64,000 bases of DNA from Bacteroidales bacterium. GTDB taxonomy: Bacteria > Bacteroidota > Bacteroidia > Bacteroidales > VadinHA17. Below are positions 1 through 64,000 of this stretch, one piece after another. Position 1 is the first letter of the stretch; every line of letters starts with the position of its first letter. A program made the translations under genes and the position numbers. Under the pieces are notes generated by a model, which was not told the DNA's origin, did not search any database, and saw only the letters and a list, made by a program, of their open reading frames with translations. The DNA lies in assembly GCA_025454815.1 (NCBI GenBank), contig JALONR010000022.1:35643-99642 (forward strand), written 5' to 3'.

Positions 1-1128
1 AAATACATGACCGAGTATATGCCCGGTTCAACTTCCGGGAACGGAGAGGTTACCGGAGAAGTGGTATACGCCGGTTACGGTATCACTGCTCCCGAACTCA
101 ACTATGATGACTACAGGGGCATTGATGTGAAGGGTAAAATAGTTCTGATTGAACGTGAATCACCCGTCAATCCTTCAGACGGCCCGGAGAAATTCAATCC
201 CTGGTATGAATACTCATTCCACCAGTACAAGCTGGCCAATGCCGTGGAACACGGAGCCGTGGGGATGATCTACAACTACGGTCCTATCGCAAACCCCAAT
301 AACAGCTACTTTGAAGATTTTGTGTACGTCCATATAGGAGATACGGTTGTCAGGGATATTTTTGCCGGAACGGGATATGATCACAGGGAGGTTGTGAAGC
401 AGATTGACTCTACTCTCAGACCCGGCTCGTTCAACACCGGAAAGACCGTTACTGTCAGAATGAGCACGAAGCATTTTCCTGACGGAAAGGGGAGCAACGT
501 TATCGGCATGCTGAAGGGAACAGATCCCGTGCTTAAGGATGAGACAATAATAATAGGTGCACATCTCGACCACCTCGGCCTGTGCTACGAAATGATCCCG
601 GGAGCAAATGACAATGCTTCCGCCGTTGCAGTGATGATGGGTGTGGCAAAGGCACTTGCTGTCAATAAGGTTCCCCTGAGGAGGTCAGTCATGTTTCTCT
701 CCTTTGGCGCAGAGGAACAGGCCATTATGGGTGCACTTGAATATATCAGAAGGCCGGTGATGCCGCTTGAGAAAAGCATTCTTCTGAATATGGACGGAGT
801 GGGTATAGGTCATTCAATAAGGGCCGCCGCCGGAACCAACTACCCGAAGCTTTGGTCATTTGTTGAGGAGGCGAATGACAAGTACATACACAGGCCGATT
901 TCAACCGGCTACTTTTCAAATCTCGGCAGGCCGAGACTGGATGCTGCACGGTTTCTGTCAGCCGGCGTTCCATCACTCAGCTTTTCCACTTACGGTTCAG
1001 AGAACTATTATCACATACCGCTTGACAATATTGACATCATTAAGCCTGAGATAATGGAAGACCTGAGTCAGCTCCTGTTTATGACCGTGGTCAGAATGGC
1101 CAACAGCCCTGAACCGCTGAGGGAATGA
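1..1128 (+). CDS. M28 family zinc aminopeptidase with PA-type insert, 5' end outside the window
   Basis: This is a metallopeptidase of family M28, expected to act outside the cytoplasm. The frame is open from base 1 with no stop, so the listed ATG at 7 is probably internal and the signal peptide and N-terminus lie to the left of the window. The first ~150 residues (GYGITAPELNYDDYRGIDV, then KGKIVLIE) resemble a PA domain inserted before the catalytic part. The di-zinc residues all seem present: HLDHLG near residue 185 of the visible ORF, GANDNASA near 200, GAEEQ near 235, NMDG near 262 and a final His in YYHIP near 337. The enzyme therefore looks active. Family knowledge says M28 enzymes release N-terminal residues from peptides; the exact substrate cannot be read here. 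Confidence 0.85.
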   Translation, partial: KYMTEYMPGSTSGNGEVTGEVVYAGYGITAPELNYDDYRGIDVKGKIVLIERESPVNPSDGPEKFNPWYEYSFHQYKLANAVEHGAVGMIYNYGPIANPNNSYFEDFVYVHIGDTVVRDIFAGTGYDHREVVKQIDSTLRPGSFNTGKTVTVRMSTKHFPDGKGSNVIGMLKGTDPVLKDETIIIGAHLDHLGLCYEMIPGANDNASAVAVMMGVAKALAVNKVPLRRSVMFLSFGAEEQAIMGALEYIRRPVMPLEKSILLNMDGVGIGHSIRAAAGTNYPKLWSFVEEANDKYIHRPISTGYFSNLGRPRLDAARFLSAGVPSLSFSTYGSENYYHIPLDNIDIIKPEIMEDLSQLLFMTVVRMANSPEPLRE

Positions 1129-1192
1129 TGACTGTTTTGCACGGGCTGAACAGATTATATGGGACTCAAACAGGCTGGTCCGGTACTAAAGC

Positions 1193-1720
1193 TTATTTCA
1201 CCCAGGCTGCGGTTATTTCTGCGATGTACAGTTTGTGCATCCCGGTATTGTTGCCGTAATGTGTTCTTTGCGGAACCGTATCAATAAATCCTCCCTCCCG
1301 GAGCGGATCAGCATAAAGCTTTTTGCATTCAAGAACCAGCCGTGCTTCGGCAAAAGCCGGATACCCATCCGGGGAGAAAAGGGGTGTCAGTCCGGCCTCC
1401 GAAACCTTGTCACAATCCCTTCCGCTCTTTGTGCCGCAAAGGTCAAGGGCATCACGATACCGGTCGTCAAAGAACGTAAGGGTAAATCCAGGTGTGTTCT
1501 CCATAAACCCGTAGGTATATCGCTCAGGCCGTACGAAAACAAAGACCACATTCCTGTTCCACAGGTATCCCATCCCGCCCCAGTTGGCTGTCATGGTGTT
1601 GAAATTATCCGGTGTTCCGGCGGTTAGGAGCATCCAGTCAGATGCAATCAGCCTGATAAGATTGTCTTCAATTTCTGCAGGGTCTGTCTGAGTGAATTTC
1701 CAGTCCTTCATATAAATCAT
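1193..1720 (-). CDS. Flavin reductase-like FMN-binding protein
   Basis: The 175-residue protein has the layout of the flavin reductase-like split-barrel family. It has LLTAGTPDNFNTMTANWGGMG near residues 32-52, where family members bind FMN, followed by VVFVFVRPERYTYGFMENT and a TLTFFDD strand. Proteins of this type bind FMN and reduce flavins or use flavin as cofactor; the physiological partner is unknown. There is no signal peptide, so it is likely cytoplasmic. Two in-frame ATGs (1720 and 1711) are possible starts. It lies alone between the M28 peptidase (opposite strand) and the OsmC gene, with 138 bp to the latter, so co-transcription is uncertain. The family call is good and the function is open. 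Confidence 0.75.
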   Translation of the reverse strand: MIYMKDWKFTQTDPAEIEDNLIRLIASDWMLLTAGTPDNFNTMTANWGGMGYLWNRNVVFVFVRPERYTYGFMENTPGFTLTFFDDRYRDALDLCGTKSGRDCDKVSEAGLTPLFSPDGYPAFAEARLVLECKKLYADPLREGGFIDTVPQRTHYGNNTGMHKLYIAEITAAWVK

Positions 1721-1858
1721 TTATATAAGTAAAGATAGCATAAACAACGGCAACATAGATCATTGCCCCTTATGGGGGTAGTAGCCGCCCATATCCGGTT
1801 GGAGAAGGAAGACCATCTCTTTCCGTGCAAATGAGCTTTTCCTTGCCCCGTTCTGGCA

Positions 1859-2263
1859 TCAGTCCTGATCTGATGAAGTTATAACCTCAAAAACCGGCGA
1901 ATGGTTGATCGTCTTCTTGACCAGGCAGAGCTCTGCGGCGTTGATCACCGCTGAACGGTATTTTGCGGGGAAGTCGGCCGGAAGCCTTATGTCAAGCTTA
2001 AACCGTGAAGGTACCCTCTTCTCACTGTCAAATTCCATTGACTGGATGATTCTGATCCCTTCAGCCGGGATATTCCGCTGGTCGCAGAATGATTTGACAT
2101 AAATGCCGGCACAGGTGCCTATCGATGCAAGAAAGAGCTCGAACGGTTCGGGGGCTGAACCTCCGCCTCCGTTCCTGACTGACTGGTCTGTTCTGATTGT
2201 CTTGCCGTTTAAATGGGCGGTTATCACCTTGCCGCCGTCAAGTGTTATCTCCATTGAAGCCAT
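1859..2263 (-). CDS. OsmC/Ohr family protein
   Basis: The 134-residue protein is a small OsmC-fold protein. The N-terminal strand pair MEITLDGGKVITAHLNG is followed by GGGGSAPEPFELFLASIGTC around residues 32-51. The Cys of GTCAG and a second Cys near AAELCLVKK (about residue 112) match the two redox cysteines of OsmC-type peroxidases. The family reduces organic hydroperoxides with thiol electrons, but subfamilies differ and no substrate can be named. It follows the truncated methyltransferase on the same strand by 30 bp, so the two were probably transcribed together. ATG at 2263 or three codons later is a plausible start. Confidence 0.8.
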   Translation of the reverse strand: MASMEITLDGGKVITAHLNGKTIRTDQSVRNGGGGSAPEPFELFLASIGTCAGIYVKSFCDQRNIPAEGIRIIQSMEFDSEKRVPSRFKLDIRLPADFPAKYRSAVINAAELCLVKKTINHSPVFEVITSSDQD

Positions 2264-2293
2264 AAAAATCCGGATCTTTAATTGTAAGGTTAA

Positions 2294-2533
2294 TTATACT
2301 GCTTTTTCACGAAGGATTTTCACCATTCCTTCCGAATTGTCAACGAGGGTTATCTGACCGATGTGATTCATGAGGTTAAAGCTGAGCAGTCCTGTGCCTG
2401 CCCCGAACTCAAGGGCCTTCATTTTACGGCTGAGTGGTATTTGCCTGATAATTGCAGCAGCCACTGTTTCAGCACGTTCACGGTGCATCAGGTTCCTGTC
2501 CCACCCTGACGCCTTAATGTCAAATTCACTCAT
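2294..2533 (-). pseudogene. Truncated class I SAM-dependent methyltransferase
   Basis: The 79-residue ORF starts like a normal methyltransferase and holds motif I (ALEFGAGTGLLSFNL, residues 40-54) and the acidic end of the next strand (ITLVDNSEGMV). It then stops right after LREKAV. Full enzymes of this family are about 190-260 residues and need further strands and helices to bind substrate. Only 30 bp separate its stop from the OsmC start, so there is no room for the rest in another frame. This looks like a 3' deletion remnant, probably inactive. A stand-alone short SAM-binding protein is a less likely reading. Confidence 0.7.
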
Positions 2534-2736
2534 ACTGCAGTTTTCTCTTTATACATAGCGTTACAACATAGGATGTAACATATTGTTTATGATGCACCAT
2601 TGAGGGCATCAGCATCTGATGCCATTCCTCTCCGGCATGAAATTATAACATTTTTTTCCCGGATTAATGTGATTATTTGCGAAATTGCAGAAGAGGTAAG
2701 GAATGCAATCCTGCCGGCATTTTAATACTTAACGTT

Positions 2737-4602
2737 ATGAAGAAAACTGCCTTAACCATTTGTTTATTAAGTCTTTTTATGATGTCACAGTCACAGTCGT
2801 TCAACAATTTTCCCGTGACCACCCAGAAGCCGCCGCTTCATGGAAGGCACTGGATGGCCATTACGGGAAAGCCCCTTGCCGCGACGGCAGGAGCGATGAT
2901 CTTTGACCGCGGGGGCAATGCAGTTGATGCCGCATGTGCGATGCTGGCCGCCACCTGCACCATGTGGGATGTTCTCAGCTGGGGAGGCGAGACACAGGCC
3001 CTGATATATAACCCCAATACAGGAAAGGTGATAGCCATCAACGCACTGGGTGTGGCTCCTACGGGTGCCACGGCCGGGTATTACAAGTCGAAGGGGTATA
3101 AATATCCTCCCGAATACGGACCGCTGGCAGCGGTTACGCCCGGCACACCCGGCGGATTGATGGTCATGCTTGCCGAGTATGGCACCATGAGCCTGAAGGA
3201 GGTACTGGAGCCGGCCATGCAGATGGCAGCCGGCTATCCGATTGAGGCGCAGACAGCAAATTCCATTGAGAGATCAAAGAACAGGATAAAGGAATGGCCA
3301 TACTCAGCAAAGGTATTTCTCCCCCATGCAGGGCAGGATCGTGAAGCTCCCTCAGCCGGGGAAATATTCGTCCAGAGTGACTTGCTTGAAACGCTGACAA
3401 AGCTGGTTGAGGCTGAACAGCAGGCACTGAAGAAGCGCAAGTCGCGCCGAGATGCCATCTACGCAGCCTATGACAGGTTTTACAGGGGAGACATAGCGGC
3501 TGAGATTGCCCGCGGATGCCAGGAACAGGGGGGTCTTATAACCACCGGGGACCTGGCCAGCTGGCAGGTGAAGATCGAAGAACCGCTGATGACTGAATAC
3601 CGGGGCATTGAGGTTTACAAGCTGCAACAATGGACACAGGGGCCGGCGATGCTCCAGACTCTCAATATCCTTGAGAACTTCGACCTTAAGGAGATGGGGT
3701 ATAACTCAACCAGGTATATCCATACGCTCTACCAGGCTATGAACCTCGCATTTGCCGACCGGGACTTCTATTACGGTGATCCGGCTTTCCCGCCTGAGGA
3801 GCCGATGAAGGGGCTACTCTCAAAGGAGTATGCGCTTGAACGAAGCAAACTTATCAACCCTGACCGCAATGACCCGGCTGTGAGGCCCGGTGATCCCTAT
3901 CCCTTTGAAGGCAAGGCGAATCCTTTTGCCACCCTGCTGAATTCATGGCAGGCAGATGCACGGAATATCTACCCGGCTGATGATCCGGACCAGTACGACC
4001 TTTTCCTTGCTGCTTTCCGGTCGGGTACCACCTCTATTGAGGCAGCCGACAAGGAGGGATGGGTTGTTTCCGTCACTCCCAGCGGAGGATGGGTGCCTGC
4101 ATGCATTGCAGGCAACACCGGCATTGGCATGAGCCAGAGGATGCAGAGCTTTGTGCTTGATGAAAAAGAAAACCCGTTCAATGTGGTGGAACCGGGCAAG
4201 AGGCCGCGCGTAACCCTGACCCCGACCCTGGCAATGAAGGATGGTAAACCGTTTCTCTCCTTCGCCAAGCAGGGCGGAGATGAGCAGGACCAGCTGCTGC
4301 TGCAGTTTTTCCTGAATGTGGTTGAATTTGGCATGACCGTCCAGGAGGCCTGTGAGGCACCTTCGTTCAAGACACTGCAGATGTATTCCAGCTTCGGTGA
4401 TCATGAAAAGGTTGCCGGCGGACTTGTACTGAACAACAGCATGCCATCATGGGTCAGGAAGGAATTGGCAGGAATGGGTTACAGGCTCTCATTCCAGGAG
4501 AGGACCTCCGGGCCGGTGAATGCGATAGCTTTTGACCGGGGTCATGGCACCTTCTGGGGCGGATCAAGCAACCACGGCGAAGATTACGGCATTGGGTGGT
4601 AG
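2737..4602 (+). CDS. Gamma-glutamyltransferase family protein, exported
   Basis: The ORF track starts at 2677, but ATG 2737 opens a proper signal peptide (MKKTALTICLLSLFMMSQSQ), giving 621 residues. The protein follows the N-terminal nucleophile gamma-glutamyltranspeptidase fold: AATAGAMIFDRGGNAVDAAC near residues 49-68, PGTPGG near 137, and a GTTS motif at about residue 430 where the precursor should self-cleave to expose the catalytic Thr. These periplasmic enzymes cleave gamma-glutamyl bonds, for example of glutathione. The sequence after GTTS departs from the well-studied enzymes (TPSGGWVPACIAGNTGIG), so the true substrate may not be glutathione. It stands alone, upstream of the envelope cluster. 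Confidence 0.8.
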   Translation: MKKTALTICLLSLFMMSQSQSFNNFPVTTQKPPLHGRHWMAITGKPLAATAGAMIFDRGGNAVDAACAMLAATCTMWDVLSWGGETQALIYNPNTGKVIAINALGVAPTGATAGYYKSKGYKYPPEYGPLAAVTPGTPGGLMVMLAEYGTMSLKEVLEPAMQMAAGYPIEAQTANSIERSKNRIKEWPYSAKVFLPHAGQDREAPSAGEIFVQSDLLETLTKLVEAEQQALKKRKSRRDAIYAAYDRFYRGDIAAEIARGCQEQGGLITTGDLASWQVKIEEPLMTEYRGIEVYKLQQWTQGPAMLQTLNILENFDLKEMGYNSTRYIHTLYQAMNLAFADRDFYYGDPAFPPEEPMKGLLSKEYALERSKLINPDRNDPAVRPGDPYPFEGKANPFATLLNSWQADARNIYPADDPDQYDLFLAAFRSGTTSIEAADKEGWVVSVTPSGGWVPACIAGNTGIGMSQRMQSFVLDEKENPFNVVEPGKRPRVTLTPTLAMKDGKPFLSFAKQGGDEQDQLLLQFFLNVVEFGMTVQEACEAPSFKTLQMYSSFGDHEKVAGGLVLNNSMPSWVRKELAGMGYRLSFQERTSGPVNAIAFDRGHGTFWGGSSNHGEDYGIGW

Positions 4603-4753
4603 GCAGAGGTCTGAAGGCCCCTATCTGCCAGCCGGCGGATGCGGGGTTTGGCTTCGCCGGGCTCACCGCCAAAGGTGGCCTGGTTCGACCCTCCGGGTCT
4701 CAATCTGAAGGTCTTGCAGTCTAAGTGATTGATCAATAATTTATTAGAAATCA

Positions 4754-4781
4754 CTATTGCCTATTGCCTATTGCCTATTGC
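4754..4781. repeat. Four tandem copies of the heptamer CTATTGC
   Basis: Four perfect head-to-tail copies of CTATTGC sit 50 bp before the M23 peptidase start. The last copies supply the TTG used as the -33 element of the promoter below, so this small repeat overlaps a functional-looking site. Related heptamer-like repeats precede the MATE gene near 45.18 kb. Confidence 0.9.
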
Positions 4782-4809
4782 CTAGTTTCCAACATGATTC
4801 TTATCTTTG
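4778..4809 (+). promoter_or_regulatory. Bacteroidota-type promoter for the M23-dxr-rseP cluster
   Basis: TTG (4778-4780), a 21-base spacer and TATCTTTG (4802-4809) match the known Bacteroidota promoter form. The predicted start is near 4815, just before the ATG at 4831. This rules out the upstream in-frame ATG at 4807 that the ORF track uses. Confidence 0.55.
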
Positions 4810-4830
4810 TGCCCTCGGTCAGATAATCAG

Positions 4831-5706
4831 ATGGCAAAGAACGAAAAAAGGAAGGGTAAGTGGAGTGACAGGTTCCGGTTGGCTGTATTCAATGATACCA
4901 CCTTTGAGGAGCTCTGGCGTATCCGCCTGTCAAAGGCCAACGCACTTATGGCAGCCGCATTGCTGCTGGTGGCTACACTGGCGGCGAACACTTCACTGAT
5001 TGCATTCACCAATCTCAGGGAGTTCATACCGGGCTACCCTGACGTGGAGATGCGGCGAAATATACTGATGAACGCCATCATGCTTGACTCTCTTGAGCAT
5101 GAGCTGGAGATCAGGGACAAGTACTTCCGTGACCTTAATGATGTCATCTCCGGAAGGCAGCCGATAGGTTCGGTAACAATGCGTGACAGTACACGTGACT
5201 ACAGCAATATAGTCTTCAACAGGTCTGCCGAGGATTCAATCTTCAGGGCCCGGGTGGAACAGGAGGAGAAGTACAGCCTCTCAGCGGCCGGTATTTCGTC
5301 ATCTGAAAGTCCGGGCGAGGTTTCAAACCTGGCCAACATTCATTTCTTCCCGCCGGTTAAGGGAATCATATCCAGCAACTATGATCCCCGTACCCGCCAT
5401 TATGCCATTGACATCGTCACCCAGCCCAAAGCGGTTGTATCTTCGACCCTGGAAGGCACTGTGATCATGACCGGCTGGACAATGGAGACAGGTTTCGTGA
5501 TAATGATCCAGCATGCCAACAACCTTGTTTCGGTATACAAGCACAACGCCAGGCTGCTGAAGGAGATGGGTGACAGGGTCTGGGCCGGAGAGGCGATATC
5601 AATTGTCGGTGACTCGGGTGAGCTGTATACCTCGGGGCCTCATCTTCATTTTGAACTCTGGTATAACGGGGAACCGCTTGACCCGGCGCAGTACGTATTC
5701 TTCTGA
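4831..5706 (+). CDS. M23 family murein peptidase, membrane-anchored
   Basis: The chosen start (ATG 4831, MAKNEKRKGKW) gives 291 residues. One membrane segment (ALMAAALLLVATLAANTSLIAF, about residues 40-61) follows a basic cytoplasmic tail, so the bulk lies in the periplasm. The C-terminal LytM/M23 domain keeps both zinc-site motifs: HYAID near residue 190 and HLH near 271 in GPHLHFELW. It should therefore be an active endopeptidase that cuts peptide crosslinks in peptidoglycan. A helical stretch between the membrane segment and the domain may be a short coiled coil. It is followed after 14 bp by dxr, so the two are likely in one transcript. Confidence 0.85.
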   Translation: MAKNEKRKGKWSDRFRLAVFNDTTFEELWRIRLSKANALMAAALLLVATLAANTSLIAFTNLREFIPGYPDVEMRRNILMNAIMLDSLEHELEIRDKYFRDLNDVISGRQPIGSVTMRDSTRDYSNIVFNRSAEDSIFRARVEQEEKYSLSAAGISSSESPGEVSNLANIHFFPPVKGIISSNYDPRTRHYAIDIVTQPKAVVSSTLEGTVIMTGWTMETGFVIMIQHANNLVSVYKHNARLLKEMGDRVWAGEAISIVGDSGELYTSGPHLHFELWYNGEPLDPAQYVFF

Positions 5707-5720
5707 GAGGAGATTGGCAG

Positions 5721-6887
5721 ATGCATAAACGACTGGCAATCATTGGTTCAACAGGATCTATCGGCACCCAGACACTGGGTATAGTAGCCCGTTACCCCGG
5801 GCTTTTCACTGTCAGTGCACTTACCGCAGGCAGCAATGCCGAACTTCTTATGGCACAGGCAAGGCTGTGCCGTCCTGAAAGGGTGGTCATAGGCAACGAA
5901 TCATTTTACCAGGTTGTCAGGGACGGTCTGGCCGGCCTGGGCATTGAGGTTCTGGCCGGGCAAAAGGCTGTTGAGGAGGTGGCTTCATCTGACGGAATTG
6001 ACACCGTGGTGGCGGCCATGGTGGGTTTTGCCGGTCTTCGCCCCACCGCTGCGGCTGTGGCCGCCGGCAGGGAGGTTGCGCTGGCAAACAAGGAGACGCT
6101 GGTAGTTGCCGGTGACCTGATAACCCGCACTGCTGCCGTCACCGGCTCGAGGCTGCTTCCGGTTGACTCGGAGCACTCGGCTATCATGCAGTGCCTTAAC
6201 GGCGAGCCTGACCAATCGGTGGAAAAGATAATCCTCACGGCATCAGGAGGCCCCTTCCGTGATATGCCGGCAGAACGGCTGGCAAAGGTAACCCCGCTTG
6301 AAGCCCTGCGTCATCCGAACTGGACCATGGGCTCCAAGATCACCATTGACTCGGCTACCCTTATGAACAAGGGGCTTGAGGTGATAGAGGCACACTGGCT
6401 CTTCGGTACCCCCGCTGACCATATTGACGTTCTTATACATCCTCAGTCGATAATCCATTCCATGGTGCAGTTCACTGACGGGTCGGTAAAGGCACAGCTG
6501 GGCGTGCCTGATATGCGTCTGCCGATTATTTACGCACTCACCTGGCCGGAAAGGGTTATTACAGAGCTCCCCCGTCCGTCGCTGGCAGACATAGGCTCGC
6601 TTACATTCGGCGAACCGGATACGGTTCGTTTCCGATGCCTTGCGCTGGCACGTTCCGCCCTTAAAGCCGGAGGAAACATGCCCTGTGCCCTGAACGCCGC
6701 CAATGAGGAAGCAGTGGCAGCATTCCTGAATGAACAGATTGGGTTCAATGATATAGCCGGCACGGTTGAACATGTGCTGGACAAAACATCTTTCAACAAT
6801 GAAGCGTCTCTTGACGTTTATGCCATGACTGACAGAGTAAGCCGCAGTCTGGCAAGTGAATACATAAAAAAAGTACTTAAGAAATGA
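5721..6887 (+). CDS. dxr: 1-deoxy-D-xylulose 5-phosphate reductoisomerase
   Basis: Dxr converts DXP to 2-C-methyl-D-erythritol 4-phosphate with NADPH, the first committed step of the non-mevalonate isoprenoid pathway in the cytoplasm. The 388-residue protein has the usual length. The NADPH-binding glycine motif GSTGSIGTQ lies at residues 8-16. The metal and substrate residues are in VDSEHSA near residue 148, and the conserved KGLEVIEAHWLFG follows near 215. It overlaps rseP by 4 bp (ATGA), which indicates translational coupling. Confidence 0.97.
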   Translation: MHKRLAIIGSTGSIGTQTLGIVARYPGLFTVSALTAGSNAELLMAQARLCRPERVVIGNESFYQVVRDGLAGLGIEVLAGQKAVEEVASSDGIDTVVAAMVGFAGLRPTAAAVAAGREVALANKETLVVAGDLITRTAAVTGSRLLPVDSEHSAIMQCLNGEPDQSVEKIILTASGGPFRDMPAERLAKVTPLEALRHPNWTMGSKITIDSATLMNKGLEVIEAHWLFGTPADHIDVLIHPQSIIHSMVQFTDGSVKAQLGVPDMRLPIIYALTWPERVITELPRPSLADIGSLTFGEPDTVRFRCLALARSALKAGGNMPCALNAANEEAVAAFLNEQIGFNDIAGTVEHVLDKTSFNNEASLDVYAMTDRVSRSLASEYIKKVLKK

Positions 6888-8209
6888 CCGTTCTGATAAA
6901 AATACTTCAGCTGCTGCTGTCACTCTCAATCCTGGTAATTGTCCATGAGTTCGGACACTATCTCTTTGCCCGCCTCTTTAAAACGAGGGTTGAAAAATTC
7001 TATCTCTTTTTCGACTGGCCTTTTGCCATCTTTAAAAAGAAATTCGGGGAAACTGAGTATGGAGTCGGGATGATACCGCTGGGCGGGTATGTGAAGATAT
7101 CCGGTATGATTGATGAATCAATGGACCGGGAGCAGATGAAGCAGCCTCCGCAGCCGTACGAGTTCAGGTCAAAGAAGGCATGGCAAAGGCTGATGATCAT
7201 GCTGGGAGGAGTCTTCTTCAACTTCATCTTCGCTATGCTAATTTATGTCGGCGTCCTGAGCCTGTGGGGTGAGACCTATCTTTCTGCCTCCAACGTTAAG
7301 TACGGGATACTGACTGACTCAACCGGTTATGCAATGGGGCTTCGCAACGGTGACAGGATAATATCTGTTGACGGAGAACCGGTTGACAATTTTTACGCCA
7401 TCATCCCTGACATCTTGCTGAATGAGCGGGAGGTAATAACCGTGGAGCGTGAAGGGGCAATGGTTGACATTCCGGTTGCCCGAGAGTTCATACCTGTCCT
7501 GCTTAAGAACCCTGATATAATCGATGCAAGAATACCTTTCGGCCCGTTTGTTATTTCACAGGTTGCCGATGAGTCTCCGGCTTCAGCTGCGGGCCTTGCC
7601 GTAGGTGACGAGATCGTTGCCCTCGATGGTAATCCATTCACCTGGTATGACGAATTCCAGTCGTACCTGGCATCACACAGGGCAAAACCTGTCACTGTGT
7701 CAGTGAAGAGGGGAGAAGAGCTTAAGGATATAACCGTAACAACCACGGAAGCAGGTATACTGGGTGTTTACAGGGAAGTGGCAAATATTCTCCAGCTCAG
7801 CACAAAGCACTATAATTTTTTCGAGGCCATACCGGCCGGAATATCGAAAGGATGGAAAACCACAGGAGATTATCTCAAGCAGTTTAAGCTGATATTTGCG
7901 AAGGACACAAAGGGCTACGAGTCGCTGGGTGGTTTTATAACCATCGGGAGCATTTTCCCCGGCAAATGGAACTGGCAGTCGTTCTGGAACCTCACCGCAT
8001 TCCTCTCGCTGATCCTTGCCGTGATGAATATACTTCCAATCCCGGCGCTGGATGGCGGGCATGTCATGTTCCTGATCTTCGAGGTGGTCACCGGCAGGAA
8101 ACCGAGTGACAAATTCATGGAATATGCGCAGATAACCGGAATGGTTATCCTTCTTGCGCTCCTCATATTTGCCAACGGGAATGACATACTCAAGCTGATC
8201 AGAAAATGA
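6884..8209 (+). CDS. rseP: Site-2 zinc metalloprotease RseP
   Basis: RseP is an inner-membrane protease that cuts substrates within the membrane, classically an anti-sigma factor after a first cleavage. The 441-residue protein begins with a transmembrane helix holding HEFGHY (about residues 20-25), the zinc and catalytic residues. Two PDZ-like regions (GYAMGLRNGDRI and SPASAAGLAVGDEI) occupy the middle. The second zinc ligand lies in NILPIPALDGGH near residue 385, within the C-terminal membrane part. An ECF sigma factor is encoded at 32 kb, but no anti-sigma factor is visible beside it, so the target here is unknown. Confidence 0.95.
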   Translation: MTVLIKILQLLLSLSILVIVHEFGHYLFARLFKTRVEKFYLFFDWPFAIFKKKFGETEYGVGMIPLGGYVKISGMIDESMDREQMKQPPQPYEFRSKKAWQRLMIMLGGVFFNFIFAMLIYVGVLSLWGETYLSASNVKYGILTDSTGYAMGLRNGDRIISVDGEPVDNFYAIIPDILLNEREVITVEREGAMVDIPVAREFIPVLLKNPDIIDARIPFGPFVISQVADESPASAAGLAVGDEIVALDGNPFTWYDEFQSYLASHRAKPVTVSVKRGEELKDITVTTTEAGILGVYREVANILQLSTKHYNFFEAIPAGISKGWKTTGDYLKQFKLIFAKDTKGYESLGGFITIGSIFPGKWNWQSFWNLTAFLSLILAVMNILPIPALDGGHVMFLIFEVVTGRKPSDKFMEYAQITGMVILLALLIFANGNDILKLIRK

Positions 8210-8248
8210 TTATTGCGGTAAGGTGAACAACGGATGTGAAAGAATTTG

Positions 8249-8256
8249 TACATTTG
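8249..8256 (+). promoter_or_regulatory. -7 element TACATTTG before tatA
   Basis: TACATTTG fits the TAnnTTTG consensus 22 bp before the tatA ATG. I see no TTTG at the usual upstream distance, so it may be a weak internal promoter in the 70-bp gap after rseP. Confidence 0.35.
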
Positions 8257-8278
8257 CATAAATAAAAATCACTGAGAA

Positions 8279-8458
8279 ATGGGAAAGATCGGACCTCTTG
8301 AAATAATCCTGATACTTGTGGTTGTTGTACTGCTTTTCGGCGGAAGGAAGATTCCGGAGCTGATGAAAGGGATTGGGCAGGGGCTTAAAGAGTTTAAAAA
8401 AGCCAAGGACACCACCACTGATGCTGATGCCGACAAGAGTGCCGGAAAGGAGAATTAA
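8279..8458 (+). CDS. tatA: Sec-independent translocase subunit TatA/E
   Basis: This 59-residue gene is missing from the ORF track because of its length. It reads [20 protein letters not shown], then [22 protein letters not shown], then an acidic tail ending KSAGKEN. That is the TatA design: a short N-terminal membrane helix, a glycine-rich hinge and an amphipathic helix. TatA multimers form the pore that moves folded proteins across the inner membrane. No tatC is present in the window. It sits 70 bp after rseP and ends just before a strong terminator. Confidence 0.93.
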
Positions 8459-8480
8459 GATCAGAAAGCGCTATATTTAA

Positions 8481-8508
8481 GCCTGCATGAGAGTGCAGGC
8501 TTTTTGTT
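8481..8508 (+). terminator. Intrinsic terminator after tatA
   Basis: A perfect 7-bp stem, GCCTGCA/TGCAGGC, with a 6-base loop is followed by TTTTTG. It lies 22 bp after the tatA stop and overlaps the upstream extension of the next ORF in the track, which supports the later start chosen for that gene. Confidence 0.85.
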
Positions 8509-8525
8509 TCATAAAAGGATGTGAC

Positions 8526-9512
8526 ATGAGAAGAAATACATTTTACCTGTTTCTGATGCTGCCGTTACTATTCTCGTGCGGTGATTCGTCTGTTACCCGG
8601 ACTCTTCCGAACGTTACCGGCACCACCGGGGAGGTTCTGGTGGTGATGGACAAACAGATGTGGGACGGTAGTCCGGGCCTTGCCATAAGGGAGCAGGTGA
8701 GCCCATTTCTTCTGGGGCTCCCGCAGCCTGAGCGGGCTTTCACCCTGATGCCGGTCAACCCTGAAGGATTCCGTGACATATACGTTGCTCACCGGAATAT
8801 CATACAGGCAGGGACCGAAGAAGGACTCGGGGATCCTGTGGTGACCTATACCCGGAACAGATGGGCGGAGACTCAGCTTGTCGTGGCGGTAAAGGCAGCT
8901 GACACGGCCTCGCTGGCGGCATGTATAAGGGAAAACGGTGAAGAGATAAGGAGGAGGATCAATGATGCCGAGCGTGGAAGGCTGACCGACTGGCTGACCA
9001 ACTCCGCGGGCAGGGAGCGGAGTGTGGTGTCTGCCGGCGGCAATGAATGGGAACTGGTGATGCCCGCAGGATGGAAGCCTGATTTCAACCGCGAGGGGAT
9101 CATGATGATCTCAGCCGAGACCCCGGCCACCACGCAGTCAGTGATGGTATCTGTCACTGACCGCACCACCTCCAGGATCGGTTGCATCGAACTTGCCGAC
9201 CTGGCCCAGAAGCGGATGTCAGCCGAGGTGAAGGGCCCTGACGGCGGCTCATTCATGGTCATAGAACAGAAGGTGCCGGTCAGTTGCCGCTCCTTCAGGC
9301 GCAGCGGCACTGATTATATCGAGATGCGCGGACTGTGGACCCTGGAGGGAGGATTCATGGGCGGACCGTTCATTTCATACGCTTTTATTGACTCCGCCAC
9401 TGCAAGGGCGGTGGTCGTTACCGGGTTCGTCTATGCCCCGAGGGAGGATAAGAGAGAGCTGCTCCGCCAGGTTGAGGCGCTGATGTACACCGTAAAAAAA
9501 CGTCAGGAATAG
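8526..9512 (+). CDS. DUF4837 family lipoprotein
   Basis: The start at ATG 8526 gives a 328-residue protein with a lipoprotein signal (MRRNTFYLFLMLPLLFSCG, cysteine about residue 18). The body, with TGEVLVVMDKQMWDG and RDIYVAHRNII, resembles DUF4837, a Bacteroidota family of unknown role. It is probably anchored in the outer membrane on the periplasmic side. The upstream ATG at 8487 lies inside the terminator and would destroy the signal peptide. The gene ends 3 bp from the convergent mqnC stop, so the two transcripts probably overlap at their ends. Confidence 0.7.
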   Translation: MRRNTFYLFLMLPLLFSCGDSSVTRTLPNVTGTTGEVLVVMDKQMWDGSPGLAIREQVSPFLLGLPQPERAFTLMPVNPEGFRDIYVAHRNIIQAGTEEGLGDPVVTYTRNRWAETQLVVAVKAADTASLAACIRENGEEIRRRINDAERGRLTDWLTNSAGRERSVVSAGGNEWELVMPAGWKPDFNREGIMMISAETPATTQSVMVSVTDRTTSRIGCIELADLAQKRMSAEVKGPDGGSFMVIEQKVPVSCRSFRRSGTDYIEMRGLWTLEGGFMGGPFISYAFIDSATARAVVVTGFVYAPREDKRELLRQVEALMYTVKKRQE

Positions 9513-9515
9513 GTA

Positions 9516-10607
9516 TCATTTAACCGGCCTGTAGCGCTGGTCACGTCGTTGAGGGATGAATCCTGCCTCGCGGATTATCTCCTGCATGCTCTCCGGGTTG
9601 ACGCGGAAAGGCTCGCCGGCGGCGCTCACAACGTTTTCCTCAATCATTACCGATCCCAGGTCATTGGCCCCGCAGTGAAGCGATATCATCGCGGTATCCC
9701 TGCCCACGGTAAGAATTGAAGCCTGTATATTCTGAATATTATCAAGCATCAGCCTGCTGATGGCAATCACCTTCAGGTATTCTGAAGCCGTCACCATACT
9801 CCGGATGCCATCCTTTTCAGCAAGTTTTGTTCCCTGGTCCATGAAAGGCCATGGGATGAATGTAATGAATCCGTCGTGTCCTTCAGGTCGGGCATCCTGG
9901 AGCCTGCGCAGCATGTCAAGATGTTCCAGCCGCTCCTGTACCGTCTCGGCATGTCCGAACATCATGGTTGCTGAAGTGGGGAGATTGAGCCGGTGGGCTT
10001 CCCTCATCACCCCAAGCCATTCTGCTACGGTTGCCTTGGCGGGTGAAACTATCTTCCTGACCCTGTCAGAGAGTATCTCGGCGCCGGCCCCCGGGAGGGA
10101 GTCAAGCCCGGCATCACGCAGGGCTGTAAGTACATCGCGGAAGCTCATCTTCTCTGCCCGCGCGAGCCATGCCACTTCCGGCGGGCCCAGGGCATGCAGC
10201 TTTACGCCAGGCCATCGCTGCTTCAGTCTCCTGAAGAGTCCCGTGTAAAAGGCGAGTCCAAGTGCAGGATTCATGCCGCCCTGCAGCAGAAGCTGATCAC
10301 CGCCCAGGGACAGCAATTCCTCTATCTTGCGGTCATACTCCTCATCCGTGGTGACATAGGCATCCTGGTTCTTCGCGCTCCGGCAGAAATTGCAAAACCG
10401 GCAGTGGGAAAAGCATATGTTGGTGATATTGACATTCCGGTCTATCATCCAGCCAACCCTGTTGCCGGGATGAAGCCTTCGCCTGGTCTGATCGGCCACA
10501 TACATCAGCTCCTCGGCAGGAGCCTCCTCCCAGAGGCTTAAAGCCTCATTGACGGTAATGCGGCCGCCCCCTGCCAGCCTTTCATATATATCTTCTCTGA
10601 TTCCCAT
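9516..10607 (-). CDS. mqnC: Cyclic dehypoxanthinyl futalosine synthase
   Basis: MqnC is a radical SAM enzyme of the futalosine route to menaquinone. ATG 10607 is chosen because AGGAGGT lies 8 bp upstream, giving 363 residues; the ORF-track start 29 codons earlier lacks support. The CxxxCxxC cluster motif reads CFSHCRFC (about residue 67). The stretch AEILSDRVRKIVSPAKAT, then EWLGVMREAHRLNLPTSATM and FIPWPFM, is typical of MqnC rather than of the related MqnE or CofH. No other mqn gene lies in the window. A divergent promoter region separates it from pdxA. Confidence 0.88.
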   Translation of the reverse strand: MGIREDIYERLAGGGRITVNEALSLWEEAPAEELMYVADQTRRRLHPGNRVGWMIDRNVNITNICFSHCRFCNFCRSAKNQDAYVTTDEEYDRKIEELLSLGGDQLLLQGGMNPALGLAFYTGLFRRLKQRWPGVKLHALGPPEVAWLARAEKMSFRDVLTALRDAGLDSLPGAGAEILSDRVRKIVSPAKATVAEWLGVMREAHRLNLPTSATMMFGHAETVQERLEHLDMLRRLQDARPEGHDGFITFIPWPFMDQGTKLAEKDGIRSMVTASEYLKVIAISRLMLDNIQNIQASILTVGRDTAMISLHCGANDLGSVMIEENVVSAAGEPFRVNPESMQEIIREAGFIPQRRDQRYRPVK

Positions 10608-10734
10608 CCTGTGACCTCCTGCGCATTGTGGCGGGAGTCCGTAAAGGTAATATATTAAAGCTAATCCATTCAATATTTTAATTAACTTTACCACCCTGAA
10701 CAGCAGCTTCGCGGTTCTTCAGACATGATTTACG

Positions 10735-11841
10735 ATGGATAAAAAGACTATAGTTGCCGGGATTACCCAGGGAGACATTAATGGCATAGGCTACGAGATC
10801 ATTATCAAGGCCCTTGCTGACCAGGCCATCACTGACCTTTGTGTTCCGGTGGTGTATGGCTCTCCGAAGGTGGCCGCCTATCACCGTAAGGTGCTTAATG
10901 TCACAAGTCTCAATTTCAATAATATTCGTTCTGCCTCCGAAGCCAACCCCAGGAAGGTGAACCTGATCAACTGTCTTGGTGATGATGTGAGGGTTGAACT
11001 GGGTAAATCGACTCCGGAAGGAGGACAGGCGGCACTGGCCTCCCTGGAAAGTGCCGTCGGAGACCTCACAGGAGGCAGGATTGATGTTCTGATAACAGCG
11101 CCCATTGACAAGCATAATATCCAGTCAGATAAATTCAGGTTTACCGGGCATACCGATTATCTGAGAACAAAGACCGGCTCTCATGAGGCACTGATGCTGA
11201 TGATATCCGAGAGCATGAAAATCGGTTTTGTCACCGAACATCTGCCGCTGAGGGATGTTCCGGGGGCAATCACCGTCAGCAATATACTTTCCAAGCTCCG
11301 GCTCCTTAACATGTCGCTGTTGCAGGACTTTGCCATACGTGGTCCGCGTATCGGGGTGCTCAGCCTTAATCCGCATGCAGGAGACGGAGGGTTGCTTGGC
11401 AGTGAGGAGAAGGAGATCATTATCCCGGCCATTGCAAAGGCCAATGAGGAGGGGATACTTGCCTTCGGACCCTGGTCATCTGACGGCTTCTTCGGATCAG
11501 GAGCCTTCAGCCGCTTTGATGCGGTTCTGGCGATGTACCATGACCAGGGCATGGGAGCCTTCAAGGCCGTAGCCTTTGATACCGGAGTCAATTTCACCGC
11601 CGGCCTGCCTGTCATCCGGACGTCACCGGTACATGGCACCGCATTTGACATTACAGGAAAGAACGAGGCATCGGGCAACTCGATGCGGCGTGCCATTTAT
11701 GCAGCCGTGGACATTTACCGTAACAGGGAGATGTATCATGAAATGCTGCGCAACCCTCTCCAGCCGCAGAAGATAGAGATCCATCCGGAACATGTTGACG
11801 AACTGCCGCCCGAAACCGAAACCGACGACCACGCATTATGA
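10735..11841 (+). CDS. pdxA: 4-hydroxythreonine-4-phosphate dehydrogenase
   Basis: PdxA oxidises 4-phosphohydroxy-L-threonine in the DXP-dependent route to pyridoxal phosphate. The 368-residue protein starts with the family signature GITQGDINGIGYEI. It keeps the metal-binding His residues in FRFTGHTDYL (about residue 142) and in AMYHDQGMGAFK (about 271). The final ~25 residues (PPETETDDHAL) are acidic and not conserved. It overlaps ruvA by 4 bp (ATGA), so translation is probably coupled. The link to dxr, 4 kb upstream, is metabolic only: PLP synthesis uses DXP. Confidence 0.93.
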   Translation: MDKKTIVAGITQGDINGIGYEIIIKALADQAITDLCVPVVYGSPKVAAYHRKVLNVTSLNFNNIRSASEANPRKVNLINCLGDDVRVELGKSTPEGGQAALASLESAVGDLTGGRIDVLITAPIDKHNIQSDKFRFTGHTDYLRTKTGSHEALMLMISESMKIGFVTEHLPLRDVPGAITVSNILSKLRLLNMSLLQDFAIRGPRIGVLSLNPHAGDGGLLGSEEKEIIIPAIAKANEEGILAFGPWSSDGFFGSGAFSRFDAVLAMYHDQGMGAFKAVAFDTGVNFTAGLPVIRTSPVHGTAFDITGKNEASGNSMRRAIYAAVDIYRNREMYHEMLRNPLQPQKIEIHPEHVDELPPETETDDHAL

Positions 11842-12419
11842 TCGATTATATTACCGGTACCGTGACCGAGCTCAACCCTGCCTGCGTGGTGGTTGAATGC
11901 AACGGCATAGGTTACAGCATAAATATATCACTTAATACATATACTGCACTGGATAAGGCAGTTACATGCAAGATCCTGATCCATGAATCAATCCGCGAGG
12001 ATGCTCATCTGCTGTATGGTTTTGCCACAGCCGGGGAGCGTGATCTCTTCAGGCAACTGATAACGGTCTCGGGTGTTGGTGCCGGCACGGCACGGATGAT
12101 GCTCTCATCTGTTACCCCTTCAGACCTGAGGGAGGCCATCATCACCGGTGACACGGCCATTCTCAAGGCCATCAAGGGGATAGGGTTAAAGACGGCCCAG
12201 AGGATTATAGTTGACCTCAAAGACAAGATTGGAAAACATGCCGGTTCAGGCGAAATTCTTGCATTTTCCGACAATACGGCGCGCGAAGAAGCGTTATCTG
12301 CTTTAGTGATGCTTGGATTTGCCAGGAGCAGCGCCACGAAGGTTATTGATAACATCCTCAGGGAAAACAGGAAACTCCAGGTGGAGGAGATAGTCAGGAA
12401 GGCGCTGAAACTGTTATAA
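11838..12419 (+). CDS. ruvA: Holliday junction branch migration protein RuvA
   Basis: RuvA binds four-way DNA junctions and loads the RuvB motor during recombinational repair. The 193-residue protein has the N-terminal OB-fold (MIDYITGTVTELNPACVVVE). Two helix-hairpin-helix segments follow around VSGVGAGTARMML and IKGIGLKTAQRIIVDL. The C-terminal three-helix domain that contacts RuvB starts near ALSALVMLGF. Placement between pdxA and sprA matches a gene order known in this phylum. Confidence 0.95.
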   Translation: MIDYITGTVTELNPACVVVECNGIGYSINISLNTYTALDKAVTCKILIHESIREDAHLLYGFATAGERDLFRQLITVSGVGAGTARMMLSSVTPSDLREAIITGDTAILKAIKGIGLKTAQRIIVDLKDKIGKHAGSGEILAFSDNTAREEALSALVMLGFARSSATKVIDNILRENRKLQVEEIVRKALKLL

Positions 12420-12432
12420 ACAGGGTGCCGGA

Positions 12433-15400
12433 TTGCAGTTTTTTTCACATATTAGAGGTCTTTGGATCAGGGTGGGGCTATTGATTATCCTCTCCCTATC
12501 TTCATTGGTGCTCCCAGCACAGATCAATCCCGGAGACACGCTTCTCAGGCTCAGCAATGATCCCGCCTACCCGTGGGAGGCCAGGGAATCATCACCACTC
12601 TTCCTCCGCAACCCTTCAAACATTACCACGAGAGTCGAGTATGACGGCCGCAACAACCAGTATATCATTTACCAGAAAGCAGGCAGTCTGGACTATCGCC
12701 GCCCGGTATACATGACTCCCGAGGAGTACCGGCGTTATGAGTTCAACCAGGCCATGCGAGATTACTGGGACGCCACCCTTCGCGGTGACGCCACCGGATT
12801 CAGGTCATCACTCATACCCCAGATCGAGGTGGGAGGTGAGACCTTCGACCGGATTTTCGGAAGCAATGTCATCAACATCGTACCACAGGGGTCAGCTGAA
12901 CTGATCTTCGGTATCAATATCTCCCACACTGAGAACCCGACCCTTTCGGAGAGGCTTCGCACCATTCCCACATTTGACTTCCAGGAAAAGATACAGATGA
13001 ATGTCACCGGCACCATTGGTGACAAGATGCAACTGGGCATAAACTACAACACCGAGGCGATGTTCGAGTTTGAGAACCGTACCAAACTTGAATATTCCGG
13101 CAAGGAGGATGAGATAATCAAAAAGATTGAGGCGGGCGATGTGACCCTGCCGCTTAACGGAACACTTATCACCGGAAGCTACAGCCTCTTTGGTCTCAAG
13201 ACCGAAATGCAGTTCGGAAAGCTGACCATGACCACCGTTTTTTCGCAGCAGAAGGGTGAGTCATCGGTTGTGGAGGTCAAGGGCGGATCCCAGATAAGTG
13301 ATTACGAGATCACCGCTGACAACTACGAAGCCAACCGCCACTTTTTCCTGTCACAGCAGTTCAGGGAGGATTTTGACGGGGCCCTGTCAAATCTGCCCAT
13401 CGTCAGCACCGGTCTGAACATCGAAAAGATTGAAGTCTGGATCACCAACCAGACAAGCCGGTTCGAGGATGTGAGCAACAGGAACATAATCGCATTCATT
13501 GACCTTGCCGAGAACCAGTCAAACATCTACAACACTGTACCGGAATTCCAGGCTATTCCCGGTGCCCCGCTCAACCCCTCAAACAATGCCAACGGGATGT
13601 ATGAGCAGCTTAATACCACCTACGGCAGCGTGAGGAACATAGACCAGGTGGCTGATGCCTTTGCGGGGCTCTATCCGGGATTCCAGATAGGCCGTGACTA
13701 TGAGAAGATAGAGAATGCACGCCGGCTGACAGAGCGTGAATATACTGTGAACCGGCAACTTGGGTACATCTCGCTCAATGTTGCCCTGAACAATGACGAA
13801 GTGCTTGCAGTGGCCTATGAATATACATTCAATGGCCAGGTATTCAAGGTCGGGGAATTCTCCACCGACGGGATCACGGCACCTGACGCCCTGATCCTCA
13901 AGCTTATCAAGGGAACAACACTCAGCCCCCAGATACCTACCTGGAAGCTGATGATGAAGAACATCTACAATATCGGGTCCGGGAGGATAGAGCCGAGGAA
14001 CTTTGAAGTTAACATCCTGTACCAGGACGATGCTTCGGGGAATGCACTCAACTACCTTCCCGGCACCCCGCTTGACGGCAAGGTGTTGCTTCAGGCACTG
14101 GGACTTGACCAGCTTAATTCGCAGCTCGACAGGCAGCCTGACGGGTTGTTTGACTTCGTTGACGGCATCACCGTGATGGCCGAAAAGGGAAGGATCATAT
14201 TCCCTGTTCTTGAACCATTTGGCCGCCATCTTCTGAAATACATCACTGATCCTGCACAGATAAGAAAATATGTCTTTACCGAGCTGTATGACTCAACCCA
14301 GACCGTTGCCAGGCAGATGGCCGAGAAGAACAAGTATCTTCTCAGCGGCCAGTTCACATCAGCCTCAGGGTCAGAGATAAGGCTCAACGTTGCCAACATA
14401 CCGCAGGGATCGGTCAAGGTGACAGCCGGAGGGGTTACCCTCACCGAGAATGTAGACTACACCGTTGACTACAACATGGGGTCTGTCAAGATCATCAATT
14501 CTGCCATAATTGAATCACAGACTCCCGTCAGGGTCTCCCTTGAGAGCAACCAGTTCTTTGGTCTTCAGACGAAGACCCTGGTGGGAACCCACCTCAACTA
14601 CCGCCTCTCTGAACGGTTTAACCTGGGAGCCACGGCGCTGAGGCTTACAGAGAGGCCTTATACCCAGAAGGTCACATACGGTGATGACCCCATCTCCAAC
14701 ACCATATACGGTTTTGATGCATCATACCGGGCTGAGTCACAGCTCCTCACCAATGCAATCGACTGGCTTCCGTTCATTGAAACGAATGCTCCCTCTTCCA
14801 TAAATTTCTTCGGCGAATTTGCCCACCTGGTACCCGGGCACAGCAAAGCAATCACTTCCGAGGGGGCGGTCTATATCGATGATTTTGAAGCGAGTGAGAT
14901 ATCGCTTGATCTGAGGGCTTTCAATGCCTGGTCACTTGCCAGCGTGCCTCAGGGTCAGGATCACTTCTTCCCTGAGGCAAGGCTGAGCAAGGACATCCGT
15001 TCCGGCATGAACAGGGCGCTTCTGGCATGGTATGTCATTGACCCCCTCTTCCTGCGCAACGGCTCAACCACCCCAGGTCACATTCGTTCAGATCCCGATG
15101 CACAGTCGAGCCATTTCGTAAGGGAGATATATGAGACCGAGATCTTCCCATACAAGGAATCACCCAGCGGTATACCCACAAATATATCGGTGCTGAACGT
15201 TGCATTCTATCCCGGCGAGAGAGGACCGTACAACTTCGATGTGCTTTCCGGAGCCTATTCGGCAGGGCTGAACAGCAGCGGTCTGCTTAATTCACCGCGG
15301 ACACGCTGGGGAGGGATGATGCGTGAACTGCTCACCAACGACTTCGAATCGGCAAACATCCAGTACATCAAGTTCTGGGTCATGGACCCATTCGTTGAGA

Positions 15401-18400
15401 ATCCTGACCATGAGGGAGGTGATCTCTATTTCAACCTTGGGAACATCTCTGAGGATATCCTTCGTGACTCACGCAAACAGTTCGAAAACGGTCTGCCCAC
15501 ATCACCGCTGGTGGTGAACGTAGATACCACCGTATGGGGGCGCGTACCCACGGTTCAGGCCGTGGTGCACGCCTTTGACAACAATATTGATTCACGCCGC
15601 TACCAGGATGTAGGCCTTGACGGCCTGGGAAATGATGATGAGACATCCTTCTTCGACAGTTACCTGCAGGCCGTAGGGGTTGTTGTCAGCCCCGAGTTGC
15701 TTGACAGTATCTTCCGTGACCCGGCAAATGACGATTTCCATTATTTCAGGGGATCAGATTACGACCTCCTTCAGCTTGGCATCCTTGAGCGCTACAAGAA
15801 GTTCAATGGTACCGAGGGTAATTCACCAACATCTGAGATGTCATCGGAATCATATCCCACGAGCGGGTCGACACTGCCAGACATGGAGGATATAAACCGT
15901 GACAATACGCTGAGCGAAACAGAGAGTTACTACCAGTACCATGTCAGCATGAGGCCTGAAGATATGGTTGTGGGGAGGAACTATATAGTGGATGAACTTG
16001 AATACACGGCAACATTTGCAAACGGTGTGAAGTCGCCCGTCAAATGGTACCAGTTCAAGATACCGGTAACGGACTATGAAAGGATTGTCGGCTCGATACG
16101 CGACTTCAAGTCGATCAGGTTTCTCCGTATGTTCATGCGCAATTTTGATGAGGAGGTGATCATGCGTTTTGCCCGTCTTGAGCTTGTAAGATCGGAGTGG
16201 CGCAAGTACAACCTGACATTTTTTGAAGGGGGTGAGCGGATCACCATACCCGAAGAGGATGACGGCACCTTTGAGATCAGCTCGGTGAGTATAGAGGAGA
16301 ATGCCGGCAAGGAGCCTGTCAACTATGTGCTGCCGCCGGGATTTGACCGTGTCATTGACCCTGCAAACCCGCAGCTAAGGCAGCTCAATGAGCAGTCGAT
16401 GGTACTGAGGGTCCGTGAACTGGCAGACGGGGATGCAAGGGCCACCTACAAGAATGTCACCCTTGATATGAGGCAGTACCGCCGGCTGAAGATGGAGGTG
16501 CATGCAGAGGCGCTCATTGGTGAGCCGCTGCAGGATGATGAGGTCACGGTGTTTGTAAGGCTGGGATCTGACTACCGAAGCAATTTCTATGAATATGAGA
16601 TACCTGTAAAGCTGACTCCTTATGGCAGGTACAACAATGACGTGGAGGAGCAAAGGGCCATTGTGTGGCCTGAGGAGAACAAGATCGATATTGATCTTTC
16701 ACAGTTGCTTGATGCGAAGCAGGCCCGCGATGCTGCCATGCGCCTGCCCGGGTCAGTTATCAGCGAGGCAGATATCTACTCCGTCCAGAACGGAAAGGCG
16801 CGCATCTCCGTCAGCGGTAGTCCCAACCTGAGCAACGTGAGGGTGGTTATGGTGGGTGTCAGGAACCCTATCCGTACCCGCCGCCCGCAGATTGATGACG
16901 GCACCCCGCGTTCAGCGGAAATATGGATAAACGAGCTGCGCCTCAGCGATTTCCGGGAGGATGGAGGGTGGGCAGCCAACGCCCAGATGCAGGCACGCCT
17001 GGCTGACCTGGGTACGATAAACATGGTAGGGCAGACCAGCACACCGGGATGGGGAAGTATAGAACAGAATGTCAACCAGCGGAGCATGGAGCAGGTGATC
17101 CAGTACGACCTCTCCTCAAACCTCGAACTGGGCAAATTCTTCCCCGAGAAAGCAGGTATCCGCATCCCTGTCTATATGGGCTATTCTGAGAACCGGATCA
17201 GGCCACAGTATGACCCGCTTGACCCTGACATTCTGCTCAACGATGCCCTTGACAACCTTGAGACAAAGGCTGAAAGGGACAGTGTCCTGAACCTGTCTGA
17301 AGAGTATTCGCGCCGCCGCACCCTCACGGTCAGCAATGCGGGGATAACGAAGAGGGGTGAGAAACCACATGCCTGGGATCCTGCCAACGTAACCGTCAGC
17401 TATGCCTTCAACGAAGTGTACAACACCGACCCCAAGACCGAGATTGACGTTGAAAGAACATACAGGGGAGGGGTATCATATGACTTTGACGCCAGGCCAA
17501 AGAACTTCACCCCATTCCAGAAGGCCCGGATATTCAACTCGCCGGCCTTCAGACTCATCAAGGACTTTAACGTCTATCTTTTCCCGAAGCATATCACGGT
17601 TCGTACTGACCTTTACAGGTACTACAACGAGGTTAAGACACGAAACATCAGCAATCCCAACCTGATCATTGACCCGGTCTTCACGAAGGATTTCCAGTGG
17701 ACGCGGTTCTATGACATAAAGTATGACATAACCAAGCAGCTAAAGGTTGACTTCACGGCCAGCAGCATCGCCCGTATTGATGAACCTGAAGGAGGGGTTG
17801 ACCGCCGGCGCTATCCTGATCTCTTTGATGCATGGCGTGACTCAATAATGACCAACCTGGGAAACTTCGGGCGTACCACAAACTATTACCACCTGCTGAA
17901 CTTCAATTACAACGTGCCTGTAAACAAGCTTCCGCTGCTGTCATGGATTACATCCAATGCGAGGTACAGTGCCAGGTACGACTGGCTGGCAGGAACTGTT
18001 TTCCCCGATTCATTGAACATTAATCCCGGAAACATCATCAAGAACTCCAACAACGGCCAGTTCACCCTTCAGGCCAACCTCACCAACCTCTACAGCAAGG
18101 TTAAGTTCCTCAAGGAGATTGAGGCCACCACCCAGCCTGGCGCAATGAAACGGATGAGCCTTGGCTACGAGGAGGTAACCCACAGCCGCAGGGGCATAAC
18201 CCTCAGGGCGGGGAGACCACGCATCATCAACCATAACCTCAAGACCAGGGACATAACCGTTACCGTTACCGCACCTGACGGAACCACGGTCAAGGGCAAG
18301 TATGACATAGTATCAGATATGCGGATAGACTTCATTCCTGACAGTGACGTAACAAATGCCAGCGTTGAAATCAAAGGCAGGGTGGAGAAGAAACCGGGTG

Positions 18401-19839
18401 TGGCAAACGTAGTTGGCAGGTATGCGATACGCGGACTGATGGCATTGCGGAATGTCTCGGCCACATACACCGTGGAGCAGGGACATATTCTTCCGGGTTA
18501 CCTTCCGGGCACCACTTTCCTGGGTCAGCAGAACTACGGAGGCATGTCATCACCCGGATGGAGATTTCTTGTCGGCCTGACCGATGAACGATTCTTTGAC
18601 GAGGCTGTCATGAACGGATGGATCACCACCGACACTTTGCTCAACAACGCTGCCACATACAGCCAGAGAGAGCAGATCAACCTGAGGGCAAACATCGAGC
18701 CCTTCCCGGGCCTCCGCATTGACCTCACAGGTGACCGCCGCTACTCAGAAACAGTTGCCTCTTACCTCAGGGCAGACCGGAACGGCAACTTCCCTGACAG
18801 CACCCGCAATACCCGTATAACCGGTAACTTCACTATCTCCGTTGTTTCATGGGGCACTGCCTTCGAAAAAATACCCAAATCAGGGGACTATGTTTCGGGT
18901 ACATTTGAACGTTTCCGCGATTACACTGCGATAATATCACAGAGACGGGCCGGGGAGCGCATTATGGTTGACAATACATATGACCCCGGGTTCGACCCTC
19001 TTACCGGGGAACAGATCACAGGGCCCTATGCCAGCGGTTACGGCCTTACCTCCGGCGAGGTGCTCGTACCTGCCTTCCTCGCAGCCTATACGAAAAGAGA
19101 TCCCGAAAAAATATCCCTTTCGCCGTTCCCGTCAATGCTTCATATTATGCCCAACTGGAGAATCAACTTCGAGGGGCTGACAAAATTCGAGGCGGTGAGG
19201 AAAATTTTCAACTCGGTAAGCCTGTCACACCAGTACAGATCAACCTATACAATCGGTTCGTTCAATACCAGCCTCTATTATGATCCGGATGAGTCAGGCA
19301 TAAGCAGGATCCGTGACCTGAAATCGAACTTCATTCCTCAGTATGAGATCAATACCGTTACCATCAATGAGCAGTTCAGTCCGTTCCTTAATATTGACCT
19401 GGGCTGGAAAAACTCACTGACAACAAGGATCGAATACCGCAAGTCGCGAACCGTAACGCTGAACCTTACCAGCAACCAGGTAGCTGACATAAGGAATGAC
19501 GAGATCACAATCGGTGCGGGCTACCGTTTTGACGATGTGGCCATCACCCTCAGGTCACGAACAGGGCAGAGGGCACTTGAGAGCGACCTGAACCTGAAGC
19601 TCGATTTTTCCATCAGGGACAACAAGACACTGGCCCGCAAGCTTATCGAAGAGGTGAACCAGCCAGTTGCAGGCCAGCGGGTCTTCACCATCGGCGCCAC
19701 TGCCGACTATGTCCTCAGTGACAGGTTTAACCTCCAGATCTACGCTGACCATACAATGAATGACCCGTTTGTGGCCAATACCTTCCTCACCTCCAATACC
19801 AACTTCGGCTTCAGCCTCAGGTTCACACTGGTGCAGTAA
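12433..19839 (+). CDS. sprA: Type IX secretion translocon / gliding protein SprA
   Basis: SprA forms the giant outer-membrane barrel through which type IX secretion cargo passes. At 2,468 residues this one is of normal size. The start is uncertain: the frame opens with TTG at 12433, and no ATG precedes the hydrophobic signal GLLIILSLSSLVLPAQ; the GTG at 12472 is an alternative. The sequence is rich in aromatic and polar beta-strands and ends in FGFSLRFTLVQ, a typical barrel end. The YIDDFEASEISLDLR and RLELVRSEWRKYN segments resemble other SprA proteins. It lies 13 bp after ruvA and is followed by gcvH, as in other Bacteroidota. The protein at 63 kb is a likely cargo. Confidence 0.95.
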   Translation: MQFFSHIRGLWIRVGLLIILSLSSLVLPAQINPGDTLLRLSNDPAYPWEARESSPLFLRNPSNITTRVEYDGRNNQYIIYQKAGSLDYRRPVYMTPEEYRRYEFNQAMRDYWDATLRGDATGFRSSLIPQIEVGGETFDRIFGSNVINIVPQGSAELIFGINISHTENPTLSERLRTIPTFDFQEKIQMNVTGTIGDKMQLGINYNTEAMFEFENRTKLEYSGKEDEIIKKIEAGDVTLPLNGTLITGSYSLFGLKTEMQFGKLTMTTVFSQQKGESSVVEVKGGSQISDYEITADNYEANRHFFLSQQFREDFDGALSNLPIVSTGLNIEKIEVWITNQTSRFEDVSNRNIIAFIDLAENQSNIYNTVPEFQAIPGAPLNPSNNANGMYEQLNTTYGSVRNIDQVADAFAGLYPGFQIGRDYEKIENARRLTEREYTVNRQLGYISLNVALNNDEVLAVAYEYTFNGQVFKVGEFSTDGITAPDALILKLIKGTTLSPQIPTWKLMMKNIYNIGSGRIEPRNFEVNILYQDDASGNALNYLPGTPLDGKVLLQALGLDQLNSQLDRQPDGLFDFVDGITVMAEKGRIIFPVLEPFGRHLLKYITDPAQIRKYVFTELYDSTQTVARQMAEKNKYLLSGQFTSASGSEIRLNVANIPQGSVKVTAGGVTLTENVDYTVDYNMGSVKIINSAIIESQTPVRVSLESNQFFGLQTKTLVGTHLNYRLSERFNLGATALRLTERPYTQKVTYGDDPISNTIYGFDASYRAESQLLTNAIDWLPFIETNAPSSINFFGEFAHLVPGHSKAITSEGAVYIDDFEASEISLDLRAFNAWSLASVPQGQDHFFPEARLSKDIRSGMNRALLAWYVIDPLFLRNGSTTPGHIRSDPDAQSSHFVREIYETEIFPYKESPSGIPTNISVLNVAFYPGERGPYNFDVLSGAYSAGLNSSGLLNSPRTRWGGMMRELLTNDFESANIQYIKFWVMDPFVENPDHEGGDLYFNLGNISEDILRDSRKQFENGLPTSPLVVNVDTTVWGRVPTVQAVVHAFDNNIDSRRYQDVGLDGLGNDDETSFFDSYLQAVGVVVSPELLDSIFRDPANDDFHYFRGSDYDLLQLGILERYKKFNGTEGNSPTSEMSSESYPTSGSTLPDMEDINRDNTLSETESYYQYHVSMRPEDMVVGRNYIVDELEYTATFANGVKSPVKWYQFKIPVTDYERIVGSIRDFKSIRFLRMFMRNFDEEVIMRFARLELVRSEWRKYNLTFFEGGERITIPEEDDGTFEISSVSIEENAGKEPVNYVLPPGFDRVIDPANPQLRQLNEQSMVLRVRELADGDARATYKNVTLDMRQYRRLKMEVHAEALIGEPLQDDEVTVFVRLGSDYRSNFYEYEIPVKLTPYGRYNNDVEEQRAIVWPEENKIDIDLSQLLDAKQARDAAMRLPGSVISEADIYSVQNGKARISVSGSPNLSNVRVVMVGVRNPIRTRRPQIDDGTPRSAEIWINELRLSDFREDGGWAANAQMQARLADLGTINMVGQTSTPGWGSIEQNVNQRSMEQVIQYDLSSNLELGKFFPEKAGIRIPVYMGYSENRIRPQYDPLDPDILLNDALDNLETKAERDSVLNLSEEYSRRRTLTVSNAGITKRGEKPHAWDPANVTVSYAFNEVYNTDPKTEIDVERTYRGGVSYDFDARPKNFTPFQKARIFNSPAFRLIKDFNVYLFPKHITVRTDLYRYYNEVKTRNISNPNLIIDPVFTKDFQWTRFYDIKYDITKQLKVDFTASSIARIDEPEGGVDRRRYPDLFDAWRDSIMTNLGNFGRTTNYYHLLNFNYNVPVNKLPLLSWITSNARYSARYDWLAGTVFPDSLNINPGNIIKNSNNGQFTLQANLTNLYSKVKFLKEIEATTQPGAMKRMSLGYEEVTHSRRGITLRAGRPRIINHNLKTRDITVTVTAPDGTTVKGKYDIVSDMRIDFIPDSDVTNASVEIKGRVEKKPGVANVVGRYAIRGLMALRNVSATYTVEQGHILPGYLPGTTFLGQQNYGGMSSPGWRFLVGLTDERFFDEAVMNGWITTDTLLNNAATYSQREQINLRANIEPFPGLRIDLTGDRRYSETVASYLRADRNGNFPDSTRNTRITGNFTISVVSWGTAFEKIPKSGDYVSGTFERFRDYTAIISQRRAGERIMVDNTYDPGFDPLTGEQITGPYASGYGLTSGEVLVPAFLAAYTKRDPEKISLSPFPSMLHIMPNWRINFEGLTKFEAVRKIFNSVSLSHQYRSTYTIGSFNTSLYYDPDESGISRIRDLKSNFIPQYEINTVTINEQFSPFLNIDLGWKNSLTTRIEYRKSRTVTLNLTSNQVADIRNDEITIGAGYRFDDVAITLRSRTGQRALESDLNLKLDFSIRDNKTLARKLIEEVNQPVAGQRVFTIGATADYVLSDRFNLQIYADHTMNDPFVANTFLTSNTNFGFSLRFTLVQ

Positions 19840-19896
19840 CAGGGGTGCGTCAGAGCAAAAAAAGCTTTTATCAGGGTTTAAATATTAAAAAAGATG

Positions 19897-19904
19897 TATT
19901 TTTG
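19897..19904 (+). promoter_or_regulatory. -7 element TATTTTTG before gcvH
   Basis: TATTTTTG matches TAnnTTTG 48 bp before the gcvH ATG, within an A/T-rich gap after sprA. No good TTTG lies at the expected upstream distance, so gcvH may have its own weak promoter or be read from sprA. Confidence 0.4.
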
Positions 19905-19951
19905 ACAACCTGATACCTGAAGATCAAAGTCTAACAAAAAAATATCAAGAA

Positions 19952-20332
19952 ATGAATGTCCCGACAAACCTGAAGTACACCAAGGATCATGAGTGGGTTC
20001 TTATTAAGGGTAATGAAGCAACAATTGGTATAACTGATTTTGCACAGCACGAGCTGGGAGATATAGTGTTTATAGAGATTGAGACCGTGGGTGAGGAGCT
20101 TGGCCAGGGCGAAGTCTTCGGAACGGTTGAAGCCGTAAAGACGGTATCTGATCTCTTCATGCCGGTCAGCGGGACCGTTAAAGAGAAGAATGAAGAGCTT
20201 GACACCAATGCCGAGCTTGTAAACAGCGATCCTTACGGCAAGGGCTGGATGATCAAGGTGGTACTTTCTGACCCATCGGAGGCAGATGGCCTCCTCGATG
20301 CAGAGGCATACGGGAAGATGATAGGAGCCTAA
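19952..20332 (+). CDS. gcvH: Glycine cleavage system H protein
   Basis: GcvH carries the lipoyl arm that shuttles the aminomethyl group between the P, T and L proteins of glycine cleavage. The 126-residue protein has the lipoylation motif [11 protein letters not shown], with the modified Lys at about residue 63. The flanking [12 protein letters not shown] and [13 protein letters not shown] are well conserved. The P, T and L genes are absent from the window; its position beside sprA is conserved in the phylum for reasons unrelated to glycine metabolism. It ends 9 bp from the convergent infB stop. Confidence 0.96.
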
Positions 20333-20341
20333 AAATCATCC

Positions 20342-23236
20342 CTAGAGTGTTTTCTTAACCTGTACAGTCTGGTATCCCTCGATTATGTCTCCGACCTTGA
20401 TGTCATTGAAATTCTCAATGTTCAGGCCGCACTCATATCCTGAGGTTACCTCCCTGACGTCATCCTTGAACCGTTTCAGTGATCCGAGGTCTCCGGTATA
20501 AATGACTATTCCGTCACGTATCACCCTTACCTTGGTATTGCGGGTGATTTTTCCGTCACGCACGAAACAGCCGGCAACGGTTCCCACCTTTCCGATCCTG
20601 AAGGTCTCGCGGACTTCCACGGTTGCAACAATCTCCTCCTTGATCTCGGGTGAGAGCATCCCTTCCATGGCGGCCCTGATCTCCTCAATGGCATCATAAA
20701 TGATTGAGTAGAGGCGAATGTCGATACCTTCTTTTTCAGCCAGTTTCCTTGCACTCAGTGAAGGTCTTACCTGGAAGCCCACAACAACTGCGTTGGATGC
20801 TGCGGCAAGCAGGATGTCTGATTCTGATATCTGGCCCACGGCCTTGTGGATGATATTGACCTGGATCTCCTCTGTCGAGAGTTTGATGAGCGAATCGCTG
20901 AGAGCCTCAACCGATCCGTCAACGTCACCCTTGACAATGATGTTGAGCTCCTGGAAGTTTCCTATGGCAATACGGCGGCCGATTTCATCGAGGGTGATAT
21001 GCTTCTGTGTACGCAATCCCTGCTCTCTCTGAAGCTGTGCCCTCTTGGTGGCGATGTCCTTGGCTTCCTTGTCAGATTCCATGACATTGAACTTGTCACC
21101 TGCCTGCGGAGCTCCGTTCAGACCCAGAATAAGTACCGGCATTGAAGGGCCGGCTTCGGTTATCTTCTGGTTACGTTCATTGTACATGGCCTTGATATGG
21201 CCGAAGCAGCTTCCGGCAATGACCACGTCACCCACCCTGAGTGTTCCGGCCTTGACAAGCACAGTGGCCACAAAGCCGCGCCCCTTGTCAAGTGATGACT
21301 CCAGCACCGCACCCAGGGCATGCTTTTCAGGATTGGCTTTGAGCTCCAGCATTTCAGCCTGAAGCAGGATCTTTTCAAGAAGCAGATCGATGTTTATCCC
21401 GCTCTTGGCGGATATCTCCTGCGACTGGTATTTGCCACCCCATTCCTCAACGAGGAAGTTCATGCCGGCAAGTTCCTCGCGGATTCTGTCTGCATTGGCG
21501 GTCGGCTTGTCAATCTTGTTGATGGCGAATATTATCGGAACGCCGGCAGCATGGGCATGGTTGATTGCCTCGCGCGTCTGGGGCATCACGCCGTCATCAG
21601 CGGCAACCACAATGATCACGATATCAGTTATCTGTGCACCGCGGGCACGCATGGCGGTAAAGGCTTCGTGACCGGGTGTGTCAAGGAAGGTTATCACCTT
21701 GCCGTCATCAACTGACACGCTGTAGGCTCCAATATGCTGTGTTATTCCGCCTGCCTCGCCGGCAACCACGTTTGTGTTGCGGATGTAGTCAAGCAGCTTT
21801 GTCTTCCCGTGGTCAACATGTCCCATGACCGTTACAATGGGCGGACGTGGTTGCAGGTTGGTTTCATCATCTTCCTCCTCTTTCACTGCCTCCTGCAGTT
21901 CGGCACTTACAAACTCAACCGTGAAACCGAATTCCTCGGCTACCAGCGCCATGGTCTCGGCATCAAGCCTCTGGTTGATTGAAACAATCAGTCCGAGACT
22001 CATACATGTGGAGATGATATCAATCACCGGCACATCCATCATCGTTGCCATCTCATTCACGGAGACAAACTCAGTGACCTTGAGTACGCTCTTTTCAAGC
22101 TCTCTCTTTTCGGTCTCGTCCTTCATCCTCTGGCTGATGGCATCGCGCTTGTCACGACGGTATTTGGCCACCTTTGACTTGCTCTTGCTCATCAGGAGGT
22201 TGACGTCCCTGATATTCTTTTCAACATCTTCCCGGTCTACTTCGGGTCTGAGGGCGCGGAACGACTTCTTCCTGTCGCCCCCCCTGTGATCCTTAGGCTG
22301 GGGCTTTTTATCCTTTTTGGCTTCTGTAGCCGGGGCTGCTGCGGGGGTATCAAGTGCTACCTTTTCACGGGGCTTGGGTTTGATTCTCTCCCTCTTCTTG
22401 TCATGCCTGTGCTTGTCAGCGCCGGCCTGATCACGGCTCTTCTTGACCTCGGGGATGAGTTCGATCTTGCCAACCATCTTGGGCCCGGCGAGTTTTTCAT
22501 AACCCGGGCGGAAGATCTCAGTCTCTTTGGGTTCGGGGGTGACAACCGGTTCAGGCTCCTTTGATGCCTTCACGGGCTCCGGTTCAGGTTTTGGGGCAAC
22601 CGGTTCCTGCTTCTTCTCTTCGGGAGCAGCAGCTTTCTTTTCAGCAGTTTTCTTCGATCCCTTCTCTGGTTTTGACAGTTTCTCCAGGTCAACCTTGCCA
22701 ACCACCTTTGGCTGCCTGGGCTCTTCAGGCGTCACAGGAGCAGCAGGAGACGAAGCTTCCGCCGGTTCTGCAACAGGCGCTTTATCAGGAGCTTTTTCTG
22801 CAGGTTTCTCGGCCTCCTTCTTAGCCGGTTTGGCCGGCGGGGTGAGATCTACCTTGCCAACTGTCCTGATTTCGGGCTTGCGTATCTCGGTCCGGAGATC
22901 AATATGCTTCTTGACCCCTGATATATCGGTAATGAGGAAATCCTCATCAGGTTCGCCCGTGTCACCCTCCCTGCCAGTTTCCATATCCTCAATGGAAAGA
23001 GACTTCTTGGGTGTGATCTTCTCTTTGAGAGCCAGTTTTTCGGCATCCTTCTTCACACTGAGGTCGCTGCTGTATTCCTTGACTATCAGAGCGTATGCCT
23101 CAGGTGGAATCTTTCCGTTGGGATCATGTGAGATGTCAAATCCTTTTTTGTGAAGGAATTCGACGATCGTCTGGATCCCGACGTTGAATTCGCGGGCTGC
23201 CTTGCTTAAACGTATGGCCTTCTTGTCTTCAGTCAT
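20342..23236 (-). CDS. infB: Translation initiation factor IF-2
   Basis: IF-2 is the GTPase that brings initiator tRNA to the 30S subunit. The 964-residue protein begins with an IF2_N domain ([21 protein letters not shown]). A long low-complexity linker rich in Lys, Glu, Pro and Ala follows to about residue 330. The linker holds three spaced copies of a VGKVDL-like motif: TVGKVDL, VVGKVDL and MVGKIEL. The G domain begins with GHVDHGKT near residue 469, with [15 protein letters not shown] and NKIDKP after it. Beta-barrel and C-terminal fMet-tRNA-binding domains follow. It is the last gene of the rimP-nusA-infB operon, 59 bp after nusA. Confidence 0.97.
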
Positions 23237-23295
23237 ATATCCCTTTGTGGTTACCTCTATGGTAAATTTTTATTCTGCAGCCTTACGGCAGCAGG

Positions 23296-24540
23296 TCATT
23301 CTTTTTCAAATTCCGATTTAAGTATGTTTACAACCTCCTTGATGGTCTCCTCCTCAAGGTCGGTTCTCTTGACCAGGTCATGGACTGTGAGTCTTAGCAC
23401 GCTTCGTGCAGTGTCACAACCTATCGCTTTGAGCTCGTCAATGATCCAGCCTTCTATCTCATCAGCAAACTCGTCAAGGTTGACATCTTCCTCATCCTCA
23501 TTGTCCGGTTCGCGGTAGACCTCTATGTCATATCCGGTAAGCTGACCAGCAAGCTTGATGTTAAGCCCCCCCTTGCCGATGGCCAGTGACACTTCGCTCG
23601 GCTTAAGGTAGATTTCTGCCTTCTTTTCTGATTCTATGAGCTTTATGGACGAGATTTTGGCGGGGTTGAGTGCCCTGGTGATAAAGAGCTGTATGTTGGA
23701 AGTATAATTGATAACGTCAATGTTTTCATTGCGCAGTTCACGGACGATACCATGGATCCTAGAACCCTTCATGCCAACGCATGCACCTACGGGGTCAATG
23801 CGTTCGTCATAAGATTCGACAGCAACCTTGGCTCTTTCGCCGGGAACCCTGACGATCTTGCGGATGGTAATCAGCCCGTCAAAGATTTCGGGTACCTCGA
23901 GTTCAAACAGTCTCTCGAGGAAGACAGGGGAGGTGCGGCTGAGAATGATGTTGGGTGTGTTGTTCTTCATCTCCACCCTGATTACCACAGCGCGTATGGT
24001 GTCACCCTTGCGGAAATGGTCAGATGGAATCTGTTCGGGTTTCGGGAGGATCAGCTCATTACCATCGTCGTCAAGGACAAGGGTCTCGCGCTTCCACACC
24101 TGGTATACCTCACCTGTGACTATGTCACCGATACGGTCCTTGTACTTCTGGTAGATATTGTTCTTCTCCAGGTCAAGGATCCGTGCCACCAGGTTTTGCC
24201 TGAGAGCCAGAATCGCCCTGCGGCCGAAATCAAGGAATTTGACTTCGTCAGATACCTCTTCACCCACCTCGTAATCCTCGTCGATCTTGTGAGCCTCGGA
24301 GAGGGGTATCTGGGTGTTCTCATCCGTAAAGTCTTCGTCCTCCACCACTTCGCGGTTACGCCATATCTCAAAGTCGCCCTTGTCAATGTTGACGATTATG
24401 TCGAAGTTGTCTGCCGATCCGTACTTCTTGGCAAGCATGCCCCTGAACACATCCTCGAGCACACTCATCATGGTGGGCCTGTCAATATTCTTCAGCTCCT
24501 TGAACTCCGAAAAAGTATCTATGAGATTAACATTTTCCAT
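23296..24540 (-). CDS. nusA: Transcription elongation/termination factor NusA
   Basis: NusA binds RNA polymerase and nascent RNA and modulates pausing, termination and antitermination. The 414-residue protein has the N-terminal polymerase-binding domain, an S1 domain around GDIVTGEVYQVWKRETL (residues 137-153), and two KH domains including GACVGMKGSRIHGIVREL and SLAIGKGGLNIKLAGQL. It then has only about 65 more residues and lacks the acidic repeats of E. coli NusA, as in many other phyla. It stands 17 bp after rimP in the order rimP-nusA-infB. Confidence 0.96.
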   Translation of the reverse strand: MENVNLIDTFSEFKELKNIDRPTMMSVLEDVFRGMLAKKYGSADNFDIIVNIDKGDFEIWRNREVVEDEDFTDENTQIPLSEAHKIDEDYEVGEEVSDEVKFLDFGRRAILALRQNLVARILDLEKNNIYQKYKDRIGDIVTGEVYQVWKRETLVLDDDGNELILPKPEQIPSDHFRKGDTIRAVVIRVEMKNNTPNIILSRTSPVFLERLFELEVPEIFDGLITIRKIVRVPGERAKVAVESYDERIDPVGACVGMKGSRIHGIVRELRNENIDVINYTSNIQLFITRALNPAKISSIKLIESEKKAEIYLKPSEVSLAIGKGGLNIKLAGQLTGYDIEVYREPDNEDEEDVNLDEFADEIEGWIIDELKAIGCDTARSVLRLTVHDLVKRTDLEEETIKEVVNILKSEFEKE

Positions 24541-24557
24541 TGCTGCAATCTGTACTT

Positions 24558-25007
24558 TTATTTGAATGAAATTATAACTTTTACTGACTTAACATCCTCA
24601 TAATTAAATGACCTGACTGATTCGGTGATCACTTTCTTCACCCTTGTTTCAGTTTTCAGGTCAAATCCGCCCGGGGTAACGTTCATCATCATCCCCTTCA
24701 GCTGTTCGCCTTCATTGCTGATCACTTCAACCATCCTTCCCTCGTTTTTACGGAACTGCTCAGGTACGAGCAGCGGCATGTCAAGACCGGGCGAGGAGAC
24801 ATTCAGCTCATAGTCACCGACAGCCTCGCCGAGGTCATTGCTGATCTGCCTGCTCAGCATTGCGCAGTCGTCAATCGTCACACCTTCCGGTCTGTCTATG
24901 AGGACGGTTATACGGCCAGTGCTGCTGAGCCTTACGTCAACGAGGAAGATACCGGTGCCGGCAATATGCCCCACCGCAAGTTTCCTGATATGGTCTTTTG
25001 TAATCAT
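24558..25007 (-). CDS. rimP: Ribosome maturation factor RimP
   Basis: RimP helps assemble the 30S subunit. The 149-residue protein has the usual N-terminal alpha/beta domain (VDVRLSSTGRITVLIDRPEGVTIDDC is split by conserved turns) and the signature ELNVSSPGLDMPL near residue 80. The C-terminal small barrel is present but short. It is the first gene of the operon with nusA and infB and has its own well-formed promoter and leader hairpin upstream. Confidence 0.92.
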   Translation of the reverse strand: MITKDHIRKLAVGHIAGTGIFLVDVRLSSTGRITVLIDRPEGVTIDDCAMLSRQISNDLGEAVGDYELNVSSPGLDMPLLVPEQFRKNEGRMVEVISNEGEQLKGMMMNVTPGGFDLKTETRVKKVITESVRSFNYEDVKSVKVIISFK

Positions 25008-25023
25008 AGTCTGGTTTTTGATA

Positions 25024-25048
25024 ACAAAATAGGGGACTTCTGTCCCCT
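25024..25048 (-). promoter_or_regulatory. Hairpin with U-rich tail in the rimP-nusA-infB leader
   Basis: On the minus strand the leader contains AGGGGAC-AGAA-GTCCCCT, a perfect 7-bp stem with a 4-base loop, followed by ATTTTGT. It ends 17 bp before the rimP ATG and lies downstream of the predicted promoter. The shape is that of an intrinsic terminator inside a 5' leader, that is, a possible attenuator. No upstream gene needs a terminator here because the next gene is divergent. Confidence 0.5.
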
Positions 25049-25076
25049 AGGCCAATCATACCCTTCTGTTCGGGTG

Positions 25077-25106
25077 CAAAGATAATATCATTTTTTCAAT
25101 TGACAA
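25077..25106 (-). promoter_or_regulatory. Promoter of the rimP-nusA-infB operon
   Basis: On the minus strand TTG (25106-25104), a 19-base spacer and TATCTTTG (25084-25077) match the Bacteroidota promoter form. Transcription should begin near 25070, giving a leader of about 60 nt that contains the hairpin described above. Confidence 0.65.
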
Positions 25107-25210
25107 TGGATCACCTCCTGTAAAAAATAAGCTTAGTGCTGTATATGAAGCTTTTCTTACCCGTTTTTGGAAACTATTGAATAAATTTGCCTGCATAAAA
25201 GCAATGCTGT

Positions 25211-26443
25211 TTGACAAACAGGAGAAAGATTATCAATGATCCCGTATACGGATTTATAAGTATACCCAATGATCTTATCTATGATCTGGTTGGTCATGCC
25301 TGGTTTCAGCGCCTTCGAAACATCAGGCAGTTAGGGCTTACGAGCCTGGTTTATCCCGGGGCGGTGCACACCAGGTTTCAGCACAGCCTGGGGGCGATGT
25401 ACCTGACCGGACAGGCGGTACAGACGCTGAGAAGCAAGGGGACTGATATCACCGCCGCCGAGGAGGAGGCTGTACTTGCAGCGATACTGCTTCATGACAT
25501 CGGGCATGGTCCCTTTTCACATGCACTTGAGCACTCGCTGATTGAGGACATGCCTCATGAAGCGATGTCGCTCCTCATCATGGAGGAGCTCAGCAAAGCC
25601 CTGGGAGGGAGACTCAATGATGCCATTGCCATTTTCCGCGGTGAGTATCCGCGCCGCTTCTTCCATGACCTGGTAACAGGCCAGATGGATATGGACAGGA
25701 TGGATTACCTAAGGCGCGACAGTTTCTTCACCGGGGTGATAGAGGGTTCGGTAGGATCGGACAGGATCATCCGGATGCTGAATGTCTCGGACGACAGGCT
25801 GGTGGTTGATGAGAAAGGGATCTATTCGGTTGAAAAGTTCCTGATAGCCAGGCGTATGATGTACTGGCAGGTTTATAACCACCGAACAGTTGTGTCAGCC
25901 GAAAAGCTTCTTACCAGCCTGCTTGTCAGGGCGAGGGAAGTGACCGGATCCGGCCTACGACTGTTCGCCTCTCCGGCTCTGGCATACTTTCTGGAACCAC
26001 GACACAACAGGGCTGCCGGGGAGGAGAGAGCTGCACTGGTGGGACATTTCACCTCACTCGATGAGAGCGACATCATCTCTGCCACAAAGGTATGGATGAG
26101 CTGTGGCGACAGGGTGCTGGAAGATCTATGCCGGAGGTTCGTCAACAGGGATTTGCTCGGGATTGAACTTCAGAAGAGCCCGTTTGACCCGGCCAGGGTG
26201 GCCGAAACGGCCCGTACTGCACAGAAAAAACTGGGACTGGATGATGATGAGGTAAGGTTTTATGTCAATACAGGTGATGTTTACAACCAGACATATGCCC
26301 CTGGCACCCCTGAGGTACGCATCCTGCTGAAAAACGGCGCCACCCCTGATATCACTGCCGTGTCAGACCTCTTCGACAAGGAGGTTCTTTCAGAAAAGGT
26401 AACAAAGTATTACCTCTGTTACCCTAAAGAGATTTTCAAATAA
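25211..26443 (+). CDS. HD-domain phosphohydrolase (dNTPase-like)
   Basis: The 410-residue protein belongs to the HD family related to dGTPases and SAMHD1. Metal ligands are visible as His in TRFQHSLG (about residue 56), the HD of [16 protein letters not shown] (about 95) and Asp in [14 protein letters not shown] (about 160). By family it should hydrolyse a nucleotide phosphate, possibly dNTPs. The start is TTG at 25211: an in-frame stop lies 13 bp upstream and the next residues [13 protein letters not shown] match the usual family N-terminus, so no ATG start is available. It leads into lpxD after 17 bp, so the lipid A genes may be read from its promoter (TAAATTTG at 25182). Confidence 0.8.
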
Positions 26444-26460
26444 TCAATAATAGAACAGAA

Positions 26461-27498
26461 ATGGAATTTACTGCTGGAATGATAGCCCGGATCCTCAACG
26501 GAACAGTGGAGGGCGACCCGGAGACAAAGCTTAACACCGTTGCAAGGATAGAGGAGGGACAACCTGGTGCCCTGTCCTTTCTTTCAAATCCGAAATATGA
26601 ACCACACATCTACACTACCGGAGCTTCGGCCGTGCTTGTCAGGCATGACTTTGCACCTGCAAAGGAGGTCAAGGCGACCCTGATACGCGTTGACGACCCC
26701 TATCAGGCACTGGCAAGATTACTGGCTTTTTATGAACAGGCCAGGCCGGCAAGGAAGGGGATACACCCGACTGCGGTCATAGATGATAAGGCTTCGGTGG
26801 GGAGGGACGTCTTCATCGGTGCATACGCGGTTATCTCTGAGAACACGGTGGTAGGTGACGGCTGCTCGCTGCATCCTCAGGTATTCATTGGAGAAAATGT
26901 CAGAATCGGAAAGAACTGTACCCTGCACCCGGGAGTTAAAGTATACAGGGATTGTGTGATTGGCAACGACTGCATCCTGCATGCAGGGGCAGTTGTAGGA
27001 GCTGACGGCTTCGGCTTTGCACCGGTAACCGATTCCAACTTCATGAAGATACCACAGATCGGTAATGTCATCCTGGAGGATAATGTGGAAATAGGCTCCA
27101 ATACGTGCATTGACAGGGCTACCATGGGCTCTACCATAATCCGCAGGGGAGTCAAGCTCGACAACCTGATCCAGGTGGGACACAATGTTGAAATCGGAGA
27201 AAACACTGTCATTGCAGCCCAGTCAGGGCTTGCCGGGTCAACACGCGTAGGCAGGAACTGCATGTTCGGCGGTCAGGTGGGACTGGCAGGGCATCTCAGC
27301 ATCGCCGATGGCGTAAAGATAGGGGCACAGTCAGGCATCATGAGCACTGTCACAGAGGAAAACGCCATCCTGCTCGGTTACCCTGCCACTGACAGCAGGC
27401 AATTCCTCAGAAGCGTGGCCTATATCAGGAAATTACCGGAACTGAGCAGCCGCATTGATAATCTTTCGAAAGAGGTGGAATTTTTAAAAAACAGATAG
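26461..27498 (+). CDS. lpxD: UDP-3-O-acylglucosamine N-acyltransferase
   Basis: LpxD adds the second 3-hydroxyacyl chain in lipid A synthesis, using acyl-ACP. The 345-residue protein has the N-terminal uridine-binding domain ([24 protein letters not shown]). It continues as a left-handed beta-helix of hexapeptide repeats with the catalytic region [15 protein letters not shown] near residues 174-188. A C-terminal helix ([17 protein letters not shown]) closes the protein. It is followed by the lpxC-fabZ fusion and lpxA, a standard order in this phylum. Confidence 0.95.
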
Positions 27499-27610
27499 TT
27501 CCGGAAAACGGTCCAAAGGAAATGATTTGAACATCACACAGATGTAGCGGTTTTCGTTATGCCGTTCGGAAAATTTTATTTTTCTTTGCACGGTTAAAAA
27601 CTGATCTTTT

Positions 27611-29005
27611 ATGAGCGAAAAGCAGAGGACGCTGGCTAATGAGGTGAGTCTCAACGGTAAGGGGCTCCATTCCGGAATAGATGTAAAAGTGACTTTCAAG
27701 CCGGCACCCCCTAACCATGGTTATAAATTCTGCAGAACAGATCTTCCCGGTTCACCTGTGATAGATGCACTGGCTGATTACGTGACAGAGACCTCCAGGG
27801 GTACGACCCTCGTTCAGGGCGAAGCCTCGGTTGCTACCATTGAACATGTCCTGGCAGCCTTTTCAGGCATGCGCGTTGACAATGCACTGATTGAGATCAG
27901 CGGTCCTGAAGCACCTATAATGGGAGGCAGCTCCCGCATGTTTGTCGAAGCCATCAAGAAAGCGGGTGTTGTAGAGCAGGACGCCGAGCGCAATTATTAC
28001 GTCATAAAGGAGAAGATTACCTTCTCCGATGAGGAACACGGCGTTGACCTGATAATCTACCCTGACGATCACTTCAGCGCCCATGTGCTGATTGATTACA
28101 ACTCCAAGATCCTTGGAAACCAGTATGCCATCCTTGACCAGATAGACCATTTTGAAGCAGAGATAGCAGGCAGCCGCACATTTGTCTTTTTCCACGAGCT
28201 TGAACCGCTGTTCAGGATGGGACTGATAAAGGGTGGTGATCTTGAGAATGCAGTAGTGATACTGGAGCGGGAGGTGGAGCAGGAGGAGATTGACCGGATT
28301 GCCGAAATGTTCAATAAGCCAGGCATTACGGAGCACCATGCGGGTGTGCTTAACAACACCAAGCTGAGGTATCCGAATGAGCCGGCCCGGCACAAGCTGC
28401 TTGACCTTATAGGTGACCTTGCACTGGTGGGGCAACCCATCAAGGGAAGGGTAGTGGCAACCCGCCCGGGTCATTATTCCAATACACGGCTTGCAAGGCT
28501 GATCAGGCAGCAGATAAAGAGGCAGACGACGAAGAAGGAGATACCTCTTCTTGACACCACCAAGCCGGCTGCTATGGATATACAGCAGATCAAGAAGCTG
28601 CTTCCGCACCGGTTCCCGTTCCTGATGGTTGACAGGGTGCTCGAGATTACTCCAAATCATGTTATAGGGATTAAGAATACCACATACAACGAGGCTTACT
28701 TTCAGGGTCATTTCGAACAGGAACATGTCTTCCCGGGGGTGTTGCTGGTGGAGACCATGGCCCAGGTGGGTGGGATACTTGTCCTGGGAAGCGTGGATGA
28801 GCCTGAAAAATACTCCACCTATTTCCTCAAGATTGACAGGATGAAATTCAAGCACAAGGTCATTCCGGGAGACACTATCGTTGTGAGGGCAGATCTTACT
28901 GAACCCATGAGGAGGAATATTGTGATAATGTATTGCCAGGCCTTTGTGGGAGAGAAACTGGTGGCTGAAGGGGAGATGACGGCACAGGTTATCAAGAACA
29001 AATAG
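27611..29005 (+). CDS. lpxC-fabZ: Bifunctional LpxC deacetylase / FabZ dehydratase
   Basis: One 464-residue chain joins two enzymes. Residues ~1-310 are LpxC, the zinc deacetylase of the committed lipid A step. Visible motifs are NGKGLHSG, TIEHVLAAFSGM with a zinc His near residue 79, and HKLLDLIGDLAL with the HxxxD zinc ligands near 262. Residues ~325-464 are FabZ, which dehydrates 3-hydroxyacyl-ACP; HRFPFLMVDRV and GHFEQEHVFPGVLLVE hold its catalytic His and Glu. Both halves look active. This fusion is known in Bacteroidota and links lipid A synthesis with fatty-acid synthesis, which compete for the same 3-hydroxyacyl-ACP. Confidence 0.95.
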   Translation: MSEKQRTLANEVSLNGKGLHSGIDVKVTFKPAPPNHGYKFCRTDLPGSPVIDALADYVTETSRGTTLVQGEASVATIEHVLAAFSGMRVDNALIEISGPEAPIMGGSSRMFVEAIKKAGVVEQDAERNYYVIKEKITFSDEEHGVDLIIYPDDHFSAHVLIDYNSKILGNQYAILDQIDHFEAEIAGSRTFVFFHELEPLFRMGLIKGGDLENAVVILEREVEQEEIDRIAEMFNKPGITEHHAGVLNNTKLRYPNEPARHKLLDLIGDLALVGQPIKGRVVATRPGHYSNTRLARLIRQQIKRQTTKKEIPLLDTTKPAAMDIQQIKKLLPHRFPFLMVDRVLEITPNHVIGIKNTTYNEAYFQGHFEQEHVFPGVLLVETMAQVGGILVLGSVDEPEKYSTYFLKIDRMKFKHKVIPGDTIVVRADLTEPMRRNIVIMYCQAFVGEKLVAEGEMTAQVIKNK

Positions 29006-29011
29006 CGACAT

Positions 29012-29785
29012 ATGATTTCTTCATTGGCACATATTGATCCGAAGGCTCAGATTGGCGAGGGGGTCACAGTTGAGCCTTTTGCCACCATTTATGGTGACGT
29101 AATTATTGGCGAAGGGACCTGGATCGGGCCGGGGGCTGTCATCTATGACGGTGCGAGGATAGGCAGTAATTGCCGTATCTTCAACGGTGCCTCCATCTCC
29201 GCTATACCCATGGACCTGAAGTTCAGCGGGGAGGAGACCACCCTCGAGATTGGTGACAACACCACTGTCAGGGAATTTACCACACTCAACAGGGGCACCA
29301 GGGCAAGAGGCAGAACCAAAATCGGGAAAAACTGCCTGCTGATGGCATATGTGCATGTGGCTCACGACTGCAGTCTGGGTGATAATGTGATCATGGTAGC
29401 ATTGTCAGGTATAGCCGGTGAGGTGGAGCTGGGGAACTGGGTGACGCTGGGCGGTGGAACCATTGTTCACCAGTTTGTCCGTATCGGCAACCATGCCTTT
29501 CTTGGAGGCGGTTCAAAGGTGCGGATGGATATCCCCCCTTTCATCAAGGCTGACAGGGAGCCGCTCTCATATATGGGTCTCAACACTGTGGGGCTTGAAA
29601 GAAGAGGGTTCACAAAAGAGAAGATGCGGGAGCTGCACGAGATATACAGGGCTTATTTCAATATGGGGATGAACGGGAGCAAGGCGCTTGAATATATTGA
29701 AGCCAATTTCCCTTCCACTCCTGAACGAGATTATATACTGGATTTTATAAAGAAATCCGAAAGGGGAGTTATCAGGGGGCGTTAA
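29012..29785 (+). CDS. lpxA: UDP-N-acetylglucosamine acyltransferase
   Basis: LpxA transfers a 3-hydroxyacyl chain from ACP to UDP-GlcNAc, the first lipid A step. The 257-residue protein is a hexapeptide-repeat beta-helix followed by a C-terminal helical domain. The catalytic His lies in LLMAYVHVAHDCSLGDN (about residue 118). It starts 7 bp after the LpxC-FabZ stop, so it is co-transcribed. Its stop codon lies in the loop of the terminator that follows. Confidence 0.95.
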   Translation: MISSLAHIDPKAQIGEGVTVEPFATIYGDVIIGEGTWIGPGAVIYDGARIGSNCRIFNGASISAIPMDLKFSGEETTLEIGDNTTVREFTTLNRGTRARGRTKIGKNCLLMAYVHVAHDCSLGDNVIMVALSGIAGEVELGNWVTLGGGTIVHQFVRIGNHAFLGGGSKVRMDIPPFIKADREPLSYMGLNTVGLERRGFTKEKMRELHEIYRAYFNMGMNGSKALEYIEANFPSTPERDYILDFIKKSERGVIRGR

Positions 29786-29796
29786 GCCCCTTTTTT
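29776..29796 (+). terminator. Terminator of the lpx operon, overlapping the lpxA stop
   Basis: GGGGC-GTTAA-GCCCC is followed by TTTTTT. The TAA stop codon of lpxA forms part of the 5-base loop, so a ribosome finishing lpxA would cover the hairpin. Confidence 0.8.
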
Positions 29797-29817
29797 GTTG
29801 CCGGGGGTATAAAACAC

Positions 29818-29853
29818 GAATGGGAACCATACTGTACGTAATAGTTCCCATTC
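29818..29853 (-). terminator. Inverted repeat, possible minus-strand terminator
   Basis: GAATGGGAAC and GTTCCCATTC are perfect 10-bp arms around a 16-base loop. On the minus strand it is followed by GTGTTTTAT. It could end the minus-strand transcript predicted to start near 30402; the U-tract is poor, so this is tentative. Confidence 0.35.
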
Positions 29854-30402
29854 CGGCGAGTGACAGCCATGACCGTCATTGCCGCCATGCTACTGTTATT
29901 GCAGCCGGTTCATCTCTCTTCCTCCTCCCTTTCCTGGTCTGCTGTCTGCCCGGAGGCTGACTGCTTTCCTGTTCCGGTATCTCTTCTGCTTTCCGTAGTC
30001 ACCTTTCGGTTTTCCGGGGAGCATAACGGGATGCGGAGGCATGAACCCCTGAAGCACGACACTCCCCTGAGGGACAGCTGCTGTCATGCCCGGATCATCT
30101 CCATCCTATCCTCGCCGGTTTGGGTGGCATGATGATCCTCTCTCTGAACGGGCACATTTGCTGCTTTATTAGCTTTCAGCCTTGCATCTGTGTTGCTTCC
30201 CTCTCCCGGTTGTTACACCGTTTGAAGATTGCTCCGTCAGACCGCCAGGATGGGAAGGCTTCTCAGCCTGCACCCGTGACGGACGCATCAGGACCGTAAT
30301 CCGTCAGCGTGAGACTCTGAAGTCTGATGTTAATTCAGAGTGATAATTAAACCATTCGAAAGAACCTTCATGCTTCAGAGCGACTCTTTATCGCTCACAT
30401 GG
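29818..30402 (-). ncRNA. Candidate structured minus-strand transcript, unknown function
   Basis: This 800-bp gap between lpxA and the MuiA-like gene has no convincing protein gene. On the minus strand a perfect promoter (30408-30439) should start RNA near 30402. The first 170 nt fold readily: GAGCGA/TCGCTC (30396-30378), ACTCTGAA/TTCAGAGT (30341-30314), TGACGGA/TCCGTCA (30306-30277) and AGGCT-GAGA-AGCCT with a GNRA loop (30269-30256). A second TGACGGA (30239-30233) could compete for the same TCCGTCA. Downstream lie an 11-codon ORF (ATG 30131) behind GAGAGAGG and a basic 63-codon ORF (30087-29896), neither recognised. It may be a regulatory RNA, an mRNA with a long leader, or a decayed gene. 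Confidence 0.35.
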
Positions 30403-30407
30403 TAGAA

Positions 30408-30439
30408 CAAATATAACCCGAAAAGCTGCCTCAGACAAA
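30408..30439 (-). promoter_or_regulatory. Perfect Bacteroidota promoter, minus strand
   Basis: On the minus strand TTTG (30439-30436), a 20-base spacer and TATATTTG (30415-30408) match the consensus fully. No recognised gene lies downstream for more than 600 bp on this strand, which is why the region is listed as a candidate RNA. Confidence 0.7.
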
Positions 30440-30537
30440 TTTTTCAGGGGAATTCTTCGATTAAGAAAATAACACGAAATAAACAGACTTTTCAACAAGA
30501 GTAATTCACATTCAATGAGGAGATTGGCATAAAAGAA

Positions 30538-30569
30538 GTGAGGTTATCAACAGCTGTTGATAACCTCAC
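30538..30569 (-). terminator. 32-bp perfect palindrome, likely terminator of the MuiA-like gene
   Basis: GTGAGGTTATCAACAG is followed at once by its exact reverse complement, so there is no spacer. It begins 24 bp after the MuiA-like stop, and on the minus strand TTCTTTTATG follows. As RNA it would form a hairpin of about 14 bp with a 4-base loop. A dyad binding site is the other possibility. Confidence 0.6.
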
Positions 30570-30593
30570 CTGTCAGTCGTTTGCAACTCCCTG

Positions 30594-32207
30594 TCATTCA
30601 AGGATTACTTTCCGGTTTTTTGGGTACCGGACACTGTATGTGAAGATAATTTCTTTGGTTTCGCGGGGTGCTATGGTCAGGTCCCAGGTGACCTCCCCAG
30701 AGGCAATGTTACGGTTCCCGCCGCTGAGTTCCACTGCCTCAACCGTGATGTCACTGTTCTGCGGCAACGGCAGCTGGTCACGCAGTTTCAGGGTGACCTC
30801 TCTGCTCTTGTTGTTGCGCACGGAGATAAGGAATGAAAGGGTCTCAACCCTGTTGGTCCCGATCAGTTTCTGGGAGGTAAAGTCTTTCCTTCGGTCACGT
30901 TTCACCGTAATGCTGTTGTCTGCACCAAGTGACACCGTCAGGGTGTCAGTCAGCTCGGCAGTATTTATATAACCCTTTCCGGTAAAGGTGTTGCTGAAAT
31001 AGATATTCGATTCCCCCGGGAGAAGATTGTACTGGTCCCATCCGGTGACATAACCAACCAGGTAAGCTGCAGGTGTGATCTTGGGTGTTGTGGCATAGCT
31101 GTAGGTGGCCGGTACTGTCAGACGCTGGAGTTCCACAGTCTCCGGTTTGCCTCCGGTGGCAATCGTCTTCGGAATATTGACATCAAAGCTGAAGCTGATG
31201 TTCGACTCGCTGACGGTGACCGGCATAGGGGCGCTGGCATCAGCCACCATGACTACCTCTTCCAAAGCCATAGGTTCGCTCTCACGTTTTGAAGATACAT
31301 TTACCCCTGCTGCTTTACCCTGCAACCCCCTCATCATAACCGGCGGGTAGAAGTCAATGAACCATGGGTTCAGAAGAGGCAGTGACCCTGCAGTCATAGG
31401 TGCCGCATTTGAGAGGGAGATCTTCACATCCTTCCATTCAATGCCGCTGTTCTGCCATACATTTGCCTTGTATATGATCACGGCAGGATCTGAAATGTCG
31501 TCAACCCTGATGTCATAAGCCGGCTGCCAGCCGGCATTCATCACAACATATGAAATATCCAGTTTACCAGTGGCAGGCTTGCTGCCGCTTATCGAAACCA
31601 CTATTTCACCCGTGGGCATCTTCGAACGGTCAACCGTGCCGGCAAGCTGCTTTTCAAGCTTCTCCTTTTCCTCCCTGTATTCCCTGAGTATCCTCAGTTT
31701 CTTATGAATTGCGCCTTTGACAGACTCCATATTTGAACCGTAGAGATCTATCAGTGACCTGAGCTGCTCTGGAGTAATGGTTGACTTTTCGGTCACAACG
31801 TCATAGTTGGCCTTGAGGAAACGCTCTTTCTCAAGAAGCACTTCCATTGCCATTTCCTCGTCTTCGATCCTGAGCTGCAGGGCATCAATCTTTTCACGCA
31901 GTTCTTTAACCTCAGCTGATTCTGACGGATTCTCGAGGTAGTTGTTGCGGTGAGTGACACCGGTAATCATGAAATCACCTTCACCCCGTACCTGTATGCT
32001 GTTGGGATCAATGTAGGGCGACAAACTCCCGGCTATGTAATCATAGGTGCCGGGCTGAAGTGTGAAAACTGCTTCACCGGTGAGCTGGGCTCCGTGCCTG
32101 AAGACAGTCACATGGCTGACCGGACACTGGATATACTTCTCCTGGGCTTCAAGGGTGGCAGAGTAAAGTGCAATTGCAAAGAGAGCAATAAACATTAACT
32201 TTTTCAT
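30594..32207 (-). CDS. DUF4139 / mucoidy-inhibitor MuiA-like exported protein
   Basis: The 537-residue protein has a signal peptide (MKKLMFIALFAIALYSATLEAQ). An N-terminal DUF4140-like part (VTVFRHGAQLTGEAVFTLQPGTYDYIAGSLSPYID is split over strands) comes next, then a coiled coil of about 110 residues (~95-205). A C-terminal DUF4139 domain follows, with YVVMNAGWQPAYDIRVDD and WQNSGIEWKDVKISLSNA. Such proteins are periplasmic or surface-exposed with unknown molecular role. Near residue 290 it carries RGLQGKAAGVNVSS and then EEVVMV, which resemble the plug signature of SusC-type receptors and are not part of DUF4139. It is monocistronic, with a terminator on its 3' side. Confidence 0.75.
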   Translation of the reverse strand: MKKLMFIALFAIALYSATLEAQEKYIQCPVSHVTVFRHGAQLTGEAVFTLQPGTYDYIAGSLSPYIDPNSIQVRGEGDFMITGVTHRNNYLENPSESAEVKELREKIDALQLRIEDEEMAMEVLLEKERFLKANYDVVTEKSTITPEQLRSLIDLYGSNMESVKGAIHKKLRILREYREEKEKLEKQLAGTVDRSKMPTGEIVVSISGSKPATGKLDISYVVMNAGWQPAYDIRVDDISDPAVIIYKANVWQNSGIEWKDVKISLSNAAPMTAGSLPLLNPWFIDFYPPVMMRGLQGKAAGVNVSSKRESEPMALEEVVMVADASAPMPVTVSESNISFSFDVNIPKTIATGGKPETVELQRLTVPATYSYATTPKITPAAYLVGYVTGWDQYNLLPGESNIYFSNTFTGKGYINTAELTDTLTVSLGADNSITVKRDRRKDFTSQKLIGTNRVETLSFLISVRNNKSREVTLKLRDQLPLPQNSDITVEAVELSGGNRNIASGEVTWDLTIAPRETKEIIFTYSVRYPKNRKVILE

Positions 32208-32273
32208 GTGACAGATTTTTTATAAAGATATTTAAAAAGTGTGTTCAGGCTGAAAAAGACAAAAATCCTGCCG

Positions 32274-32310
32274 TAAAAAAAGGCTGCCGGACAATTACTG
32301 TCCGGCAGCC
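32274..32310 (-). terminator. Terminator of the ECF sigma factor gene
   Basis: On the minus strand a perfect 12-bp stem (GGCTGCCGGACA / TGTCCGGCAGCC) with a 5-base loop is followed by seven T residues. It lies 21 bp past the sigma factor stop. Confidence 0.9.
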
Positions 32311-32331
32311 CGTCATTACCATCAATTAAAC

Positions 32332-32838
32332 CTAACCATTGTAATCTTTAAGAACACTCATCAGTTTCTGACGGGCAAAGAAGATACGGCTTTTTACCGT
32401 GCCCAGCTTGAGATTCAGGTTCTCGGCTATCTCCTCGTACTTGAATCCGTCAAGGTGCATGCGGAAGGGGAGACGGTAATCGTCGTGCAGCTCATCTATG
32501 GCCTTCTCTATCTCATTGCCGGCGTAGGACGACTCAGGAGAAATACTCCCCTTGTCTGACGGCATGTTGAGATAATAAAGCTCCTGCGTTCCGTCCATCA
32601 TGGTATTCTCCCTCATCTTGCGGCGGTAGTTGTTGATGAAGGTGTTTTTCATTATCGTGAAGACCCAGGCCTTGAGGTTTGTGGCATCCACAAACTTGTC
32701 CTGGTTCTGTATTGCCTTTAAAAAGGTGTCCTGAACGAGATCAAGCGCATTGTCGCGGTCGAGGGTGAGACTGAGGGCGTACTTCTGAAGATTGCCCTTT
32801 AAATCTATTATGCTGGTTGTAAATTCCTGTGCAGTCAT
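32332..32838 (-). CDS. ECF-type RNA polymerase sigma factor
   Basis: The ORF track starts at 32895, but a perfect promoter lies inside that extension, so ATG 32838 (MTAQEFTTSI) is the real start, giving 168 residues. Region 2 reads NALDLVQDTFLKAIQ and LKAWVFTIMKNTFINNYRR (recognition of the -7 element and core binding). Region 4 is LPFRMHLDGFKYEEIAENLNLKLGTVKSRIFFARQKL. No anti-sigma gene is next to it; the flanking genes are a MuiA-like protein and a lysophospholipase. The regulon is not readable here. Confidence 0.88.
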   Translation of the reverse strand: MTAQEFTTSIIDLKGNLQKYALSLTLDRDNALDLVQDTFLKAIQNQDKFVDATNLKAWVFTIMKNTFINNYRRKMRENTMMDGTQELYYLNMPSDKGSISPESSYAGNEIEKAIDELHDDYRLPFRMHLDGFKYEEIAENLNLKLGTVKSRIFFARQKLMSVLKDYNG

Positions 32839-32864
32839 CTCTCTGTTCTTTTCGTTTGTTGACA

Positions 32865-32896
32865 CAAAGTTAAACATACAAATTCGGATATCCAAA
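32865..32896 (-). promoter_or_regulatory. Perfect promoter of the ECF sigma factor gene
   Basis: On the minus strand TTTG (32896-32893), a 20-base spacer and TAACTTTG (32872-32865) match the consensus exactly. The RNA should start near 32859, about 20 nt before ATG 32838. Confidence 0.75.
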
Positions 32897-33200
32897 TCTT
32901 AATATCTTAATATATTGTTAAAGTAACAGGCAGAGGGGTGTTTTCTAAATATTAAAGTGAGAATAATCAGGCATATATCAGCCGGTTGTCTAAATTAGGA
33001 TAAACAGGTATTATTTTATTTTTTACCTGTCCGGACAGAATGAGGGGCAGAGCAGAAGAGGAGGCTTACAATGCCATGATACCAGATAATCAATATATTA
33101 CAATCAAAACCATGTATCATGAACTTTGTTCATATGGCCTTTACCGGCAGCAGCTTCGGATCCTTGCCCCATTTTTTCTATCTTTACAAAAAAGTGCCTT
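32897..33200. other. Intergenic region between the sigma factor and lysophospholipase genes
   Basis: About 300 bp of A/T-rich sequence without a gene. It holds ACAGGTA and TACCTGT as inverted arms around 12 bases near 33005-33030, of unknown role, and TATCTTTA near 33178, a near-consensus -7 element for the lysophospholipase gene. Confidence 0.5.
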
Positions 33201-34013
33201 ATGGAGCTGAGAGATTATCCTTCAGGGAAAACAGCCTTTTATGAATTTGATGCACCAGGAGAACCGCGCGCGGTGATACTTCTCGTGCACGGGCTCGGAG
33301 AGCATGCAGGCAGATACGCAGGCTGGGCTGCCCGCTTCAATGATCAGGGAGTGTCACTGCGGGCTTTTGACCTGCCGGGGCATGGGCAGACTCCGGGCAG
33401 GTGGGGGGTGGTACCCTCCCCTGAGAAGGTATATGATACTATTGATGAGATTCTCCGGGAAACTGCCGGCACCTTTCCGGGAGTGCCGCTCTTCATCTAC
33501 GGACACAGCCTGGGCGGCGGAATAGTGCTCAGCTATCTTGTAAAAAGACGTCCGGCCCTGACCGGTGCCATAGTGACCTCACCATGGGTCATCCTTTCGG
33601 AGACTCCCCCGGCCATCAAGGGTTTCCTGGCGAAGATTGCAGGGAAGCTGATGCCGGGCATGACACAGTCTTCGGGACTGAAGACGGAATACCTCTCCCG
33701 TGACCCCGGGGTAGTGGATGCATACCGTAATGATCAGCTTGTTCATGGCCAGATTTCAGCCGGGCTCTATCTCTGGATGACAGTTTCCGCGGAGGAAATC
33801 CTGGCACGTGCCGGTGAGATTGATGTTCCGCTTCTGATTGCACATGGCCGCAATGACATGATCACATCACCCTCCGGATCTGTTCAGGTGGCTGGAGCAG
33901 CACCCCGGGCAACCCTTAAATTATGGGACGAGGGCTATCATGAGCTTCACAATGATCCGCTGAAGGAGGAACACTTCGATTTCATCACCGAGTGGATGGA
34001 TACCCTGTTGTAA
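33201..34013 (+). CDS. Alpha/beta hydrolase, monoacylglycerol lipase / lysophospholipase type
   Basis: The start is ATG 33201 (MELRDYPSGKTAFYEF); the 25 upstream codons in the ORF track overlap the probable promoter. The 270-residue protein has the HGLGEHAGRY oxyanion region (about residue 35), the nucleophile elbow GHSLGGG (Ser ~103), the acid in IAHGRNDMITS (~222) and His in EGYHELHND (~250). This is the full catalytic triad of the monoglyceride lipase family. There is no signal peptide, so it is probably cytoplasmic. The GSCFA gene follows within a few bases, suggesting one transcript. Confidence 0.85.
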   Translation: MELRDYPSGKTAFYEFDAPGEPRAVILLVHGLGEHAGRYAGWAARFNDQGVSLRAFDLPGHGQTPGRWGVVPSPEKVYDTIDEILRETAGTFPGVPLFIYGHSLGGGIVLSYLVKRRPALTGAIVTSPWVILSETPPAIKGFLAKIAGKLMPGMTQSSGLKTEYLSRDPGVVDAYRNDQLVHGQISAGLYLWMTVSAEEILARAGEIDVPLLIAHGRNDMITSPSGSVQVAGAAPRATLKLWDEGYHELHNDPLKEEHFDFITEWMDTLL

Positions 34014-34020
34014 CCGGTTG

Positions 34021-35001
34021 ATGATGGAACTGTTCACAGTGGTGCAACTGCCATCTGCAGCCTCTGAGATCACCTTCGAAACGCCGGTGATGTTCCTGGG
34101 GTCCTGCTTTGCAAATGAGATTGGTTACCGCATGGCTTCGGGCAAGTTACCGGTGATGACCAACCCGCACGGCACCCTCTTCAATCCATTTTCCGTGGCT
34201 GCAGCAACAGACAGGTTCATTTCAGCCCATAAATACACAGAAGATGACATTTACCTTCACCAGAACAGGTATATGAGTCTTGACCATCACACCGCCTTCT
34301 CATCATATGAGCGTGATGTGCTGACCGACAGGCTTAACGAAGTCAGCCGCGCAGCCTCTTCATTCATAAGAAAGGCCTCATTTCTTTTTGTCACATTTGG
34401 TACATCCTATTTATATACACTCAGGGAGACCGGAGCCATAGTTGCCAACTGCCACAAGCTCCCCTCGTCGCTTTTCAGCCGGAGGCAGGCGTCATGGTCT
34501 GAAATTGCTGACCGCTGGAGGCTGACTCTAGACTTTCTTGCGGAGCTTAACCCGGATCTGAAGGTTTGGTTCACGGTAAGCCCTGTGCGCCATATGAGCG
34601 ACGGCGCCCATGCAAACCAGTTAAGCAAGGCACACCTTCTGCTGGCAGTTGAGGACCTGCTCGGGCATCCTTCGGTTGAAGGATACTTCCCCGCATACGA
34701 GATCTTCATGGATGAACTGCGTGATTACCGTTATTATGCTCCTGACATGGTTCATCCGTCAGAGACGGCAATTGACTATATATGGGAAAAATTCTGCAGT
34801 ATATTTATTTCCGGCCATACTCTGAGGCTCTGGAACGAGGCTGCAAAGATCACCAGGGCAACGGGGCACCGCATCACCGGCGGCAAAAGTGAGGCAGTAT
34901 CTTTCGCCAGTTCAATGCTTGAGAGGATCAAAGACCTGAAAGGGAGGGCCCCCTATCTGAACTTTGCTGAGGAGGAAAAGTACTTCAGCTCAATTTTGTA
35001 G
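34021..35001 (+). CDS. GSCFA domain protein
   Basis: The 326-residue protein carries the GSCFA signature itself in MFLGSCFANEIGYRM (about residues 24-38) and SFLFVTFGTSYLY near 124. The GSCFA family is found in Bacteroidota and relatives and resembles SGNH hydrolases; its substrate is unknown. The conserved Ser and Cys of the motif and a C-terminal DMVHPSETAIDYIWEKF with a candidate Asp and His are present. ATG 34021 or 34024 is the start; the track's TTG at 34018 is unnecessary. It follows the lipase by 7 bp. Confidence 0.8.
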   Translation: MMELFTVVQLPSAASEITFETPVMFLGSCFANEIGYRMASGKLPVMTNPHGTLFNPFSVAAATDRFISAHKYTEDDIYLHQNRYMSLDHHTAFSSYERDVLTDRLNEVSRAASSFIRKASFLFVTFGTSYLYTLRETGAIVANCHKLPSSLFSRRQASWSEIADRWRLTLDFLAELNPDLKVWFTVSPVRHMSDGAHANQLSKAHLLLAVEDLLGHPSVEGYFPAYEIFMDELRDYRYYAPDMVHPSETAIDYIWEKFCSIFISGHTLRLWNEAAKITRATGHRITGGKSEAVSFASSMLERIKDLKGRAPYLNFAEEEKYFSSIL

Positions 35002-35070
35002 AAAAAAATCCTCAGATATTTAAACAAAATGTGCTTTTACTTGTTTTTGTTTCATGAAATCTTAACAAAA

Positions 35071-37467
35071 ATGAAACGTTATACCTTGTTTATATTATTG
35101 CTTGCCCTGATACAAACGGGACTCCGGGGGCAGTCCGGCGGCGGGGTTATCCGCGGACAGGTGGTTGATGCAACCACCAACGAGCCTGTCCCTTTTGCCA
35201 GTGTGGTGATATGGAACACCACCACCGGAGCCATGACAAATTTTGACGGCTATTTCACATTTACCGGTGTCAAGCCCGGTTTTGTGGAATTGCGGATATC
35301 GTCAGTGGGGTACAAAACCTATGTTACCGAGGGGGTGATGGTAACCAACAACAACGAGGTGAACCTGGTTATCCCCCTTGAGGCTACAGTAGTTGAAGTG
35401 GCCGATGTGATTGTCAAGCCATCTCCTTTCCGGAAGTCGGTGGAAAGTCCGATCTCCGCAAGGATAATAGGGATACAGGAGATTGAACTTAACCCGGGAG
35501 GCAACCGCGACATATCCCGTGTGATACAGTCGTTCCCCGGTGTTGCATCCACCCCGGCTTTCAGGAATGACGTCATAGTCAGGGGAGGTGGTCCGAACGA
35601 AAACAGGTTCTTCATCGATGATGTTGAGATACCCTATCTGAACCATTTTTCAACCCAGGGTTCCTCGGGTGGTCCGACAGGGATTATTAATGTCGACTTT
35701 GTAAGGTCGGTTGATTTTCTTTCAGGGGCATTCCCGGCGTCCCGCGGCAACGCACTGAGCTCTGTGATGGATTTTACCATGATTGAGGGTAACAGGGAAA
35801 AGCGGACGCTCAGGGCCACGGTTGGAGCCTCTGATCTGGGGCTCACATTCAACGGCCCCACCGGTGAGCGCAGCTCCCTGATAGTCTCGGCACGCCGCTC
35901 ATACCTGCAGTTTCTTTTTGGGGTAATCGGACTACCGTTCCTTCCTACCTACACTGATTTTCAGTTCAAGTACAAAGTCAAGTTTGACCAGAAGAATGAG
36001 CTTACCGTGCTTGGAATAGGTGCAAACGACGACTTCAGGCTGAACCTTGAGGCCAATGAGACCGAATTCCAGCGGTATATCCTCGGGTACATTCCAACCC
36101 AGGAGCAGTACAGCTATACTGTGGGCGCCGTTTACAGGCACTTCCGCAGAAATGGTTCCGACATGCTGGTTCTCAGCCGCAACTACTTGAACAATACCCA
36201 GTTCAAGTATCTTAACAATGACGACTCAGATCCTGACAACCTTACATTTGATTACAAGAGCGGTGAGGGAGACATAAGGCTCAGGTACGAGCGCACCGTG
36301 GTATGGCCCAACTCATTCAGGCTCAGTTACGGTGCCGGCACGGAAATGTCGCGGTACCGCAATGACACCTTCCGTCAGTTCTTTGCAGGAAACGGCCTTG
36401 AGACAGAAATATACAATTCAAATCTCGTATTCTTCAAATATGCAGCTTTCGGGCAGCTCAGCCGTGCATTCGTTGATGAGAGACTCAGACTCTCATTTGG
36501 TCTGCGCACTGACGCCAACACCTTTTCATCTGTGATGGCCAACCCGCTCACGCAGATCTCCCCCCGCCTTTCGGCATCATTTGCCCTCACCGGTGATGTG
36601 AACCTCAACTTCAACGTGGGGAGGTATTACCAGCTGCCTCCCTATACATCGCTTGGTCTTCGTGACAACGACGGCAATTTTGTCAACAGGGACAATAAAA
36701 TAAAATACATTGGCGCTGATCATATTGTGGGTGGCGTCGAGCTTATACCTGACGAGCGGTTGCAGTTTACCCTTGAGGGGTTCTACAAGAGTTATTTTGA
36801 CTATCCCTTCTCGGTGGCAGACCAGGTGCCTCTTTCAACGAAGAGTGCAGGTTACGGCATCTTCGGCAATGAAGCCCTTGTCTCAACCTCTGTTGGCAGG
36901 GCCTACGGGCTTGAGCTGATGGGTCGGGCGAGGGATTTTGAGGGCCTCAACATGGTCTTCGCATATACATTCGTCAGAAGCGAGTTTGAAGGAACTGACG
37001 GAAGCTACATCCCCACCGCCTGGGACAACAGGCACCTGATAAGCGTCACGGCCACGAAGACCATCGGCAAGAGCTGGGATGCAGGATTCCGGTGGAGATA
37101 TGTGGGCGGAGCTCCCTATACTCCCTTTGACACAGACAGATCATCATTCATTGACGCATGGAACGTATCCGGACAGGGTTACCTTGATTACAGCCGGTTT
37201 AACACTGAGAGACTCAAGGGCTTCAGCCAGCTTGATGTCCGGATAGACAAGCAGTTCTACTTTGACAGATGGTCGCTTATGCTATACCTTGACGTGCAGA
37301 ATGTCTACAATTTCAAGGCTGACCAGCCTGACATCCTGGTGCTGCAGACCGATGAGGGAGGCGCTCCGCTGGTCAATCCTCTGGATCCGCAGCGTTACCT
37401 GCTGAAATTCATTGAGGCAGAAGCCGGAACAGTACTTCCCACGATAGGGATTATTATTGAAATCTGA
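35071..37467 (+). CDS. TonB-dependent outer-membrane receptor with carboxypeptidase-like N-domain
   Basis: ATG 35071 opens a signal peptide (MKRYTLFILLLALIQTGLRGQ), giving 798 residues. Residues ~25-105 form a carboxypeptidase D regulatory-like domain (GGVIRGQVVDATTNEPVPFA). The plug follows with SRVIQSFPGVASTPAFRND and VRGGGPNENRFFIDDVEIP. The remainder is a beta-barrel of outer-membrane type. It lacks the SusC signature and no SusD gene is adjacent, so it is not a classical glycan-uptake pair; a metal chelate or other small ligand is possible. The next gene is a lipoprotein 13 bp downstream that may work with it. Confidence 0.87.
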   Translation: MKRYTLFILLLALIQTGLRGQSGGGVIRGQVVDATTNEPVPFASVVIWNTTTGAMTNFDGYFTFTGVKPGFVELRISSVGYKTYVTEGVMVTNNNEVNLVIPLEATVVEVADVIVKPSPFRKSVESPISARIIGIQEIELNPGGNRDISRVIQSFPGVASTPAFRNDVIVRGGGPNENRFFIDDVEIPYLNHFSTQGSSGGPTGIINVDFVRSVDFLSGAFPASRGNALSSVMDFTMIEGNREKRTLRATVGASDLGLTFNGPTGERSSLIVSARRSYLQFLFGVIGLPFLPTYTDFQFKYKVKFDQKNELTVLGIGANDDFRLNLEANETEFQRYILGYIPTQEQYSYTVGAVYRHFRRNGSDMLVLSRNYLNNTQFKYLNNDDSDPDNLTFDYKSGEGDIRLRYERTVVWPNSFRLSYGAGTEMSRYRNDTFRQFFAGNGLETEIYNSNLVFFKYAAFGQLSRAFVDERLRLSFGLRTDANTFSSVMANPLTQISPRLSASFALTGDVNLNFNVGRYYQLPPYTSLGLRDNDGNFVNRDNKIKYIGADHIVGGVELIPDERLQFTLEGFYKSYFDYPFSVADQVPLSTKSAGYGIFGNEALVSTSVGRAYGLELMGRARDFEGLNMVFAYTFVRSEFEGTDGSYIPTAWDNRHLISVTATKTIGKSWDAGFRWRYVGGAPYTPFDTDRSSFIDAWNVSGQGYLDYSRFNTERLKGFSQLDVRIDKQFYFDRWSLMLYLDVQNVYNFKADQPDILVLQTDEGGAPLVNPLDPQRYLLKFIEAEAGTVLPTIGIIIEI

Positions 37468-37480
37468 AAAAAATGAAAAG

Positions 37481-38224
37481 ATGAAATACCTTATACTTGT
37501 TTTAACAGCAGTTCTCGTTTCATGCTCCACAAAACCTTCAGCCAGCAGGCTGGCGCAGAGGCAGACAGTTACAGATATTGAGACCAATTCAGCCGGGAAG
37601 GGGCAGGCGATTGAGTTCGGATTTTTCGGCGGTCCATCGCTTTATTACCCGCTTATGGCAGTCTGGATTGAGGATGAGGAAGGGAAATACATCCAGACAC
37701 TTTTTGTGCCGAAGGCAATAGCTACCGGGGTCTTCAGGTACGGTTCGAATGCTTCCGGGAAGTGGGTTGAGGCAGCCAGGCGTGCTCCCCAGACCCTCCC
37801 GTACTGGTCGCACAAGAGAGGAATCAGGGCATCTGACGGACTCTATATGCCCGAATCGTCAAATCCTGTTGCTGATGCATACAGCGGAGCCACGCCCACC
37901 ACAAGCTTCCTGCTGAAAACACGCGCTGACAACCCTCTTCCCTCAAGGTTCAGGGTATTGTTCGAGGTGAATCAGAACTGGGACTGGAATGAATACTGGA
38001 CAAACGACAAGTACCCGGGAGATGTAAGATACCTGAACAATGCGCAGCCTGCAGTTGTCTATGAAGGGGTGGTTGATATGTCGAACCTGCAGGAAAGGTA
38101 TCTGCTCAGGCCGGTTGGTCACAGTCATCCGACAGGGGAGACAGGTGAGCTCTTCACAGACCTGAGTACACTGACAACGGCACTGCAGATAGCTGACTCG
38201 GTTGTTGTAAGAATTGTTAAATAG
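37481..38224 (+). CDS. Lipoprotein, DUF2271-like
   Basis: The start at ATG 37481 gives a 247-residue lipoprotein: MKYLILVLTAVLVSCSTKPS, with Cys at about residue 15. The first listed codon in the track (37457) lies inside the TonB receptor gene. The stretch LMAVWIEDEEGKYIQTLFV and the later DAYSGATPTTSFLL resemble DUF2271 periplasmic proteins, which often accompany flavin- or iron-related genes. I place it there only tentatively. It is transcribed with the TonB receptor, so a shared uptake role is reasonable inference. It ends 35 bp from the convergent MerR gene, with a small CCCGG-CTG-CCGGG hairpin between them. Confidence 0.6.
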   Translation: MKYLILVLTAVLVSCSTKPSASRLAQRQTVTDIETNSAGKGQAIEFGFFGGPSLYYPLMAVWIEDEEGKYIQTLFVPKAIATGVFRYGSNASGKWVEAARRAPQTLPYWSHKRGIRASDGLYMPESSNPVADAYSGATPTTSFLLKTRADNPLPSRFRVLFEVNQNWDWNEYWTNDKYPGDVRYLNNAQPAVVYEGVVDMSNLQERYLLRPVGHSHPTGETGELFTDLSTLTTALQIADSVVVRIVK

Positions 38225-38259
38225 CGTAAAATACAATCCCGGCTGCCGGGACCAGGAAA

Positions 38260-39150
38260 TCACAGGCTGTCTGCCCATTCCGCCAGTCCGGCCGGAGAGC
38301 AGACAGCTTTCGTTTTGCCGTTGCTCCAGGTGCCGCTGGTATCATACCTTCCCAGTACAAGCACCTTCTTAAGGTCTAGTTCCCTTGCCATCTCGCTGCA
38401 AAATCCCTTAACCTCATCATCAGGCTCTGATGCAGGGAGGTTAAGTGCGAGGACGGTAAACGGCCTCACAGAGTGAATCCCGCGGATATCTTCCGCCGAG
38501 AGGGTTCCTTCAGTGTAAACCACTTCAAATCCTCTCTTCCTCAGAAGGTATTTAAGAAAGACAAGGTTGTTTTCGCTCTCAGAGTCGCCGAGGTTGATTA
38601 TGGCCGCATTCTTACCCTTTGCCGTGGCTTCGTGCGACATATCCTCTGAAATGAGGATTGTCCGGATTACATGCCTGATAAACTGCTCCTGCGGTTTTGA
38701 AATGCAGTCTGTCAGCCAGAGTGCCCTTGCCTTCTGCATGAGTGGATGGAACACCTGCAGGTAGGCATCTGCCAATCCTTTCTCCCTGACATACTGGCTG
38801 AGCTTTTCCCTGAATTCTTCCTCGCTGAACCGCAATGCTGACATGATCAGCTCTCCCGGTTTGAAGGTTCCGTCACTTCCCTCGTCCCCCGTACCTGTTC
38901 TCAACACCTCGCGCAACAGTTCGCTGTCGCTCAGACGGGCGATCTTTGAGATCTTCATCCCGTTCCGGTTCAGGATTGACACGGTAATGAGCTTTTTAAG
39001 CTCCTCCTCTGTATAGTGCCTTATGTTCGAATCGCTCCGTTCAGGTGTCAGGATCCCGTACCTTTTCTCCCACATTCTTATGGTATGTGCTTTTATACCA
39101 CAGAAATTCTCCAGATCCTTTATGGAGTATGTCCTGCTTCCTGCATTCAT
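38260..39150 (-). CDS. MerR family regulator with degenerate cobalamin-binding domain (CarH/LitR-like)
   Basis: The ATG start at 39150 (MNAGSRTYSIKDLE) gives 296 residues. The N-terminal MerR winged helix reads YSIKDLENFCGIKAHTIRMWEKRYG. The C-terminal half has the layout of the CarH/LitR B12 photoreceptors: a four-helix bundle, then a Rossmann-like domain. However, the bundle motif Wx9EH reads W-x9-EQ (LWLTDCISKPQEQ), and the expected DxHxxG in the Rossmann part is replaced by SENNLV. It therefore probably does not bind cobalamin in the usual way and may act as a repressor without light sensing. A dyad overlaps its start region. Confidence 0.82.
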   Translation of the reverse strand: MNAGSRTYSIKDLENFCGIKAHTIRMWEKRYGILTPERSDSNIRHYTEEELKKLITVSILNRNGMKISKIARLSDSELLREVLRTGTGDEGSDGTFKPGELIMSALRFSEEEFREKLSQYVREKGLADAYLQVFHPLMQKARALWLTDCISKPQEQFIRHVIRTILISEDMSHEATAKGKNAAIINLGDSESENNLVFLKYLLRKRGFEVVYTEGTLSAEDIRGIHSVRPFTVLALNLPASEPDDEVKGFCSEMARELDLKKVLVLGRYDTSGTWSNGKTKAVCSPAGLAEWADSL

Positions 39151-39154
39151 CTCT

Positions 39155-39189
39155 CTCAATGTTACTTACTCACAGACTATAACAATGAG
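39155..39189. promoter_or_regulatory. Dyad at the MerR gene start, possible operator
   Basis: CTCAATGTTA (39155-39164) and TAACAATGAG (39180-39189) form an inverted repeat with 9 of 10 positions matching and a 15-base spacer. It sits directly upstream of the MerR ATG at 39150, where an autoregulatory site would be expected. Confidence 0.45.
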
Positions 39190-39529
39190 AATGTATAAAT
39201 GTTTAGCGTTATTTCATCAAGGTCATTCCCGGTGTGCCGGTAATCAATACCCACAATGGGTTCCGGCATCATTTCATTTGCTGTCAGGCATATATTTCAT
39301 GAAACTTGCATGTCTGCTCAAAAGGTATGGAGCCTGCCGGGGGTTTCCCTCAGGGATTGCATATCCCGGTCAGGAGCTTATGGCCCGGGGACCTTTTGGC
39401 CGGGATTCCGGATCACGGTCAAATGACTCAAAGCTCACCCGGATGGCCCTCCTTTATAGCTCCAAATTCCTAAAAAACAGCTTTAACATAATGCAAAAAA
39501 GTAGTAAATTCGCAGTTCATTGGATTTTG
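39190..39529. other. Intergenic region before the sigma-54 activator
   Basis: About 340 bp with no convincing gene. The ORF track runs through it only because the frame happens to stay open. It holds a weak promoter-like pair, TTTA (39482-39485), a 19-base spacer and TAAATTCG (39505-39512), which would start RNA just before ATG 39530. Confidence 0.45.
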
Positions 39530-40774
39530 ATGAAGGACTTACAGAGCGTAAAGCAGAGGTTTGGGATAATTGGAAATCACGAGGGTCTGAACAGGGCTAT
39601 TGACATAGCGGTTCAGGTTGCACCCACTGATCTCTCCGTGCTCATAACCGGAGAGAGCGGGACGGGCAAGGAAGTCTTTCCGCAGGTGATACATACACAC
39701 AGCCTTCGCAAGCACGGGCCCTACATAGCAGTGAACTGCGGGGCTATACCCGAGGGTACCATAGACTCGGAACTATTTGGTCATGAAAAGGGTGCGTTTA
39801 CCGGTGCGACTGACAGCCGGAAAGGATACTTCGAGGTAGCAAACGGCGGATCAATCTTCCTCGATGAGGTGGCTGAGCTCCCTCTCTCCACACAGGTGAG
39901 GCTCCTCAGGGTGCTGGAAACGGGCGAATTCATCAGGGTTGGATCATCAAAGGTCCAGAAGACCGATGTGAGGGTTATAGCTGCAACCAATGTCGATATA
40001 GTACAGGCAGTCAGTTCGGGGAGGTTCCGTGAGGACCTCTTTTACAGGCTGAACACTGTGCCGATACGTGTGCCGTCACTGCGTGAAAGAGGTGAAGACA
40101 TCATCCTCCTCTTCCGCAAATTCGCAGTCGATTTTGCCGAACGGTACCGTATGCCGGCAATAAGACCTGACCACCAGGCCAGGGAGATGCTCATAAGCTA
40201 TTACTGGCCAGGCAACGTAAGGCAACTCAAGAATATCACCGAACAGATATCCGTGATAGAACAGGAACGTGACGTAACAGCTGAAATGCTTGCACGTTAC
40301 CTGCCTGATATACAAAGCGGACGGCTTCCCGTTCCGGTCAGGACTTTCCCCGAGGAGAAGAGTTTCAGCAGTGAGCGGGAGATCCTGTACAAGGTTCTTT
40401 TCGATATGAAAAGCGATATGCATGATCTGAAAAACCTTGTGTACGATCTCCTCAGTACCGGTGATCCGGACAACCTGACCGAAAGCGGAGCCAGGGCCGT
40501 TCGTAACCTGTTCAACCAGGGAACCCTTCACAAGGATACCTTTGAGCAGGTGCCGCCGGTTAAGGTCAGCTACGGCACTTCGAGGGAGGCCAGGGTGATT
40601 GAAGACACCGAGGAGGTTATTGAGGAATCGCTATCCCTGACTGACCGCGAAAAGGAACTTATCATAAAGGCTCTCGACAAGAACAACGGGAAGCGAAAGC
40701 TTGCGGCAGCAGAACTGGGGATCTCCGAAAGAACCCTTTACAGGAAAATAAAGGAATACGGACTCGATGCATAA
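39530..40774 (+). CDS. Sigma-54-dependent activator, AAA+ and Fis-type HTH, no receiver domain
   Basis: ATG 39530 (MKDLQSVKQRFGII) gives 414 residues; the 169 codons before it in the track lack any domain. The AAA+ domain has Walker A GESGTGKE near residue 41, the sigma-54 contact loop GAFTGA near 88, and Walker B SIFLDEV near 107. The C-terminus is a Fis-type helix-turn-helix (KRKLAAAELGISERTLYRKIK). Without a receiver, its control must come through another protein or by abundance. It needs RpoN, which is not encoded in the window. It overlaps lptE by 8 bp, so an LPS-export gene is translationally linked to a sigma-54 regulator. Confidence 0.9.
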   Translation: MKDLQSVKQRFGIIGNHEGLNRAIDIAVQVAPTDLSVLITGESGTGKEVFPQVIHTHSLRKHGPYIAVNCGAIPEGTIDSELFGHEKGAFTGATDSRKGYFEVANGGSIFLDEVAELPLSTQVRLLRVLETGEFIRVGSSKVQKTDVRVIAATNVDIVQAVSSGRFREDLFYRLNTVPIRVPSLRERGEDIILLFRKFAVDFAERYRMPAIRPDHQAREMLISYYWPGNVRQLKNITEQISVIEQERDVTAEMLARYLPDIQSGRLPVPVRTFPEEKSFSSEREILYKVLFDMKSDMHDLKNLVYDLLSTGDPDNLTESGARAVRNLFNQGTLHKDTFEQVPPVKVSYGTSREARVIEDTEEVIEESLSLTDREKELIIKALDKNNGKRKLAAAELGISERTLYRKIKEYGLDA

Positions 40775-41282
40775 AGCTGTCAGGATATTGCTGCCGCTGG
40801 CCCTGCTGGCGCTGACCGCAGGCTGCGGGATAAAAATCAGGTATTCCTTTACCGGGGCTTCAATTCCCGCTGAAGCCCGGACAATCAGCATTGCAACCTT
40901 CCAGAACAGGGCAAGCCTGGTGGTACCCGGCCTGACACAGACCCTGACCGATGCACTTATTGACATGTGCCGGGCCCAGACCAACCTTGACATGGTCTCA
41001 TCCGGAGGCGACCTCAGCTTTGAAGGAGAGATATCCGATTACAAGACACAGCCGCTGACCGTCGGCGGAAACGAACAGGCTGCAATGAACCGTTTCTCCA
41101 TCTCAGTCAGGGTCAGGTATGTGAACAGCTTTAACAGTGACCTCAGTTTCGATCAGACTTTCACCCGGTACCAGGATTACAACAGTGCCCTTAACCTGAG
41201 CGAGGTTGAAGCCAGCCTGACTGAAGAGATTGTCAAGATGCTTACGGAGGATATTTTTAACCGGGCGTTTGTCAACTGGTAG
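40767..41282 (+). CDS. lptE: LPS-assembly lipoprotein LptE
   Basis: The 171-residue lipoprotein (MHKAVRILLPLALLALTAGCG, Cys at residue 20) has the LptE layout of Bacteroidota. It shows IKIRYSFTGASIPAEARTISI, an F-N motif in ATFQNRASLVVPGLTQTLTDAL, and then alternating strands. LptE supports LptD, the outer-membrane LPS insertase, and would act on the product of the lpx genes in this window. It overlaps the sigma-54 activator at its start and is followed by the TPR gene after 9 bp. Confidence 0.85.
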   Translation: MHKAVRILLPLALLALTAGCGIKIRYSFTGASIPAEARTISIATFQNRASLVVPGLTQTLTDALIDMCRAQTNLDMVSSGGDLSFEGEISDYKTQPLTVGGNEQAAMNRFSISVRVRYVNSFNSDLSFDQTFTRYQDYNSALNLSEVEASLTEEIVKMLTEDIFNRAFVNW

Positions 41283-41291
41283 TGTGTACCC

Positions 41292-42644
41292 ATGAACAGG
41301 AATGAATTCAACAGGTTCATCGCTGGCATTGACCTTCCTGGTCCCTCTGACCTCGAGAGACTCAGGGAGCTTGTTGACCTTTTCCCCTGGTTTCACTCCG
41401 CCCATCTGTTGCTCCTGAAGGGGCTTAAAGAAAATTCCGATATAAGGTTTGATCCCCAACTGAAGGCATCAGCCCTTTCTGTCAACGACAGGGAGGTACT
41501 TTATCATTATCTGTTCCTTTCACCTTCAGAGCCGGCCCCGGAATCTGTGGCGGCAACGGAGCCCGCCCCGGAATCATTGGCGGCAACGGAGCCTGCCCCG
41601 GAACCGATCGCTGAGCCAGTCCCTGAACTGATCTCTGTGACCGCACCGGAACCGATCCCTGAGCCCGCACCGGAATCATTGGCGGCAACGGAGCCTGCCC
41701 CGGAATCTGTGGCGGCAACGGAGGAGGTGCAAGTTATCGCGGAGGAGACTTTCGCTGGTGATGTTCCTGTCTCAGGGGAGGAACCCCTTCCCGGAGCAAT
41801 CACTGTCGCCGGGGAGGAGCCCCTTCCCGGAGCAATCACTGGGGAGGAGCCTCTCCCTGAAGATATTCCTGTCAGTGAAGAAGAGGCTGCCATGGAGGTC
41901 CGTGTGGCAGTACTGCCGAAAGAAGAGTCTCAAGAAACCTGGCGGCAGCGGACCAGGGAGGAACTGATAGCAGAGATTGAGGCCCGCCTCAGGGAGCTTG
42001 AACAGATCAGCGCAGGAATGGTTGAGTTCCCGGAGAAACCGGTGGCCGGGGCTGAGGTGCAGCAGGAGCAGGAGGCTCATTCTGAACAGGCACCCGAGCC
42101 TGAAATGCAGCCCGGACAGGCACCTGAGCCTGAAATGCAGCCCGGGCCGGAAGTTCACCCGCAACCGGAAGAGGAGTATGAGCCTGTGAATGAGTCAGAA
42201 CAAGAAGCAGAGGTATTATCAGCACCCATGACGGAACCCCTCCCGGAGGTTGTGGATGAATGGCAGTATGAGCCGGCTTTTGAATCAGAGGAAGAGGCAG
42301 AACCGGAACATGATGAGCTTCTGGAACTGATAACCGAAGAACCTGCATTACAGGAACAGCCATCCGGAAGGTTTTCCCAGGCTGACCTTATTGACAGGTT
42401 CATCCGGACCAGCCCCACAATAGAAAGGATGGTTCCTGGTGAGGTTCATCCTGTAAAAGACCTGTCAGAAGCCAGTACCGAAGAGAAGGGAAAGTTCATA
42501 ACCGAAACACTGGCAAAGATTTATATCAACCAGGGTTACTATACGAAGGCAATAAATATTTATGAAAAGCTCTCATTGCAATATCCGGAAAAAAGTGCTT
42601 ACTTTGCAAGCCGTATTGAAAAGATCAACGAGTTAATAAAATAG
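41292..42644 (+). CDS. Tetratricopeptide-like protein with a repeat-rich acidic linker
   Basis: The 450-residue protein has a conserved N-terminal helical part (MNRNEFNRFIAGI, then LRELVDLFPWFHSAHLLLLKGL) and a C-terminal TPR-like end (LAKIYINQGYYTKAINIYEKL, residues ~398-418). About 250 residues between them are Pro-, Glu- and Ala-rich. They contain three separate tandem repeat types: EPAPES(V/L)AAT, GEEPLPGAIT and QAPEPEMQPG. It has no signal peptide. It lies between lptE and secG, a conserved place for this family in Bacteroidota, but its function is unknown. The linker length probably varies between strains. Confidence 0.7.
   Translation: MNRNEFNRFIAGIDLPGPSDLERLRELVDLFPWFHSAHLLLLKGLKENSDIRFDPQLKASALSVNDREVLYHYLFLSPSEPAPESVAATEPAPESLAATEPAPEPIAEPVPELISVTAPEPIPEPAPESLAATEPAPESVAATEEVQVIAEETFAGDVPVSGEEPLPGAITVAGEEPLPGAITGEEPLPEDIPVSEEEAAMEVRVAVLPKEESQETWRQRTREELIAEIEARLRELEQISAGMVEFPEKPVAGAEVQQEQEAHSEQAPEPEMQPGQAPEPEMQPGPEVHPQPEEEYEPVNESEQEAEVLSAPMTEPLPEVVDEWQYEPAFESEEEAEPEHDELLELITEEPALQEQPSGRFSQADLIDRFIRTSPTIERMVPGEVHPVKDLSEASTEEKGKFITETLAKIYINQGYYTKAINIYEKLSLQYPEKSAYFASRIEKINELIK
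41529..41728 (+). repeat. 27-bp coding tandem repeats (EPAPES(V/L)AAT)
   Basis: The unit GCCCCGGAATCTGTGGCGGC and close variants recur in frame about four times, interrupted by related PEPIPEP segments. The DNA copies differ at a few positions, so the array is somewhat aged. Confidence 0.8.
41773..41862 (+). repeat. In-frame repeats encoding GEEPLPGAIT
   Basis: GAGCCCCTTCCCGGAGCAAT and near copies occur three times in about 90 bp, a second repeat type in the same gene. Confidence 0.75.
42087..42146 (+). repeat. Two 30-bp units encoding QAPEPEMQPG
   Basis: Two nearly identical 30-bp units (42087-42116 and 42117-42146) form the third repeat type in the gene. Confidence 0.85.
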
Positions 42645-42651
42645 TACAAAA

Positions 42652-43002
42652 ATGGGAATCTATATTTTTATCTCAATCCTGGTAATCATTGCGTGTTTGC
42701 TCGTCATAATGGTTGTGCTGGTACAGAACTCCAAGGGAGGCGGACTGGCATCCAACTTCACATCAGCCGGACAGTCGATGGGTGTCAGAAAGACTGCAGA
42801 CTTTCTTGAGAAGTCTACCTGGACTCTTGGAGCTGCCATTCTGATACTGTCCCTGGCAGCCACTGCAGCCATCCCGCGAGGTCAGGGCAGCCAGGAATCG
42901 GTAATCAAGTCGTCAATAGAGAGGGCACAGGATCCCAATGCAATACCCGTGCTTCCAACCCAGACGCCTGTTGAAGAACAGCCGGAAGGCGGAAACGAAT
43001 AA
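42652..43002 (+). CDS. secG: Preprotein translocase subunit SecG
   Basis: SecG is the small membrane partner of SecYE and aids SecA-driven export. The 116-residue protein has two membrane helices (IFISILVIIACLLVIMVVLVQ and WTLGAAILILSLAATAA) joined by the conserved NSKGGGLASNFTSAGQSMGVR loop region. An acidic C-terminal tail (EEQPEGGNE) is typical of this phylum. It starts 7 bp after the TPR gene and ends before a strong terminator. Confidence 0.92.
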   Translation: MGIYIFISILVIIACLLVIMVVLVQNSKGGGLASNFTSAGQSMGVRKTADFLEKSTWTLGAAILILSLAATAAIPRGQGSQESVIKSSIERAQDPNAIPVLPTQTPVEEQPEGGNE

Positions 43003-43024
43003 CAGTGACATCACTAAGAACCAG

Positions 43025-43060
43025 GAGTGTCAGTTTGTCATGAACTGACACTCTTTTTTT
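43025..43060 (+). terminator. Terminator after secG
   Basis: A perfect 11-bp stem GAGTGTCAGTT/AACTGACACTC with a 7-base loop is followed by seven T residues. It separates the lptE-secG transcript from groES-groEL. Confidence 0.92.
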
Positions 43061-43133
43061 GTCATTTGCCATTTGGCACAGAATATGAAATCGAGAAGCA
43101 GGAAAATATTGTTTAACTATAAAACTACTAGCA

Positions 43134-43412
43134 ATGGCAGAATTAAAAGGAAAAGTGCTGGCAGGCAAAGTTCTCGTTAAGCCTCATGAGGCTGAGGAAA
43201 AGACCGCCAGCGGCATCATTATTCCAGACTCAGCAAAGGAAAAACCGCGTGCAGGCACCGTAGTCCTTGTAGGTGCTCCGAAGAAGGATGAAGAAATGGA
43301 ACTCAAAAAGGGAGATGTCGTTCTCTATGGCAAATACTCCGGCCAGGAAATCAATATCGATGGTACAGACTATCTCCTTCTTTCACAGACTGATGTTCTC
43401 TATATTTCGTAA
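43134..43412 (+). CDS. groES: Co-chaperonin GroES
   Basis: GroES caps the GroEL chamber. The 92-residue protein has the usual mobile loop (KTASGIIIPDSAKEKPRAG) and GDVVLYGKYSG. It is followed after 20 bp by groEL. I see no CIRCE inverted repeat (TTAGCACTC-N9-GAGTGCTAA) upstream, so HrcA control is not indicated. Confidence 0.96.
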   Translation: MAELKGKVLAGKVLVKPHEAEEKTASGIIIPDSAKEKPRAGTVVLVGAPKKDEEMELKKGDVVLYGKYSGQEINIDGTDYLLLSQTDVLYIS

Positions 43413-43420
43413 AACATTAA

Positions 43421-45067
<1,647 letters not shown>

Positions 45068-45087
45068 AAAAGCTTATTGATTTTAAG

Positions 45088-45120
45088 AAAAGCTGTTCTG
45101 AATTCGGAGCAGCTTTTTTT
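45088..45120 (+). terminator. Terminator of groES-groEL
   Basis: AAAAGCTGTTC and GAGCAGCTTTT form an 11-bp stem with one G-U pair and an 8-base loop, followed by a T tract. Confidence 0.85.
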
Positions 45121-45125
45121 ATTTC

Positions 45126-45199
45126 CGATTGCCCAATCGCGATTGCCCACTTGCCTGATTGGTTTCAATCCCAAAATCTTAGATCGCAAATCGCAAATC
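45126..45199. repeat. Short direct repeats before the MATE gene
   Basis: CGATTGCCC occurs twice (45126-45134, 45140-45148). ATCGCAA occurs twice in tandem with a partial third copy (45183-45199). The style resembles the CTATTGC array at 4754. Confidence 0.7.
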
Positions 45200-45238
45200 A
45201 TTCTTGTCTTGTGCCTGATTTCTCCCATCTTTGCATTT

Positions 45239-46666
45239 ATGAATGACCCCAGGCAGGTATACGAGCTTGAACACGAAAAAACAGGGAAGCTGATGTGGAA
45301 ATACTTCCTGCCTGCATTTGCCAGCATGATGGCCAATGCCCTTTATAATGTGGTGGATCGTATCTATATAGGGCAGGGGGTGGATGCCCTTGCGCTGTCA
45401 GGACTGACAGTTGTTTTTCCGCTGATGATCATCATCATGGCCTTCGGGATGCTGGTGGGCATGGGCTCGGCAGTGCGAATCTCGCTTAGCCTCGGGGAGA
45501 AGGATTTCGATAGAGCCAACCGCATCCTGGGCAATGCATTTTTCCTCTCACTTTTTCTGGGAGTGGTGCTAATGGCGGCAGGTTTTCTCGTGAGAGACCA
45601 TGTCCTGCAGATATTCGGAGCAGGGCCCGAAACCATTCAATATGCTTCTGATTACTTTACCATCATCCTCCTGGGTACTCCTATGGCTATGATGGGTTTC
45701 GCCCTGAATAACGTCATCAGGGCAGAGGGTAATCCCCGGATTGCCATGTATTCAATGTTCATCAGTGCCGGGTTGAACATAATTCTTGACCCGATCTTCA
45801 TCTTCGGATTTGGAATGGGTGTAAAGGGAGCTGCCATTGCCACTGTGATATCACATGCATTCCTTGCGGCATGGGTCCTTCTTCATTTTCGCAGCAACAG
45901 AAGCGTTACCCGGCTGACTCTCATAAACTTCCGCCCCAATCTCTACATAATCAAATATATTGTCTCCATTGGTTTTGCTCCCTTTGCCATGAACATCGCC
46001 GCAAGCATTGTCACTGCAGTGATGAACACGAAGTTCATAAAATATGGTGGTGACATAGCGGTCGGTGCACTCGGTATTGTAAACAGCGCAACAATGATGC
46101 TGGTGATTTCAATCATCTCACTCAATATGGCCGTGCAGCCAATCATCGGCTTCAACTACGGTGCAGGACTGTTCTGCAGGGTTAAGGAGACAATCCTGAA
46201 GGCTATACGGTATGCCACACTTATCGCCATCGGAGGCTGGCTGCTCTGCATGCTTTTACCCGGAACAATTATCAGTATCTTCAATTCTGACAACATGGAA
46301 CTGCGGGAGGCAGGTATCCTTGGCCTTCGTATCTACTGCGCCATGTTGCCGGTAGTAGGTTTCCAGATAATTGCCTCCAACTATTTTCAGGCTATTGGCA
46401 AAGCAAGACTGGCAGCTTTCCTGTCACTGCTCCGCCAGATAATAGTCCTCCTGCCTCTCATAATCATCCTGCCCCACTTCTGGGGTGTGGCCGGAGTCTG
46501 GATTGCCAATCCTGTTTCTGATTTCATCGCGGCAGTGATCTCGTTCATCTATTTCCGCCGTGAGATAGGCAAACTCAACTGTGACATGCCCGTTGCCGGG
46601 AGAAGAGAACCGGTAATAGCGGGGAGAACAGAGCCGGTAATTGCAGCAAGAAAAGAACCGGAGTAA
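45239..46666 (+). CDS. MATE family efflux transporter
   Basis: The chosen start ATG 45239 (MNDPRQVYELEHEKTGKLMW) gives 475 residues; the 54 upstream codons in the track pass through the repeat and terminator region. The protein has about 12 membrane helices with NALYNVVDRIYIGQGVDALALSG-type and INFGYG-like (IGFNYGAGLF) segments of MATE exporters, which move drugs or metabolites out against Na+ or H+. The extreme C-terminus repeats EPVIAGR/EPVIAAR after the last helix. A promoter-like TTG-N19-CATCTTTG ends 6 bp before the ATG, so the mRNA may have almost no leader. It converges on cstA. Confidence 0.88.
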   Translation: MNDPRQVYELEHEKTGKLMWKYFLPAFASMMANALYNVVDRIYIGQGVDALALSGLTVVFPLMIIIMAFGMLVGMGSAVRISLSLGEKDFDRANRILGNAFFLSLFLGVVLMAAGFLVRDHVLQIFGAGPETIQYASDYFTIILLGTPMAMMGFALNNVIRAEGNPRIAMYSMFISAGLNIILDPIFIFGFGMGVKGAAIATVISHAFLAAWVLLHFRSNRSVTRLTLINFRPNLYIIKYIVSIGFAPFAMNIAASIVTAVMNTKFIKYGGDIAVGALGIVNSATMMLVISIISLNMAVQPIIGFNYGAGLFCRVKETILKAIRYATLIAIGGWLLCMLLPGTIISIFNSDNMELREAGILGLRIYCAMLPVVGFQIIASNYFQAIGKARLAAFLSLLRQIIVLLPLIIILPHFWGVAGVWIANPVSDFIAAVISFIYFRREIGKLNCDMPVAGRREPVIAGRTEPVIAARKEPE

Positions 46667-46709
46667 ATAGTGATAAAGGAATCTGTTCTAACAGCGGGAG
46701 GGTAAAAAA

Positions 46710-48191
46710 CTATTGACCACCTTCCGTTTTCTTTTTCTTCAGCACCGCCAGGAAAAGTACAAATGCAGCTGCAGCCGCGGTTAATCCGATCAAAACGGAG
46801 GTCTTCATCGGTAGTGCCAGCCCTCCTCCTGAATGAGGGGCTGAAAGAAGATAGGTGACGCAGACGGCAGTGATGAACAAGGCCGGCAAAGACATAATAA
46901 GATGAGTCTTGCCCCTGAGTCCCAGGTACATTGCAATGGTCCAGCAGGTAATGGCTGCAAGCGCCTGGTTTGAGATGCCGACGAATTTCCATATCCGCGC
47001 AAACTCATCTTTCATTACGAAGGTAAGAATGAATGCCAGGGTGAACACAGGCACAACTATCAGCAGCCTTGAGGAGATCTTCTTCTGCTGCAGCCCCAGC
47101 ATGTCAGCTATGGTAAGCCTGGCACTCCTGAAGGCAGTATCGCCTGATGTAACCGGACAGGCTACAACGCCTACCACGGCAATGATGGCTCCTGCCTTGC
47201 CAAGCCACGACCGGCAAATCTCATTTACAAGCCATGCAGGATCAGGCTTTACTGAGGGGTTGTCAGCCAGCGGATGGGTGAACGCATAGTTAAGCCCATG
47301 CACATCGCCCATGTAGTTCATGGCAGCAGTAGCCCATATCATTGCCACAATACCTTCGGCGATCATGGCTCCATAGAAAATATGTCTCCCCTGTCTTTCA
47401 GATTTCAGGCACCTGGCCATTAGTGGCGATTGTGTAGCGTGAAATCCGGAGATGGCACCGCAGGAGACCACTATGAAGAGGAAGGGGAAGATGGTATTGG
47501 TGGCAGCATCAGGCTGGAAGTTAATGAGACTTGCAGGAGTAAGTTCCATCAGTGTGAGATTTCCTCCGGCCCAGTTAAATATCAGGCCTCCAAAAACTCC
47601 CATGGCCATAAAAATCAGGGCTGCACCAAAGAAAGGATAGAGCAGCCCGATGATTTTGTCAATTGGGAGAAGGGTAGCCAGGATATAATAGAAGAAAATC
47701 AGTCCCAGCCAGAATGTCAGGCTGAATCCTGACATGGTGTATAGCAGTTTGGCGGGGCCGCTTACGAAAGCCACACCCACAAAGACAAGCAGAAGCAGGG
47801 TGAAGGCTCTCAGGAACATACGCATCGGCCTGCCCAGGTAGGTTCCCACAAGCTCAGGCAGGCTGGCACCGCCATTGCGGACAGAGAGCATCCCTCCGAA
47901 GTAATCATGTGTGGCTCCCATAAAGATACATCCCAACACTATCCAGATATAGACAACAGGTCCGTACATTGCTCCCAGTATGGCGCCGAAGATCGGCCCC
48001 AGGCCGGCAATATTCAGGAACTGTATCATGAAAACCCGCCACCCTTTCATGGGGATGTAGTCAATGCCGTCATTTTTTGTGAATGCCGGGGTGGCCCGGT
48101 CAGGGTCTGTCCCGAAGAATCTTTCGGCCACTCTCCCGTAGACAAGGTATCCCAGGATAAGCAGAGTGACCGACACTGCCAGGGTAATCAT
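46710..48191 (-). CDS. cstA: Carbon starvation protein A family transporter
   Basis: CstA-family proteins are inner-membrane carriers for pyruvate or peptides. The 493-residue protein has about 14 predicted helices and clear family segments: FLNIAGLGPIFGAILGAMYG near residue 58, GATHDYFGGMLSVRNGG near 92, and GFHATQSPLMARCL near 260. It is shorter than E. coli CstA (about 700 residues), as is usual for this subgroup. It ends in KKKKTEGGQ. The partner two-component systems known in other bacteria are not adjacent; the RprXY-like pair is 2 kb away with lepA between. Confidence 0.88.
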   Translation of the reverse strand: MITLAVSVTLLILGYLVYGRVAERFFGTDPDRATPAFTKNDGIDYIPMKGWRVFMIQFLNIAGLGPIFGAILGAMYGPVVYIWIVLGCIFMGATHDYFGGMLSVRNGGASLPELVGTYLGRPMRMFLRAFTLLLLVFVGVAFVSGPAKLLYTMSGFSLTFWLGLIFFYYILATLLPIDKIIGLLYPFFGAALIFMAMGVFGGLIFNWAGGNLTLMELTPASLINFQPDAATNTIFPFLFIVVSCGAISGFHATQSPLMARCLKSERQGRHIFYGAMIAEGIVAMIWATAAMNYMGDVHGLNYAFTHPLADNPSVKPDPAWLVNEICRSWLGKAGAIIAVVGVVACPVTSGDTAFRSARLTIADMLGLQQKKISSRLLIVVPVFTLAFILTFVMKDEFARIWKFVGISNQALAAITCWTIAMYLGLRGKTHLIMSLPALFITAVCVTYLLSAPHSGGGLALPMKTSVLIGLTAAAAAFVLFLAVLKKKKTEGGQ

Positions 48192-48280
48192 CCTTTCCTG
48201 TTTAAGTAATCCCCTAAATTAATGAAATTGCCGTACAGTACGATGGTTGTATGCACCAATAAATGAAAGGCCAAATTGTA

Positions 48281-48288
48281 TATATTTG
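48281..48288 (+). promoter_or_regulatory. -7 element TATATTTG before lepA
   Basis: TATATTTG matches the consensus 26 bp before the lepA ATG. No TTTG is seen at -33. RNA should start near 48295, which excludes the track's upstream ATG at 48276. Confidence 0.5.
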
Positions 48289-48314
48289 CACCTGAATTGA
48301 ACCGGTCATCTCTG

Positions 48315-50102
48315 ATGGATAACATACGCAACTTCTGCATAATAGCACATATCGACCACGGCAAGAGCACTCTTGCCGACAGGCTGCTTGAGATGACAAG
48401 GACCATTGATGCACGTGAGTTCCAGGACCAGGTTCTTGATGACATGGACCTTGAGAGGGAGCGTGGAATCACTATCAAGAGCCATGCAATACAGATGGCT
48501 TACAATCACGGGGGCAGGAATTATTTCCTTAACCTGATTGACACTCCGGGTCATGTTGATTTCTCGTATGAAGTGTCACGCTCCATCGCCGCCTGCGAGG
48601 GGGCACTGCTGGTGGTTGATGCCACCCAGGGTATACAGGCACAGACTATTTCGAACCTTTATATGGCCATAGAGCACGGCCTCGAGATAATCCCGGTGTT
48701 AAACAAGATGGATTCACCGAGCGCTATGCCCGAGGAGGTGAAGGACCAGATTGTGGACCTTATAGGGTGCACCAGGGAGGAGATTATTGAAGCCAGTGCC
48801 CGCACAGGAATGGGAGTGGAAGAGATAATGGAGGCCATTATAAGCAGGGTTCCGGCACCCGGGGGTGATCCGGATGCACCGCTGCAGGCACTCATCTTTG
48901 ACTCTGTGTTCAATTCGTTCCGTGGTATCATCGCATACTTCAAGATAGCCAACGGTACCGTAAGGACGCATGACCTGGTCAAATTTGTAAATACCGGCAG
49001 GGAGTATGACGCCGATGAGATAGGTGTTCTCAAGCTGAAGAGGGAACCGCGTGATGTACTAAGCGCCGGAGATGTCGGGTATATCATTTCGGGAATCAAG
49101 ATATCGGCGGAAGTGAAGGTGGGTGACACCATTACACATGTTGCACGGCCTTGTGACAAGGCGATATCAGGATTCGCCGATGTGAAACCGATGGTGTTTG
49201 CGGGGATTTACCCCGTTGATGCGGATGACTACGAAGATCTGCGGGCATCAATTGAGAAACTCCAGTTGAATGATGCCTCACTGACATTTGTTCCGGAATC
49301 ATCGGCAGCACTCGGATTCGGTTTCCGCTGCGGCTTCCTCGGTCTGCTGCACATGGAGATAATACAGGAGAGACTTGACAGGGAGTTCGACATGGACGTC
49401 ATCACAACAGTCCCCAACGTCTCCTTCAGGGTACTTACAACAAAAGGGGATATAGTAGATGTTCACAACCCATCGGGACTCCCCCCGGTTACGGTAATAG
49501 AGGAAATAGAGGAACCATATATTCATGCACAGGTGATATCCAAGTCGGAATACCTGGGTCCTATCCTGAAGCTCTGTATCGACAAACGGGGGGCGCTCAA
49601 GAACCAGGTTTACCTTACCAGTGACAGGGTGGAGGTGACATTTGACATGCCTCTCTCTGAGATTGTGTTTGATTTCTATGACAAACTGAAGAGCATATCA
49701 AAGGGGTACGCATCCTTTGACTATCACATCACCGGATATAAGAAGGCTGACCTGGTGAGGCTTGACATTCTTCTTAACGGCGAGATGGTTGATGCTCTCT
49801 CAACACTGATCTACAGGGGTCATGCATACGACTTCGGGCGAAGGATGTGTGAGAAACTTCGTGAGCTTATACCGAGACAGCAGTTTGATATTGCCATCCA
49901 GGCTGCAATAGGTGCCAAGATAATAGCCCGTGAAACTGTCAAGGCAGTCCGCAAGGACGTTACTGCCAAATGTTACGGCGGGGATATCACCAGGAAGAGG
50001 AAACTGCTTGAAAAACAGAAGAAAGGAAAGAAAAGGATGCGCCAGATAGGCAACGTTGAGGTGCCGCAGCAGGCATTCCTGGCCGTTCTTAAGCTCGACT
50101 GA
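48315..50102 (+). CDS. lepA: Elongation factor 4 (LepA)
   Basis: LepA is a ribosomal GTPase thought to act in back-translocation or 30S assembly. ATG 48315 ([19 protein letters not shown]) gives 595 residues, the normal length. The G motifs are AHIDHGKST (residues 11-19), [15 protein letters not shown] near 76 and NKMDSP near 131. The C-terminal LepA-specific domain includes [21 protein letters not shown]. It is divergent from cstA. Confidence 0.97.
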
Positions 50103-50124
50103 CGCAAAAAAAACTTGCAGGGTA

Positions 50125-50153
50125 TTGCAAATAAAGAAATTATGTTAACTTAG
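50125..50153 (+). promoter_or_regulatory. Promoter-like pair after lepA
   Basis: TTG (50125-50127), an 18-base spacer and TAACTTAG (50146-50153) differ from the consensus at one -7 base. It would start RNA near 50160, just after lepA. Confidence 0.4.
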
Positions 50154-50159
50154 CACCTC

Positions 50160-50258
50160 GTTGGGCTTTGACGGGAAGATAATCATACTAGTCGAAAGAC
50201 CCTGAAACTAACCTAGACTCATACCCCGTGCGGATCACTTCGTACGGGGTATTTATTT
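50160..50258 (+). ncRNA. Candidate small RNA between lepA and the response regulator
   Basis: The plus strand here folds into two stems joined by a linker. Stem 1 pairs GGGCTTTGAC (50163-50172) with GTCGAAAGACCC (50191-50202), with two single-base bulges. The terminator stem starts at 50221. The linker UGAAACUAACCUAGACUC (50203-50220) stays single-stranded. The segment 50199-50215 is complementary to 52806-52822, on the other side of the two-component genes. There is no ORF on the plus strand. The terminator may simply serve lepA, in which case this is its 3' UTR. Confidence 0.4.
50221..50258 (+). terminator. Terminator after lepA / candidate RNA
   Basis: ATACCCCGTGCG and CGTACGGGGTAT form a 12-bp stem with one G-U pair and an 8-base loop, followed by TTATTT. 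Confidence 0.8.
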
Positions 50259-50271
50259 CACCGGCCCCGGT

Positions 50272-50958
50272 TCAGCAGAGCAGCTTGTATCCCTTGCCAT
50301 GTATGTTGAGAATTTCCACCTTCTCATCCTTGCTCAGGTATTTGCGAAGCTTGGTGATATAAACGTCCATACTCCTGGCATTGAAGTAATTGTCATCTAT
50401 CCAGATCGATTTAAGGGCGAAGTTGCGTTCAAGCACCTCATTCCGGTGCCGGCACAGCAGCTCAAGCAGCTCTGACTCCTTGGTGGTGAGCTTACGCGAT
50501 TGATCATTGAAAGTGAGGAGCTGTTTTGTCACATCAAATGTGAATCTGCCAATTGTATAGGAATCAACCGGTGCATCTGCGGTCCTGCGGGAAGAACGCC
50601 TGAGAATAGCCTCGATGCGGTAAATAAGCTCTTCCATTGAGAACGGTTTTGTCAGGTAGTCATCGGCTCCTGACTTAAACCCCTCTATTACATCTTCCTT
50701 CAGATTTTTCGCTGTCAGGAAGATAATGGGAATGTGGGGGTCAATCTCCCTGATATTTCTTGCAAGTGAGAAACCGTCAAGCTCCGGCATCATAACGTCG
50801 AGAAGACATAGATGAAACTTCTCTTTCCTGAAGAGCTCCTTCGCCTTTGCTCCGTCAGTGACCAGAGTGGTTTCATACTCCCTTGCTGCGAGATAATTCT
50901 TCAGAAGCTGCCCCAGATTCGGATCGTCCTCTGCAAGCAGGATGCTAACCTTTTTCAT
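50272..50958 (-). CDS. rprY: Two-component response regulator, RprY-like (OmpR/PhoB type)
   Basis: The 228-residue protein has a receiver domain (ILLAEDDPNLGQLL, phospho-Asp in CLLDVMMPELDG near residue 54, Lys in YLTKPFS near 103) and a winged-helix DNA-binding domain (RKLTTKESELLELLCRHRNEV). It resembles RprY of Bacteroides fragilis in layout and pairing. The symbol is by resemblance only. It lies 90 bp after the kinase gene on the same strand. The targets are not readable here. Confidence 0.8.
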   Translation of the reverse strand: MKKVSILLAEDDPNLGQLLKNYLAAREYETTLVTDGAKAKELFRKEKFHLCLLDVMMPELDGFSLARNIREIDPHIPIIFLTAKNLKEDVIEGFKSGADDYLTKPFSMEELIYRIEAILRRSSRRTADAPVDSYTIGRFTFDVTKQLLTFNDQSRKLTTKESELLELLCRHRNEVLERNFALKSIWIDDNYFNARSMDVYITKLRKYLSKDEKVEILNIHGKGYKLLC

Positions 50959-51048
50959 TCGCTTTTCAATTTATATGTTACTGGCATGAATGGGCCCGCA
51001 TAGGATAGTTTCATAAAGTCTTTTCGTGCTCCTTTTCTCATGCAAATC

Positions 51049-52587
51049 TCATTTTGGCTGTTCTTTCGGAAGATGAATGATTACCCTTGTTCCCTTGCCG
51101 GTCTGGCTTTCAACCTTGATGGTTCCGAAGTGTTCTTCCGTTATCTTTTTCACATAGCTGAGTCCCAGGCCGAAACCTTTTATATTGTGTGTGTTGCCTG
51201 AAGGGACGCGGTAAAATTTCTCGAAGATCTGTTTCTGATGCTCACGCGGGATACCGATGCCGTTGTCAGACACCGTTATGACAATTCCCCTGTGCCAGGC
51301 TGCCGTTGACACTGTTATTTCAGGTGTTGTCACGGAATATTTGAGGGCATTGTCTATGAGGTTGAGGAGGACATTGAAAAAGTTTGTCTCGTCAAGTGTG
51401 ACTATGGGGTCAGAGGCATCCAGGAAGGTGGAGATGGTTCCACCCCTTCCGTTTACCTGTAGTTTAAATGCATCTACGGCCCTCAGGATTATGGCATGCA
51501 GGTCAGTGGGCTGTTTGTTGAGTTCAAGTTTTCCCTTCTCGAAGATGGCTGTCTGAAGGACTCTTTCCACCAGCACCTTCAGCCTGTTGCTCTCCTCGCT
51601 GATTACTGTTGCAAGGCCGGTTGCATTCCGGGCGCTCTCCGGGATGGTTTTGTCTGTCAGCATCTGCGATGCCAGTGAGATTGTGGCAATAGGAGTCTTG
51701 AGCTCATGTGTCATGTTGTTGATGAAGTCACTCCTTATCTCTGACAGCCTCTTCTGGCGGAAGATGACAATGAAGGTGCCGGTTGAAAGCAGGATAAGCA
51801 GCAGCACGATCAGCATCGATGAGATGGCCATAAAGGCTATCTGGCTGAACTTATACTCCTCTTCCTTTGGGAAATAGATGGTAAGGATATTGTTTCCCGG
51901 GACCGGGTCATTGGGAAACAACTGCCTCAGGTACTTATTGGCGATACCGCTCTCTGAATAACCGGTTGTGCGATAGATTATGTCTCCGTAGGCTCCCCTA
52001 ACCGCACACTCATAGTCAAGGTGAATACCTACCGCATCAAGTGATTTCCTGATATGGTTGTTCAGCTCATCATGGGTGAAGCGGTCACGCAGGGGAGGTG
52101 TTTCATGAAGTATCCGGCTGACTATATTCTCAATGGAGACGATCTTGCTTGTCATTCGGGTTGTGGCTCCTGCAGAGAGGATCTGTTCATCGGGCTCGCT
52201 GTTCTCAAAGAATTCCTCCACACCCAGGCTGTCGGAATCGAGAAGGTATGTATACCCGGCCCTGCTGATTATAACTGACCTGACATCAGGATCAAAGCCG
52301 TACCTCTCCAGCAGCTTGGCTTCAGCAGCCTGCTGGCCTGTCATTGCTTCATTCTCTCCATTACCGGCAGGAACCTGTGCGGGACTGATTTCACTCATGA
52401 TCCGGTTGTAGGTCTCAGCTTTTTCAAGTTCGGACACCACCTCTTTCAGGGCTTCATTTACCCCGAACCTGAACTGTTGGTCTTCTGCACTTACAACATT
52501 GTTGATCCACCTGAACTGGATGATCACCAGGGCTGATATGGCCAGGAAAAAAAATACTGCAAGAAGTACAATGTAAGAGCGCTTCAT
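51049..52587 (-). CDS. rprX: Sensor histidine kinase, RprX-like
   Basis: The 512-residue kinase has two membrane helices (residues ~5-27, and FMAISSMLIVLLLILLSTG near 252-270) around a ~220-residue periplasmic sensor with no named domain. The phospho-His lies in MTHELKTPIATISLASQ (about residue 293). ATP-site motifs are LIDNALKYS, DNGIGIP and GFGLGLSYV. It precedes its regulator gene. A -7-like TATTTTTG lies 10 bases before its ATG, so the mRNA leader may be very short. Confidence 0.85.
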   Translation of the reverse strand: MKRSYIVLLAVFFFLAISALVIIQFRWINNVVSAEDQQFRFGVNEALKEVVSELEKAETYNRIMSEISPAQVPAGNGENEAMTGQQAAEAKLLERYGFDPDVRSVIISRAGYTYLLDSDSLGVEEFFENSEPDEQILSAGATTRMTSKIVSIENIVSRILHETPPLRDRFTHDELNNHIRKSLDAVGIHLDYECAVRGAYGDIIYRTTGYSESGIANKYLRQLFPNDPVPGNNILTIYFPKEEEYKFSQIAFMAISSMLIVLLLILLSTGTFIVIFRQKRLSEIRSDFINNMTHELKTPIATISLASQMLTDKTIPESARNATGLATVISEESNRLKVLVERVLQTAIFEKGKLELNKQPTDLHAIILRAVDAFKLQVNGRGGTISTFLDASDPIVTLDETNFFNVLLNLIDNALKYSVTTPEITVSTAAWHRGIVITVSDNGIGIPREHQKQIFEKFYRVPSGNTHNIKGFGLGLSYVKKITEEHFGTIKVESQTGKGTRVIIHLPKEQPK

Positions 52588-52760
52588 GATGTAACAAAAA
52601 TAGTCTCTTAAAACCTTAATACATAGCCCTGCCCCAACCTATTTTCCATACTTTTATCATGATACAAAATAAAACAATACTAAAAAAATGTTAAAAATCA
52701 ATATATTAACATATCCTTAAGGAAGAGATCCCGATTTTTTTCTGATATTTGCATCAGTTA

Positions 52761-52776
52761 TGGCACGATAATTGTA
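52761..52776 (+). promoter_or_regulatory. Sigma-54-like promoter
   Basis: TGGCACG-ATAA-TTGTA matches the -24/-12 form TGGCACG-N4-TTGCW at every position but one: the C of the -12 GC is T. Spacing is exact. It would start RNA near 52786. The window encodes a sigma-54 activator at 39.5 kb. Confidence 0.45.
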
Positions 52777-52785
52777 ATAACATAA

Positions 52786-52870
52786 AAGGAGTTTTTTTCA
52801 TAGGTTAGGTTAGTTTTAGGGTTAACACTGAAGAGGAGGCGAGAAATTGTCTCCTCTTTCTCTTGTTTAC
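52786..52870 (+). ncRNA. Candidate small RNA upstream of the sensor kinase
   Basis: After the sigma-54-like element comes an unstructured A/G/T stretch with the repeat TAGGTTAGGTTAGTTTTAGG (52801-52820), then a terminator. The segment 52806-52822 is complementary, with one G-U pair, to 50199-50215. There is no plus-strand ORF with a ribosome site. The layout, antisense-type segment plus terminator, is that of a bacterial base-pairing RNA. Confidence 0.4.
52831..52870 (+). terminator. Terminator with GAAA tetraloop
   Basis: AAGAGGAGGCGA and TTGTCTCCTCTT form a 12-bp stem with two G-U pairs closed by GAAA, followed by TCTCTTGTTT. Only the plus strand gives a T-rich tail, so a plus-strand transcript is expected although both flanking genes are on minus. 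Confidence 0.7.
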
Positions 52871-52912
52871 ATGGCTTGTCAGGATTTCTAACCCGTTTCC
52901 CTCCATGTCCGG

Positions 52913-53341
52913 TTAAAGTGCAAGCAGTGACAGGTTTCTGTCGCTGACTTCCCTGCTGTCAAGGATGAACACTGCTGTTATCTCCGGTATTTTACGCAGT
53001 TCTGCAGCCAGTTCTTCGGCTTCATTTCTGGTATGGTTCCCTCCGGGGAGGACAAGGAAATCAATGTTTTTAAGTTTTCGCAGCAGCAGGTTTCCTCCAC
53101 TGCGGTTTGAAACAAGTGTGAATGCCTGGTCCCGGGGGATGAATTTTGAGAAGATACCGCTTCCTGCCGGGCCATTGACAATGATCTCCTCTTCTGATTT
53201 TCTGAGGGTACTTCCGAGGTGGCGGTTGATCATCACAGAAAGCCTGTAGTCAGGTTCTGCGGAGACCACGCCCAGGAAGTGGAAGGCTTGTGGTTCTCCG
53301 CTTTCAATGGTATGTCTTGTGATCTTCCTTTCCCTTGTCAT
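52913..53341 (-). CDS. IPExxxVDY family protein
   Basis: The 142-residue protein matches a small Bacteroidota family of unknown function placed next to rnc. Conserved-looking parts are HFLGVVSAEPDYRLSVMIN, VSNRSGGNLLLRKLKNIDFL and KIPEITAVFILD near the C-terminus. It has no signal peptide and no catalytic motif that I can name. It overlaps rnc by 4 bp. Confidence 0.75.
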   Translation of the reverse strand: MTRERKITRHTIESGEPQAFHFLGVVSAEPDYRLSVMINRHLGSTLRKSEEEIIVNGPAGSGIFSKFIPRDQAFTLVSNRSGGNLLLRKLKNIDFLVLPGGNHTRNEAEELAAELRKIPEITAVFILDSREVSDRNLSLLAL

Positions 53342-54075
53342 GTTTTCAACAGCCCCAGCATTTTAAGGGCAGCCAACGAGGCTTCCTGTTCTGCCTCTTT
53401 CTTTGTGGCGCCGGTTCCCCGGGTGATTTCCTCGTTATTTATTTCCAGCGTCACGGTAAAGAGTGGCTGCAAACCTGTGCCGGATGGTTTTTCCCGTGAG
53501 GTGAAGTTAAGCTTTTGTTTGTTTTTCTGGCAATATTCAAGTATCATGCTCTTGTAATCCGTTTCGGAAGCCAGCACTGCACCCAGGTTGAGATGTTTCT
53601 TCAGCCCCCGTTCAATGAAGAACCTGCTTGTCCGGTCAAACCCGGTATCGATGAAAAGGGCCCCCACGAGTGCTTCAACGGCATTGCCGTAGAGATTCCG
53701 GGGAGAGTCGGTGGCTGCCAGGTTTGAAACGATCAGCCTGTCAAGCCCCATTGACAGCCCGAGGTTGTTGAGAGTCTCGCGGTTGACTATCCGTGCCCGG
53801 GTCTTTGTAAGGAATCCTTCAGGTGCTTCCGGGTAAAGCCGGAAGAGGTAGTCGGAAAGGATACTGTCAATAATGGCATCACCCAGGTATTCAAGTCTTT
53901 CATTGTTGATCCTGACGCCGTCGGGAAGGGTATAGGTTGCAGACCGGTGTATGAAGGCCATTTCATACAGTCTGAGGTTAACAGGTCTGAACCCGAGAAG
54001 TTTCTTGAGTTCCGAGCGGAATTTTCTCCGTTCGTGAATAAGTGTGTTGTTCTTCTTCCTGTAAAGCAGGAACAC
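53338..54075 (-). CDS. rnc: Ribonuclease III
   Basis: RNase III cuts double-stranded RNA in rRNA and mRNA processing. The 245-residue protein has the catalytic motif NERLEYLGDAIIDSIL (about residues 58-73), a second acidic site in NAVEALVGALFIDTG (about 132) and a C-terminal double-stranded RNA-binding domain (NKQKLNFTSREKPSGTG to ATKKEAEQEASLAALKML). It overlaps fabF by one base. If the two candidate RNAs nearby do pair, this enzyme could process the duplex. Confidence 0.95.
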   Translation of the reverse strand: MFLLYRKKNNTLIHERRKFRSELKKLLGFRPVNLRLYEMAFIHRSATYTLPDGVRINNERLEYLGDAIIDSILSDYLFRLYPEAPEGFLTKTRARIVNRETLNNLGLSMGLDRLIVSNLAATDSPRNLYGNAVEALVGALFIDTGFDRTSRFFIERGLKKHLNLGAVLASETDYKSMILEYCQKNKQKLNFTSREKPSGTGLQPLFTVTLEINNEEITRGTGATKKEAEQEASLAALKMLGLLKT

Positions 54076-55322
54076 TATTCTTCGAATTTCCTGAGAAGAA
54101 CTGATGCATTGTGTCCCCCGAAGCCGAAGTTGTTGCTGAGAGCCACTCTCACGGGTCTCATCTGAGCTTTGTTCAGGGTAAGGTTCAGGTTCTGGTCAAT
54201 AGCCGGATCAGGGTTCCTGAAGTTGATTGTGGGCGGCACTATGTCATGTGTCACCGCCATAACGGTAGCGATTGCCTCAACAGCGCCTGCGGCGCCCAGC
54301 AGATGGCCCGTCATCGATTTTGTTGAGCTGATGTTGAGCTTGTAAGCGTGTTCTCCGAAGAGCGTAAGGATTGCCTTTGTTTCAGCGATGTCACCAAGGG
54401 GGGTGGCTGTTCCGTGGACGTTGATATAATCAACATCGGATGGTTTGATACCGGCTTCCGATATTGCCTGCTTCATAACGTTGACGGCACCCATTCCGTC
54501 AGGATGGGGAGCTGTGATATGATAAGCGTCAGCGGTAAGTCCGGAACCAATCACCTCCGCATAAATCCTGGCGCCCCTGGCTTTGGCATGGCCGAGCTCC
54601 TCGAGGATAAGTGCACCGGCACCTTCACCGATGACAAATCCGTCACGGGTGACATCAAACGGCCTGGATGCAGTGGAATACTCCTCGTTGTTGGTGGACA
54701 TAGCCTGCATGGCATTGAAGCCACCTATGCCGGGCGGGTTGATGGATGCCTCCGACCCTCCGGCAATAAAAAGGTCAGCCTTGCCGAGGAGAATGTAATA
54801 ATAGGCGTCAATAATAGCATTTGTTGATGAGGCACAGGCTGATACAGTGGCGAAGTTGGGTCCGCGGAAACCATAACGTATGGAGAGCAGTCCCGCAGCA
54901 ATGTCACTTATCATTTTTGGAATGAAGAAAGGGCTGAAACGGGGAGTTCCGTCACCCATCAGAAATCCCTTTACCTCCTCCACTATAGTCTCTATTCCAC
55001 CTATGCCTGAGGCCCAGATTACACCTGATCGGTCCTTGTCTGTTGCCTCCGGATCAAGACCTGCGTCTTTAACCGCTTCATCAGCCGCAATATGTGCGTA
55101 CTGGGTGTAGCGGTCCATTTTGCGTGATTCCTTCCGGTCAAAATGATTGGCAGGATCATAGTTCTTGATTTCACAGGCAAACCTGGTTTTGAATTTGGAT
55201 GTGTCGAAATGGGTGATAAGCCCAGCTCCGCTGACACCATCCACAAGACTTTTCCAGTAATCCTGCAGATTGTTGCCGATGGGGGTCAGAGCCCCCATCC
55301 CGGTAACTACTACACGCCTCAT
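54075..55322 (-). CDS. fabF: Beta-ketoacyl-ACP synthase II
   Basis: FabF extends acyl-ACP with malonyl-ACP. The 415-residue protein has the active-site Cys in TVSACASSTNAI (about residue 163), and the two catalytic His in NVHGTATPLGD (about 304) and TGHLLGAAGAVEA (about 341). It is 19 bp after acpP and in the order acpP-fabF-rnc found in many bacteria. Confidence 0.96.
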   Translation of the reverse strand: MRRVVVTGMGALTPIGNNLQDYWKSLVDGVSGAGLITHFDTSKFKTRFACEIKNYDPANHFDRKESRKMDRYTQYAHIAADEAVKDAGLDPEATDKDRSGVIWASGIGGIETIVEEVKGFLMGDGTPRFSPFFIPKMISDIAAGLLSIRYGFRGPNFATVSACASSTNAIIDAYYYILLGKADLFIAGGSEASINPPGIGGFNAMQAMSTNNEEYSTASRPFDVTRDGFVIGEGAGALILEELGHAKARGARIYAEVIGSGLTADAYHITAPHPDGMGAVNVMKQAISEAGIKPSDVDYINVHGTATPLGDIAETKAILTLFGEHAYKLNISSTKSMTGHLLGAAGAVEAIATVMAVTHDIVPPTINFRNPDPAIDQNLNLTLNKAQMRPVRVALSNNFGFGGHNASVLLRKFEE

Positions 55323-55341
55323 ATCAGGTTATCAGAGATAA

Positions 55342-55578
55342 CTACTTGGCGTTTTCCTCAATATACTTAATGGCTTCGCCTACTGTGCTAATGCTTTCTG
55401 CCTGATCGTCAGGAATTCCGATGTTGAATTCCTTTTCGAATTCCATGATCAGCTCAACTGTGTCAAGAGAGTCTGCTCCAAGGTCATTTGTGAAATGTGC
55501 TTCGGGAGTAACCTCTGCTTCATCAACGCCAAGCTTCTCAACGATGATCTTCTTTACTCTTGTAGAAATGTCAGACAT
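55342..55578 (-). CDS. acpP: Acyl carrier protein
   Basis: ACP carries growing fatty acyl chains on a phosphopantetheine arm. ATG 55578 ([17 protein letters not shown]) gives the normal 78 residues; the track's extra 25 codons are not supported. The Ser of [10 protein letters not shown] (about residue 37) is the attachment site. It supplies FabF here and the acyl donors for LpxA, LpxD and FabZ elsewhere in the window. Confidence 0.97.
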
Positions 55579-55763
55579 ACCAATCAGTTTTACGTTAATA
55601 CTCGTTTTTAAAACTCTGCAAAGAAATATATTTGTACTATATTTTTCAAACAATTTACCGGAAATTTACATGCTGACAGATTTAATTTAATGTTTTTCAG
55701 CAGGTTAAGGCTCTTTTTCAGCCGCCGGCACGTGTCCGCGAATATCAGGTTAAGTAGCAGAAA

Positions 55764-56333
55764 ATGAAGCATATAGCAATACTCGCATCGGGAACCGGCA
55801 CCAACGCTGAAAACATCATCCGATACTTTTCGAACGATAAAAAAGCGAAAGTAACCCTTGTTTTGTCGAACAAGCCTCAGGCTATGGTATTGGAAAGGGC
55901 TGCGGCACTCGGGGTGGATGCGTTTTTTTTCGACCGGGATCAATTTTACAATACCGGGGAGGTGCTTATGATGCTGCGCAGAAGGGAGACTGATCTGGTA
56001 GTCCTGGCAGGGTTTCTATGGCTTGTTCCCGTAGAGCTGATTCATGCATTCCGTGGCCGGATCATAAATATTCACCCGGCGCTGCTGCCACAGTTCGGGG
56101 GGAAGGGGATGTACGGGGAGAAGGTGCACCGTGCGGTGCTGGAATCCGGCTGCACCGAGAGCGGAATTACAATACATTACGTGAACGAGTACTATGATGC
56201 AGGTGACATCATATTCCAGGCCAGGTGCCCGGTGCTGCCGGGGGATGATGCTGACACTCTGGCGCAGAGGGTACATGCCCTGGAATACGAGCACTTTCCC
56301 AAAGTTATCAGTCAGCTGATCAGTAACTTATAG
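55764..56333 (+). CDS. purN: Phosphoribosylglycinamide formyltransferase
   Basis: PurN transfers a formyl group from 10-formyl-THF to GAR in purine synthesis. The 189-residue protein has the N-terminal IAILASGTGTNAENII nucleotide loop. The catalytic Asn and His are in INIHPALLPQFGGKG (about residue 101), with Asp in DAGDIIFQARCPV (about 138). It is divergent from acpP. Its last 14 bp overlap the convergent M23 gene. Confidence 0.93.
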   Translation: MKHIAILASGTGTNAENIIRYFSNDKKAKVTLVLSNKPQAMVLERAAALGVDAFFFDRDQFYNTGEVLMMLRRRETDLVVLAGFLWLVPVELIHAFRGRIINIHPALLPQFGGKGMYGEKVHRAVLESGCTESGITIHYVNEYYDAGDIIFQARCPVLPGDDADTLAQRVHALEYEHFPKVISQLISNL

Positions 56334-57612
56334 TAGACAGAAGGCTGATATACCCCTCAGCCACCCTGCGGAACTGCTCCAATGCCTCCGGGGCAACGGG
56401 ATTGACAGGAGGTGCTTCAACCTTCAGGGGGTCAATCGGAGAACCGTTGCGGTAGAACCTGAAGTCGAGATGAGGCCCTGTTGACAGCCCCGAACTGCCT
56501 ACATACCCTATAACCTGCCCCTGTTTCACGTAGACCCCCGGTGCTATTCCCGGGCCGAAACGCGAGAGGTGCAGGTAGGCTGTGGAATAGACGCTGTTAT
56601 GTGTTATCCGCACCATTCTCCCGGCTCCTCCCTCATAGCTAGTACTGGTGACCCTTCCATCGCCGATGGCCAGGACCGGGGTTCCGATCGGCGCTGCATA
56701 GTCGATGCCATGATGAGGCCTTACTACTTTAAGAATGGGATGCATTCTTCCGCCCGAGAAACGTGAGCTGATGCGCGAGTATCTTAGCGGTGCCTTGAGA
56801 AATGCCTTGCGCAGGCTTGCACCGGTGGTGTCAAAGAATGACATGGTGCTGTCCTGTATGAAAGGAATTGCATATATGGTGCTTCCGGCATGCTCAAACT
56901 CTGCTGCGTGAATGCGGGTGATGCCAACCGATTCCTCTCCTATAAACTCTTCTTCATAGATTACCTTGAACCTGTCTCCCTTCTGAAGGCCGAAGAAGTC
57001 GATGGTCCATGCATAGATCTCAGAGAGCTCGGCTGAAAGGTTTGGATTAAGGTTGTTTTCCATTGCCGTCTCCCATAAAGAGAGGGTAATGGTGCCGGAT
57101 GAGTAGCGGAGCATCCGCTTTATCTCGGCATCATGCCTGTAAATAGCCAGGGTATCCTTCAGCGAGAAGACGTATGCAACACGCGGATCATGCTGATAGA
57201 TGAAATACTCAGGCTTGTTCAGGGTGTCCTTCGTTGTAAGCACTGAATACGAACTACCTGTGCGAACCCTCCGGGGATCAAAAGTCTCACGGTTGTCACG
57301 CAGCAGAGTCTCGATATCATTCCAGTCAACTCCCTGTGCCGACAATATGGAGGAGATGAACTGGTTCCTCTTCACCCGGCCTGTGACTATATTGTATGAA
57401 TCAAGCGGTATGCCGAAGAGGGTGTTAGGCACCCCTGTTGCTGCGGTGGAGTCACCGGTAATACCGTTGCCTGTAAGGGCTGTGGATGCCGTATCAGAGT
57501 TATTAATAACCCGGTTGACAGGGGAGTATTCTGCCGCACCGCTCCGGCTGCATGAGGCAAACACAAACATTACTGCTCCGGTGAGCATCAGAAGGGCCGG
57601 GCTTATTCTCAT
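56320..57612 (-). CDS. M23 family peptidase, lipoprotein, with His-to-Asp change in the HxH motif
   Basis: ATG 57612 is fixed by a 4-bp ATGA overlap with the leuS stop and gives 430 residues with a lipoprotein signal ([21 protein letters not shown]). The C-terminal LytM/M23 domain has HHGIDYAAP near residue 303, the HxxxD motif. The partner motif reads GPHLDFRFY instead of HLH, so one of the usual zinc His is Asp. Asp can bind zinc, so activity is possible but altered. The N-terminal half ([20 protein letters not shown]) resembles MepM-like envelope hydrolases of this phylum. It is transcribed after leuS. Confidence 0.8.
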
Positions 57613-60266
57613 ACCACTATATTTACAATACGGTTTGGAACCACTATTACTTTCGGTGTTGATGAACCTATCCATTTCTGTGCCCTCTCATCTTCCAGGA
57701 CAATCCGGGTGACTTCTTCCTTCGGGAGGTCAACGGGAAGTTCTATTTTGAACCGCATTTTCCCGTTAACGGAAACGGGGCATTCAAAAAGATCCTCCTT
57801 AAGATACTGTTCATCTGCCACGGGCCATGGTTCGTAGGCGATGGTGCCGGTGTTACCTGCAAGATGCCATAACTCCTCGGCAAGGTGCGGAGCGAAGGGC
57901 GAAAGGAGCTTAATAAACTCCGAGGCACTTTCCCGGGTTATCCTTTCCTTTTTCAGGGCCGTGTTAAGGAATATCATCATCGCTGAGATAGCCGTGTTGA
58001 ATCTCAGCCCTTCAATATCATCAGTCACCTTTTTGATGGTCTTGTGAAGGGTTTTGAGCACCTCCTGGTCTTCTTCATCTCCCCTGATGTTTTCCTGGTT
58101 TGCCAGAAGGCGATAAGCCCTTGCAAGGAAGTTATGCGGACCCTTGATGCCCTTTTCATCCCAGGGTTTGGTGGCCTCCAGCGGACCCAGGAACATCTCA
58201 AACAGCCGGAGGGTGTCAGCCCCGTAGTTTTTCACAACGTCATCGGGATTGATGACGTTTTTGAGACTCTTTGACATCTTGGCCACTATCTGCCGGACCT
58301 CTTCGCCGGTGGCGGTGATATGGAATTTTCCATCCTTTTCAGAGACCTGGTCTGAGGATACCTTGGCTCCGGTGGCAGTTTCATAGGCAAAGGCGAGGAT
58401 CATCCCCTGATTGAAGAGCTTCATGAACGGCTCATCCGTGGAAACAACGCCAAGGTCAAAGAGTACCTTATGCCAGAAACGGGCATAGAGCAGGTGCAGC
58501 ACTGCGTGCTCTGCACCGCCGATGTAGAGGTCAACAGGCATCCAGTACTTTTCTTTTGCCCCGTCAAATATCTCCTTTTCATTGCGTGGATCAATGAACC
58601 GAAGGTAATACCAGCATGAGCCTGCCCATTGCGGCATGGTGTTGGTCTCCCGCTTGCCGCGGCGACCGTTGCTGTCAGTGACCCACAGCCAGTCAGTGGC
58701 GTTTGACAGGGGCGACTCACCGCTGTCACCAGGCTCGTAGACTTCCAGCTCGGGCAGGGTAAGCGGCAACTCCTTCTCATCAAGCAGGCTTATGGTACCG
58801 TCCTCCCAGTGGATTACCGGGAAGGGCTCACCCCAGTAGCGCTGCCGGCTGAAGAGCCAGTCGCGCAACTTGAAGTTTACCCGGTGGATACCCAGGTTTC
58901 TGCCCTCTAGCCATTTTGTGATAGTGGCAATCCCCTCTTCGACGTTCAGTCCGTCAAGGCTGATATTCAGTTCTTTATTGGCTGAGTTGATGTACCTGCC
59001 GTCGCCGCTCCAGCACTCATTACCGGCAATTATTCTCTCACGCTGTTCCTGGCCGGTCACATCAGGATCAAGGATGCATGTTATTTCAATTCCAAACTTC
59101 CTGGCAAACTCAAAGTCTCGCTCATCATGTGCAGGCACAGCCATTATGGCTCCGGTTCCGTATCCCATCAGTACATAGTCAGCAACCCATATCGGTATTT
59201 TTTTATTGTTGACCGGGTTGATTGCATAACTGCCTGTAAAGACTCCTGTCTTCTCCTTGGCAAGGTCTGTGCGGTCAAGGTCTGACTTGAGGGATGCTGC
59301 CGCAATGTATTCCTGCACTTTTGCTGACATCTCGCCGGTGGTTAACCGATCTGCCAGCGGGTGTTCGGGTGAGAGCACCATATATGTGGCTCCGAAGAGA
59401 GTGTCGGGACGGGTGGTATAGACTGTAATCTTTTCTTTGGTACCGTCAATTCTGAAATCCACCTCGGCGCCGGTGGACCGGCCTATCCAGTTGCGCTGCA
59501 TCTCCTTGATACCTTCAGGCCAGTCGAGGTTGTCAAGTCCGCTGAGAAGTCTTTCGGCATAATAGGGGATACGGAGCATCCACTGCTTGAGGTTCCTGCG
59601 CACAACCCTGTTGCCGCACTTCTCATGGGAGCCGTCTGTCAGAACCTCTTCGTTGGCGCATACGATGCGGCATGACGGGCAGTACCATATCTGGGCATCA
59701 TCATAATAGGCAAGCCTCTTCGAATCGATGTATTTTTTCCTTGCCTCATCTCCGGCTTTTATGACATCTGGGGGAATCGGCAGTTCATTGATATCACGGC
59801 CGCGGTTGGCGTTCTGATCATACCAGGTGTTGTAGAGTTTTATGAATATCCACTGTGTCCACCTGAAATATGCCGGGTCAGTTGTATTGATCTCGCGGTC
59901 CCAGTCATAGCTGAGTCCCAGTTCCTTTATCTGCCGGCGGAAGGTGTCGCAGTTTTTGTTGGTGGTGACGGCCGGATGGGTGCCGGTCTGGATGGCGTAT
60001 TGTTCGGCCGGAAGGCCGAAGGCATCCCACCCCATGGGATGCAGGACGTTGAAGCCCCTCATCCGCTTGTAGCGAGCCACTATGTCAGTGGCGGTATAAC
60101 CTTCCGGGTGGCCTACATGCAGTCCCGCGCCGGAAGGGTAGGGGAACATGTCGAGTATGTAGTATTTATTGGGGTTTGATAAATTGTCAGCTGTTTTGAA
60201 GGTTTTGTTCTTCTCCCAGTAATCCTGCCATTTCTTTTCTATCTCGGAAAAATTATAATCCTTCAT
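57609..60266 (-). CDS. leuS: Leucyl-tRNA synthetase
   Basis: LeuRS charges tRNA-Leu with leucine. ATG 60266 ([20 protein letters not shown]) gives 885 residues; the track start at 60422 would run into the tRNA gene. The HIGH-type motif is HVGHPEG in [13 protein letters not shown] near residue 48 and the KMSKS loop is AKMSKSLKN near 665. The editing domain with [19 protein letters not shown] lies near 292. Zinc-type Cys residues ([15 protein letters not shown]) occur near 190. The stop overlaps the M23 gene. Confidence 0.97.
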
Positions 60267-60365
60267 GTTGTAAAGTGGGTTTGCGCATATGGGTTGCGAA
60301 ATTAGGAAATCTTTGGCAAAGTCCTGCCCGGTGGAACGGGTGGTGCCTGTTTTTGTGCAGGAAGT

Positions 60366-60396
60366 TTTGAAAATCGGCGTCGGTGCTGTACTTTTG
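60366..60396 (+). promoter_or_regulatory. Perfect promoter of the tRNA-Arg gene
   Basis: TTTG (60366-60369), a 19-base spacer and TACTTTTG (60389-60396) match the Bacteroidota consensus. The RNA would start about 5 bases before the mature tRNA. Confidence 0.75.
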
Positions 60397-60407
60397 CATC
60401 CTGAACT

Positions 60408-60480
60408 GGTCCCGTAGTTCAATGGATAGAATGACAGATTCCGGTTCTGTTGGTTGGGCGTTCGAGTCGCCCCGGGATCA
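60408..60480 (+). tRNA. tRNA-Arg (anticodon CCG)
   Basis: The sequence folds into a complete cloverleaf of 73 bases. The acceptor stem pairs GGTCCCG with CGGGATC. The D arm is GTTC-AATGGATA-GAAT. The anticodon stem ACAGA/TCTGT encloses TTCCGGT, so the anticodon is CCG, reading CGG. The T arm is GGGCG-TTCGAGT-CGCCC. The discriminator is A, and CCA is not encoded. It is followed by its own terminator. Confidence 0.93.
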
Positions 60481-60505
60481 CAAATATTTCCAGAATATTA
60501 AGAGA

Positions 60506-60534
60506 GTCAGTATTTCATTATACTGGCTTTTTTT
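60506..60534 (+). terminator. Terminator of the tRNA-Arg gene
   Basis: GTCAGTAT and ATACTGGC form an 8-bp stem with one G-U pair and a 6-base loop, followed by seven T residues. Confidence 0.8.
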
Positions 60535-60592
60535 GTGATGTCAGCGAGCTGTTTATGCTCATTATAAGTGCTGACTGCAGTCAATGGAATAA

Positions 60593-63016
60593 CTAATAAG
60601 CCGGAATAAACAGCGCGGAAAATGATCCGTCTGAAAGGTTTTCCACATCTTCAGCTCCTGCCGGCACGTGTGTCCAGTGATATCCGACAATGTAATAATT
60701 ATAAGTTCCTGCACTTGTGATCGGAGCGACTGTATTGACTGCACAGGGAGAAGAGTAATAACCGCCTACCAGCTGGTTTGTTAATCTCCACCAGGTCTCT
60801 GCCAATACGCCACCTGTCGGTCTGGTTGCAATGCCTACTCCCGCCCAGGTATAGTCCAGGTAATCATGATTAGTTGATATTTCCGCTGTAAAATACAGCA
60901 TCACAAAGCCCGGCCCTGGAGCCACAACGACGATAGTATCTATAGGTCCCCATGAATCCTGAGCTGTAATTGTCCGGTTATATGTAAAACGTTCGTGAAA
61001 AACCCTGGGACTATTTGTGATTTTCACCGCATCGGCAAAGAGTGTATCTTCAACGTGAGCGCTGCCTTTCACCAAAAACTGGCCTCCCTCGAAATATCCG
61101 GAATATCCGGTTGCAGAGGTCACTCTTCCGTAAACACCTCTGCCTGTCGCTGCGTTCGAGAAACCATACACTCCCTGGTTGGAGCCTTCTCCCCATACAC
61201 CGGTGCTGCTGGTATTTATGGCGATTCCGTAGACCCCTATGCTGGCGGTGCCTGTGGCTTCACCTGCCACACCACGTCCCTGGTTTCCCGATGCAATTCC
61301 ATAAGCTCCGTATCTCGGTGATCTACCATATAGTCCATATCCTGTCGCCGACATGGATTCACCGTAAACTCCGTTGTTTGAAACAGTTGTCGGGGTTGCC
61401 ACTCCGCGGATCGCAGATAATCCGGCTGTAGCTACGTCCTGAACAACATGAAGACGGTCAGCCGGGGTAAGTGTGCCTATACCAACCCTTTTGGTTGCAT
61501 TATCGAATATGATCCAGGTTTCGTCACCGTAATGCCCGAAGGTTATGTCTTCGGTTGTCAGCATGCTCAGGTCTTCCGCTACCAGCCGTAAGTCTCCTCC
61601 CGTTAAGCCTGTAATCCTGGTAGCATCACTTCCGAAGTATATACTTGAAAGGAGGTTCAATCCAATATTACCACCGACATTGAGTTTTCCAAGCCGGCTG
61701 ACACTTCCCAACTGCACACTGTCGGTTGTTGTACTTAACCGTATGATCGTCCCGTCATCGGTCCACCCGCTGCTGCTGCCGCCTGTTGCATCAGCCGCCG
61801 GCGCCCATGTGGTTCCGTTCCACTTTAAAACCTGTCCGTTGGTGGCCGACTGCTGGGCTACTTTCAGCGGAGTAGCCGTGGTTCCGTTTCCTGTCAGTGT
61901 TGCGTCTGTTACAACAGTTTGAGTTCCCCAGTTATCTCCTCCTCCGGATGAGGGCAAGGTCACTGATCCTCCTCCACTGCTTAATGAAAGGGTTGTCCCG
62001 CTCAGGTTTAATGTTTGTATTTCATTGATAATGCTGTTATCCGCATCGTCTATATTATCGATCCCGTCAGCAAATCCTGCCGGTACGCCCTGGATTCTGG
62101 TCCAGGAGGGAGTGATGACGGTGTTTGCTACTGCCAGCGGACTGGCTGTCGTACCTGCACCGGAGAGGGTGGTGTTGGTTACCACAGTCTGGGTTCCCCA
62201 GTTATCACCCCCTCCTGATGATGGAAGCGTAACGGTGCCACCTCCGTTGCTCAGTGTAAGAAGAGTACCACTTAAGCTCAATACCTGTAACTCATTTGTT
62301 ATACTTCCGTCTGCATCAGTTATTCCATACCCTGACAGTGTGGTAGGTTTTCCTGCAAGGCTTGTCCAGGTACCATCAAACAGTGTTGGTTTGTTCAACA
62401 GATCGTTGTAACTGCCGCTGAACAGGGTGGGTTTGTTTAACAGATCATTATAGCTGCCTGTTGTGGCAACTGTGGCAAACATCGGTTTGCCGGTAAGTGA
62501 GCTCCATGTACCATCAAATAGAACAGGCTTATTGGATAAATCATTATAGCTTCCGCTGAATAGCACAGGCTTATTTACAAGGTCATTATAACTTCCGCTG
62601 AAACCGTTGGCTGCTGTCTTTGCATATAGGGCATACGGTACACTTAACAGCTGGCTCGTCCCGGTTATGTTATAATTTGTTCCTCCTGAAGGGTCAGTCT
62701 CCGTCTTCAGGAAAAATGGTCCATCAGACCAGTCAATACCTGCAAAGGTCCCCAATGTGGCTGTTCCACCTCCTATTTCAACGGTAACAAGACCGTTGGC
62801 ATTTGTTTGAGGATTTGGACTGTAAGTCTCGGAAAAAACTACCGTCCCCGTAGCTGAACCCTTTATGATACTGATCTTCATGCCGACAGCCTGGTTAGTT
62901 ACCAGAGCACCAGCCGGGTTGCGGACAACACACTGATAGCTCATCTTCTGAGGTGATTGAGCACAAACAGTTATAGTAAGTGCTGTGATCACCATAAGAG
63001 TAAATAGATTTTTCAT
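60593..63016 (-). CDS. Large exported repeat protein, tail-fibre-like
   Basis: The 807-residue protein has a signal peptide (MKNLFTLMVITALTITVCAQ). Residues ~20-120 form a beta-rich domain ending VPYALYAKTA, common at the front of such Bacteroidota proteins. Five or more SGSYNDLxNKPxLF-type units follow, as seen in phage tail fibres, then two long GGGDNWGTQTVVT units. Next come GVYGES/YGLYGRS/YGAYGIA repeats, and a C-terminal all-beta domain (RVFHERFTYNRTITAQDSWG) that resembles a C1q/TNF-like fold only loosely. There is no type IX sorting domain at its own end. It lies 6 bp after a gene that has one. It is probably a surface fibre or adhesin; the function is inference. Confidence 0.55.
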   Translation of the reverse strand: MKNLFTLMVITALTITVCAQSPQKMSYQCVVRNPAGALVTNQAVGMKISIIKGSATGTVVFSETYSPNPQTNANGLVTVEIGGGTATLGTFAGIDWSDGPFFLKTETDPSGGTNYNITGTSQLLSVPYALYAKTAANGFSGSYNDLVNKPVLFSGSYNDLSNKPVLFDGTWSSLTGKPMFATVATTGSYNDLLNKPTLFSGSYNDLLNKPTLFDGTWTSLAGKPTTLSGYGITDADGSITNELQVLSLSGTLLTLSNGGGTVTLPSSGGGDNWGTQTVVTNTTLSGAGTTASPLAVANTVITPSWTRIQGVPAGFADGIDNIDDADNSIINEIQTLNLSGTTLSLSSGGGSVTLPSSGGGDNWGTQTVVTDATLTGNGTTATPLKVAQQSATNGQVLKWNGTTWAPAADATGGSSSGWTDDGTIIRLSTTTDSVQLGSVSRLGKLNVGGNIGLNLLSSIYFGSDATRITGLTGGDLRLVAEDLSMLTTEDITFGHYGDETWIIFDNATKRVGIGTLTPADRLHVVQDVATAGLSAIRGVATPTTVSNNGVYGESMSATGYGLYGRSPRYGAYGIASGNQGRGVAGEATGTASIGVYGIAINTSSTGVWGEGSNQGVYGFSNAATGRGVYGRVTSATGYSGYFEGGQFLVKGSAHVEDTLFADAVKITNSPRVFHERFTYNRTITAQDSWGPIDTIVVVAPGPGFVMLYFTAEISTNHDYLDYTWAGVGIATRPTGGVLAETWWRLTNQLVGGYYSSPCAVNTVAPITSAGTYNYYIVGYHWTHVPAGAEDVENLSDGSFSALFIPAY

Positions 63017-63022
63017 AGGATT

Positions 63023-63511
63023 TTATCTCTTTACGATCTTGAACACCGTCACCTCGCGGTCATCCCTGATAACTCTCAGGAAGTAAACAGCTGGTTTATA
63101 AATCTCCATCGATATCTCAGTTTCCTTAACAAGAACCATCTCTTCCTTAAGAATAGCGCCGTTCAGGCTATATAGCTGAAACCTGAAATCTCCATCATTG
63201 AATGATTTGATCACAAGTTTTATGTCTCCCTGAGTGGGATTAGGATAAACTGAATATCCGAGAGTAATATATTCTGTGTCTTCTATTGCAGTTACCGTGG
63301 ATATTTCGTAGGGCTGTTGCACACCCTGGATAATGAACCCGTTTGTTCCTGAAATCACACTGTAAGTAATCTGACCGACCGTGTATGCTACTGATCCACT
63401 TGACCCTTGAGCGTTTCCGCCCGTCGCAGGTATCGTTTCTTGTCCCCGAGCAACTATAACGCAGAGACAGAAACCGGACAGAAAGCAGAGCAATTTGTAT
63501 TTCCGGTTCAT
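63023..63511 (-). CDS. Small exported protein with type IX secretion C-terminal domain
   Basis: The 162-residue protein has a signal peptide (MNRKYKLLCFLSGFCLCVIVARGQ). A short ATGGNAQGSSGSVAYTVGQ domain follows, then a type A sorting domain beginning YSVYPNPTQGDIKLV (about residues 91-105) and ending in FLRVIRDDREVTVFKIVKR. The sorting domain should direct it through the SprA translocon. It precedes the 807-residue protein in one operon, so the two may form one surface structure. Confidence 0.8.
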   Translation of the reverse strand: MNRKYKLLCFLSGFCLCVIVARGQETIPATGGNAQGSSGSVAYTVGQITYSVISGTNGFIIQGVQQPYEISTVTAIEDTEYITLGYSVYPNPTQGDIKLVIKSFNDGDFRFQLYSLNGAILKEEMVLVKETEISMEIYKPAVYFLRVIRDDREVTVFKIVKR

Positions 63512-63555
63512 ATTTTCTAATGATTTAAATGTTCAGGCTGATCTGGACATGTAAT

Positions 63556-63587
63556 CAAATTTACACCAACCAAAAACGCAAGTCAAG
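63556..63587 (-). promoter_or_regulatory. Promoter of the type IX cargo operon
   Basis: On the minus strand TTG (63586-63584), a 20-base spacer and TAAATTTG (63563-63556) match the consensus. RNA should start near 63549, giving a leader of about 38 nt. Confidence 0.6.
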
Positions 63588-63839
63588 TTTTTCTTTGACT
63601 CAGGCGGGGATTAACCTATGGTTTGCTTGAAACTACTTAATGAATACATTTACAATGCTATATTGAAGGACATGGCTCGATCCGATATCCGTTTCAGGGT
63701 TACCCCGGGATCAGCTGCAGACGGTGCCTCTTTCCGGGTGTCGTCCTATTATACACGGGACAGCTTTACTGAACCTGGGGCGTGATGCGAGCCGGGATCC
63801 TGGCCGGCTTGCCATCCGGAGGCGTCTCAGGAACAGGCT
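63588..63839. other. Gene-free stretch near the right edge
   Basis: About 250 bp between the cargo promoter and the terminator of the edge gene. I see no ORF, tRNA or repeat here. Confidence 0.6.
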
Positions 63840-63875
63840 AAAAAACAGAGAGCCATCACGACTGACGGCTCTCTG
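63840..63875 (-). terminator. Terminator of the edge gene
   Basis: On the minus strand CAGAGAGCCGTCA and TGATGGCTCTCTG form a 13-bp stem with one G-U pair and a 4-base loop, followed by six T residues. It is 22 bp past the stop of the partial gene. Confidence 0.9.
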
Positions 63876-63897
63876 CTTATCTGATTACTTTGAGTTC

Positions 63898-64000
63898 TTA
63901 GTAAAGAGTGGTGATCTTGTCAACGTTTGTGTTGGCGTACATGATTTTCAGTGCGCTGGCGCGGCGAAGCGCCTGCTTCACGTCAGTGACCACACCCATC
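63898..64000 (-). CDS. C-terminal end of an unidentified gene, cut by the window edge
   Basis: The minus-strand frame reads VVTDVKQALRRASALK, then IMYANTNVDKITTLY and a TAA stop. Only 33-34 codons are visible. The terminator just after it supports a real coding end. The visible ATG at 63999 may be internal. I do not recognise the family. Confidence 0.55.
   Translation of the reverse strand, partial: MGVVTDVKQALRRASALKIMYANTNVDKITTLY

Follow-up and report, generated by a model that had tools for sequence, protein, structure and literature searches.

A FopS-like small RNA and a candidate decoy RNA on either side of rprXY-like genes in an uncultured Bacteroidales family

FopS sRNAs of Bacteroides thetaiotaomicron have been shown experimentally to pair with the start regions of susC mRNAs and to block their translation, and they are bound by RbpB (PMC11697453); FopS-type control has been described for the Bacteroidaceae, where the sRNAs occur in many copies with sigmaABfr promoters. 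In the window analysed here (the whole stretch of DNA, 64,000 nucleotides in length) two short elements flank a pair of rprXY-like genes, and we consider it rather probable that they are best explained as a FopS-like sRNA (element 2) and a target-mimic decoy, or sponge, directed against it (element 1). A wider proposal, held with about even confidence, is that they represent a family-wide, vertically inherited sRNA/anti-sRNA pair in the Bacteroidales, in which a FopS-like RNA repressing the synthesis of outer-membrane transporters, and possibly controlled by RprXY or sigma54, would be buffered by a co-evolving target-mimic RNA across rprXY. Searches of the open literature found no report of a matched sRNA and decoy in the Bacteroidota; a dedicated decoy, if the proposal is true, would be the first sRNA sponge proposed in this phylum as far as the literature searched shows.

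Sponges and decoys reportedly act in enterobacteria, where AgvB and SroC are said to do so for GcvB and the chbBC decoy for ChiX, with 3'ETS-leuZ as a further case. Like them, element 1 would be a non-coding RNA that mimics targets and is almost perfectly complementary to a seed; these known cases come from Proteobacteria and for the most part depend on Hfq or are processed out of other transcripts, whereas element 1 belongs to the Bacteroidota, has a promoter-like box of its own and lies across rprXY from its partner. Two-component systems may also be coupled to a co-regulated sRNA acting on the outer membrane, as with OmpR and MicF, OmrA and OmrB, or CpxR and CpxQ. The locus resembles these in that a putative sRNA against outer-membrane protein mRNAs adjoins an OmpR-type regulator and has a common upstream region with it, but differs in that control of element 2 by RprY is a possibility drawn from position only.

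Two elements with complementary segments flanking rprXY

The two elements lie 2.6 kb apart with rprXY between them, both on the strand opposite to the kinase and regulator genes (Table 1). The gene order purN/acpP-fabF-rnc-IPExxxVDY-rprXY-lepA is kept through much of the family and so is the position of element 2, with the 5' end of rprX on one side and the IPExxxVDY-rnc-fabF-acpP block on the other. On the plus strand no gene follows element 1, rprY being convergent.

Table 1. Features of the rprXY-like locus (positions in the window)
Feature	Position	Strand	Basis and remarks
Promoter-like pair of boxes, element 1	50125..50153	+	TTG at 50125-50127, 18 nt, TAACTTAG at 50146-50153; Bacteroidota sigmaABfr type
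Element 1, candidate decoy (sponge) RNA	about 50158..50260	+	Conservation in 14 members of the genus; ends placed by means of the promoter-like boxes and terminator
Anti-seed (target mimic) ACCCTGAAACTAACCTA	50199..50215	+	Complement of 52806-52822
Intrinsic terminator, element 1	50221..50252	+	Both sides of five stem pairs vary within the genus
rprY-like response regulator	50272..50958	-	NF051850, 353.9 bits, under the cut-off of 370; PF00072, PF00486
rprX-like sensor histidine kinase	51049..52587	-	PF00512, PF02518
Upstream site of element 2, TGGCACGATAATTGT	52761..52775	+	Sigma54-like -24/-12, T for C at -12
Element 2, FopS-like sRNA gene	about 52786..52866	+	RF04319, full model, 29.9 bits, below the gathering score of 56; 5' end inferred
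Seed region of element 2, CATAGGTTAGGTTAGTTTTAGGG	52799..52821	+	Identical in 28 aligned loci of two genera
Intrinsic terminator, element 2	52830..52859	+	Present in every genus, sequence changing

The anti-seed pairs with part of the seed region of element 2 with one G-U wobble, and each segment is situated directly 5' of a plus-strand terminator-like hairpin. These two 17-nt segments, their position just before intrinsic terminators and their orientation opposite to the kinase and regulator had been claimed in a preliminary description of the sequence, and all hold exactly. Within one mismatch of the 17-mer only these two sites occur in the window, and 100 dinucleotide shuffles of the window gave no match, so that chance would not be expected to produce any there. 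Genome-wide (3.6 Mb) an exact CCTRAAACTAACCTA is found at the two element loci only; allowing up to two mismatches there are 4 forward and 4 reverse occurrences, similar to the 5 and 3 of a backwards control pattern. The duplex of the two elements has a predicted energy of -36.5 kcal/mol. In the predicted fold of element 1 ACCC lies in the first stem and UGAAACUAACCUAGACUCA is unpaired, in agreement with the earlier view that the segment overlaps a single-stranded linker, the paired part being the ACCC end only.

Both genes are conserved, non-coding in appearance and terminator-ended; the complementarity between them is likewise conserved and has no second instance in the genome. We infer that both are transcribed, that their RNAs form a duplex and that control is directed from element 1 to element 2.

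Element 2 and the FopS family

Element 2 is the best match to RF04319 (FopS) in the genome; the other matches (L055-L059) resemble the antisense of gene starts or terminators and were rejected. Like FopS/GibS it is a short RNA with an unstructured 5' seed carrying UUUUUCAU(A/G)G ... GGUUA and a terminator directly after it, and its seed is complementary to start regions, with SusC-like targets predicted (PMC11697453). Classical FopS loci in a scan of named genomes showed the same layout of UUUUUCAU(A/G)G, GGUUA and terminator, together with a UAUUAGAUUUAAGG seed and a sigmaABfr promoter directly upstream. By comparison, the seed of element 2 reads UAGGUUAGGUUAGUUUUAGGG; relative to the FopS R1/R1' seed UUUUUCAURGUAUUAGAUUUAAGG it has UUUUUCAUAG and GGUUA in common but differs in the middle. 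Element 2 is also a single copy at a fixed syntenic place as opposed to the 12-15 copies of FopS, no other convincing match being present in this genome, where one weak further candidate was seen (L082); and instead of TAnnTTTG at 4-5 nt before the FopS-like 5' end it has a GGCACG-N4-TTG site. Given that a plain RF04319 assignment fails on score, seed, copy number and promoter, we have not filed element 2 as FopS, although on present evidence it would work like FopS. It would represent a place-fixed relative with a different seed throughout an uncultured Bacteroidales family.

The weak candidate, around position 60737 of G000:C14 in the same genome, comes after a gene and consists of CAGGTTAGTTTTGGGTTAGGTTGAGAAG and then a strong terminator; it is possibly a further sRNA. 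In Bacteroides sp. SpSt-1244 and SpSt-1230 (L127 and L185) we observed seeds between the FopS and element 2 types (AUAGAUUUAGUUUUAGGGUUAG / TTTTCATAGATTTAGTTTTAGGGTTAG) with no obvious sigmaABfr promoter. FopS-like candidates made up of TTTTTTCATAG, a lineage-specific seed and a terminator were also seen elsewhere in the class, in different families and orders (L099-L101 and L104), which suggests that the FopS type is wider than the Bacteroidaceae.

The region of element 2 is approximately 90-97% identical in most members of the genus and its core is kept through much of the family. Across 28 aligned loci from two genera the seed is identical while the sequence of the terminator is freely replaced; RNAalifold returned no common fold over the two genera because the terminators differ, and folding predicts a weak alternative pairing within the 5' portion. 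The same conservation could in principle belong to the minus strand, as a leader peptide or as the start region of rprXY, since that strand reads as a start region (CTAACCTAACCTATGAAAAAAA). This is hardly credible: the U-run before CAUAGG varies from 6 to 8, so that the corresponding A-run breaks the antisense ATGAAAAAA frame, which is non-coding; codons after the start-like sequence are not conserved; and the U-rich hairpin tail is on the plus strand.

Taking element 2 as a plus-strand sRNA, the reverse complement of its seed, CCCTAAAACTAACCTAACCTATGAAAAAAA, resembles the start region of an exported protein of this phylum. Start codons accounted for 7 of the 100 strongest duplexes predicted in 464 kb of the genome, against 0-2 for seven dinucleotide-shuffled sRNAs. 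When 331 start regions from these stretches were ranked by complementarity, all four SusC-like genes were placed in the top 19 (P = 0.0006), a predictive statistic that rests on four genes; a perfect long target of the extended seed was found at no gene start in the genome. On this ranking the start regions of SusC-like mRNAs are putative targets. Element 2 would be a trans-acting FopS-like sRNA, transcribed divergently from rprXY, whose unstructured 5' region UUUUUUUCAUAGGUUAGGUUAGUUUUAGGG would pair with initiation regions on the mRNAs of exported proteins and of SusC-like outer-membrane proteins and so lessen their translation.

Element 1 as a candidate decoy

Because element 2 is FopS-like and its predicted target spectrum resembles start codons, element 1 has the appearance of a target-mimic decoy. 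Element 1 would be a separate non-coding RNA of about 100 nt, transcribed from its own promoter downstream of lepA, in which a start-region mimic without a start codon is held between a short stem and a terminator; by pairing with the seed of element 2 it would titrate this sRNA. It gave nothing near threshold in Rfam, and the sole possible tiny ORF within it was rejected as it is not conserved. Among 393 genomes of the order, matches beyond the family were weak and confined to tRNAs and terminators.

The element begins some 55 nt past the stop codon of lepA and has a terminator at its end, and CTAACC-type sequence is common before start codons; it could therefore be the lepA 3' UTR with its terminator and nothing else, with complementarity as a by-product of leader-like sequence common in the phylum. 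We regard this as unlikely. Between the stop codon and element 1 the TTG and TAnCTTAGC boxes are invariant in 14 genus members, the -7 box having one mismatch to the Bacteroidota sigmaABfr type, and with rprY convergent and no plus-strand gene following, element 1 cannot serve as a leader. Further, the anti-seed is its most conserved part: the longest invariant run in the alignment of the 14 genomes, at 15 columns, falls in the block complementary to element 2 and was not equalled in 20000 column shuffles. Outside element 1 the genome matches the anti-seed exactly at element 2 and nowhere else, and in sister genera it recurs on one strand only. The conserved promoter-like box and anti-seed thus count against the 3' UTR alternative that the preliminary description had itself raised.

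A block this constant might also be kept for an RNA-binding protein (e.g. an RbpB homologue) or as a DNA site, the pairing being incidental. The binding of RbpB to FopS RNAs in B. thetaiotaomicron means that shared sequence context could matter (PMC11697453), and an invariant G gives a wobble and not a perfect pair. This reading is quite improbable, as the block is the complement of the seed and not a copy of it, has a bipartite match to the seed in several genera and, in genus g8, shifts together with it.

Conservation of the pair and control of element 2

In the lepA-rprY gap of sister genera we found a homologous element composed of a TAnnTTAG-type box, at the same place as the promoter-like box of element 1, then AAYCCU...AUCUAACCUAAGC and a terminator. 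The anti-seed of these genera is bipartite and their duplex has an internal loop. CTAACCT occurred in 16 of 25 such gaps (shuffles: mean 0.42, maximum 4) and in none of the 25 on the other strand. Predicted duplex energies of own pairs were stronger than with shuffled partners, with an approximate mean z of -2.8 for the loci of genus g1 and a mean z of -0.9 (P = 0.0002) for 25 other loci, P-values which overstate independence as the loci are related; over six genera the own pairing ranked 16th of 720 permutations. Complementarity to the seed of one sRNA, as expected of a sponge or decoy, is conserved, strongly in g1 and more weakly in some sister genera.

In the preliminary description, change in one segment without matching change in the other was to count against the pairing. 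In this respect the result is mixed: in G021 (g8) seed and partner have both changed and give the best mutual fit, at -30.2 kcal/mol, but g10 and g15 fit less well, some swapped pairs being stronger than their own. Many members of the family have no element 1, and in several lineages the gap has gone, and element 1 with it, while element 2 is unchanged; this is in keeping with element 1 being an accessory that regulates element 2, rather than the other way round.

The comparative data support two real small RNA genes with conserved mutual pairing, but not the role that the preliminary description suggested for the duplex, namely that it may couple transcription to the left and right of rprXY and could be cleaved by RNase III. 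Both RNAs do flank rprXY, rnc lies approximately 0.5 kb away, and RNase III could act on a long duplex; we nevertheless find this very improbable. As the gene order is kept through much of the family, rnc is found there even without element 1 and its closeness is no evidence of a role; the sister-genus duplex is interrupted by its internal loop, and no sequence feature ties the duplex to transcription.

Variation in the sRNA itself was seen in two further genera. Homologues of element 2 in genus g7 (L261, L262, L270, L271 and L327) have a shortened seed, CATAGGTAGGTTAG, and are without any GGCACG-N4-TTG site. In genus g15 (L263, L264, L265 and L269) a second FopS-like sRNA candidate with the seed CATAACTTAGGTTTTAGGGTTAG and its own terminator stands in tandem after element 2, between rprX and the IPExxxVDY gene.

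The sequence TTGGCAYG-N4-TTG is located at a near-constant distance from element 2 in g1, g8, g10, g13, g14 and g15. By comparison with the sigma54 sequence YTGGCACG-N4-TTGC, the C at -12 is mostly A or T; other near-consensus sigma54 sites in the genome are mostly inside genes. Of 117 genomes of the family 106 have a detected rpoN, and the site persists in at least nine where rpoN was not detected; as sigma54 activators were present in all eight such genomes that were tested, the absence of rpoN may be an assembly gap. A sister genus has a TAnnTTTG box 7 nt further upstream, from which the start of the RNA would be earlier. Control of element 2 by sigma54 is possible on the basis of this site, and the interval common with rprXY would allow control by RprY as a further possibility; the RprY literature searched gives no binding motif, and we know of no RprY site. 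The proposal, if true, would provide a testable link between envelope sensing by RprXY and the choice of transporter.

A sigma54-dependent activator of the NtrC type (Sigma54_activat) is encoded in the window at 39023-40774 on the plus strand, and in several genomes of the family a homologue lies at a distance of 9-13 kb from element 2.
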